A stretch of DNA of 37,023 nt from positions 1-37,023 of the forward strand of contig VGSE01000006.1 of assembly GCA_016875135.1 (NCBI GenBank). Reading direction: 5' to 3'. The notes beneath the pieces are model-generated. The model was not told the origin of the DNA. It was given only the letters and a program-made list of their open reading frames with translations, and searched no databases. Source of the DNA: Deltaproteobacteria bacterium (GTDB lineage: Bacteria; Bdellovibrionota; FAC87; UBA2466). Positions 1 through 37,023 of this stretch are shown here, in pieces. The translations under genes and the position numbers were made by a program. Position 1 is the stretch's first letter, and each line of letters begins with the position of its first letter.

Positions 1-127
1 GATAAGTTTTCCTGGAGTTTCATTTGAGAATTCACCTCACCGTTAAACGGCCAATAAACTCTGCGCCTTAAACCAATTTCATGGCCGTTTAAACCTCTTA
101 AAAAGCCCACTCAAAGGGTGCAGGTAT
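1..127 (+). repeat. Structured dispersed repeat, copy 1
   Basis: This copy is identical base for base to positions 213-339, and a diverged copy lies at 20116-20242. It contains an internal inverted repeat with arms 44-53 and 82-91 (ten bases, perfect complement, 28-base loop). Its 3' part (94-116) pairs with 128-150, just outside the copy, to form a long hairpin. The copy starts exactly at window base 1, while copies 2 and 3 share further bases upstream, so it is probably cut by the window or contig edge. No ORF of note is inside. Function is unknown. Confidence 0.9.
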
Positions 128-150
128 CTTTGAGTAGGCTTTTTAAGAGG
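94..150 (+). other. Long hairpin spanning the end of repeat copy 1
   Basis: Arms 94-116 and 128-150 are 23 bases each and complementary at 22 positions; the remaining position can form a G-U pair in RNA. The loop is 11 bases (117-127). Copy 2 of the repeat has the left arm (306-328) but lacks the right arm, so the hairpin belongs only to the 212-base unit at the left edge. No T-run follows, so it is not a classic terminator. It could be a transposon-like end, an RNA processing site or a replication-stalling palindrome. Confidence 0.8.
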
Positions 151-203
151 CTGGTCCGATATATTTTTTCCTAAATTGCAAAGACTTATAGAGGACCAAG
201 GTT
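137..203 (+). repeat. Left arm of a 67-base inverted repeat around the ABC exporter
   Basis: The reverse complement of 2420-2486 matches this stretch at 64 of 67 positions without gaps (hand alignment). The pair encloses repeat copy 2 and the ABC exporter gene, a span of about 2.35 kb. Such an arrangement fits a mobilised cassette or an invertible segment. No transposase or recombinase is encoded between the arms. Confidence 0.85.
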
Positions 204-212
204 ATAAGATGT

Positions 213-339
213 GATAAGTTTTCCTGGAGTTTCATTTGAGAATTCACCTCACCGTTAAACGGCCAATAAACTCTGCGCCTTAAACCAATTTCATGGCCGT
301 TTAAACCTCTTAAAAAGCCCACTCAAAGGGTGCAGGTAT
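213..339 (+). repeat. Structured dispersed repeat, copy 2
   Basis: Identical over 127 bases to positions 1-127, giving a tandem period of 212 bases. Similarity to copy 3 extends beyond these limits: upstream to a shared TTATAAGAT near 202-210, and downstream by a few bases (TATGAA). It ends 137 bases before the ABC exporter start. In both copy 2 and copy 3 the last bases run into an ATG followed by a lysine codon; copy 2 hits a stop after three codons, so this is not a gene. Confidence 0.9.
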
Positions 340-371
340 GAAAATTTAAATACTTAGCCCTCAATGGAAGC

Positions 372-410
372 CGGTTTAACATGAGTTCAATTTCTAAACT
401 CAAAAAACCG
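372..410 (+). promoter_or_regulatory. Two-part stem-loop upstream of the ABC exporter
   Basis: CGGTTT (372-377) pairs with AAACCG (405-410), and TGAGTT (382-387) pairs with AACTCA (397-402), separated by a small internal loop, with a nine-base terminal loop. The structure lies 67 bases before the GTG start. There is no U-tract directly after it, so a terminator is unlikely. A leader RNA structure or a protein-binding site is possible. No convincing promoter was identified in 340-476. Confidence 0.4.
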
Positions 411-476
411 ATAAGAAAACTAAACGTATCAGATATTTAATTAGGTCCCTTTATTTTTTTACGAGGCCCAATCACT

Positions 477-2309
477 GTGAAAGTTTTTCGTTGGTTTAAA
501 GATTTTCGAGAGATTCTCGAAACTATCAAGCTTCAGAACAGGATAGGTGTGCCTAAATGGCTATTTTACTGCGCGATCTTAAGCTCAATTTTGATGACTT
601 ACAGCCAGTTGCAGATGATCTATTACCTGAATCCGCTCGTAGGCGGAATTATTTCAGGAGATTTTTCATCAGTTAAAAACCTTTTGTTTTATAAGCTTAC
701 TGAAAAGCTCTTGGGAATAGTTATTAGTAAACAGTCAGAGTTGCTGTTGTTTGTTGCACTCTGTATCTACGGTATAACCTTGCTAAAGTCTTTTTTTCAC
801 TATGTCGCAACTCTAGCGATGGGTAGATATTCCCATCAAGCTGCTAGTTGTCTACGCCAACTCATTTTTCAGCGCTTTCTAAATTTTGGAAAAGCTTACT
901 TTGATAAAAACAGCGTGGGATCGCTAACAACGGTTATGTCTGGTTGCGTCGATGGTTTCTCAAATCAACTCAATCAACTTCAAGGATTTTTTATTACACT
1001 GCTCATGGCTAGTCTTTACTTTAGTGTCTTACTGCGCATTTCTTGGCGGATGACTTTAGTGGTGGGGTTCTTAGTTCCATTTTTCAACTTCTTCGCAGGC
1101 AAAGCTGGGGCCAAGATTAGAGAATTGTCCAAGTCGAGGGTTCTCGCTGAAAAATCGTTTGGAGCCAAACTTCACGAAGTCTTAACCGGTTTCATGATAG
1201 TTAAAGCCTTTAATAAAGAGCATGTTGAATCGACAATTTTCAGGTCTAATAGTGATCGAGAGTTAAATTTAAAATGGTCCTCTTTAAAATGGGAGGCTTT
1301 GCTATCTCCCATCTATGACGTTAGCTCAACAACAACTTTTTTAATTATCGCTGTTCTCATTTCAAAACTAGCTATTATCGAATTTGTAGGGGCAGCAAAC
1401 TTATTAGTATACTTTTACGTAGTTCAGCAATTTATACCTACGTTTCAACGATTTCAAAATTATCGAATTGAATTTGGAAAATCTTCCAGTTGGAATAACG
1501 AGTTAAAACTCGTTATTAATGAAATTGATCGATATCAAGTTGCAGAGGGCGAGAGAATATTCAAGGGATTTGAAAAAAGTATTAAGTTTAAAAACTTCAA
1601 CTTTTCTTATGTTCAGGATAAGCCGGTTCTTACAGGTGTTAGTTGTGAGATCTTTCAAGGCAAACAGGTAGCTTTGGTAGGGCCGACAGGAGCCGGAAAA
1701 ACAACGCTGGTTAACTTAGTTTTAAGATTGTATGACTGTCCTGCGAACTCGCTCTATGTTGATGGTCATGATATTCGGAATTATAAAACTTCGAGTCTTC
1801 GAGAGCGAATGGCCTTTGTCAGCCAAGATATCTTTCTTTTTGATGCTTCGGTGAGATACAACCTAACTTATGGCGTTTCGAGCTCCTTTTCAGACGATAA
1901 ACTGCAGGATGTGGCCAAAAGAAGCGGGGTTCATCAATTTGTAAAAGACCTTGCAGACCAGTATGAAACGGTCATTGGAGAGAGAGGAGTTAGGTTGTCC
2001 GGAGGGCAAAGACAACGAATTGCTCTGGCTAGGGCTCTGCTTCGGGATGCGGAAATCTTTCTTTTTGATGAACCTACTAGCGCCTTGGACATTCTCACAG
2101 AACGTGAAGTCGTCTCGTCAACGCGAGAACTGCTCAAAGGAAAGACCGTTGTGACAATCGCTCATCGCTTATCAACAATTCAGAACTCCGATACGATTAT
2201 TTTTATCAATCAAGGTCAAATCGTAGCGCAAGGAACCTTCTCGGAGTTGCTAGCTAATAATCCCTTCTTCTGTGAGTTTGTAGGTACCGAATTTAAAAAA
2301 TCCGCTTGA
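477..2309 (+). CDS. MsbA-like ABC exporter (fused membrane and ATPase half-transporter)
   Basis: This 610-residue protein has the usual length for a half-size ABC exporter that works as a homodimer in the inner membrane. Residues 25-330 hold about six membrane segments. The ATPase domain follows, with Walker A GPTGAGKT near residue 402, a Q-loop SQD near 450, signature LSGGQ near 507, Walker B FLFDEP near 528 and the H-loop histidine in AHRLS near 561, so all catalytic elements are intact. Family members move lipids, peptides or drugs; the substrate cannot be read from sequence. Translation starts at GTG with a weak GAGG at 463-466. The gene stands alone between inverted repeats and next to a tRNA, which suggests acquisition. 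No accessory fusion protein or peptidase is adjacent. Confidence 0.93.
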   Translation: MKVFRWFKDFREILETIKLQNRIGVPKWLFYCAILSSILMTYSQLQMIYYLNPLVGGIISGDFSSVKNLLFYKLTEKLLGIVISKQSELLLFVALCIYGITLLKSFFHYVATLAMGRYSHQAASCLRQLIFQRFLNFGKAYFDKNSVGSLTTVMSGCVDGFSNQLNQLQGFFITLLMASLYFSVLLRISWRMTLVVGFLVPFFNFFAGKAGAKIRELSKSRVLAEKSFGAKLHEVLTGFMIVKAFNKEHVESTIFRSNSDRELNLKWSSLKWEALLSPIYDVSSTTTFLIIAVLISKLAIIEFVGAANLLVYFYVVQQFIPTFQRFQNYRIEFGKSSSWNNELKLVINEIDRYQVAEGERIFKGFEKSIKFKNFNFSYVQDKPVLTGVSCEIFQGKQVALVGPTGAGKTTLVNLVLRLYDCPANSLYVDGHDIRNYKTSSLRERMAFVSQDIFLFDASVRYNLTYGVSSSFSDDKLQDVAKRSGVHQFVKDLADQYETVIGERGVRLSGGQRQRIALARALLRDAEIFLFDEPTSALDILTEREVVSSTRELLKGKTVVTIAHRLSTIQNSDTIIFINQGQIVAQGTFSELLANNPFFCEFVGTEFKKSA

Positions 2310-2619
2310 AAGGGTGCCTATCGACTTCTCGGCCGAAAAAGTAGCGGGTGCCATTGGGATTTCATCATAACTGCAGACTTGTGGCCGCTTTTCGTTTACC
2401 GTCCAATTCGAGTTATTTCAACCTTGGTCTTCTATAAGTCATTGCAATTTAGGAAAAAATATATCGGACCAGCCTTTTAAAAAGCCCATTGGTACGAAGG
2501 AACTTCTCTCTGAAAAGCATGACAAGCGGGCTTGATACGTTGGGTTCAGTACAAACCTCTCCTGTGGGCAGTAACCCGTCATCTCCTTTTTTAAATTTTG
2601 GTTCGAATAGTTTGACTAA
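2310..2619. other. 310-base spacer with inverted-repeat arm, no gene seen
   Basis: No ORF with coding character is visible. The middle (2420-2486) is the right arm of the inverted repeat around the ABC exporter. The part at 2518-2595 can form a partial nested stem: ATGAC (2519-2523) with GTCAT, and GGGTT (2541-2545) with AACCC. It does not match the conserved cores of 4.5S, 6S or RNase P RNA that I know. Confidence 0.6.
2420..2486 (-). repeat. Right arm of the 67-base inverted repeat
   Basis: The reverse complement aligns to 137-203 with three mismatches and no gaps. The matched stretch includes the GGCTTTTTAA bases that form part of the right hairpin arm at 128-150, so this is an inverted partial copy of the second half of the left-edge 212-base unit. 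It lies 110 bases after the exporter stop codon and 133 bases before the tRNA 3' end. Confidence 0.85.
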
Positions 2620-2695
2620 TGGTGGAGGTGAGGGGGATCGAACCCCTGACCCCTAGCTTGCAAAGCTAGTGCTCTCCCAGCTGAGCTACACCCCC
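2620..2695 (-). tRNA. tRNA-Ala (anticodon TGC)
   Basis: Read on the minus strand, the 76 bases fold as a complete cloverleaf. The acceptor stem GGGGGTG pairs with CACCTCC, the D-arm is GCTCAGCTGGGAGAGC, and the anticodon arm CTAGCTTTGCAAGCTAG carries TGC. The T-arm has loop TTCGATC, and an encoded ACCA ends the molecule. It reads GCN alanine codons, mainly GCA and GCG. Its 3' end points at the repeat-rich ABC exporter patch, the typical side for integration of foreign DNA. It is not next to a tRNA-Ile or rRNA gene here. Confidence 0.97.
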
Positions 2696-2766
2696 AACTT
2701 AGATAGGACGAAGTTGTACAGTCCTTTCAGGTCGAAAGCAAGTCTGACCTTAACGAAAGATTCTTG

Positions 2767-3795
2767 CTATTTGTGCTTGTCCAAGTAGTCCAAAGGCACA
2801 ATTTCAGGTGCCACAGGATACTGATAGCTTCTATAGCCCTTGAAACTGACCTTTCCCCCTTCTTCCCAAGCCTTTTCCCAAAATGTGGCTAAAAGCAAAC
2901 TTGAACGAGCCAATTGAGAGCAAATAAGCTTCTTAAAGACTTTCGCCCCTTGCTCCACCGATGGACGTTTCGCATAGGTTTTTGTCTCCTTATCTGAAGG
3001 ACTCAAAATTTTATCCAATGCTTCGACTTGCACAATCTCCCCAGCCGATTGCACACTCAGGTCCTTAATCATCTCTACGACTGAACGATTTAATTTCATT
3101 TTTAGAGCCCTTGTTTTTTTCTTGATAGCGGTCGCCTGTTCAAAAACATTACTCACCAAACCTAAATCCATCGCCGATACGGACATCGATTCGTAATAAG
3201 CATGAATTCCCCCCCTGCCCCGCTCCCACCCGTCGTAATCCGCCGTATTGTGATAAGGCATTGAAGCATCACCCACGAAATGGCCCATCAAAGAAATATT
3301 GGTTACAAATTCAAAAATACCCCGGTTGTAGGGATTTGTTTTGCTCTGATACTCTTCCTTATCAGGGAAAGAAGCATTTTTTGCGAGCTTAACCCCATCG
3401 ACTGCAGCTCGATAAAACTGTTCGGCTCTCCACCAAAGAGTTCCTAATTCTACTGCCAATTCCGCTTTTGATTTCGACTTTTCACTGGCAATTCGATTCA
3501 AATCCAATGGAACTTCTGAAATTTTGTAATTTAAATTTTCAGGATCCATAAAGTGGCTAGCGTCAATCTCATTGGCGTTTTCAGGATGACTCTTCCAGTG
3601 AATATCAGGGATATTGCAAACATGGCCCGACATGTGACCTCGTCCCTGAAGGAAACGGGAAAGTTCTTCACTCTCCACCAGACGGGTTGCCACTTCGCAA
3701 ATCACATGATGCCCGCGTTCTCCCCAAGCAAAACTTCTGTCGGAAGTTAATAACAAAAAGACTGCGCCTAGTAGTCCTACCGAAAACCATTTCAT
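2767..3795 (-). CDS. Exported zinc-dependent S1/P1-family nuclease
   Basis: This 342-residue protein has a signal peptide of about 23 residues ending SFA, so the mature chain begins with tryptophan, as in S1/P1 nucleases where the terminal amine and Trp1 bind zinc. Counting from that Trp, His6, Asp41 and His58 match the first metal ligands. A later GHFVGDASMPYH supplies His, Asp and His, and HAYYE supplies His and an acidic residue. Family enzymes have Asp at the last site, while the related phospholipase C group has Glu, so substrate could be single-stranded nucleic acid or phospholipid. It should act in the periplasm or outside the cell. A good ribosome site (AGGGGG) precedes the ATG at 3795. 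Confidence 0.85.
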   Translation of the reverse strand: MKWFSVGLLGAVFLLLTSDRSFAWGERGHHVICEVATRLVESEELSRFLQGRGHMSGHVCNIPDIHWKSHPENANEIDASHFMDPENLNYKISEVPLDLNRIASEKSKSKAELAVELGTLWWRAEQFYRAAVDGVKLAKNASFPDKEEYQSKTNPYNRGIFEFVTNISLMGHFVGDASMPYHNTADYDGWERGRGGIHAYYESMSVSAMDLGLVSNVFEQATAIKKKTRALKMKLNRSVVEMIKDLSVQSAGEIVQVEALDKILSPSDKETKTYAKRPSVEQGAKVFKKLICSQLARSSLLLATFWEKAWEEGGKVSFKGYRSYQYPVAPEIVPLDYLDKHK

Positions 3796-4018
3796 TTCAT
3801 TGCCCCCTAAATGACTTGTGCTCTAACTCAAGAGAAAGAGCCGCATTCATTTCTCAAGTATCAAGCCTTGTTCTCAGGGTCAATGTCACTGGTGAATAAG
3901 ATTTCAAAAAAAATAAAACTCAAAAAAACATTTACTTTCATAAACTTAAAAACTGTCTAAACCTTAAGTACAGAATCTTTACTCCAAAGTCTTTATAATT
4001 GCGAAATGGGGGTTTTAA

Positions 4019-4375
4019 ATGAAGTCTAGGACTTTGTTGGGATGGTTATTAGCTCTTTTGTTACTCGTGACGTCTTGCGTTCAGACTCGCGTAAAAACAT
4101 ATGACGCATTAATCGAACCTAGACTTGGTAAGTCAAAAAAATCAGAGATGAGAGCTGTTCTCGGCAACCCGATATTTTGCAAACAAGAAGAAAAATATGA
4201 AAAGTGCGAGTATCGTTCGGCCTATTCACAAAACAACCCTGTTCCCGATATGTTTCGAAAATCCGAGGCGATAGCTCCCGATCTCTCCCCTTATGAATAC
4301 TTTGACGTCCTGCATTTATACTACGATGGGTTTCATATCCTTCAGGAATGGGAGCCTGTCGTCATCCATCCCTAG
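4019..4375 (+). CDS. Small lipoprotein of unknown function
   Basis: The 118-residue product begins with a charged residue, a leucine-rich membrane segment and the lipobox VTSC, giving an acylated Cys20 and a mature chain of about 99 residues. The EMRAVLGNP segment after a short linker resembles the start of BamE/SmpA-like domains, but the match is too short to name it. Two further cysteines (FCKQ and KCEY) are close together and could form a disulfide. GGGGG lies 7-11 bases before the ATG, and a TATAAT at 3994-3999 is a possible -10 box without a clear -35. It is probably anchored in the outer membrane. Confidence 0.8.
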   Translation: MKSRTLLGWLLALLLLVTSCVQTRVKTYDALIEPRLGKSKKSEMRAVLGNPIFCKQEEKYEKCEYRSAYSQNNPVPDMFRKSEAIAPDLSPYEYFDVLHLYYDGFHILQEWEPVVIHP

Positions 4376-4450
4376 CTCATCGCAGCAAATCGCGCCACGC
4401 CCCATACAAAGACAAACACAACGTTTCCCTTCTAAACCACTGAAACCTCT

Positions 4451-4477
4451 TAGTTTTTTGTCATTTTTTGCCGAAAA
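4451..4477 (+). promoter_or_regulatory. Possible sigma28 (FliA-type) promoter before the phosphatase operon
   Basis: The -10 GCCGAAAA (4470-4477) differs at one base from the FliA consensus GCCGATAA. The -35 TAGTTTTT (4451-4458) keeps five of eight bases of TAAAGTTT, and the gap of 11 bases is exact. It sits 26 bases before the phosphatase ATG. The weak -35 makes this a candidate only. Confidence 0.3.
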
Positions 4478-4503
4478 GTTAAGAGAAGATCCTTATAAAC
4501 TTC

Positions 4504-6642
4504 ATGGCAAAAGAACTTAAAATTCCACTGAAATATAAATTCCTAAGTGTACTCATGTTCACGATCACACTGGGATTTTCTACTTTCTTTGCTCTCGCCT
4601 ATCGCACATTTTCACAAGACAAAAAACTTTTTGTCATGGAGCTCAATCTCTCTATTTTGAAAACAGCCATCAGTGACACTAGAGCCGACTTAAAAAGCCG
4701 CGTTGATGAACTGCAAATATCTCTTCCTAAAATCTATGAAAACAGCAACATACTACCAAGCCAATTATTTCGAGAGATTTCAGTGCAGTACCTCCCAGGT
4801 GAACTTTTAGGAGTTCGCTTTTATCGTCGAAATTTAGAGAACTCTTCGATAAACCTCATTAAAGAATTTAAAAACACCGACCTATTACAGAACAAATCTC
4901 TTCCTGACACTCTCTCGACCGAACTCGATAAGAGCACCCCCCTAGAACTAAGCCAGTTTAACTTTTCCGAAGGCACTAAACTATTCAATCGCTCTTTAAA
5001 AATAAATACTTCAGTAGGAGAAACTGTTTTACCTGTATTAACTTTTTTAGTTCCTGGAAATTTTGTAAACGACAATTCAAAAACAGTCATCATCGTCGTT
5101 GATATCATTCAGGACTTCTTAAGAAAAAAATTAAACCAATCGGAAATAGCCGAAGTCTTTTTGATAAATAAAAATGGATTACTTCTAAGCCATAGTTCTT
5201 TAACGAACTTGTTTCAAAATACCCAACAGCCTTTCAACCACCCTATTGCAGGAAGACTTAAGAATCGGCAACTCCCTAAAGAAAGCCTTGAACTCTTAGT
5301 GAACAATGAAAATTATCTCTGCAATATTTCAGAAACAGCCCTGCCTGATATTTATGCTGTATCTCAAATTAAACGAAGTGAAGCTTTCCAAGCCTTAAAA
5401 GTATTGATGCGTGAAACGTTGCTAACCGGGGGCTTTATCTTAAGTATTGCTCTCATTCTCAGTATCATTTTTTCAAATACTCTCACTTCAAATATTAAAA
5501 AGCTTAAAGAGGCAGCTGAAGCTATCGGTCACGGTAACCTTGACGTTAACATCAACGTCAAATCTAACGACGAAATCCAAAGTGTGGCAAGTAGCTTTGC
5601 ATGGATGTCCTCTCGAATTAAACAACTGATTAAAGAGACAATAACTAAAGAACGCATGACTAAGGAGCTAGAAACTGCAAAGCTCATCCAATCCACGCTT
5701 CTAAGTTCAAGTCACGCTAACAACGATGCCGCTCAGGTCGAGCCTTTTTACCTCTCGGCCTCTGAGTGCGGTGGAGATATTTGGGATGCCTACCAAATGG
5801 GTTCAACTTTGACAGCACTCGTGGGAGATGCCACTGGCCACGGAGCGGCTGCAGCCATCGTTACTGCGGTCGCTAAAAGTTGTTTCCTCACTTTAAACTC
5901 TGTTTACTCGAATCAACCGCTAAAACCTGACCAATTTCTTCATCGATTAAATCAAGTTCTCTACGAATCCTGCAAAGGAAAGCTCTTAATGACGATGTCT
6001 GTGGTTCAACTAGATTTAAATTCCGGAGAACTAACTTTAAGCAACGCCGGTCACGAAGCTCCTCTCCTACTTCGAGCCAGTAACGACCCAGAATCGAAAA
6101 ACAAATGCGAGCCGCTCTTTGTGAGTGGTGAGAGATTAGGATTTGCCCCAGATTCCAAATTTGAAAACTTTAAGACCCAACTTACCCCTGGAGACACTAT
6201 CCTCATTTATACCGATGGGGTCTCGGAAGCTATCAACGCCGACAAAAAACAGTTCGGCGAAAGAGCCATTAAAAAACTTTTTAACCGATTAGGCACCCAA
6301 GAACTTGTCCAGATTAAAACTCAACTCTACGAAGAACTTAAATCTTTCATGGGTGATATTGCTCAACAAGATGACATTACTTATGTACTGCTCAAATGGC
6401 ACCACAAAATCGAAAAGATAGAAACGGAATCGCTCATATCCCAGCCCACTATATATAATGAGGTGGTAAGTCGCGTCATCAGCCATGAAGCGACTAACCA
6501 GAAACAGGAACATCCCTCCGTGTCACTAATAGAACTTGCAAAAAAACCGGATTTTACCGAAGAGGAGATAGACACTCACTATGCGCGAATCGATGAAACC
6601 ATGAAAAATCCCAAAGACCCCTCAGAGGGAGAGGCTGCATGA
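4504..6642 (+). CDS. Membrane-bound RsbU/SpoIIE-like PP2C serine phosphatase with HAMP domain
   Basis: This 712-residue protein has a membrane segment at about 12-33, an extracytoplasmic sensor region to about 300, a second segment at 306-326, HAMP at about 327-380, a short helix, then a SpoIIE-type PP2C domain at about 400-630. Metal-binding motifs are present: GGD near 419, GDATGHG near 440, YTDG near 570 and QQDD near 620. In partner switching such a phosphatase removes phosphate from a STAS protein so it can bind the kinase. The next genes encode exactly those partners, with a 4-base ATGA overlap to the kinase. A tail of about 80 acidic residues after the phosphatase has no recognised domain. 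The sensor region probably reads a periplasmic signal. Confidence 0.93.
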   Translation: MAKELKIPLKYKFLSVLMFTITLGFSTFFALAYRTFSQDKKLFVMELNLSILKTAISDTRADLKSRVDELQISLPKIYENSNILPSQLFREISVQYLPGELLGVRFYRRNLENSSINLIKEFKNTDLLQNKSLPDTLSTELDKSTPLELSQFNFSEGTKLFNRSLKINTSVGETVLPVLTFLVPGNFVNDNSKTVIIVVDIIQDFLRKKLNQSEIAEVFLINKNGLLLSHSSLTNLFQNTQQPFNHPIAGRLKNRQLPKESLELLVNNENYLCNISETALPDIYAVSQIKRSEAFQALKVLMRETLLTGGFILSIALILSIIFSNTLTSNIKKLKEAAEAIGHGNLDVNINVKSNDEIQSVASSFAWMSSRIKQLIKETITKERMTKELETAKLIQSTLLSSSHANNDAAQVEPFYLSASECGGDIWDAYQMGSTLTALVGDATGHGAAAAIVTAVAKSCFLTLNSVYSNQPLKPDQFLHRLNQVLYESCKGKLLMTMSVVQLDLNSGELTLSNAGHEAPLLLRASNDPESKNKCEPLFVSGERLGFAPDSKFENFKTQLTPGDTILIYTDGVSEAINADKKQFGERAIKKLFNRLGTQELVQIKTQLYEELKSFMGDIAQQDDITYVLLKWHHKIEKIETESLISQPTIYNEVVSRVISHEATNQKQEHPSVSLIELAKKPDFTEEEIDTHYARIDETMKNPKDPSEGEAA

Positions 6643-7376
6643 GTTTGGTCCAATCTCGAAATATCATTTTGCCGACTTCCGCTACGGGGGTTTTTTCCAA
6701 GAAAGAAGCTGCAAGTTTAATTGCTTCCGGTTGTTCCCACATTCACTCCTCTCAACTCGGACAACGAGATCCTTTAGCCGTTATGACTTATCAATCGATC
6801 GACTGCCATCAGACGGCCTGCTATCCTTGGGAAAAAAGTCAAGGTCTTCAGCAAGTCTCTCTCGACTCAAGTAACTCAAGATACACTCTGATTAATCAAA
6901 TCTCAAACTCTTTACAGATCAAACCTACCACTCAACTGTGTGACAGAGTGACTACTTGCCTTGAGGAATTATTTACCAACAGTCTTTTTCACGCATACCA
7001 TCTCGCTGACGGTAGCGAAAAATACAACCGAAACGAAAGCGTCGTGCTCAATGCCAACGAAAAGATCCTTATTGAATTTGCAAGAAGCTCGGAGGGTATT
7101 TTCATTTCGGTGAGAGACTTCGGAGAGGGGCTTCCGTTTCCTAAAATTCAAAATTATTTCAGACGGTGTTATGAACAACGAGATCAATCTCAAATTGAAA
7201 CCAAAAATAGTGGGGCAGGTTTGGGTCTCTATGTTGTATTCGAATCAGCATCGCACTTAAAAATTGTTTCAACTCTAAAACAAGGAACGCTAGTGAGCTG
7301 TTGGTTTTCTAAAACCTCTGCTTTCGACCCCAATTACTTTTCTTTTAATTTTTTTCAGGGAGAAATCAAAAAATGA
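6639..7376 (+). CDS. RsbW-like HATPase (anti-sigma-type serine kinase)
   Basis: This 245-residue protein has an N-terminal region of about 90 residues without recognised domain, then a GHKL ATPase fold. The N-box is EELFTNSLFHAY (109-120, Asn114), the G1 box DFGEGL (160-165) and the G2 box SGAGLGL (191-197). No histidine-kinase dimerisation domain is present, so it is the RsbW/SpoIIAB type, which phosphorylates a STAS partner and holds or releases a target. The start overlaps the phosphatase stop and its own stop overlaps the STAS gene start (both ATGA), implying translational coupling. The target could be a sigma factor or another regulator; no sigma gene is next to it. Confidence 0.88.
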   Translation: MSLVQSRNIILPTSATGVFSKKEAASLIASGCSHIHSSQLGQRDPLAVMTYQSIDCHQTACYPWEKSQGLQQVSLDSSNSRYTLINQISNSLQIKPTTQLCDRVTTCLEELFTNSLFHAYHLADGSEKYNRNESVVLNANEKILIEFARSSEGIFISVRDFGEGLPFPKIQNYFRRCYEQRDQSQIETKNSGAGLGLYVVFESASHLKIVSTLKQGTLVSCWFSKTSAFDPNYFSFNFFQGEIKK

Positions 7377-7858
7377 ATACAGCAGAATTACTTAATGATC
7401 ATTTCCGATTCGAGGTCTCAACGGCAGAAAACAGGTCTCACATCAAACTTATTGGCATCATCGATGAAAATGCAGACTTTTCTTCTTTACTTAAATTAAA
7501 AGGTCAAAATATTTCATTTGATTTTAAAGATGTTTCTTCCATTAATTCTTGTGGTATCCGAACTTGGGTGAATTTCATGAAAGAGCTGATAGGAACTCCT
7601 ATCGAGTTTGTCGAGTGTCCGCCACTTGTCGTTCGACAAATGAATATGGTCCCTAGTTTCCTAGGTTCAGCGATAGTGACATCGGTTTATATCCCTTATG
7701 TCTGTGACGAGTGTGATCATGAACAACAACAGAAAATATCCATTAAAGACTATAAATCGGGATTAAAAATCGCTCAAACCATCACATGTGAAAAATGCTC
7801 ATCTAACACAATGGAGCTCGACGGCAATGTCAAACAATACTTTGCGTTTGTTAAATAA
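7373..7858 (+). CDS. STAS-domain anti-sigma antagonist with C-terminal zinc ribbon
   Basis: Residues 1-100 fit a STAS fold, with INSCGIRTW placing Ser59 at the usual phosphorylation site (families normally show D-S-x-G at this spot). Residues 108-150 then hold CDEC and CEKC, a four-cysteine zinc ribbon not found in ordinary RsbV or SpoIIAA, which are only about 110 residues long. The family role is to be dephosphorylated by the PP2C enzyme, bind the HATPase and free its target. The zinc ribbon could bring in another protein or nucleic acid. Position in the operon, between the kinase and the cyclase, supports the assignment. Confidence 0.85.
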   Translation: MNTAELLNDHFRFEVSTAENRSHIKLIGIIDENADFSSLLKLKGQNISFDFKDVSSINSCGIRTWVNFMKELIGTPIEFVECPPLVVRQMNMVPSFLGSAIVTSVYIPYVCDECDHEQQQKISIKDYKSGLKIAQTITCEKCSSNTMELDGNVKQYFAFVK

Positions 7859-8864
7859 CAAACCTAATTTGGAAGAAGAAAATTTTGGGCCACTTTTAGA
7901 AGACTGGCATACTCTTCATGAGCCTCTACTTCATATTCTCCTCGATGCCTACTGTGTCGTCGATCTGAAAGGCAATGTGGTTAAATGTAACATCGCCTTT
8001 GAATCACTCCTCGAACAATCACAACGAAGAATCTTTAAAAACCCTCATTTTAATTTCTTTATACATAGTGCTACGACACCAGAAAGCTGGGAAAAGGTAT
8101 TTTCAGAGGGGCAAAATTGGTTTCGGGACGATGAAGTTGCTATTGAAATCAAAATAAAAGGCGAAGTCGCATCTAAAATGAAAAAGTTAATCGTCGCTGC
8201 AGTTCCTGTTTTCTCTGCAGAGTCTCAACGATTAGGAACGCTGGTGACCTTAAGAGATGTTACTGATGAGTCCAATGTTCAAAATGAAAGAATTGAAAGT
8301 ATCAACCGTTCCAACACCGATGGACTAACCCAACTGTGTAATAAAGTCTTTAGCGAAAAATGGTTGAGGCGACAACTTGAACTCGTTTGTAAAATAAAAT
8401 CCCCTCTCTCCATCATGATGGGAGATGTTGACCACTTTAAAAAGGTCAATGATACCTATGGGCACCAAGCCGGCGATCATGTACTCAAAACAGTAGCCAG
8501 ATTACTTCAGGAGTCGATTCGAAAAGGGGATGTAGCAGGCCGTTTTGGGGGGGAAGAATTCATTTTGATCATGCCTGATACCAGCCAAACTGGCGCCCTA
8601 ATTGTAGCGGAAAGGTTTAGAAAGCTGATTGAAAACGCTAAGGTTGAGTTTGAAGGTAAGGTGATTCCCCTGACGATAAGCTTAGGAACCTCTACGTTCC
8701 TAGTTCCAGAAAAAACGGAAAATCCTTTAGCAGAAATTACCGATAAAGCATTGATCTCTCAGTGCGATTTGGCTCTTTATGAAGCCAAACATTCCGGCAG
8801 AAACCGAACCTGCCAATTTGAGAATCTTCCGAAAGAAAAAGTAACCGATCCTAAAAAGTCTTAA
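7827..8864 (+). CDS. Diguanylate cyclase (PAS-GGDEF)
   Basis: The 345-residue product has a PAS-like domain at about 30-145 (LDAYCVVDLKGNVVKCN) and a GGDEF domain at about 165-340. The catalytic motif GGEEF is at 241-245 and the metal Asp is near 200. An intact product-inhibition site RKGD lies five residues before GGEEF. It should make cyclic di-GMP from two GTP and be feedback inhibited. I prefer the ATG at 7827 because GGAG lies 10 bases upstream; a frame start at 7788 has no ribosome site and would overlap the STAS gene by 71 bases instead of 32. The cyclase is cytosolic and probably controlled with the switch proteins, linking them to c-di-GMP. Confidence 0.92.
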   Translation: MSNNTLRLLNNKPNLEEENFGPLLEDWHTLHEPLLHILLDAYCVVDLKGNVVKCNIAFESLLEQSQRRIFKNPHFNFFIHSATTPESWEKVFSEGQNWFRDDEVAIEIKIKGEVASKMKKLIVAAVPVFSAESQRLGTLVTLRDVTDESNVQNERIESINRSNTDGLTQLCNKVFSEKWLRRQLELVCKIKSPLSIMMGDVDHFKKVNDTYGHQAGDHVLKTVARLLQESIRKGDVAGRFGGEEFILIMPDTSQTGALIVAERFRKLIENAKVEFEGKVIPLTISLGTSTFLVPEKTENPLAEITDKALISQCDLALYEAKHSGRNRTCQFENLPKEKVTDPKKS

Positions 8865-8882
8865 ACCACTTTTAAGATCGGT
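8844..8882. terminator. Probable bidirectional terminator
   Basis: ACCGATC (8844-8850) pairs with GATCGGT (8876-8882), and the inner AAAAAGT and ACTTTT extend the stem to about 15 pairs with one bulge. The left arm overlaps the last codons of the cyclase gene. It lies between two convergent genes, the cyclase and the DUF5679-type gene. Downstream tracts are short on both strands (CCTTAATT on plus, TTACTTTTTC on minus), so strength is uncertain. Confidence 0.6.
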
Positions 8883-8903
8883 CCTTAATTAAAGAACTCA
8901 AAA

Positions 8904-9056
8904 TTATTTTTGAGAGAGAATCTTGTAGACTCCAGTACCGCAAACGGAACAAGCCCCCTTCATGGCGGGTCTTCCATTTTTCATTTTGACTTCCTGACAG
9001 TCCTTCATAGAAACCTTTTTTCGGCATTTCACACAATATGCTGTTTCCTCAGCCAT
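8904..9056 (-). CDS. DUF5679-type zinc-ribbon protein, 50 residues
   Basis: The ORF reads MAEETAYCVKCRKKV at its start and contains MKNGRPAMKGACSVCG, then ends with KILSQK and a TAA. Two CxxC pairs (Cys8/Cys11 and Cys37/Cys40) and the K-N-G-R-x-A-x-x-G centre match the DUF5679 pattern as I remember it. A GGGAG ribosome site lies about nine bases before the ATG. Such proteins are small, cytosolic and of unknown function; one zinc ion is likely bound. It is downstream of the S41 protease on the same strand with a gap of 119 bases. Confidence 0.85.
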   Translation of the reverse strand: MAEETAYCVKCRKKVSMKDCQEVKMKNGRPAMKGACSVCGTGVYKILSQK

Positions 9057-9175
9057 GCTGCTTATCTCCCTTCGAGTTGATAATAAAATTGTAATGACAA
9101 TAAGGGGTTATGACTAGGCTATTTTTAAAAATAAAGAATCTTTCATGACTCAATACGACAAAGCATGGAATAGAT

Positions 9176-11152
9176 TTAGAAAGTGTTCAACTGAGCGAGA
9201 TCCGAAACAATCGCAATCGCTTCTTCTAAATCCTTATCCTCGACCAAAGAAGGCTCTGAGTCCAACCGTTCCCGGCTTTTTGCTCTCAGTAGCTCTATGT
9301 TTTGATGGTGTTGAGTTAATCTATTTTCCAACTCTTTTTTTAACTCTTGATCCACAATAGGCAAAATCTCTTGCGTGTTTTTTGCAAGTGGATCACCCGA
9401 GTTACCATCCTTCACAACAATGTCTGTCTCAATTCCACCATTGGCCGGCGTATGCCCTAAAGGGGAATAGAAAACACTAGTTGTCAATTTGACCACACCA
9501 GCTCCTAAATTCTCCCCATAAAACGGAGAGAGTAAAAACGGATCCTCCAAGGGAAAAAGTTTCTGAACAGTTCCCTTCCCATAGGTTCTTGAGCTCCCAA
9601 CAACGACAGCTCTTTGATAATCTTTCAGTGCTCCGGTTAAAACTTCTGCCGCACTCGCACTATCCTCATCCACCAAGATCACTGTGGGACGATGATAGAG
9701 AGGCTGAACTGCGGTGTTATCTTTCAGAATTCGGGTTTTTCCTTCTTCTAAAATCCCAACAATGGGTTTATTACCAACAAACAATGCTCCGAGAGACACC
9801 GCTTCTTCAAGATATCCTCCGGGATTGCCTCTCAAATCAAGAACCAAGCCAGCATGGGAAGTCTCTTTTAATAGTTCTTGTTCCAACCGACTTTTAAAAT
9901 CCTCTGAAACACTCTTTTCTTCGACTCCGCTCTCAAGTCCACCACGACCATAAAAAGTTGGAATTGAAATCACTGCTACTTTTTTTGCGAGCTCAGTTTT
10001 TGGGCTTTTCCAGTTAAAAGCCATTTTGGTCTCCTCAAGATCAAACTGAGTTCTTTCTAGAACTAAATCAACAAAGGTCTTAGAAGGGGATCTGTGCGAA
10101 CAATAGACCCCCAAATTTACTAAGGATTTTTCAGGACCTTTAAGAAGCTTTTTGGCCTCCTCAAAACTTATCGAAGATAATTCAATCCCTTCAACCTTTT
10201 CTATAATATCTCCTTCGTGAAGAGCTCTAGACTTCTTCGCAGAGGAATTATCAATAATCTTTTCAATTAAAAATCCTTGCGGAACTTTTTGTAACCGCAA
10301 ACCTAAACCCGCTGTTGATCCTTTAAGCTCTTCATAAAAATCTTCAAATTCAGAAGGGGAAAAATAAGTTGAGTAGGTATCTAATCCTCCCAAGAGTGCT
10401 TTAGCCAACAAGTTACTCGCTTCGGGCGTCCCCTCAAAATATTTTTGTTCCGATCGATCTTTTAAGAACTTTAAGCGATTTCCTTGATAAGCCTTGAGAA
10501 TCTCTTCATTAGCTTCAAAGGCCATCCGTCCCAACTCCTCTTTCCATCTCTTTTCTAACTCCGCCATCGAGGCCGAAAATCGAGTGAAACGCTTCTCTTT
10601 TTCAATGGTTTTATTTCGCTTATCTGAAGATCGTTTCCTAATTTGATAGCTGACCCGTTGTTGAACCTTGGGATAGTTCTGCTCTAACCATTGCTGCCAA
10701 AGATCACAATTCGAGTTTTCAACAAACTCTTCCCAGCGAGACTGGGAAACAACTTTTAACTGCTCAACTTCCTGAGCCAAAAATAACATCCTGTGAGGAT
10801 CAATTTTCTCAACAAAAATCTCTGCAACTTTAGCGGCTCGCTTAGGATGAAAAAGGTCTTTCGAGCCTAGACCTCCGTAACGCTTCTGCCCCCATTTAGC
10901 TAATTGGATAACTTGACCGCAGGATAATTCAGATTTTTTTAACGGGCGCGCAAATAGGGACTCTTCTTCGGCATTAGTGGGGGGAAACACCCTGCCAACC
11001 CAAAGCGCAGCCAGAATCGCAACAAGCCCAAACCGTACGCCACAACCGGCCCCCAAACCCCTTTTCAAAGAAAAGTTAAAGTGTCGACTCAATTCACACC
11101 CCAATCGTGATTTAGTAACCAAAGCCCCAATGATTAACGCAGTGTAACACAC
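9176..11152 (-). CDS. Tail-specific protease (S41 family, Prc/CtpA-like)
   Basis: This 658-residue protein has an N-terminal membrane anchor at about 38-56, a long helical region typical of Prc-type enzymes (DPHRMLF near 118), a PDZ domain at about 277-345, and the S41 domain at about 385-580. The catalytic pair is Ser500 in SASAAE and Lys526 in YGKGTVQ; the substrate-cleft motif RGNPGG is at 441-446. Family enzymes cut periplasmic proteins from their C-terminal tails and control cell-wall hydrolases. The frame opens at GTG 11152 without a visible ribosome site; a TTG at codon 29, just before the anchor, is an alternative. The gene is divergent from the Tad operon. The last 80 residues are helical and charged. 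Confidence 0.92.
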   Translation of the reverse strand: MCYTALIIGALVTKSRLGCELSRHFNFSLKRGLGAGCGVRFGLVAILAALWVGRVFPPTNAEEESLFARPLKKSELSCGQVIQLAKWGQKRYGGLGSKDLFHPKRAAKVAEIFVEKIDPHRMLFLAQEVEQLKVVSQSRWEEFVENSNCDLWQQWLEQNYPKVQQRVSYQIRKRSSDKRNKTIEKEKRFTRFSASMAELEKRWKEELGRMAFEANEEILKAYQGNRLKFLKDRSEQKYFEGTPEASNLLAKALLGGLDTYSTYFSPSEFEDFYEELKGSTAGLGLRLQKVPQGFLIEKIIDNSSAKKSRALHEGDIIEKVEGIELSSISFEEAKKLLKGPEKSLVNLGVYCSHRSPSKTFVDLVLERTQFDLEETKMAFNWKSPKTELAKKVAVISIPTFYGRGGLESGVEEKSVSEDFKSRLEQELLKETSHAGLVLDLRGNPGGYLEEAVSLGALFVGNKPIVGILEEGKTRILKDNTAVQPLYHRPTVILVDEDSASAAEVLTGALKDYQRAVVVGSSRTYGKGTVQKLFPLEDPFLLSPFYGENLGAGVVKLTTSVFYSPLGHTPANGGIETDIVVKDGNSGDPLAKNTQEILPIVDQELKKELENRLTQHHQNIELLRAKSRERLDSEPSLVEDKDLEEAIAIVSDLAQLNTF

Positions 11153-11218
11153 GTTAACACCAAAAAGCAGATGCCTTTTAACGGCTTACCTAAACTGTCA
11201 CTTTAGCTGTCTAAAAGT

Positions 11219-11232
11219 TCGACAAGTGTCGA
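11219..11232. promoter_or_regulatory. Palindrome in the protease/Tad divergent region
   Basis: TCGACA-AG-TGTCGA has perfect six-base arms around two bases. It lies 67 bases upstream of the protease frame start and 110 bases before the -35 box of the Tad promoter. The size and symmetry suit a dimeric repressor or activator site. No known regulator consensus is assigned. Confidence 0.4.
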
Positions 11233-11294
11233 CGAAAAAACTCAATAAAAACCCAATTATTTCCGAAAAGTAGAGCAGAAAGTGCACAAAGTGT

Positions 11295-11312
11295 AAACAA
11301 CTAAAGTTGTTT
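11295..11312. promoter_or_regulatory. Perfect 8+8 palindrome upstream of the Tad promoter
   Basis: AAACAACT-AA-AGTTGTTT has perfect eight-base arms with a two-base centre. It lies 29 bases upstream of the -35 box of the Tad promoter, a typical place for an activator. It could also form a tight DNA cruciform, but with no T-run it is not a terminator. Confidence 0.5.
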
Positions 11313-11341
11313 GATTTCAATAACTTATGATGTGACGCACT

Positions 11342-11370
11342 TTGACATAAAGCGAGGAGGTTGGTATTAT
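11342..11370 (+). promoter_or_regulatory. Sigma70-type promoter of the Tad operon
   Basis: TTGACA (11342-11347) is a perfect -35, TATTAT (11365-11370) is a -10 with one change from consensus, and the spacer is exactly 17 bases. Transcription would begin near 11377, leaving a leader of about 54 bases with AAGGAG (11417-11422) eight bases before the first pilin ATG. This is the best promoter in the window and predicts strong expression of the pilin gene. Confidence 0.8.
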
Positions 11371-11430
11371 TTCAATATCGGAACGTTGCTCTAAACAAAA
11401 ACTAAATACAACAAGCAAGGAGAAACACCA

Positions 11431-11616
11431 ATGTTGAAACAATTCCTAAGAGAAGAAGAAGGGCAATCCACCGTAGAGTACCTACTTATCATCGCAGTGG
11501 TGGTAACTGTAGTGACCGCTATGGGGTCGAAAATAAAACCGGCTATTGAGCAACTAACTACAAACATTTTTGGTCGCATCAATAAGCAAGTTGGTAGCTT
11601 GATGGGAAGTCCTTAA
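11431..11616 (+). CDS. flp: Flp-type major pilin
   Basis: This 61-residue prepilin has a short charged leader, then G-QSTVEYLLIIAVVV, the Flp class signature. Cleavage after the glycine leaves Gln at +1 and Glu at +5, followed by Tyr and one hydrophobic helix. The mature chain of about 50 residues is a normal Flp length. It is first in the operon behind a strong promoter and an AAGGAG site, as expected for the abundant structural subunit. It is made as an inner-membrane precursor and assembled into a thin adhesive pilus. Confidence 0.93.
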   Translation: MLKQFLREEEGQSTVEYLLIIAVVVTVVTAMGSKIKPAIEQLTTNIFGRINKQVGSLMGSP

Positions 11617-11650
11617 CTAAGACTTCCTAAAAAGACCAACAAAAAACTTT

Positions 11651-11857
11651 ATGAAGCACGTTGAGCTAAAAGTTTTTAAAGGGAATCGGCGCGGCCAAAG
11701 CACCGTCGAGTATATTTTGATGGTGGCTATGGGAGCTCTGTTTTCGATTCAGATCACTCGCTTCTTTAATGATGTTTTTAAAGATGGCTTGGTGGGTCTG
11801 GAGAAAAATATTGCCTCAGAGATGGCTACAGGCCTCGGCTTTGGCAATAGTGACTGA
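11651..11857 (+). CDS. Second Flp-type pilin
   Basis: This 68-residue protein shares the RR-G-QSTVEYILMVAMGAL processing site with the first pilin, but its C-terminal half differs and ends in a glycine-rich GLGFGNSD. It starts 34 bases after the first pilin without a strong ribosome site, which suggests lower output. It may be a minor or alternative pilin. A recent duplication is unlikely because similarity is limited to the cleavage region. Confidence 0.85.
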   Translation: MKHVELKVFKGNRRGQSTVEYILMVAMGALFSIQITRFFNDVFKDGLVGLEKNIASEMATGLGFGNSD

Positions 11858-11896
11858 CTCCTTTTCTGACCTTTCGCATAACTAAAGGGGACGTCT

Positions 11897-12400
11897 ATGT
11901 TCGAAGGGTACGAAATTGTGGTGTGGTTTGTACTCATCGTGGCATCGATTACAGATCTGCGCTGGGGAAAAATCTACAACCATCTTACATTGACCTCAAT
12001 GGGGGCAGGTGTGTTAGTACGCCTAGGCCTCGAAGGTACCGCCTCAATTTCAATCACCTTAAGTTCAATCGCAATCGCCTTTGTGTTCTTTTTTCCGCTT
12101 TACTACTTAAAAACTCTGGCTGCCGGAGACGTCAAACTTCTCATGGCTATTGCCCCTTGGGGAAATTCTCAATGGGTGATTCGTTTAAGTCTCACTTCTA
12201 TCCTCTTAGGCGCTCTTGTCGGACTTTTTATCTTAATCAAAAAAAATGGGATTCTCAAAAGTGCAGCCTCTATGGCTAGGGCGTTTCACTCTCCTAAAAC
12301 AACAAATGAGAAAATGACCCGAATGCCGTTCGCCCCTGCATTTTTCTGCTCTTTTTTATTCTTAAAAATATCGGAGGCCAAGGGATGGTTGTTCTTCTAA
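11897..12400 (+). CDS. cpaA: Prepilin peptidase TadV/CpaA (A24 family)
   Basis: The 167-residue length is that of the short Tad-type peptidases that lack the methylase half of PilD. The two catalytic aspartates are visible: ITDLRWGKIYN near residue 22 and AAGDVKL near residue 77, the second in the GxGD-like position with Ala-Ala before Gly-Asp. About four to five membrane segments surround them. It should cut the prepilins encoded on both sides of it. The AAGGGGA site gives a clear start, and its end overlaps the next gene by 16 bases. Confidence 0.9.
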   Translation: MFEGYEIVVWFVLIVASITDLRWGKIYNHLTLTSMGAGVLVRLGLEGTASISITLSSIAIAFVFFFPLYYLKTLAAGDVKLLMAIAPWGNSQWVIRLSLTSILLGALVGLFILIKKNGILKSAASMARAFHSPKTTNEKMTRMPFAPAFFCSFLFLKISEAKGWLFF

Positions 12401-12618
12401 AAAATCACAGAGGACAAACCACCATCGAGTGGATCATGCTTCTCGCGGCATCTTTTACTACAGGTTACTTTATCATTACGGGCCCTTTTGCCACTTTTAC
12501 GACTGATCTTTTCAATAGAATTCGAGTCTTTACCCACAATATTGTTTTGCAAGGAGAGTCGGACGCTAAAGCAGCCCCTCCCTTAACCCCCAAAAGGTTT
12601 AAACCGGTACATTTATGA
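12385..12618 (+). CDS. Pilin-like (pseudopilin) protein
   Basis: This 77-residue protein starts with a basic leader and the processing site RGQTTIEWIMLLAAS, with Glu at +5 and Trp where Flp pilins have Tyr. After the helix comes a soluble tail of about 45 residues rich in Phe and Pro. The ribosome site GGAGG sits inside the end of cpaA, so the two are coupled, and its stop overlaps the next start by ATGA. A minor pilin or initiation subunit is likely. Confidence 0.8.
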   Translation: MVVLLKNHRGQTTIEWIMLLAASFTTGYFIITGPFATFTTDLFNRIRVFTHNIVLQGESDAKAAPPLTPKRFKPVHL

Positions 12619-13148
12619 AAATACCGTCAGTAAAAAAGTTAAATGAAAAAGGACAATCGGCGATTGAATTCATAGTTGTCGTTGTGGTTGTCTTTTTCTT
12701 TCTGCTTTTCTACTTGAGCTTTTCTATTACTTTGGTGGCCAGCGAATATGTCGACTACGCGACTTTTATGGCTGCGAGAACCTATAAATCGGGTAATATC
12801 GACCGAGACAGTCAGGAAGAGGCCGCTAGACGAGTCTTTACGCAATATCTCAGTCCCGTCGAGTCCATCATACGAAAGCCACAACTGAATTTTAGCCCGA
12901 CTAATGTCGCTTTCCAAACCGAAGGAGTTACTGCCACATACGAAGTGGATTTATTTTACTTGCCCCCAGTTTTTATTAAGGACGGATCAGCCCCGCCAAG
13001 CCGACTACCCCTCTCATCTCAAACCTTATTAGGACGGGATCCCCCTCTAACGGAATGTTTAAATTTTTTCCAAAACTTTGTCGGAACCATGGGGCTCAAT
13101 GTCGGCAATACTTTTTTAGTGAACTTAATGGATGATAACGGATGCTGA
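12615..13148 (+). CDS. TadE-like minor pilin
   Basis: This 177-residue protein has the cleavage site EKGQSAIEF and an all-hydrophobic helix (VVVVVVFFFLLF), then a globular domain with SEYVDYATFMAARTY, a pattern usual in TadE/TadG-like proteins. Two late cysteines (ECLNFF and the terminal Cys) may pair. TadE-type pseudopilins are processed by TadV and prime or cap the pilus. Coupling to both neighbours is tight (4-base and 7-base overlaps). Confidence 0.8.
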   Translation: MKIPSVKKLNEKGQSAIEFIVVVVVVFFFLLFYLSFSITLVASEYVDYATFMAARTYKSGNIDRDSQEEAARRVFTQYLSPVESIIRKPQLNFSPTNVAFQTEGVTATYEVDLFYLPPVFIKDGSAPPSRLPLSSQTLLGRDPPLTECLNFFQNFVGTMGLNVGNTFLVNLMDDNGC

Positions 13149-13489
13149 ATTTTTTACACAAATTGCGCCAAAGAGGACAGGCTGTTGTTGAAATGGCCTT
13201 AGCTATGCCTTTTCTGATTTGGCTAATTTACTACACTCTCAATGCTTTTTACACCATCCACACGTCCCATATCGCCCAAAAGTATTCGGCCATGAACCTA
13301 TACCAGAGACTCAGTAATCGTTCTAAAATTGTAGTTGATGATGTGGAACGAAAAGTGGTTGGCCGGAAATTTATGGCCGTGCAATACATGGAACCGGAAA
13401 CCAATCGCCCGCCCCAGAGAAAAATTATTGCTGGCCCAAATCCAGTCAACAATATCGTAGGCATCTGCCGAGAACGGGAGTGCAACTGA
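13142..13489 (+). CDS. TadE/TadF-like minor pilin
   Basis: This 115-residue protein has RQRGQAVVEMALAMPFLIW near residue 10, a Gly-Gln processing site with Glu at +5 and a helix breaking at Pro, as TadE-family proteins often show. The remaining 75 residues are basic and end with two close cysteines (GICRERECN). It is the fifth pilin-like product of the operon. No von Willebrand domain of the TadG type is attached. Confidence 0.75.
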   Translation: MLNFLHKLRQRGQAVVEMALAMPFLIWLIYYTLNAFYTIHTSHIAQKYSAMNLYQRLSNRSKIVVDDVERKVVGRKFMAVQYMEPETNRPPQRKIIAGPNPVNNIVGICRERECN

Positions 13490-13490
13490 C

Positions 13491-14441
13491 ATGGAAAAGA
13501 AACGTGCCTTTATTATTTCAACGATTTTCTTAGCGATTTCGATAGCCTTAATTTCGGCTTACACCGATGCGCTCGAAACAGAGCTCACCAAAAACTTCGG
13601 GGTCAAAATTGGGGTCGTGGTCGCTAAAGAAGCCATACCTGAATACGGAATTATTCGAAATGACATGCTTGAAGTTGTTCCCACATTCAAAAACTTTCTA
13701 CAATCTCAAACCATTACTGTAGCGCTGGGTGATGATATCGCAGCAAAAAAAGCTGTTAATGAGGTTGCCGGCAAAGCAGCCTATGTTCCAATCTATGCCG
13801 GGGAGCAAGTCACATTAACCAAATTGGTTCATCAAGATGGAAAGCCTGTACTTGATAGGCAAGTGGAAAAGAAAATGCGTGCAATAACTGTAGCCATTAG
13901 CCCCGCTACGGGCGTCGGTCGGTTAATTCGCCCCGGCAATCGGGTCGATATTTTAGGCAAGGTTAACTATGAACTCAATGGAGCAGAACAATTTGAGGTT
14001 AAAACATTTTTCCAAAATATTTTGGTCTTAGCCACAGGTAAAAACCTTCAAAATGCAGTGCCAACCAAGGTCACAAGAGAGGTCCTATCTGCTTTGGAAG
14101 CCAAATTTGAAGAACAAAGAAGAAAAGATCTCTACACGACAAACGTCGATTCAGGAACCGGCCGACCCGATGACAACTACACACACATGACTCTACAACT
14201 GCTTCCTGAAGATGCTGATAAGCTCCTTTTCTTACAGAGCAAAATCGGAGATGGCGGCCTCTACTATAGTCTTCGAAACAGCTCTGACACAAAGGTCTCA
14301 ACATTAGAGACGACCATTTTAGATCAAGTTCTAGGCCCTGACAGCGAACTTGGCAGGAGCAAAATAAAATTCACTCCTAGTCCGCCGATACCACCTAAGT
14401 TTTACGACGCTATAGGAGAGAAAGTGATTCCAAAGTTTTAA
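13491..14441 (+). CDS. cpaB: CpaB/RcpC pilus assembly protein, first copy
   Basis: This 316-residue protein has a membrane anchor at 7-24 and a SAF-like domain from about 38 to 105 (VVVAKEAIPEYGIIRNDML). The CpaB core then carries the motif RLIRPGNRVDILG near residue 143. CpaB sits in the periplasm next to the secretin and is thought to touch peptidoglycan or gate the channel. It ends with a Pro-rich FTPSPPIPPKFYD tail. Start choice is supported by GGGAG upstream. Confidence 0.92.
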   Translation: MEKKRAFIISTIFLAISIALISAYTDALETELTKNFGVKIGVVVAKEAIPEYGIIRNDMLEVVPTFKNFLQSQTITVALGDDIAAKKAVNEVAGKAAYVPIYAGEQVTLTKLVHQDGKPVLDRQVEKKMRAITVAISPATGVGRLIRPGNRVDILGKVNYELNGAEQFEVKTFFQNILVLATGKNLQNAVPTKVTREVLSALEAKFEEQRRKDLYTTNVDSGTGRPDDNYTHMTLQLLPEDADKLLFLQSKIGDGGLYYSLRNSSDTKVSTLETTILDQVLGPDSELGRSKIKFTPSPPIPPKFYDAIGEKVIPKF

Positions 14442-14451
14442 GGAGAATTTT

Positions 14452-15396
14452 ATGCAAGATCAACGAGCTTTTCTCATTTCAGTCTCCTTCTCGGTTCTAG
14501 CGATGTACTTAGTCTATCAGTACATCTCAGGCCAAGAAGAACGCTTAACCGGAATGTATAAAAAAACAGTGTCCGTGGTTCGAGCCAAAAAAGATATTTT
14601 GCAATACGCCTCTATCAGACCTACAGATATTGAAACCATCTCGGTTCCCATCGCAGTAGCTCCATCGGGTGCAGTCGATATCAAAGAAGATGCTTTTGAT
14701 GCCGTAGCTGCAGTACCTATCAGCCAAGGAGAGTTTATTCTTGATAACAAACTCATTTCAAAAAATGTTTACTCCGGACTAGAGTCTCAGATTTCAGTTG
14801 AAAAACGGGCGATTAGTATTCCGGTTAATGTCAAAAGCGGCGTCGGTTACCTTCTACGTCCTGGGAATCGCGTCGATATCGCAGCTCACTTTGAGTATCT
14901 TCTGCCGGCTCCTGGAAGTAATGGAAAGAAAAATGCATCCGAAGTAAAAGTGTTTTTACAAGACGTCTTAATTTTAGCGTCAGGAAGAACGATTCAGACG
15001 AGTCCACCTAAAGCAGTCGATCAAGATGTCATTCGAAGTTTAAGGGGACTCAAAGATGACTCTCTATCCAAACAAAGTGATTCGGAACTTCGCGAAGCTC
15101 TTAACTACGCTAAGGAAGATAGAAACTATCAAACAGTAACCCTTGAGGTTACCCCTCAACAGGCTCAAACCTTAGTTTATGTTCAAAGCCTTTACGGAGA
15201 ATCACTAACCCTTCTTCTACGGCATAATGATGACCGACAATTAGAGAGTAGACAGCCCACTAACCTAAGTAGAGTAATGGGGCCTGAATCCTATCTGAAC
15301 AAACCCAGAGCAAGTGCTCCTATTGCGATTCCAAAATACAAATTTTTTGACTATGTCGGAGAATCCAGCGTCCCAGTTCCGGCAGGAGGACCCTAA
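14452..15396 (+). CDS. CpaB/RcpC pilus assembly protein, second copy
   Basis: This 314-residue protein parallels its neighbour throughout: anchor at 6-20, SAF region with VVRAKKDILQYASIRPTDI, then YLLRPGNRVDIAAHFEY, FLQDVLILASG and the closing PKYKFFDYVGE, close to PPKFYDAIGE in the first copy. The two are therefore tandem paralogues. AAGGAG lies before the ATG. Standard Tad loci have one CpaB; a pair could form a hetero-oligomer in the periplasm. Confidence 0.92.
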   Translation: MQDQRAFLISVSFSVLAMYLVYQYISGQEERLTGMYKKTVSVVRAKKDILQYASIRPTDIETISVPIAVAPSGAVDIKEDAFDAVAAVPISQGEFILDNKLISKNVYSGLESQISVEKRAISIPVNVKSGVGYLLRPGNRVDIAAHFEYLLPAPGSNGKKNASEVKVFLQDVLILASGRTIQTSPPKAVDQDVIRSLRGLKDDSLSKQSDSELREALNYAKEDRNYQTVTLEVTPQQAQTLVYVQSLYGESLTLLLRHNDDRQLESRQPTNLSRVMGPESYLNKPRASAPIAIPKYKFFDYVGESSVPVPAGGP

Positions 15397-15399
15397 GAT

Positions 15400-17013
15400 A
15401 TGAAATATTCAAAAAGAAAAAGAATCTTTTCCCTAGCACTTCTCAGCGCAATTATGGTTTTTCAGATTCAAGCTCCCAGCCGACTTCTTGCAGCTAATGA
15501 GACAAGTGAAGATGCTGAAGAGCCAAAAACTATCAAAGGCAAAGATAAAACCCTAACTCTTTCCGAAGGAACCTCTCGCCAACTCGAATTTCCCTTTGAC
15601 CTCGGTAAAGTCGACATCGGAAATGATGCGCTCTTTTCTTTTGTCCGTTTTCAGAAAAATGGAAAGGAACGAATCATTCGGTTCCTTCCCAAAACTGCCG
15701 GAACGACAACCATGACCATCTACGACTCTGAGGACAACCCTCGGATTACTTACACAGTGAGAGTAACTCGAGAAGACATGGGACAAATCATTTCTCAACT
15801 CGAAGAACTTCTTGGTGATGTTGAGGGTTTAAAGATCAAATCAGTCGGAGGGACTATTATTTTAGATGGAGAGATCTTATTACCTAAAGACATGATTCGG
15901 ATCAATCGAGTTATTCAGGCCATGAAAGAGAGAGACCCCAAAAAAAGCCCAACCCCAATCAAAAACCTAACAACAATCGGTAAAGTCACAATGAACATAT
16001 TAGCCGAGCGAATCGAAAGGGAAATCGGATCTCCAGAAATCCAAGCAAGAGTCATTAACAACACCATACTTTTAGAAGGAACAGCTGAAGGCGACGCCGA
16101 TGCCGATCGAGCTTTTGAAATTGCAAAAACATATCTCCCCGATGTGGTCAAACCCAACACGGCCGGAGAGTTTTCGACGGTTCAAGCTCGGCAACAAGGA
16201 GGAGATGCCGGAGGCAGCCCCATTATTATTGACCTAATGAGAGTCAGACCGAGACAAGCCTCTCCTCCCAAACAAGATATTAAGATCACTATCAATTATG
16301 TAGAGCTCACCAACGAGTATCAAAAAGCTTTTAATTTTCAGTGGCGCCCTCTAGCTTCAGACCAAAGCACTGCAACTTTTGACACTTCTCTTGGTGAAAT
16401 AAGCGCGAATCTGATTGCAACCATTACAGGGCTACTTCCTAGACTCAATACCGACAAAAATCACCAACACGCCCGAGTATTAAAACAACAAACAATCATT
16501 GTGGAAGACGGTTCGGACAAGGAGGCTGCTGTAGATAGTTCATTGGACATTTACACTAGAGTGGTCGACAACCAAGGCAATGCTCAACTCAGCCCAATCC
16601 AAGTTCAAAACTCACTCAAAGTCAGAGCAGCTACATTGCCTGGCTCCGACTCCATTTCTTTGGGCTTACAAGTGAATTTAACTTCACTAGTAGGAACGGA
16701 TAATGGACAACCCATAGTCGCAAGAAATTCCATGCAGACCAAAGTCAATATCAAAAACGGAGATTCGGCTGCGCTCGGAGGCTATGCCATCGATAATGCC
16801 TTAGCCGGATATAACCGAGATCCTCAAAGAACGATCACTAATGGGCCTCAGAATAACAACGCCTCACCGATTTTCAACTTCAATCGAACCAAAGGTTTTC
16901 GACGGGATAAGCAACAGTATGTCATCTTTGTAACCCCGGAAGTTTTACGAACTGCTAGCGCTGGTACTGACGATATCACACGTAAATTCAGATTAAATGC
17001 AGGGGAAAGATAA
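15400..17013 (+). CDS. cpaC: CpaC/RcpA outer-membrane secretin of the Tad pilus
   Basis: This 537-residue protein has a signal peptide of about 32 residues, an N-terminal beta domain of the Tad secretin type (LTLSEGTSRQLEF and on, about 48-125), and two BON-like domains (about 125-180 and 195-250). The secretin domain at about 290-515 includes NSMQTKVNIKNGDSAALGG and a VTPEV end. It would form the ring through which the pilus leaves the outer membrane. A low-complexity Gly-rich stretch near 260 links the periplasmic part to the pore. No lipobox is present, so targeting may need a pilotin coded elsewhere. Confidence 0.92.
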   Translation: MKYSKRKRIFSLALLSAIMVFQIQAPSRLLAANETSEDAEEPKTIKGKDKTLTLSEGTSRQLEFPFDLGKVDIGNDALFSFVRFQKNGKERIIRFLPKTAGTTTMTIYDSEDNPRITYTVRVTREDMGQIISQLEELLGDVEGLKIKSVGGTIILDGEILLPKDMIRINRVIQAMKERDPKKSPTPIKNLTTIGKVTMNILAERIEREIGSPEIQARVINNTILLEGTAEGDADADRAFEIAKTYLPDVVKPNTAGEFSTVQARQQGGDAGGSPIIIDLMRVRPRQASPPKQDIKITINYVELTNEYQKAFNFQWRPLASDQSTATFDTSLGEISANLIATITGLLPRLNTDKNHQHARVLKQQTIIVEDGSDKEAAVDSSLDIYTRVVDNQGNAQLSPIQVQNSLKVRAATLPGSDSISLGLQVNLTSLVGTDNGQPIVARNSMQTKVNIKNGDSAALGGYAIDNALAGYNRDPQRTITNGPQNNNASPIFNFNRTKGFRRDKQQYVIFVTPEVLRTASAGTDDITRKFRLNAGER

Positions 17014-17022
17014 GGAAATCAT

Positions 17023-19191
17023 ATGGCCAACGGCTATGTCATCTCGGTTCTAGGAGGTAAAGGGGGCGTAGGCAAATCTACATTTGCAGTTAACTATGCC
17101 ATTGCCACCAGTATCGATTCTAAATCAAAAGTCTTGCTCGTTGATTTAGACCCTAAAGCTTGCGGGGATATCGGCATGTTGCTTGGGACCAAACCCAAGA
17201 GAACTTTACTCGAGCTTGGAGCCCTCGAAGGAAGATTCGACCCTAATGCCTTACAAAACTATGTTGCAGTTCACCCCTCGGGTATTCACTATCTTCCAAG
17301 TGTACTCGAACCGGAACAAATGAGCTCTCTAGATCCTTCTCATGTAGCAAAAGGGCTATCTCTACTCACCGGTTTCTATAATTACATTATTGTTGATTTA
17401 GGTTCAGATATCGATCCCCCTTCCGTTAAAGCTTTAGAACTTTCTGCCCTCATTTATGTGCTGACTTTACCGGAAATTATCGTTCTACATCACACTCGGC
17501 GAATCATTGAAAAAGTACAAAACCTACTCTTCCCTCCTGAAATGATCAAGCTCGTCGTCAATCGATTCAGTGTCTCCAAAGGAATTACCCCACAGTTGAT
17601 CCAAAACAATCTAAAAAAATCGGTTTTAGGAGTTATTCCAGAGGACGAACTCACCACTGTAAGCTCAATGACTAAAGCTCAGCCTTTCATCACTTCAGCC
17701 CCAAGAACCGAGATCACCAAAAGCTACTTCTTTTTGGTACGTAATATTCAACAACAGCAAATATTAGAAAAGCTCTCCCAATTAAAAAAACCTTCGGATG
17801 CTCTGTCACGATTGGGAGGAAGTAAAACGGCTGCCGCTGCTAAACCAGGAGATAAGGCTCCGAGTTTAGTAGTCTTTGACCGCAGTCAAATGAAAGATGA
17901 GAAACCCGCCGATCAGTGGTCCTCGCTGAAACAAAGAGTCCACAAACAATTGATTGAAACAATGGACTTAAAGAAAGTAGACACTGAGACAGGCAATGAC
18001 CCTAAAAAGAAAGCCGTATTAAGAGAGAAAACAAAAACAGTCGTCGTAGAGCTGCTGGATAAAGAAGACCACCCTTTTCGATCCAGGGATGAAATTCAGA
18101 AATTGGTCAAAGAGATTCTAGATGAGGCCCTTGAATTAGGCCCCATTCAAGATCTGTTAAATGATGACTCCGTAAATGAAATTATGGTCAATCGCAAAGA
18201 CCAAATCTTTGTGGAACGAAAAGGAAAGCTTGTCCTGTCCAATACGACTTTTTCGGGGACTGCTCAACTCTTAGCTTGCATCGAAAGAATTGTTACGTCC
18301 GTTGGAAGAAGAATCGACGAGAAACAGCCCTATGTAGATGCCCGATTGGCCGACGGATCTCGTGTGCATGCGATCATTCCACCGCTCTCCATTCAAGGGC
18401 CCATGTTAACAATTCGTAAGTTCTCCAAAAGTCGTCTAACCTACAAAGACCTAGTCAAATACGGATCGATGACTGAAGAGATGGCTGATTTCTTAAGATG
18501 CTGTATCGAAGCTAGACTGAACATCGTTATTTCTGGGGGAACCGGTTCAGGGAAAACCACTCTACTCAATATCATGGCAGCGTTTATTCCCCCTGGGGAA
18601 AGAATTTTAACGGTAGAAGACTCAGCAGAATTACAACTCCCTCAAGACCATTGGGGACGCCTTGAAACGCGTCCGCCTAACATGGAGGGCAAAGGGGAGG
18701 TATCAATTAGGGATCTTGTTAGAAATACTTTGCGCATGAGACCCGATCGAATTGTGATCGGGGAGTGTCGTGCCGGAGAAGCTTTGGATATGTTACAAGC
18801 CATGAATACCGGTCACGATGGAAGTATGACGACCGTTCACTCTAACACCCCAAGAGATGCGGTCGCTCGATTGGAAACTCTGTGTTTGATGGCGGGCATG
18901 GATCTTCCTGCAAAAGCAATTCGAGAGCAAATTGCCTCGGCAGTGAACTTAATCATTCAACAGACGAGACTCTCGGATGGATCGAGAAAAGTCACAAGCA
19001 TCACGGAAGTCATCGGAATGCAGGGAGAAGTAGTTACTATGCAAGAGATCTTTGGCTTTAAAAAAACCGGTATGGACAAAGACAGAAAAGTGACCGGTAA
19101 GTTTGTTGCTACAGGATTTATCCCTAAATTTATCGATGAACTGGACCAACAGGGCATTAAAATTCCGAGAGGAATTTTTTCAGTGGGTTAA
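17023..19191 (+). CDS. CpaE-CpaF fusion: ParA/MinD-like ATPase joined to the Tad secretion ATPase
   Basis: This 722-residue protein joins two normally separate Tad proteins. Residues 1-250 are a ParA/MinD-type ATPase with deviant Walker [11 protein letters not shown] at 11-20, LLVDLDP near 40 and IVDLGSDID near 125. A charged linker of about 100 residues (260-360) follows. Residues 360-690 are a CpaF/TadA ATPase with [19 protein letters not shown], Walker [10 protein letters not shown] near 505, an Asp box, Walker B RIVIGECR near 580 and the histidine motif [13 protein letters not shown] near 600. The usual receiver-like domain of CpaE is missing at the N-terminus. No stop or frameshift lies in the linker. 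CpaE normally sets the pole position of the pilus, and CpaF drives assembly. Confidence 0.9.
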
Positions 19192-19193
19192 TT

Positions 19194-20069
19194 ATGATCG
19201 CATCGCTTTTAAAATTTTTATCGATTGGCTGGGTGGGTGGAGTTCTCTTGGTAGGTTTACTTTTAAATGGGGAACAACTCTACGGTTGGGTTGGTTTCAA
19301 AAGCAAATCGGAACAGGAGGAGATGCGGCGTCTTCTTGACTTGATGTTTATCGCGATTACCCCTCAAAAACTGAACCTTTTTTATATTCTGTATCTCACG
19401 AGTTTATTTGCCTTAGGGATCTTGTTTTTCGCCCCTTCTGTCGGCAGCATTGTTTTTTTTGGATTTCTATTGGTATTTTTAGGTTGGACGCTCCCCAGGC
19501 GAGTGCTCACTTTCATGCATAAAAAACGAATTAAAAAATTTGTTCTCCAAATGATTGATGGTCTGTCCTTAATGTCCAACGGTCTTCGATCGGGACTTAA
19601 CGTTCCTCAAGCTTTACAAATTGTGACTGAAGAGCTGCCTAATCCCATTTCTCAGGAGTTCGGACTAGTCCTTTCCCAAAACAAGTTAGGTGTCACTCTG
19701 GAAGATGCGATGTCCAATCTTTCGGTTAGAATGCCGGCCGATGATATCGAAATGTTCACAACCAGCGTCAATATTTTGAAAGAAACAGGCGGTAACTTAG
19801 CCGAGACCTTTGACACCATCTCCAAAACTATTCGAGAACGAATTAAGGTCGAATCTAAAATCTCAGCCATGGTCTCTCAAGGAGTGCTCCAAGGAATTAT
19901 TGTGGTACTCATGCCCTTTGCTTTAGCGGCTATTTTATATGCGGTCGATCCGGAGCGAATTGCTCCCATGTTCACTACAATTCCCGGATGGGCTCTCTTG
20001 CTTTTAATGATGTCTTTACAGTTTCTAGGAGGATTCACAATCTGGAAAATTGTGCAGATTAAAGTTTAG
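19194..20069 (+). CDS. TadB-like inner-membrane platform protein
   Basis: This 291-residue protein has N-terminal membrane segments (about 8-25, 63-100), a T2SSF domain at about 115-245 with MIDGLSLMSNGLRSGLNVPQAL and ETGGNLAETFDTIS, and two C-terminal membrane segments. The long N-terminal part and LRSG motif fit TadB better than TadC. It follows the ATPase stop by only two bases. The operon ends here. TadC, which in studied Tad systems is encoded next to TadB, is absent, so it may lie elsewhere or the platform may be a homomer. Confidence 0.88.
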   Translation: MIASLLKFLSIGWVGGVLLVGLLLNGEQLYGWVGFKSKSEQEEMRRLLDLMFIAITPQKLNLFYILYLTSLFALGILFFAPSVGSIVFFGFLLVFLGWTLPRRVLTFMHKKRIKKFVLQMIDGLSLMSNGLRSGLNVPQALQIVTEELPNPISQEFGLVLSQNKLGVTLEDAMSNLSVRMPADDIEMFTTSVNILKETGGNLAETFDTISKTIRERIKVESKISAMVSQGVLQGIIVVLMPFALAAILYAVDPERIAPMFTTIPGWALLLLMMSLQFLGGFTIWKIVQIKV

Positions 20070-20115
20070 ACGCACCAAATCGGAACACCCTAACTCACTG
20101 CGCTTTATAAGATTT

Positions 20116-20242
20116 GATAAGTTTTCTTGGAGTTTCATTTGATAATGCACCTCATCGTCAAACGGCGAATAAATTTAGCGCCTTAAACCAACTTCATGGC
20201 CGTTTGAACCTCTAAAAAAGCCGGCTCAAAGGGTGCGGGTAT
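20116..20242 (+). repeat. Structured dispersed repeat, copy 3 (diverged)
   Basis: Ungapped alignment to copy 1 covers all 127 positions with roughly fifteen differences by eye, and further similarity to copy 2 extends upstream to TTATAAGAT. The internal stem is kept: TCAAACGGC pairs with GCCGTTTGA. Position 44 changed T to C and its partner 91 changed A to G, a compensatory pair change. It is 46 bases after the TadB stop and 33 bases before the YD-repeat gene. Confidence 0.88.
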
Positions 20243-20275
20243 GAAGAATATCGTTTCGGGAGTATAATACTTAGA

Positions 20276-22021
20276 ATGAAAAACATATTAAAAAAACTTT
20301 TCTTCACCGGCTTTGTTTTTCTTTTTGGTTTTACTGCCGCTATTCATGGGGTTATCGTAAACCGGATAAACGGAGGAATGAATGCCGTTTATGTGGATTT
20401 TAGTCTTCCCGGATTGAGCGTTCCATTAGAGGTCATAAGGGCCTACAACAGTATCACGGCAATCAACGAAGCCACGGCTTGGCCCGGTTCTTTTGGTTGG
20501 GGCTGGACATCTCCTTTCGAAACAACTCTAACCATCACGGCAGAGCGTAATGCCATCCTTAGAGACGGGGGCACGGGAAACACTCTTTATTTCAAACCTG
20601 AAAAAGAAGATCCCGCAACCCGAGAGCAATTTATCAAAGCGGTCACTCGAGCTTACTACGAATCCAAAAGTGGAAGAGCCCTATCTGAGGACGAGCTTAA
20701 AACCCTAAAACTTCCTGAGAAGATGGCGAAGCAAATTCAATCAAGTGTGCAATTTAGAGCCGAAATTGCCTCAAATTATCAAATTCAAGTCACGATTCCC
20801 AAAGGGGAGCTTTTGGTTTCAAACGAATATGGTTATCAGACGCTTACCTTTAAAAATAATCAATGGATTCGCGAAAAAGAGGGTTTACTTCAAATTTTTG
20901 ATAAAGAAGGCCGAATCATCAAACATGTCGACAAAAACAATACCTCTTTCACTTTTGTCTACTCCTCCGGACCAAAATCACAGCTAATTGAGGTTCACGA
21001 TCAAGATAAAGCCTCGAGTATCAAATTAAGCTGGAGACAAGATCGAATTGTACAAATCGTCGACAATAAAGGATCTAAGGGCAAGTATGCCTATGACAAT
21101 AGCGGAAATTTAATTTCTGTGACCGATTCCACTGGGCAAGTATTTAACTATAAGTACGAAAACAAAAAGTTTCCTCACCTTATCACTCAGATCGTTTACG
21201 TTTCTGAATCCTCCTCAAACCAAACAGTAACACGTAATTTTAGATATGATGAAAATGGACTCGTTATTTATCAAAAGGAAAAAGAGGGCGTTGAAATCAG
21301 CTATGCCTATGGTCGAAATGCTACCGACCCCGAAAACAATTTCTCGACTAAAGTTACTTTTAAAAATAAAGGAGTAACCTTAGAAGAAATGGATGAGTTT
21401 TTTATAAAGAATCGTTCCGACGGCTCCAAATACCTTTACAAGCACGATAGCAAAGGGCCTACAGGAAATCTAACAACCACCTTCACCCCTTGTTGCGGGA
21501 AGCCCTCTCAAATAGTTCGAAATGGTGAAACCACTAATTTCAAATATGACGCTGAAGGTTTTTTAACTGAAAAAGTGGGCCCCTCGGAAAACTTAAAAAT
21601 CGAATACAATCCCAAATGGAAAAAAATCTCTAAAATCGTCCAAAATGGACTCACTTCAAGTTTCGAATATGATTCGAGGGGAAATCTAGTGAGAGCTACC
21701 AATAGTAGAAAAGAGCAGGTTTCTTTGAAGTACGATCGATACGGTAAAATCACCGAAATGGTGGATGGGAACTCAAATCTTTTGTCGTTCAAATATGGCC
21801 CTATCGGTAAGCCTACGTTTATTTCTCAAAAAGGGATTGGCACCGTTCTTATTGAATACGATAAAGATGGGAAAATTATAAAAACTGAAACTTTGGGACC
21901 GGAAAAAACTATGCGTCGTCCCACCCAAAACAGTTCCCAAGAAATTGCCCGAAAGGTCATGAAAAACTTTCAAAATTTACTCAACGTTTTACGGCCTGCA
22001 GGCCTCTCGACGAACGGATAA
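20276..22021 (+). CDS. Exported YD-repeat (RHS-like) protein without toxin end
   Basis: The 581-residue product has a signal peptide (about 1-25), then an RHS N-terminal-like region (GGMNAVYVDFSLPGLSVPLE, RAYNS, FGWGW, LRDGGTGNTLYF), then YD repeats from about 270 to 545 (YAYDNSGNL, FRYDENGLV, FKYDAEGFL, FEYDSRGNL, LKYDRYGKI, IEYDKDGKI). It lacks the RHS-core cleavage motif and any variable toxin domain, so the repeat shell is short and the chain ends in a Lys/Arg-rich helix. YD proteins form beta cages or wind around sugars at the surface. TATAAT at 20263-20268 lies only seven bases before the ATG, which would give an almost leaderless message; no -35 is evident. It probably pairs with the next gene (4-base gap). 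Confidence 0.85.
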   Translation: MKNILKKLFFTGFVFLFGFTAAIHGVIVNRINGGMNAVYVDFSLPGLSVPLEVIRAYNSITAINEATAWPGSFGWGWTSPFETTLTITAERNAILRDGGTGNTLYFKPEKEDPATREQFIKAVTRAYYESKSGRALSEDELKTLKLPEKMAKQIQSSVQFRAEIASNYQIQVTIPKGELLVSNEYGYQTLTFKNNQWIREKEGLLQIFDKEGRIIKHVDKNNTSFTFVYSSGPKSQLIEVHDQDKASSIKLSWRQDRIVQIVDNKGSKGKYAYDNSGNLISVTDSTGQVFNYKYENKKFPHLITQIVYVSESSSNQTVTRNFRYDENGLVIYQKEKEGVEISYAYGRNATDPENNFSTKVTFKNKGVTLEEMDEFFIKNRSDGSKYLYKHDSKGPTGNLTTTFTPCCGKPSQIVRNGETTNFKYDAEGFLTEKVGPSENLKIEYNPKWKKISKIVQNGLTSSFEYDSRGNLVRATNSRKEQVSLKYDRYGKITEMVDGNSNLLSFKYGPIGKPTFISQKGIGTVLIEYDKDGKIIKTETLGPEKTMRRPTQNSSQEIARKVMKNFQNLLNVLRPAGLSTNG

Positions 22022-22025
22022 CACT

Positions 22026-22340
22026 ATGAAAAAGCCAGATCTCAATGAGATTCTAAAAAAGACTAAAGATTTAAAATCGAAAGCCTCCCAACTGACCCAA
22101 GAAGCCGGAAAAGCAGCCTCCATGGTAAAAGATGCTGTTAGCATAGGAGTTTCGAGTTCAAAAAATGTAATGGAAAAAGCCAAAGAGATAGTCACCCCAG
22201 AACGAATATCTCAAGGGCTAGAGGCCACTTCAAAAGGCATGGAAATGGCAGCTAAAGGCGCAAAACAATTAGCAAATTCAATAGATAAGGCGTCTAAAGA
22301 AGTTCGCAAACTCGGAAGCAAGATAAAACCCAAATCGTAA
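22026..22340 (+). CDS. Small amphipathic-helix protein, unknown function
   Basis: This 104-residue, Lys- and Ala-rich protein has no signal peptide, cysteine or tryptophan. Its middle can be laid out in units of about eleven residues (such as ATSKGMEMAAK, GAKQLANSIDK, ASKEVRKLGSK) with hydrophobic and charged positions recurring, as in LEA-like or apolipoprotein-like helices. That spacing suggests binding along a membrane or coiled-coil pairing. It begins four bases after the YD-repeat gene stop, so the two are probably co-translated. I do not recognise a family. Confidence 0.7.
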   Translation: MKKPDLNEILKKTKDLKSKASQLTQEAGKAASMVKDAVSIGVSSSKNVMEKAKEIVTPERISQGLEATSKGMEMAAKGAKQLANSIDKASKEVRKLGSKIKPKS

Positions 22341-22367
22341 GTTTTTGTATAGCGTAATCAAGTCAAA

Positions 22368-22408
22368 CGGATTTGATGACAAATCTGGCGCCTTGCGCTA
22401 AAAATCCG
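22368..22408 (+). promoter_or_regulatory. Alternative stem-loops before the large flavoprotein gene
   Basis: CGGATTT (22368-22374) can pair with the near CAAATCT (22380-22386, one G-U) or perfectly with AAATCCG at 22402-22408. The two pairings exclude each other. The distal stem closes a loop that includes GGCGCC. It lies 25 bases before the start codon, over the region that must stay open for ribosomes. It could be a switch, or chance. Confidence 0.3.
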
Positions 22409-22432
22409 CATTAAAAGAAGAAAAAATCTGTA

Positions 22433-25400
22433 ATGGTAAGTGATTTAAAAGATATTTCCCTCGGTATTTCAGGCTTCAATTTTTCTGATCTCTATAACCC
22501 TCTGCGGTTAAAAGACCTTCACACAGAGTTTTGGAAATATTGCCAGGAAAACTCTCCCGATACTGTCAAAAAATTCGCTGCACTTTGTGAAGCGACCCCT
22601 TACGCCGAGGAGGGCAACACGCTCATTGAAGTGGCCAGAGTTATTGGGGAGTTTACCGCTAAACTCTTCAACATCAACAATCCGGTCGCAGCAATAAAAA
22701 CAGCTACCAAGCAATTACATCCCACTTTTAGATTCAAAAAGGATTTCTTAAACATTCGAGTTTTTAAAAGGTTTACAGAGGCTCCTTGTTCTGCAGAAGA
22801 ATGGAAAGCCTTAGAAGCTTTAATTAAAAAAGTTATCGCTCAGGCCCCTCAAACAGGGGCAAAAGAGGACGAAGTTCAAATAGCAGAGACCGTGCTTTTT
22901 CTGCTCGACAGTGAAAAAGCAATCAAAGCCGGAACTTTAAGCACTTCCGATCAAAACCGAGTTCAAAACCTCTGTCTCCATTTTTCCGGGTCCGACGCTG
23001 CAGAGAAAATTATTGTGGCTCTTAAAGCTTTTGAGGACTGGTGCGTTCAGGTTTGGGTAGCCCCGGAGAGAAGAAAAACAATTAGTGGTTGGGGTTCTTT
23101 TATTCGAGCAGAAAAACTTGATTTTGATCACCTCGTCGAAACGGTTCACCCCAAAGCTGACCTTCCTGAGATGGTTTACGGCCCCGAAGAACACTTACGT
23201 CACCGAGTGGGTTTTAAGTTGACCGATCCTCGAATGACCACCAAGGAGTATCTCAGAGAAGTAGACTATTGCATCTACTGTCATGAGAGAAAAAAAGACT
23301 CCTGTTCCAAAGGCTTTGAGGAAAAAACCGGCGGTTATAAAACGAATCCATTGGGAATTCCATTAACAGGATGCCCTCTTGAAGAACGCATTTCAGAAAT
23401 GCATGTTCTTAGGCGAGAGGGTGAAATCATTGGCTCTCTTTCGATGATCATGCTGGATAATCCGATGTGCCCGGGTACCGGCCATCGAATTTGCAACGAC
23501 TGCATGAAGGGTTGTATTTTTCAAAAACAAGACCCTGTCAATATTCCCCAAACTGAAACCGGAACACTAAATGATGTTTTAAATCTTCCTTACGGCTTCG
23601 AAATTTACAGTCTTTTCACTCGATGGAATCCTCTAAACCGTAAGCGTCCCTATGCTCTACCCTACAACGGAAAAAATATTCTCGTCGTAGGACTAGGACC
23701 TGCAGGGTACACAGCCGCACATTTCTTTGCCAATGAAGGTTTTGGAGTTGTCGGAATTGATGCTCTTAAACTAGAACCTGTCGACGCCACTCTCACCGGT
23801 CGAGGAAAAGCCTTCCCCAAGCCCCTTCAAAACTTTTCGGAACTCAAAAAGGAACTTGATGAAAGATTTCTCATGGGGTTTGGCGGGGTCTCTGAGTATG
23901 GAATTACAGTAAGATGGGACAAAAACTTTTTATCGGTCATCTATTTAAGTCTTTTACGACGCAAAGGCGTTCGTTTTTACGGCGGAGTCCGATTTGGTGG
24001 AACCCTCAATTTGGAAGACGCTTGGAGCTTAGGATTTGACCATGTGGCTTTAGCCACTGGAGCCGGTCGTCCAACTATCATCGACATGAAAAACAATCTC
24101 TGTCGAGGAATCAGAAAGGCCTCCGATTTTCTTATGGCTCTCCAACTAACTGGAGCTTTTAAAAAGCCTTCAATGGCTAACTTACAAGTACGTTTACCTG
24201 CCCTTGTCATCGGTGGGGGTTTAACGGCGATTGATACGGCAACTGAACTTATGGCCTATTACCCACTACAAGTAGAAAAAGCTTTGGAGCGGTTCGAAGG
24301 AGTCAGCCGTGCTATGGGCGAAGAGGCCGCCTGGACAATGTGTTCTCCAGAGGAAAAAGAAATTTTAAAAACATTCCTCGAGCACGGAAAAGCGGTTAGA
24401 GAAGAAAGATCAAAGGCAAAAAAAGAGAAGCGACAACCCAACTTCATCCAGCTCTGCCGTGCCTGGGGTGGGGTCAGTGTGGCCTACCGAAAGAAGCTTA
24501 CCGATTCTCCTGCCTATCGATTAAATCACGAAGAGGTGGAGAAAGCTCTAGAAGAAGGGATTGGTTTTATTGAAAACCTAACCCCAATTGAAGCGGTTAA
24601 AGATACTTATGGAGCCGTTGAAGCTCTCATATTTAAACGCGCCAATGGGGAAATGGTCACCCTCCCCGCCAAATCAGTCATGGTAGCTGCCGGAACAAGC
24701 CCAAATACTATTTACGAAAGAGAATTCCCAGGAAGTTTCAAGCTGGATGAACGTGGAAACTTCTTTCGAAAATATCGTGCCGAATTGACTGATAATAGAT
24801 GGAAACTGGTAGAAGCAGGAAAAGAGGATAAAAAAGCATTTCTTCTATCCTATGAACGCGATGGAAAGTTTGTCTCTTTCTATGGAGATAACCATCCAGA
24901 TTATGCCGGAAATGTCGTAAAAGCCATGGCCTCTGCAAAACATGGGAGTCAAGAAGTAGCTAAACTTTTTGCCAAAGATATTATTTTGGCGGATAAGTGC
25001 CCAACTGAGACGGAACGGTTTGATCACTTAATCAAACACCTTGATGAAGCTCTTATTCCTCGGGTTGTCAAAGTGGTTCGTCTCACTGAAACGATTGTAG
25101 AAGTCATCGTTAAAGGCCATTACGCTGCCACTCGATTTGAGCCGGGTCAGTTTTATCGTTTCCAAAACTATGAAACTTCAGCCCATGTGATTGATGGATC
25201 TCGACTCACAATGGAGGGATTAGCTCTCACAGGAGCTTGGGTTGATAAAGAACACAACCTACTGAGCATGATTGTTCTTGAAATGGGCGGAAGCTCTAAA
25301 CTGTGTTCTATTTTAAAACCGGGAGAGCCGGTTGTCGTGATGGGTCCCACAGGAGCTCCAAGCGAAATTGCTGAGAACGAGACGGTCCTTCTTGCAGGCG

Positions 25401-26029
25401 GGGGATTGGGTAATGCTGTTCTCTTGAGCATTTCTCGAGCACTCAAAGCACGAAACTGCAAAGTTCTCTATTTTGCAGGATATAAAAAAACCAGCGATCT
25501 CTTCAAACAACATGAAATCGAAGAAGCCACCCACCAAATGATCTGGGCTACCGATTCTGGCGAAGCTATTAAAACTAATCGACCCCAAGACCGCTCTTTC
25601 GTGGGGAACATCGTTAAAGCTATCGAAGCTTATGGAAAAGGCGAGCTAGGCGGAGCCCCCTTGTTCCCTCTCCAAACGGTCGATCGAATTTTTGTTATCG
25701 GATCCGATCGAATGATGGCAGCGGTGGGAGCAGCTCGACACGGGGTTTTAAAGCCATACTTCAAGCCCGATCATGTTGCGATAGCTTCGGTTAACTCACC
25801 CATGCAGTGCATGATGAAAGAGGTTTGCGCTCAATGTCTTCAACGTCATGTCGATCCTATTACGGGTAAAGAGAGTTTTGTATTCTCCTGTTATAATCAG
25901 GACCAAGAGATCGATAAAGTGGATTTCAACAACCTCAATGACCGCTTGAAAACCAATGCTCTTCTGGAAAAACTTGCAGATCGCTACTTGGACACTTTGC
26001 TAGAAAAAGGAACTATAGAAAAGATCTAA
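22433..26029 (+). CDS. Giant multidomain flavoprotein: GltD-like NAD(P)/FAD module plus PyrK/FNR-like module
   Basis: This 1198-residue protein has an N-terminal part of about 270 residues without recognised family. Cysteine-rich motifs follow at about 279-290 (CIYCHERKKDSC) and 346-361 (CPGTGHRICNDCMKGC), likely Fe-S sites as in GltD/NfnB-type enzymes. A first dinucleotide fold has VVGLGPAGYTAA near 418 and a second VIGGGLTAIDTA near 593. From about 885 an FNR/PyrK-like flavin and nucleotide module begins (RFEPGQFYRF, LLAGGGLGNAV), ending in C-x5-C-x2-C-x14-C near 1125-1150, like the [2Fe-2S] site of PyrK. The layout resembles NfnA and NfnB fused in one chain, which would move electrons between NAD(P)H and ferredoxin. 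Substrate is inferred only. It is cytosolic. Confidence 0.85.
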   Translation: MVSDLKDISLGISGFNFSDLYNPLRLKDLHTEFWKYCQENSPDTVKKFAALCEATPYAEEGNTLIEVARVIGEFTAKLFNINNPVAAIKTATKQLHPTFRFKKDFLNIRVFKRFTEAPCSAEEWKALEALIKKVIAQAPQTGAKEDEVQIAETVLFLLDSEKAIKAGTLSTSDQNRVQNLCLHFSGSDAAEKIIVALKAFEDWCVQVWVAPERRKTISGWGSFIRAEKLDFDHLVETVHPKADLPEMVYGPEEHLRHRVGFKLTDPRMTTKEYLREVDYCIYCHERKKDSCSKGFEEKTGGYKTNPLGIPLTGCPLEERISEMHVLRREGEIIGSLSMIMLDNPMCPGTGHRICNDCMKGCIFQKQDPVNIPQTETGTLNDVLNLPYGFEIYSLFTRWNPLNRKRPYALPYNGKNILVVGLGPAGYTAAHFFANEGFGVVGIDALKLEPVDATLTGRGKAFPKPLQNFSELKKELDERFLMGFGGVSEYGITVRWDKNFLSVIYLSLLRRKGVRFYGGVRFGGTLNLEDAWSLGFDHVALATGAGRPTIIDMKNNLCRGIRKASDFLMALQLTGAFKKPSMANLQVRLPALVIGGGLTAIDTATELMAYYPLQVEKALERFEGVSRAMGEEAAWTMCSPEEKEILKTFLEHGKAVREERSKAKKEKRQPNFIQLCRAWGGVSVAYRKKLTDSPAYRLNHEEVEKALEEGIGFIENLTPIEAVKDTYGAVEALIFKRANGEMVTLPAKSVMVAAGTSPNTIYEREFPGSFKLDERGNFFRKYRAELTDNRWKLVEAGKEDKKAFLLSYERDGKFVSFYGDNHPDYAGNVVKAMASAKHGSQEVAKLFAKDIILADKCPTETERFDHLIKHLDEALIPRVVKVVRLTETIVEVIVKGHYAATRFEPGQFYRFQNYETSAHVIDGSRLTMEGLALTGAWVDKEHNLLSMIVLEMGGSSKLCSILKPGEPVVVMGPTGAPSEIAENETVLLAGGGLGNAVLLSISRALKARNCKVLYFAGYKKTSDLFKQHEIEEATHQMIWATDSGEAIKTNRPQDRSFVGNIVKAIEAYGKGELGGAPLFPLQTVDRIFVIGSDRMMAAVGAARHGVLKPYFKPDHVAIASVNSPMQCMMKEVCAQCLQRHVDPITGKESFVFSCYNQDQEIDKVDFNNLNDRLKTNALLEKLADRYLDTLLEKGTIEKI

Positions 26030-27969
26030 GGCAAATCCAAACTTGGATTCTTCACAAAAAAACCCGCAGGCAATAGCTTAAAACCTAAATGAGCCACAGG
26101 CATAATGGGCCACTCCTCAGGTCTAGGCACATGAGTTATCCCGACAGTGTACCAAGTCACGATGTCCTGGTTCTCAATCTTCTCATCATTAGTCATCCAC
26201 TGTTTCAGACCATAGCCCAATTTATTTTGATTAATAAAATCACCGGCTGCGTAAATCTCGTCAGTATGAAATTGGGTTGTCCAAAAATGATAATCAATAA
26301 AGCCGGCCCGCTTTCGGACTCCGGATTCGGGAAGGGCGTAAGGAACCGTATTGTCCTCGGGGATCAAAACATATCCCGGTGAATAGCCCAATTCATTTTT
26401 TATATTGGGATTAAACACACGCCATTTTCTAGCTTCCTCTAAACTCATGTTTCGACAAGCTTCTCTCTCTTTTTGAAAAGTTATCTCTTCCATTTCGATG
26501 ACATTTTTCTCTGGGTTTTTAGAATTATCTTTTGCACTTCGCGTGTTAATCTCCATGACCGAGTTATTAGCACCCTCAATATCAAAATCGAGCCGAAAGT
26601 TAAAAAAGTGCTGATGGTGAGGGGCCAAAATATTAGCGGCTACCAAATGGCCGGTGTGTCCTCCTTTATGTAAATTGGGGTCACCTGCCGTCTTAGCGCT
26701 TACACCTTTAGGCAACATAATCCCTGTCAGATCAATTTCCTGTCGAATTCCTCCTTCTTGACCAAAAATCCACTTAAAAGCGTAATCATAATTTCCTACA
26801 GCTGTCGTAAAGGTAATCACCAATTCCCGAGCTCTTCTAGCTTCATTTTTATTCGAGTAAATATCCCAATGCTTCCAAATCATTCCGCCATCACGCTCAT
26901 AAATTCCGACTACATTTTTACTTTCGTAGGACTTCCCGGAGTCATGACTAAAAATAGCGCTAAAAAGCTCCCCATTTTCAGGAATATCTTTACCTTTCTC
27001 TAGAGGAGCTGCAAGTCTTCCCACTCCGTATTCCCCGGCATCAAAAGCATTTCTCCAACTCCAATTCCTATCGGGATCCCCATAAGGAACGACCATTTCA
27101 GAAACTGAGGCCCGATAAAGAATAGGACGAATTTTCCCCTGATCTTCATAGCCGATATCATAAAGCACCAATCCCTCTCTCGGATGAAGCGTCCAACGAA
27201 AATGCCATTTCTGCCAAACGACCTCATGACCTCTAGCCTTAAAACTAACCCCTTTGGGTTGACTCATTTTAAGTGGCTTAAGATCTTTTCTAACCGGAGA
27301 TTGAGATTTAACATCAAACTGCTCTGATTTTTCTGCAATCGGAACAACACCAGTATCGATAACTTCGACGACTTTCTCGGCATTCATATCAACAAGAACA
27401 ATCACCCCCTCAATCGGACGCCCATAAAAATTCATATCCCTTTCTTTTAAGTATGAAATCCCTCTTAAGAGTCGACGGCCATCATCAAAATCTTTATTAA
27501 TCAAATGGCCGGCAGCCCAAGCATCGACCTGAACCTTTGAAAAGTCGGTGACTCCTCTTTTTCTCATCGCGGCTTGCCACTGGAGATCTTTTTTTACAAT
27601 TCCAGGTAATTTTTCATACTCTTCGAGCAAAACCATGGGTTGAGCATTTTTTTCCTCTTTCCACAGAATCAAATTATTTTTCCTGAGATCACAAACGGCT
27701 TGATAAGTCTTATTACCTTTTTTATCAAGCACCCAAAGCAAAGCTTCTCGACGGAAACTTTTTCCTAGAGTCAAAGCTCTTACTTCAGATTTTGGAGGCT
27801 CATTTAAAGCGATCAAAGGAAACATTCCATCTTTGGGAAATTGGGAAGATCCCCTAGCGCATTTAGCCGCTTTTTCGACTTCGCTCCTATTCAAGGGATC
27901 TAAAGGATGCAGTTCAGCCATAACAGCCCATGAAATAAAACAACCCAATCCTATCCATTTTAAAATCAT
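26026..27969 (-). CDS. Periplasmic copper amine oxidase (primary-amine oxidase)
   Basis: The 647-residue product oxidises primary amines to aldehydes with release of ammonia and hydrogen peroxide, using copper and topaquinone. Key residues are present with family spacing: base Asp310 (FDAGEYGVG), TPQ-forming Tyr394 (VGNYDY), copper ligands His452 and His454 (HHQHFF) and His613 (GITHVPRPEEWP). I start at ATG 27969 because GGGGA lies just upstream and it gives a clean signal peptide ending VMA before HPLDPL; the frame opens earlier only at a TTG (27999). It is divergent from the permease, aldehyde dehydrogenase and aminotransferase genes that could use its products. Its stop codon overlaps that of the flavoprotein by four bases. 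Confidence 0.95.
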   Translation of the reverse strand: MILKWIGLGCFISWAVMAELHPLDPLNRSEVEKAAKCARGSSQFPKDGMFPLIALNEPPKSEVRALTLGKSFRREALLWVLDKKGNKTYQAVCDLRKNNLILWKEEKNAQPMVLLEEYEKLPGIVKKDLQWQAAMRKRGVTDFSKVQVDAWAAGHLINKDFDDGRRLLRGISYLKERDMNFYGRPIEGVIVLVDMNAEKVVEVIDTGVVPIAEKSEQFDVKSQSPVRKDLKPLKMSQPKGVSFKARGHEVVWQKWHFRWTLHPREGLVLYDIGYEDQGKIRPILYRASVSEMVVPYGDPDRNWSWRNAFDAGEYGVGRLAAPLEKGKDIPENGELFSAIFSHDSGKSYESKNVVGIYERDGGMIWKHWDIYSNKNEARRARELVITFTTAVGNYDYAFKWIFGQEGGIRQEIDLTGIMLPKGVSAKTAGDPNLHKGGHTGHLVAANILAPHHQHFFNFRLDFDIEGANNSVMEINTRSAKDNSKNPEKNVIEMEEITFQKEREACRNMSLEEARKWRVFNPNIKNELGYSPGYVLIPEDNTVPYALPESGVRKRAGFIDYHFWTTQFHTDEIYAAGDFINQNKLGYGLKQWMTNDEKIENQDIVTWYTVGITHVPRPEEWPIMPVAHLGFKLLPAGFFVKNPSLDLP

Positions 27970-28055
27970 TGTTTCCCCATAGATTTTGGACTTTACCAAC
28001 TTACTAGCTAATGTTCAAATTACCCATCAAATACGGAAAGGCAATATAAAGAACT

Positions 28056-29477
28056 ATGACTTGGGATCAAGAACAACTTAAAAAGGATGCTCGGGAATTA
28101 AAAAAACTCGGTTACAATCAGGAACTACTGAGGGGGCTAGGTGGCTTTTCCAATTTTGCAGTGGCTTTTTCTGTCGTTTCCATTCTAACCGGAATAACCC
28201 AGCTCTACGGCTACGGACTACAACATGGTGGCCCTTCTCAAATGTTCTGGGGTTGGATCGTTGTCAGTTTTTTTACTTTGATCGTTTCGCTCGCTATGGC
28301 TGAGCTTGCAAGTGCCTATCCGACGGCAGGAGCTCTTTATCACTGGAGTAGTTTTTTAGGAGGGCGAACGATAGGTTGGTTTACGGCCTGTTTCAATGCG
28401 TTCGGGATGTTTGCGATATTAGCCGGAATTGATTACGGACTCGCTAAATTCTTAATCCCGCTTCTTCATCTCCCGGATACCCCTTGGGTGATTAATCTGA
28501 CCTATGCAGCTCTTCTCTTTTCTCATGCCTTTTTAAATTATCGAGGCATTCGCTTCGTGGGATGGCTCAATGATTTTTCAGCCATCTATCACGTCATTGT
28601 CGTAGCCATTCTCATAGGAGCTTTAGCTTTTAAAGGGTTTCGACAACCTTTAAGTTTTTTAAACCACTTTAATTCTACGGATGGTTTTTCTGTTTCTTAT
28701 AGTTTTATGATTGGACTTTTGCTCGCCCAATGGACTCTGACGGGGTACGATGCTTCTGCTCATGTCACAGAAGAAACTATCGATCCGGGCCGCCGAGCTC
28801 CTTGGGGAATTTTCTTTGCCGTTGTTCTCTCAATTTTTAGCGGCCTCTTTATGCTGATGGCTGTCACTCTTTCGATTCCTGATCTGGCGGAATTTACCCA
28901 GAAAGGAGACTCGGCATTTCTAGATATTTTTCGATTTAATTTAGGAGATGGGTTTGGTTCTCTCGTGGTCGGATTGTGTGCCGGAGCCATGTGGTTATGC
29001 GGGCTTGCTGGTATGACTTCAGCCTCTCGAATGGTCTATGCTTTTGCGCGGGACAAAGGACTTCCTTTTTCCCATTTATTAGCCAAAGTAGATGAAACAC
29101 ACAAGACCCCCGCTCGAGCCATATGGGCTTTGGCGATATTTGCTTTGATTTTAGCTTTTTCCATCAGCATTTATAGCGCCGTAGTGTCTATTGCTACCGT
29201 TGCGCTCTATATTTCCTACGGATTACCCATCGCCACTCGCTTATGGACGCGGCTTACAAAGAAGCATGAAAAGATAGGGCCTTGGAACCTGGGAAAACTA
29301 AGTACTCTGATTTCAGTGCTTGCGGTGGGATGGGTCACTTTTATTACTGTAGTATTTATGCTTCCCCCAAATCACCAGGCCGGACAGGTGATGGGGGGCT
29401 GCGTTGCTATTTTAGTTTTACTCTGGGTGTTCTATGTTAGAAAAACTTATGTCGGCCCCAAATATCAGGAACACTAG
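28056..29477 (+). CDS. APC-family amino acid or amine permease
   Basis: This 473-residue membrane protein has about twelve membrane segments and the APC family start (LGYNQELLRGLGGFSNFAVAF), followed by SILTGITQLYGYGLQHGGP, which resembles GABA- and choline-type permeases of the GabP/BAT1 group. ELASAYPTAGALYHW in segment three is also typical. Substrate is probably GABA, a polyamine or a related amino acid, judged from the downstream genes. It is first of three co-directional genes; an AAGGAG site precedes the next gene 24 bases downstream. Confidence 0.9.
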   Translation: MTWDQEQLKKDARELKKLGYNQELLRGLGGFSNFAVAFSVVSILTGITQLYGYGLQHGGPSQMFWGWIVVSFFTLIVSLAMAELASAYPTAGALYHWSSFLGGRTIGWFTACFNAFGMFAILAGIDYGLAKFLIPLLHLPDTPWVINLTYAALLFSHAFLNYRGIRFVGWLNDFSAIYHVIVVAILIGALAFKGFRQPLSFLNHFNSTDGFSVSYSFMIGLLLAQWTLTGYDASAHVTEETIDPGRRAPWGIFFAVVLSIFSGLFMLMAVTLSIPDLAEFTQKGDSAFLDIFRFNLGDGFGSLVVGLCAGAMWLCGLAGMTSASRMVYAFARDKGLPFSHLLAKVDETHKTPARAIWALAIFALILAFSISIYSAVVSIATVALYISYGLPIATRLWTRLTKKHEKIGPWNLGKLSTLISVLAVGWVTFITVVFMLPPNHQAGQVMGGCVAILVLLWVFYVRKTYVGPKYQEH

Positions 29478-29501
29478 AGCTTTTAAAAAAAGGAGTGAGC
29501 G

Positions 29502-30968
29502 ATGAAATCGTATCGAATGTTTGTTAACGGTGAATGGATCGATGCAAAATCCAAGCAAACCCGAGAAATTATCGATCCTGGGAATAGTGAACTCATTGCG
29601 AAAGTCCCCGAATCGGGAAGAGAAGATATTGTTGTGGCAGTTCATGCGGCTAGAACTGCCTTTGATCAAGGCCCATGGAAAAACCTGACTGCCCTTGAAC
29701 GAGGCAAGTTTTTATTTAAAATCTCTGAACTTATCCGACGCGAGTCCAAACGTTTAGCTGAACTCGAAGTAAAAAACTGTGGGAAGCCTTTGGCTGAAGC
29801 TGAATTTGACATCTCTGATGCCGCTAATTGCTTTGAGTTTTACGGAGGGCTTGCCACGAAAATTCACGGAGAAACGATGTCGGTTCCAGCCAACTCAATG
29901 AGTTTTGTCGTACGGGAGCCCGTGGGGGTTTGCGGGCAAATTATTCCCTGGAACTATCCGCTTCTCATGGCTTCGTGGAAACTGGCCCCCGCTTTAGCAG
30001 CCGGCTGTACAGTGATTTTAAAACCCTCGGAGCTAACTCCGCTCACTGCGCTTGAACTTGCAGAGCTCATTCAGGAGGCCGGACTTCCCAAGGGGGTAGT
30101 CAATGTCGTTACAGGCCCTGGAGCCGGAGCGGGTGAGGAACTGGCCTCTAATAAACTGATTAATAAAGTTGCTTTCACTGGGGGAACCGTCACGGGAAGA
30201 AAAGTTTTAGAAGGGGCGTCTTCCAATCTCAAACGAGTCACTCTTGAGCTCGGGGGCAAAAATCCTAACATCGTCTTTGCTGATTGTGATCTAGAGGCGG
30301 CTATCGATGGAGGTTTGTTCGCCGCGTTTGCAAATCAAGGGGAAGTCTGCTCTGCAGGCTCCCGAATCCTGGTTGAAAAATCCCTTCACAAGTCTCTTGT
30401 CGATGGAATGCTAGCCAAAATAAATCGAATCAAATTAGGACATGGACTACTTCCAGGAGTTAAAATGGGTCCTTTGGTCTCTCAACAGCATTTGGAAAAA
30501 GTTCAGAGCTACATTCAAGTAGGGATTCAAGAAGGGGCAAAACTAATCTGTGGAGGCAAAAGGCCTGAAGGCTCTGAATTTTCTAAAGGCAACTTCTTAA
30601 TGCCGACGATATTTGACCATGTCTCACCTCAAATGAGAATCGCAAGAGAAGAAATCTTTGGGCCTGTATTGTCAGTTATTCCCTTTTCTACTGAAGAGGA
30701 AGCTATCCAAATTGCTAACGACACCGAATACGGTCTTGCAGCGGCAGTTTGGAGTAAAAATATTTTTAGAGCGTTGAGAGTTATTCGACAACTTCGAGCT
30801 GGAATCACTTGGATCAACACCTATCATCCAACTTTCAATGAAATGCCTTGGGGCGGTTATAAACAAAGTGGATGGGGCCGAGAATTGGGACTTCACGGAA
30901 TCGAAGGGTATCTTGAGACAAAGCAAATAAATATCAATCTCGATGAAGCACCAATCAACTGGTATTAA
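29502..30968 (+). CDS. NAD(P)-dependent aldehyde dehydrogenase
   Basis: This 488-residue enzyme has the full ALDH site: Asn151 in PWNYPL, Glu249 in LELGGK and the nucleophile Cys283 in QGEVCSAGSR. Sequence style (FVNGEWIDAKS, NPNIVFADCD) matches betaine-aldehyde and gamma-aminobutyraldehyde dehydrogenases. In this cluster it would oxidise the aminoaldehyde made by the amine oxidase. Ribosome site AAGGAG lies eight bases before the ATG. The exact aldehyde cannot be decided from sequence. No separate succinate-semialdehyde dehydrogenase is in the window, so it may serve both steps. Confidence 0.93.
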   Translation: MKSYRMFVNGEWIDAKSKQTREIIDPGNSELIAKVPESGREDIVVAVHAARTAFDQGPWKNLTALERGKFLFKISELIRRESKRLAELEVKNCGKPLAEAEFDISDAANCFEFYGGLATKIHGETMSVPANSMSFVVREPVGVCGQIIPWNYPLLMASWKLAPALAAGCTVILKPSELTPLTALELAELIQEAGLPKGVVNVVTGPGAGAGEELASNKLINKVAFTGGTVTGRKVLEGASSNLKRVTLELGGKNPNIVFADCDLEAAIDGGLFAAFANQGEVCSAGSRILVEKSLHKSLVDGMLAKINRIKLGHGLLPGVKMGPLVSQQHLEKVQSYIQVGIQEGAKLICGGKRPEGSEFSKGNFLMPTIFDHVSPQMRIAREEIFGPVLSVIPFSTEEEAIQIANDTEYGLAAAVWSKNIFRALRVIRQLRAGITWINTYHPTFNEMPWGGYKQSGWGRELGLHGIEGYLETKQININLDEAPINWY

Positions 30969-30970
30969 TC

Positions 30971-32314
30971 ATGATCGAAATAAAAACACAAATTCCGGGG
31001 GCCAAAAGTATCGCCCTAATGGAGCGACGGAAAAATGCCGTCGCTCGCGGCCCTTTCCATACAACTCCCATTTTTGCCGCAAAAGCTCAGGGAGCCTGGA
31101 TCACCGATGTTGACGGAAATAAACTCCTCGATTTTTCTTCAGGTATCGGAGTTGTTAATGTTGGCCATTCTCCTACGAGAGTTGTAGAGGCAGCCACAAA
31201 CCAACTCAATCATTTTATTCACACAAGCTTTAACGTCGTAGCGTATGAAAACTACATTACTGTTTGTGAGAAATTAAATTCAGCGATGCCCGGAAAATTT
31301 GCTAAAAAGAGTTTTCTAGCCAACAGCGGAGCTGAAGCAGTCGAAAATGCGATAAAGATTTCCAGGGCCTTTAGTGGGAAACAGGCCATCGTCTGCTTCC
31401 AACATGCTTATCACGGGCGAACTTACATGGCCATGTCCCTCACCGCAAAAGTCAAACCCTATAAATATGGATTCGCCCCTTTCAATTCCGAAGTCTATCG
31501 TTGCCCTTTTCCGTATCCCTATAGATGGCCGACAACAAGTCAACCGGATCAAGTGGCAGAGGAATGCTTTGAAGAATTTAAAACTTTGGTTCAATCGGAA
31601 GTGGGCTCAACTCAAGTCGCGGCTGTCCTTATTGAACCTGTCCTAGGAGAGGGTGGGTTTGTCCCTGCACCCAAGAAATTTCTTTCTCTCTTAAGAGACT
31701 TCTGTACAGAAAACAAAATCGTTCTCATTTTTGACGAAGTTCAATGTGGTTTTGGCCGTACAGGAACACTCTTTGCTTGTGAAAAGCTCGGAGTGACTCC
31801 AGACCTATTGGTGTCTGCTAAAGGAATCGCGGCCGGACTCCCCCTCTCGGCTGTCACTGGAAAAGCTGAAATCATGGATGGCCCGGCCGAAGGAGGCATT
31901 GGAGGAACATTTTGTGGTAATCCGGTGGCCTGTGCCGCAGCTCTCGCTGTATTTGAGGAGTGGGACAAAGGAATTCTGGCTAGAAATACTCTCTCCCTAG
32001 AAAAGAAGTTAGTCGAATATATGGGACAGTGGTTTAAAAACTTTTCTATTATCGGAGATGTTCGAGGTATGGGCCCCATGAGAGCTATGGAATTGGTGAA
32101 AAATAGAGAGACCAAGGAGCCTAATCCGGAAGCTACTAAAGAACTTGTTAAACTCTGTTATGAAAAAGGGTTAATTTTAATGACGGCTGGAACTTTTGGA
32201 AACGTCATTCGACTCTTGCCGCCTCTTTGCACGACAGAGGAAGAACTTGAGGAGGGGTTGAATATTATTCAAGGTTGTTTGACGAAGCTTATAAAAGATT
32301 ACCAATCAAAATAA
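30971..32314 (+). CDS. gabT: Class III aminotransferase, GabT-like (4-aminobutyrate transaminase)
   Basis: This 447-residue PLP enzyme has the cofactor Lys284 in VSAKGIAAGLP, the ring-binding Asp255 in IFDEVQCGFGRTG, and ANSGAEAVENA near 117, all usual for GabT/PuuE enzymes. It would move the amino group of GABA to 2-oxoglutarate, giving succinate semialdehyde. It starts two bases after the dehydrogenase stop, so the two are coupled. Other omega-amino acids such as beta-alanine or 5-aminovalerate are possible substrates. The 3' end overlaps the convergent membrane-protein gene by 26 bases. Confidence 0.88.
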   Translation: MIEIKTQIPGAKSIALMERRKNAVARGPFHTTPIFAAKAQGAWITDVDGNKLLDFSSGIGVVNVGHSPTRVVEAATNQLNHFIHTSFNVVAYENYITVCEKLNSAMPGKFAKKSFLANSGAEAVENAIKISRAFSGKQAIVCFQHAYHGRTYMAMSLTAKVKPYKYGFAPFNSEVYRCPFPYPYRWPTTSQPDQVAEECFEEFKTLVQSEVGSTQVAAVLIEPVLGEGGFVPAPKKFLSLLRDFCTENKIVLIFDEVQCGFGRTGTLFACEKLGVTPDLLVSAKGIAAGLPLSAVTGKAEIMDGPAEGGIGGTFCGNPVACAAALAVFEEWDKGILARNTLSLEKKLVEYMGQWFKNFSIIGDVRGMGPMRAMELVKNRETKEPNPEATKELVKLCYEKGLILMTAGTFGNVIRLLPPLCTTEEELEEGLNIIQGCLTKLIKDYQSK

Positions 32315-33119
32315 TGACAAAACCAATACAGGTCGCAAGCCAAAAAAAGTTCACTTTTTCCATCGTTCGCTCAAAATAGATGGGACTAGGATTTCTTTGA
32401 ATCTCACGAACCGATCTCCAGACAAATCCGACCGCCGATCCAATTAATAGGTAAGCAGCTCCCGATAAAGCGACGGAAATGGTATCAAGAGAGGTATTGA
32501 GTAAAGCATCACCAAGATAGGCCCAAATCCATAAAATTCCGATTCCAACGGAAATAAAAGTTAAAGTTCTTGCCCGAGACAAATTCTTATTAGCAAAAGA
32601 TTCAGCCGATTGACTCAATGTCCTTTCCGATATTGCTGGAGGGGCATTTCTAAAGAGCCTAACCAAAAAGACTGCCATGATAAACACCACCGGAAGTCCA
32701 ATAAAATTTTTAAATTTTAAACTCTGATAATCTAGCCCAGATACACTACGAATAAGATAAGCGACTAAAGGTGTTACAGAGAAGAAAAGGGTCAATTGAT
32801 AAGTTAGCCAAAATCCTCCAAGATAGCTCAAAGCTTTATCTAAAGGCACACTCATTTCAGAGGCAACATAGCTTTTAGATTGTTTAGAAAAAAGATTTAC
32901 CTGCCAAGCCATGAATAAAAAAGCTACAGCGAGCGCTATTTGCCAGGAGCCCATGAGCTTATTTTTTCGAAGTACCGATGAAATGAGTCCAATAATCGTA
33001 TGTTGGGCCGCAATCAACAAACTTAAGTAATATAAAATCCGTGTCGGAATCACACTCCAGGCGACCAAGCCATGAACCTCATTCTCATGAGCCATCAAAG
33101 GAGAAATGTTTTTTGCCAT
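32289..33119 (-). CDS. Multi-pass membrane protein, unknown function
   Basis: This 276-residue protein has about seven hydrophobic segments (for example 28-50, 60-74, 100-120, 140-157, 188-206, 216-235, 255-275) and a short charged N-terminus. No catalytic motif or known transporter signature is visible. It lies 22 bases after the GDPD gene on the same strand and is probably co-transcribed with it. Its end runs 26 bases into the aminotransferase gene on the other strand. Inner-membrane location is expected. Confidence 0.75.
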   Translation of the reverse strand: MAKNISPLMAHENEVHGLVAWSVIPTRILYYLSLLIAAQHTIIGLISSVLRKNKLMGSWQIALAVAFLFMAWQVNLFSKQSKSYVASEMSVPLDKALSYLGGFWLTYQLTLFFSVTPLVAYLIRSVSGLDYQSLKFKNFIGLPVVFIMAVFLVRLFRNAPPAISERTLSQSAESFANKNLSRARTLTFISVGIGILWIWAYLGDALLNTSLDTISVALSGAAYLLIGSAVGFVWRSVREIQRNPSPIYFERTMEKVNFFWLATCIGFVIILIGNLL

Positions 33120-33141
33120 AATAACATTGTAACCGATTTTT

Positions 33142-33957
33142 TTACTGTTTCAAAAATTGTATAAGCAAGGTGGGATCGTCGGTCGTGAAACCCGACACTC
33201 CCATTGAAATCAAATCTGTAAAATCACGCACCGTATTAACTGTGTAAGGAAGCACTTCAACCCCTAGTTCAAGAGCTTGTTGAACTTTCGCCTCTGAAAG
33301 ATCCTGATAATGTGGAGCCCATACTTTAGGTTGAAATCTTTGATAAATCTCCAAAAAGGAGAGCTGACTCTGATAAGTTAATACAACAATCGGAATTTCA
33401 GAAGTTTGTTGCCGCACTTCATCTAGAATGGAAAAATCAAATGAGCGCAGTTGTATTTGGTTTAAACCCCATCCTTCTTTGATCTCTCGAACTACTTGCG
33501 AAACAACTTCTTTTGCCGAAGGAGCCTTTTTCTCAATGAGATCCTCTCTTTTAATTTCGATGTCCAAAATAGAAGAGTGCAAAAACTCCTTATCCCACCC
33601 CTTTATGGAATCAAAAACTTGCTTTAACGAAGGAATTTTTTTCTCAAGTTCCGAAAGGTTTCGTTTGTTAGCCAATCTTCGGTCCACTCGAATTTCTAGA
33701 CTTTGTAACTCTTTCATCGTCATCTCCCAAACTGGAAGAGAAGATGACACAGGATTACCTAACTTGTCGCGACACCATTCCGGAGTCACTTCAAAATCAT
33801 GATAAACGACGATTTGACCGTCTCGAGTCAACTGGACATCTAGTTCTATACTATCCACTTTAAGTTCAACGGCTCTGCGGAAAGCCGGCAGGGTGTTCTC
33901 TGCATACTCAGAACAAACCCCTCGATGCGCTTGAACATGAATTTTTCTTTGACCCAT
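33142..33957 (-). CDS. Glycerophosphodiester phosphodiesterase family protein
   Basis: The 271-residue product has the GDPD active site near its start: His11-Arg12 (AHRG), ENTLPAF, Glu38 and Asp40 (SIELDVQLTRDG) and His53 (VYHD). It ends with TDDPTLLIQFL, also typical. The enzyme splits glycerophosphodiesters from phospholipid turnover into glycerol-3-phosphate and an alcohol. No signal peptide is present, so it is cytosolic, the UgpQ type. AAGGGA precedes the ATG. Substrate head group is unknown. Confidence 0.92.
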   Translation of the reverse strand: MGQRKIHVQAHRGVCSEYAENTLPAFRRAVELKVDSIELDVQLTRDGQIVVYHDFEVTPEWCRDKLGNPVSSSLPVWEMTMKELQSLEIRVDRRLANKRNLSELEKKIPSLKQVFDSIKGWDKEFLHSSILDIEIKREDLIEKKAPSAKEVVSQVVREIKEGWGLNQIQLRSFDFSILDEVRQQTSEIPIVVLTYQSQLSFLEIYQRFQPKVWAPHYQDLSEAKVQQALELGVEVLPYTVNTVRDFTDLISMGVSGFTTDDPTLLIQFLKQ

Positions 33958-33995
33958 TGGCGGTCCCTTAAAAAGAAGTTAGTATCTAGTTCACT

Positions 33996-34304
33996 ATGAA
34001 AGACATAAAATCTCAAGCCCAAGATTGCAAAGTTCAAGTCCTTGTTTGTACCAATGAACGCCCACCCGAAAAAACCTGTTGCTTTAAGTATGGGGGACAA
34101 GAGTTTTATCTAGCCTTAAAAAATCGACTCAAACAAGAGGGGTTGTACGACACCCACTGGGTGACTAGAACCGGGTGCCTCGGTTTTTGCAACAATGTAG
34201 GAACTACGGTCGCTATCTACCGTCAAAATGAACCGACTCAGTGGTTCAATGAAGTCACCCCCGAAGACTTGGATTCCGTGTGGAAAGAGATTGTGAGAGA
34301 ATAA
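33996..34304 (+). CDS. Thioredoxin-like [2Fe-2S] ferredoxin
   Basis: The 102-residue protein has the cluster pattern of thioredoxin-like ferredoxins: VCTNERPPEKTCC near residues 17-29 and TGCLGFCNNVGTTVAIY near 59-75, giving Cys-x11-Cys and Cys-x3-Cys. In this family the fold is related to NuoE. It carries one electron in the cytosol; the partner is unknown. It is divergent from the GDPD gene with a 38-base gap and followed after four bases by an exported unknown. Confidence 0.9.
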   Translation: MKDIKSQAQDCKVQVLVCTNERPPEKTCCFKYGGQEFYLALKNRLKQEGLYDTHWVTRTGCLGFCNNVGTTVAIYRQNEPTQWFNEVTPEDLDSVWKEIVRE

Positions 34305-34308
34305 AGGG

Positions 34309-35127
34309 ATGAACCCCTCTAAATTGCTGCTTTGCGCCCTAATTTATTTAAAGACTCTTTTATGCTTTGCTGAGGCTCCCGCCTCTAAAATGGTAGCCAA
34401 TAATTTTAACGAATTACTTTTTGGTCAAGGAGTCCAAGGGGAAGGAACTTTAATTTTTGGAGATGAAACTGAAACAGAAACTATTATTCTTGGCACTGAA
34501 ACCGGAATATACGGGACCGGCCTTGTTATAAAAGGTGACTGGCTTCCCTCTCCCTACAAAAAAAAATTCAGTTCTCAAACTATTATTCAAGTATCCCTAG
34601 GAACCCTCAAATCCAAACTTGAAGGCAAAGTGCCTCAGTTTGCCATGGCCACTTTTATAAGTTCAGGACCACTTTTAGAAACGACCGCTTATCTATTTGA
34701 AAAAAATTCTAAAACCAATCAACTGCCCTCACATTGGGCTATGTTGAATTTTACCTCTCCCAGATCCCAACTGACCCAAAACGAACAAGAAAAACTTCAA
34801 TCAACTTTTTTTGGTAGCTTAGGAGGGGTCACATTAACGCCGCTAGGAGAATCAGACCAGGTCATCTTAAAAACTAATAGCTCCAAACTTGCCTTCAAGA
34901 AACAAAAGATGAAATTTGAGTTTCAAACTACTTTGGCTACCCCATTTAATGGGTTAGAGAAGAAACTTACCGGTTCGATCGTTTTTCCAGTCTTCACACC
35001 AAGCAGCAAATCGGCAGAGGCGTTAACTCAAAAGATTGGAAAGAGTTTGAATTGGAGCGACTCCGAATCGCCCCAAAAACCCCAAACCCAAAGAAAATTG
35101 ACCGGGGCACCGGAAAAAAACCGCTAA
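34309..35127 (+). CDS. Exported protein of unknown function
   Basis: The 272-residue product has a hydrophobic N-terminus ending CFAEAPAS, likely a signal peptide of about 22 residues, and a mature chain rich in Thr, Ser and beta-forming residues. Phrases such as GEGTLIFGDETETETIILGTE suggest beta-strands but no family is recognised. The C-terminus is polar and basic (SDSESPQKPQTQRKL). It starts four bases after the ferredoxin gene stop, with AAAGGG as ribosome site, so the two genes form a pair. Confidence 0.75.
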   Translation: MNPSKLLLCALIYLKTLLCFAEAPASKMVANNFNELLFGQGVQGEGTLIFGDETETETIILGTETGIYGTGLVIKGDWLPSPYKKKFSSQTIIQVSLGTLKSKLEGKVPQFAMATFISSGPLLETTAYLFEKNSKTNQLPSHWAMLNFTSPRSQLTQNEQEKLQSTFFGSLGGVTLTPLGESDQVILKTNSSKLAFKKQKMKFEFQTTLATPFNGLEKKLTGSIVFPVFTPSSKSAEALTQKIGKSLNWSDSESPQKPQTQRKLTGAPEKNR

Positions 35128-35292
35128 CAAAAAGGGTTATGGTAAGCAAAAAAAACCTCTCCCAAATCCCACTCAACTCATAATCTACTTAACCACCTAA
35201 ATTTAAAGACTTTTTTAGTTGCCTATACGAAATCCAACAATCCATTGATTCCCATTGTAATTCTTCAAGGAATTTCATAGGATGCGGGGCTT

Positions 35293-36255
35293 ATGACACT
35301 CTCTTTGCCCCATGAAGACAACTTTAAGCTGTTGTCGGGATCGGCGAACGTAGCCCTCTCGAAAGCAATAGCTGATCAGTTGAAAATGCCTTTGTGCCAT
35401 GCAGAAGTTCGCCGTTTTTCTGATGGGGAGATTTTTATCGAAATTCAAGAAAGTGTTCGCGGAGCCGATACTTTTATCATTCAATCTACTTGCCATCCGG
35501 TTAATGATTCTTTGATGGAATTACTAATCATGGCCGATTCGTTAAAACGCTCTTCGGCCGCTTCTATTACCGCAGTCGTTCCTTATTACGGCTACGGCAG
35601 ACAAGATAGAAAAGTCCAACCTCGCGTTCCTATCACTGCCAAATTGGTCGCTGACCTCTTAACCGCAGCCGGAATTACTCGAGTGATTTCAATGGATCTT
35701 CATGCGAGCCAAATCCAGGGTTTTTTCAATATTCCTTTTGATCATCTTTTTGCAAAGCCGGTACTCACTAACTACCTCAAACAGAACTATGATACTGAAA
35801 AACTCATCATCGTTAGCCCGGACGCCGGGGGGGTAGAAAGAGCTAGAGCTTTTGCTAAACGGTTAGATGTTCCTTTAGCCATCATCGATAAACGCAGAAT
35901 CAAAGCAAACGAGGTAGGCGGAATGAGCTTAATCGGGGAAGTTCGCAGTCGTCACGCCATCATCGTAGACGACATGATCGACACGGCGGGAACTTTAATT
36001 CAAGCCACAAAAATTTTAATCGATAACGGAGCCGAGCAGGTCAGTGCTGTGTGCTCCCACGGAGTTTTTTCAGGTACGGCGTATGAGCGGATTCGCGACA
36101 GCCAATTGAAGGAAGTCATTTGTACCGACACGATCCCTCTATCGCCGGCATTAGCCAAACTAGCCAAAGTGAAGTGCCTTTCGGTTGCTCCCATCTTGGC
36201 AGAAGCAATGCGTAGAGTACAAACTAGGCAGTCGGTCAGTAGTCTTTTTGATTAA
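35293..36255 (+). CDS. prs: Ribose-phosphate pyrophosphokinase
   Basis: This 320-residue protein makes PRPP from ribose-5-phosphate and ATP, for nucleotide, histidine and tryptophan synthesis. Family motifs are clear: FSDGEIFIEIQESVRG near 37, PYYGYGRQDRK near 97, SPDAGGVERARAF near 176 and the PRPP loop IVDDMIDTAGT near 225. Length is normal for class I enzymes. The order prs, bL25 and pth is common in bacteria and marks this end of the window as core genome. No clear promoter was identified in the 165 bases upstream. Confidence 0.97.
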   Translation: MTLSLPHEDNFKLLSGSANVALSKAIADQLKMPLCHAEVRRFSDGEIFIEIQESVRGADTFIIQSTCHPVNDSLMELLIMADSLKRSSAASITAVVPYYGYGRQDRKVQPRVPITAKLVADLLTAAGITRVISMDLHASQIQGFFNIPFDHLFAKPVLTNYLKQNYDTEKLIIVSPDAGGVERARAFAKRLDVPLAIIDKRRIKANEVGGMSLIGEVRSRHAIIVDDMIDTAGTLIQATKILIDNGAEQVSAVCSHGVFSGTAYERIRDSQLKEVICTDTIPLSPALAKLAKVKCLSVAPILAEAMRRVQTRQSVSSLFD

Positions 36256-36277
36256 CGAAAGTAGTAGGTAGATAAAA

Positions 36278-36955
36278 ATGGAACAACAATCTCTTTCAGT
36301 AGAAAGCAGAACAGGTACAGGTAAAAGTGTCACTCGTAAACTTAGAGCCGCAGGAAAACTTCCGGCAGTTCTTTACGGTTTAGGCAACAGCCAACCCGTA
36401 ACTTTAGAACCTAACTTCATCACGCGGCTTTTGCTAAGTGAGGGTGGAAAAAATCAAATCCTAAACCTTAAAGGGGCAGGATTGGATGGCAAACACGCTC
36501 TAGTTAAAGACTATGATATCGACCCAGTAACTCGAAAATTGGTTCACGTTGATCTTTTAGAAATCGATGTGACTAAGAAAATTGAAGTCACAGTACCTTT
36601 AAACTTCGTAGGTAAAGCAGCCGGAGTTGGCGAGGGTGGCGTTCTCAATTTCATCGAAAGAAACATTTCGATCAAGTGTTTACCGACAGCGATTCCTCAA
36701 CACATTGATGTCGACGTAACCGCATTAACGATTGGGCACTCCCTTCATGCTGATGAAGTGAAGCTTCCTGAAGGCATCGAACGAACTTCTAAATTGAACT
36801 CAACTCTTGTGACCTGCGTTCCGCCGACCAAAGAGGAAGAAGCAGTGGCCTCTTTGGCTCCGACTGCTGAGCCAGAAGTTATCACTGAGAAAAAACCTGC
36901 TGAAGGTGAAGCTGCTGCAGGTGGTGAAGCTAAGAAAGAAGAAAAGAAGAAATAA
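36278..36955 (+). CDS. rplY: Ribosomal protein bL25, CTC (long) form
   Basis: The 225-residue product has the 5S rRNA-binding domain (about 1-95; SVESRTGTGKSVTRKLRAAG, ALVKDYDIDPVTRKLVHVD) followed by the beta-domain of the CTC form (to about 190). A low-complexity tail rich in Glu, Ala and Lys closes the chain. The long form is usual outside the enteric bacteria. It sits 22 bases after prs and 21 bases before pth, in the same direction. Confidence 0.95.
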   Translation: MEQQSLSVESRTGTGKSVTRKLRAAGKLPAVLYGLGNSQPVTLEPNFITRLLLSEGGKNQILNLKGAGLDGKHALVKDYDIDPVTRKLVHVDLLEIDVTKKIEVTVPLNFVGKAAGVGEGGVLNFIERNISIKCLPTAIPQHIDVDVTALTIGHSLHADEVKLPEGIERTSKLNSTLVTCVPPTKEEEAVASLAPTAEPEVITEKKPAEGEAAAGGEAKKEEKKK

Positions 36956-36976
36956 CTTCTTCTTTGAAACTATTCC

Positions 36977-37023
36977 GTGGCAAATCAAGCTGAGACTTTT
37001 CTTATTATCGGCCTGGGAAATCC
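36977..37023 (+). CDS. pth: Peptidyl-tRNA hydrolase, 5' fragment
   Basis: The last 47 bases read from a GTG start as VANQAETFLIIGLGNP, the conserved N-terminus of bacterial Pth (the GLGNP motif). The enzyme frees tRNA from stalled peptidyl-tRNA. The gene runs off the window, so only about 15 codons are seen. Its position after bL25 supports the call. No strong ribosome site precedes the GTG. Confidence 0.85.
   Translation, partial: MANQAETFLIIGLGN

Follow-up and report, generated by a model that had tools for sequence, protein, structure and literature searches.

A dispersed repeat in a Bdellovibrionota genome is a 223-bp MITE, probably moved by an IS1-like transposase

The DNA analyzed here (the window, 37,023 nucleotides) is contig 6 (C6:1-37023) of the source genome G000, an assembly of 2.66 Mb in 290 contigs. 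The window starts with two 127-nt repeats (1-127 and 213-339) that are 100% identical, and a third copy, 88% identical, is present at 20116-20242, just as the sequence-only reading of this DNA had described. No ORF of 90 or more amino acids overlaps these copies. A gene for an ABC exporter follows the second copy, and a YD-repeat gene lies behind the third. The 127-mer had been regarded as a repeat family in itself. The dispersed, inverted-repeat nature of the family was borne out, but the 127-mer corresponds only to positions 97-223 of a 223-bp element. In an alignment of the copies with their flanks, the full element begins with ATACCTGCACCCTTTGAGTGGGCTTTTTAAGAGG and ends with the reverse complement of this sequence. 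In many copies, the 34-nt 3′ end of the 127-mer has a reverse-complement copy shortly upstream, completing the whole of about 223 bp. These terminal inverted repeats are 34 bp in length, and 94.7% of their cells are paired across the copies. The features of the window are listed in Table 1.

Table 1. Pieces of the element and their parts in the window
Feature	Position	Strand	Remark
Right part of the first MITE unit (element 97-223), truncated by the contig start	1-127	+	Base 1 is the contig end
Internal stem-loop of copy 1	43-92	+	Arms 43-53 and 82-92; stem of the sequence-only reading
Tandem junction: right repeat of unit 1, then left repeat of unit 2 without its outer 11 bp	94-150		
Shared junction 11-mer GGTGCAGGTAT, right end of unit 1	117-127	+	Unit 2 lacks the corresponding left tip
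Second tandem MITE unit (element 12-223)	128-339	+	212-bp period with the first
Unit 2, left terminal inverted repeat (34 bp), of which positions 12-34 are present	128-150	+	
Internal stem-loop of copy 2	255-304	+	Identical to copy 1, shifted by 212
Right terminal inverted repeat of unit 2, 34 bp, ending in GGTGCAGGTAT	306-339	+	100% identical to positions 1-34 on the minus strand
Fourth piece: left-part remnant of another copy (element 19-87)	2420-2488	-	Beyond the ABC exporter gene (477-2309)
Copy 3: MITE without its left arm (element 86-223 left)	20105-20242	+	Right terminal repeat at 20209-20242
Internal stem-loop of copy 3	20158-20207	+	C-G at the pair noted in the sequence-only reading

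A search of the whole source genome with the 127-base sequence, which had been proposed as a check, returned many copies beyond the three in the window, at least about 44 in all. In the examined parts of the genome, the element has at least 96 matches of 50 nt or longer, of which 39 are full length; these counts are a lower bound, as copies are also hidden by contig breaks. The terminal-repeat motif has about 220 matches genome-wide, against 13 for a reversed control pattern. The copies are spread over dozens of contigs in both orientations, and no long ORF runs over any of the 29 copies for which flanks were available.

Is this element mobile? Perfect 9-bp direct repeats flank 13 of the 39 full-length copies and a further four have 8 of 9 bases in common, while 0.56 was the number expected from shuffled flanks. 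The site of copy 3 is empty in five relatives (L031, L055, L032, L040, and L033), in which both flanking genes are kept and lie next to each other. Some MITEs have internal deletions that left only 4-31 bases of one end (C24:12996-13130 (L130), C37:10353, C58:13310, and C77:8384), and the last three of these shortened copies retain perfect 9-bp duplications, as is expected if one arm of the palindrome was deleted after insertion. In summary, the element is short (MITEs have about 50-600 bp) without a transposase ORF, has terminal repeats and a target duplication of constant length, occurs in many dispersed copies with insertion polymorphism, and shares its ends with an autonomous IS (see below). 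The copies, the duplications, the empty sites, and the IS with the same ends thus identify it as a MITE.

The sequence-only reading had also placed the repeats upstream of accessory genes. This pattern did not hold up. No preference for gene starts was seen among the copies, and the 27 copies that could be scored on both sides by a simple ORF heuristic show no orientation bias in their flanking genes (nine +-, nine --, five ++, and four -+). The YD-repeat gene behind copy 3 has the same upstream neighbor in relatives lacking the element. The ABC exporter gene sits between the second MITE unit and the inverted remnant, and it has no close relative among the genus genomes searched (29% identity at best). 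It could have been carried in as composite cargo, the left side of which is the contig end.

It was found that ISs with the same kind of ends exist in two genomes of the same genus (G005:C3 and G001:C80) and in one of the same family (G010:C6). They are 1.15-1.28 kb in length, within the range of IS1-family elements (about 0.7-1.3 kb, with terminal repeats), and have one transposase ORF of 303-330 amino acids; an example of their ends is ATACCTGATCCCTTT...AAAGGGATCAGGTAT. The best-matching family for the transposases is NCBIfam transpos_IS1 (NF033558, E-values from 2e-11 to 1e-10). Since their scores of about 42-44 bits lie under the curated cut-off of 100 bits, and no Pfam match was above its cut-off, the family is filed here as IS1-like and not as proven IS1. 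The only plasmid relative that was found is annotated as IS1 family. In the congener G004, an IS (L170) and a MITE (L106:4424) are identical in their outer 25 bp (ATACCTGCCCCCTTTGAGTGGACCT) and diverge inward. IS and MITE have only their ends in common, and no source is known for the MITE interior. In the source genome, the assembly breaks off on two contigs within IS copies that closely resemble each other and have the right end AAAAGGGCCAGGTAT, and the MITE on C118 carries an end of this IS type. The contigs C13 (L171) and C210 (L172) end at the same point within an IS1-like transposase gene; this shared break point suggests that several full IS copies of the source genome are unassembled. 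As the assembly contains the IS only as remnants and contig-end pieces, with no complete IS, I infer from the shared ends that the IS1-like IS is the probable mover of the MITE. Target duplications of the IS1 family are 8-9 bp in length. The MITEs have 9 bp; no clear 9-bp duplication could be made out at the three ISs in relatives. My searches of the open-licence literature turned up no MITE directly attributed to an element of the IS1 family.

The tandem arrays are the least ordinary feature of the element. Head-to-tail joints of the form CTCAAAG-GGTGCAGGTAT-CTTTGAG with a 212-bp period were found, with small variations, on C6, C12, C21, C26, C62, and C97, and a similar joint sequence lies at copy edges on C17, C81, and C219. 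At these joints, one 11-bp end is missing and a single 11-mer is common to both units. Adjacent units are nearly identical (127/127 in C6 and 211/212 in C26). Three whole arrays are enclosed by 9-bp duplications, namely that on C26 with two units and those on C12 and C21 with one unit plus a partial one (AAGATTTTC, GAAAACTTA, and CAAAAGAAG). The array on C49, which is joined differently, is likewise enclosed by such a duplication (CAAATTCAC), while the arrays on C62, C97, and C108 showed none. C49 and C108 have a second joint type in common with the same spacer at different sites, suggesting that arrays move as units. In C6, the junction (94-150) is predicted to form a strong, terminator-like hairpin of 23 bp with a run of T on each strand (-32.5 kcal/mol, z -6.4). 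Tandems situated between genes might thereby terminate transcription. It is also conceivable, though I consider it rather unlikely, that the arrays are the trace of an unusual intermediate, in which excised elements would be closed as 212-bp circles, the right end being joined, in the hairpin CTCAAAG-GGTGCAGGTAT-CTTTGAG, to a left end shortened by exactly 11 bp. After amplification, they would insert as arrays of two units, or of one unit plus a partial one, and produce a single 9-bp duplication of the target.

Several known systems can be compared with this element and its IS. Like the IS1 family, the ISs have NF033558 as the best transposase match and a zinc-finger-like N-terminus, and the duplications (those of the MITE) are 9 bp in length; unlike the IS1 family, the transposase stays under the curated cut-off and is encoded by one long ORF. 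The IS ends described here are presumably unrelated to the classical IS1 ends. ERIC, about 127 bp in length, and REP/BIME are likewise dispersed intergenic palindromic repeats, but the present element has clear terminal repeats and 9-bp duplications and lacks the alternating REP arrangement; no sequence relation to them was noted in this alignment-free comparison. The exclusion of REP/BIME and CRISPR in the sequence-only reading was correct. A parallel in kind may be drawn with MITEAba12 of Acinetobacter, a 113-bp MITE that goes with ISAba12 and has 9-bp duplications (PMC6382973). Both elements are short and non-coding, have many copies, and share their terminal inverted repeats with an IS. 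However, the present element differs in length (223 bp), in its longer 34-bp terminal repeats, in its unrelated sequence and different parent IS, and in its tandem arrays with a shared 11-bp end. Tandem dimers, in which right and left ends are joined head-to-tail, are made by IS30-type (copy-out-paste-in) elements (PMC9333248). Compared with such dimers, the joints here have mostly lost 11 bp of the left end, and the arrays persist in the chromosome with their duplications.

Does the internal stem point to an RNA? The stem is present, and the pair T44-A91 of copy 1 is indeed C-G in copy 3. However, the direction of the change from T-A to C-G, as had been assumed, is reversed. C-G is the usual state, found in 64 of 68 copies, and T-A is confined to three copies, the identical pair on C6 and one at C5:17873; thus, T-A in copies 1 and 2 is the derived state. 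Paired changes were counted against shuffles and slid controls in about 68 copies spanning the stem. If selection kept the element, once spread and co-opted, as a structured RNA or as a palindrome to which a regulator binds, this would fit with the two-sided change at two loci, with the pairing of 98% of the stem cells, with the strong terminator-like hairpin of the tandem junction, and with the variability of the stem columns, which is the lowest (1.9%, against 8.8% in the loop and 4.9% in the rest) and leaves some room for constraint. On the other hand, a two-sided change was found in only one of ten pairs, in three cells at two loci (shuffled mean 0.24, maximum 2); two of these cells count as a single event, namely the identical C6 copies. 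In the stem, another six cells still pair after a change on one side, and pairing is broken in 13. The terminal repeats have more paired changes, with 39 two-sided cells in six pairs (shuffled mean 17.6, maximum 28). The stem is absent from the only diverged homologue (in G004, 73% identical), whose internal fold has -4.8 instead of -19.4 kcal/mol. No Rfam family matches the element at the gathering score, the only such match in the window being a tRNA, and relaxed thresholds gave chance matches to microRNA hairpins and leaders at or near the tandem junction. According to PMC8794818, template switching in replication can create paired changes of a palindrome in one step, so that, in my reading, they say little about selection in this case. 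With the lack of preference for gene starts or for an orientation added, selection on RNA structure is not supported, and I regard it as very improbable. Many copies with essentially no meaningful excess of paired changes are the very outcome that the sequence-only reading had named as speaking against its proposal.

Two further explanations concern the kind of mobility. The copies might be integron-like sites for the recombination of cassettes (attC-like), each with a cargo gene, since they are structured, of similar size, and share a fixed 11-mer where they are joined in tandem; in addition, copy 2 is followed by an accessory gene (ABC exporter). But single copies are flanked by 9-bp target duplications, and the copies lie on dozens of contigs in both orientations with no consistent cargo downstream. 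Moreover, the YD-repeat gene is a conserved chromosomal neighbor in relatives without the element, and neither cassette arrays nor an integrase was seen. I give this explanation practically no chance. The core motifs of attC were also compared by eye and misfit, and dispersed copies with target duplications rule integron sites out. Alternatively, a transposase of another family that produces 9-bp duplications may move the MITE, the matching IS ends being a coincidence. The IS is present only in fragments in the source genome, and further ISs produce 9-bp duplications, for example ISAba12 with MITEAba12 (PMC6382973). However, the IS and MITE ends of G004 are identical over 25 bp, and one MITE of the source genome has the IS-type end, which leave little probability for a coincidence.

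Thus, the repeats are, with a probability of roughly 0.94, non-coding MITEs that underwent a burst in this genome, moved in trans by a co-resident IS1-like transposase. The transposase would recognize the terminal repeats (ATACCTG...CAGGTAT), and every insertion duplicates 9 bp of an intergenic target, as the flanks show. The burst left at least several dozen copies in the genome. Many of them later degenerated through deletions, either internal or of one arm, which is the usual fate of long palindromes. Tandems probably form when a right end joins a left end without its outer 11 bp, and an array can be inserted as one unit, given the 9-bp duplications that enclose some of the arrays. The paired change in the internal stem is more readily understood as a mutation in a palindrome, inherited or templated, than as a product of selection on RNA. 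Apart from its odd tandem form, the element is ordinary. It is parasitic DNA and neither an RNA nor a gene switch, and a structural or regulatory reading is not needed.

With these results, a well-supported mobile element takes the place of what had been a candidate for an RNA or a regulatory repeat. Its mover, in a lineage of predatory type (relatives of Bdellovibrionales), is probably an IS1-like transposase. The results also call for caution: when a few copies of palindromic mobile DNA differ by a two-sided "compensatory" change, this does not count as evidence that RNA structure is under selection. The overlap of the tandem joints, fixed at 11 bp, is a possible sign of a circular intermediate.
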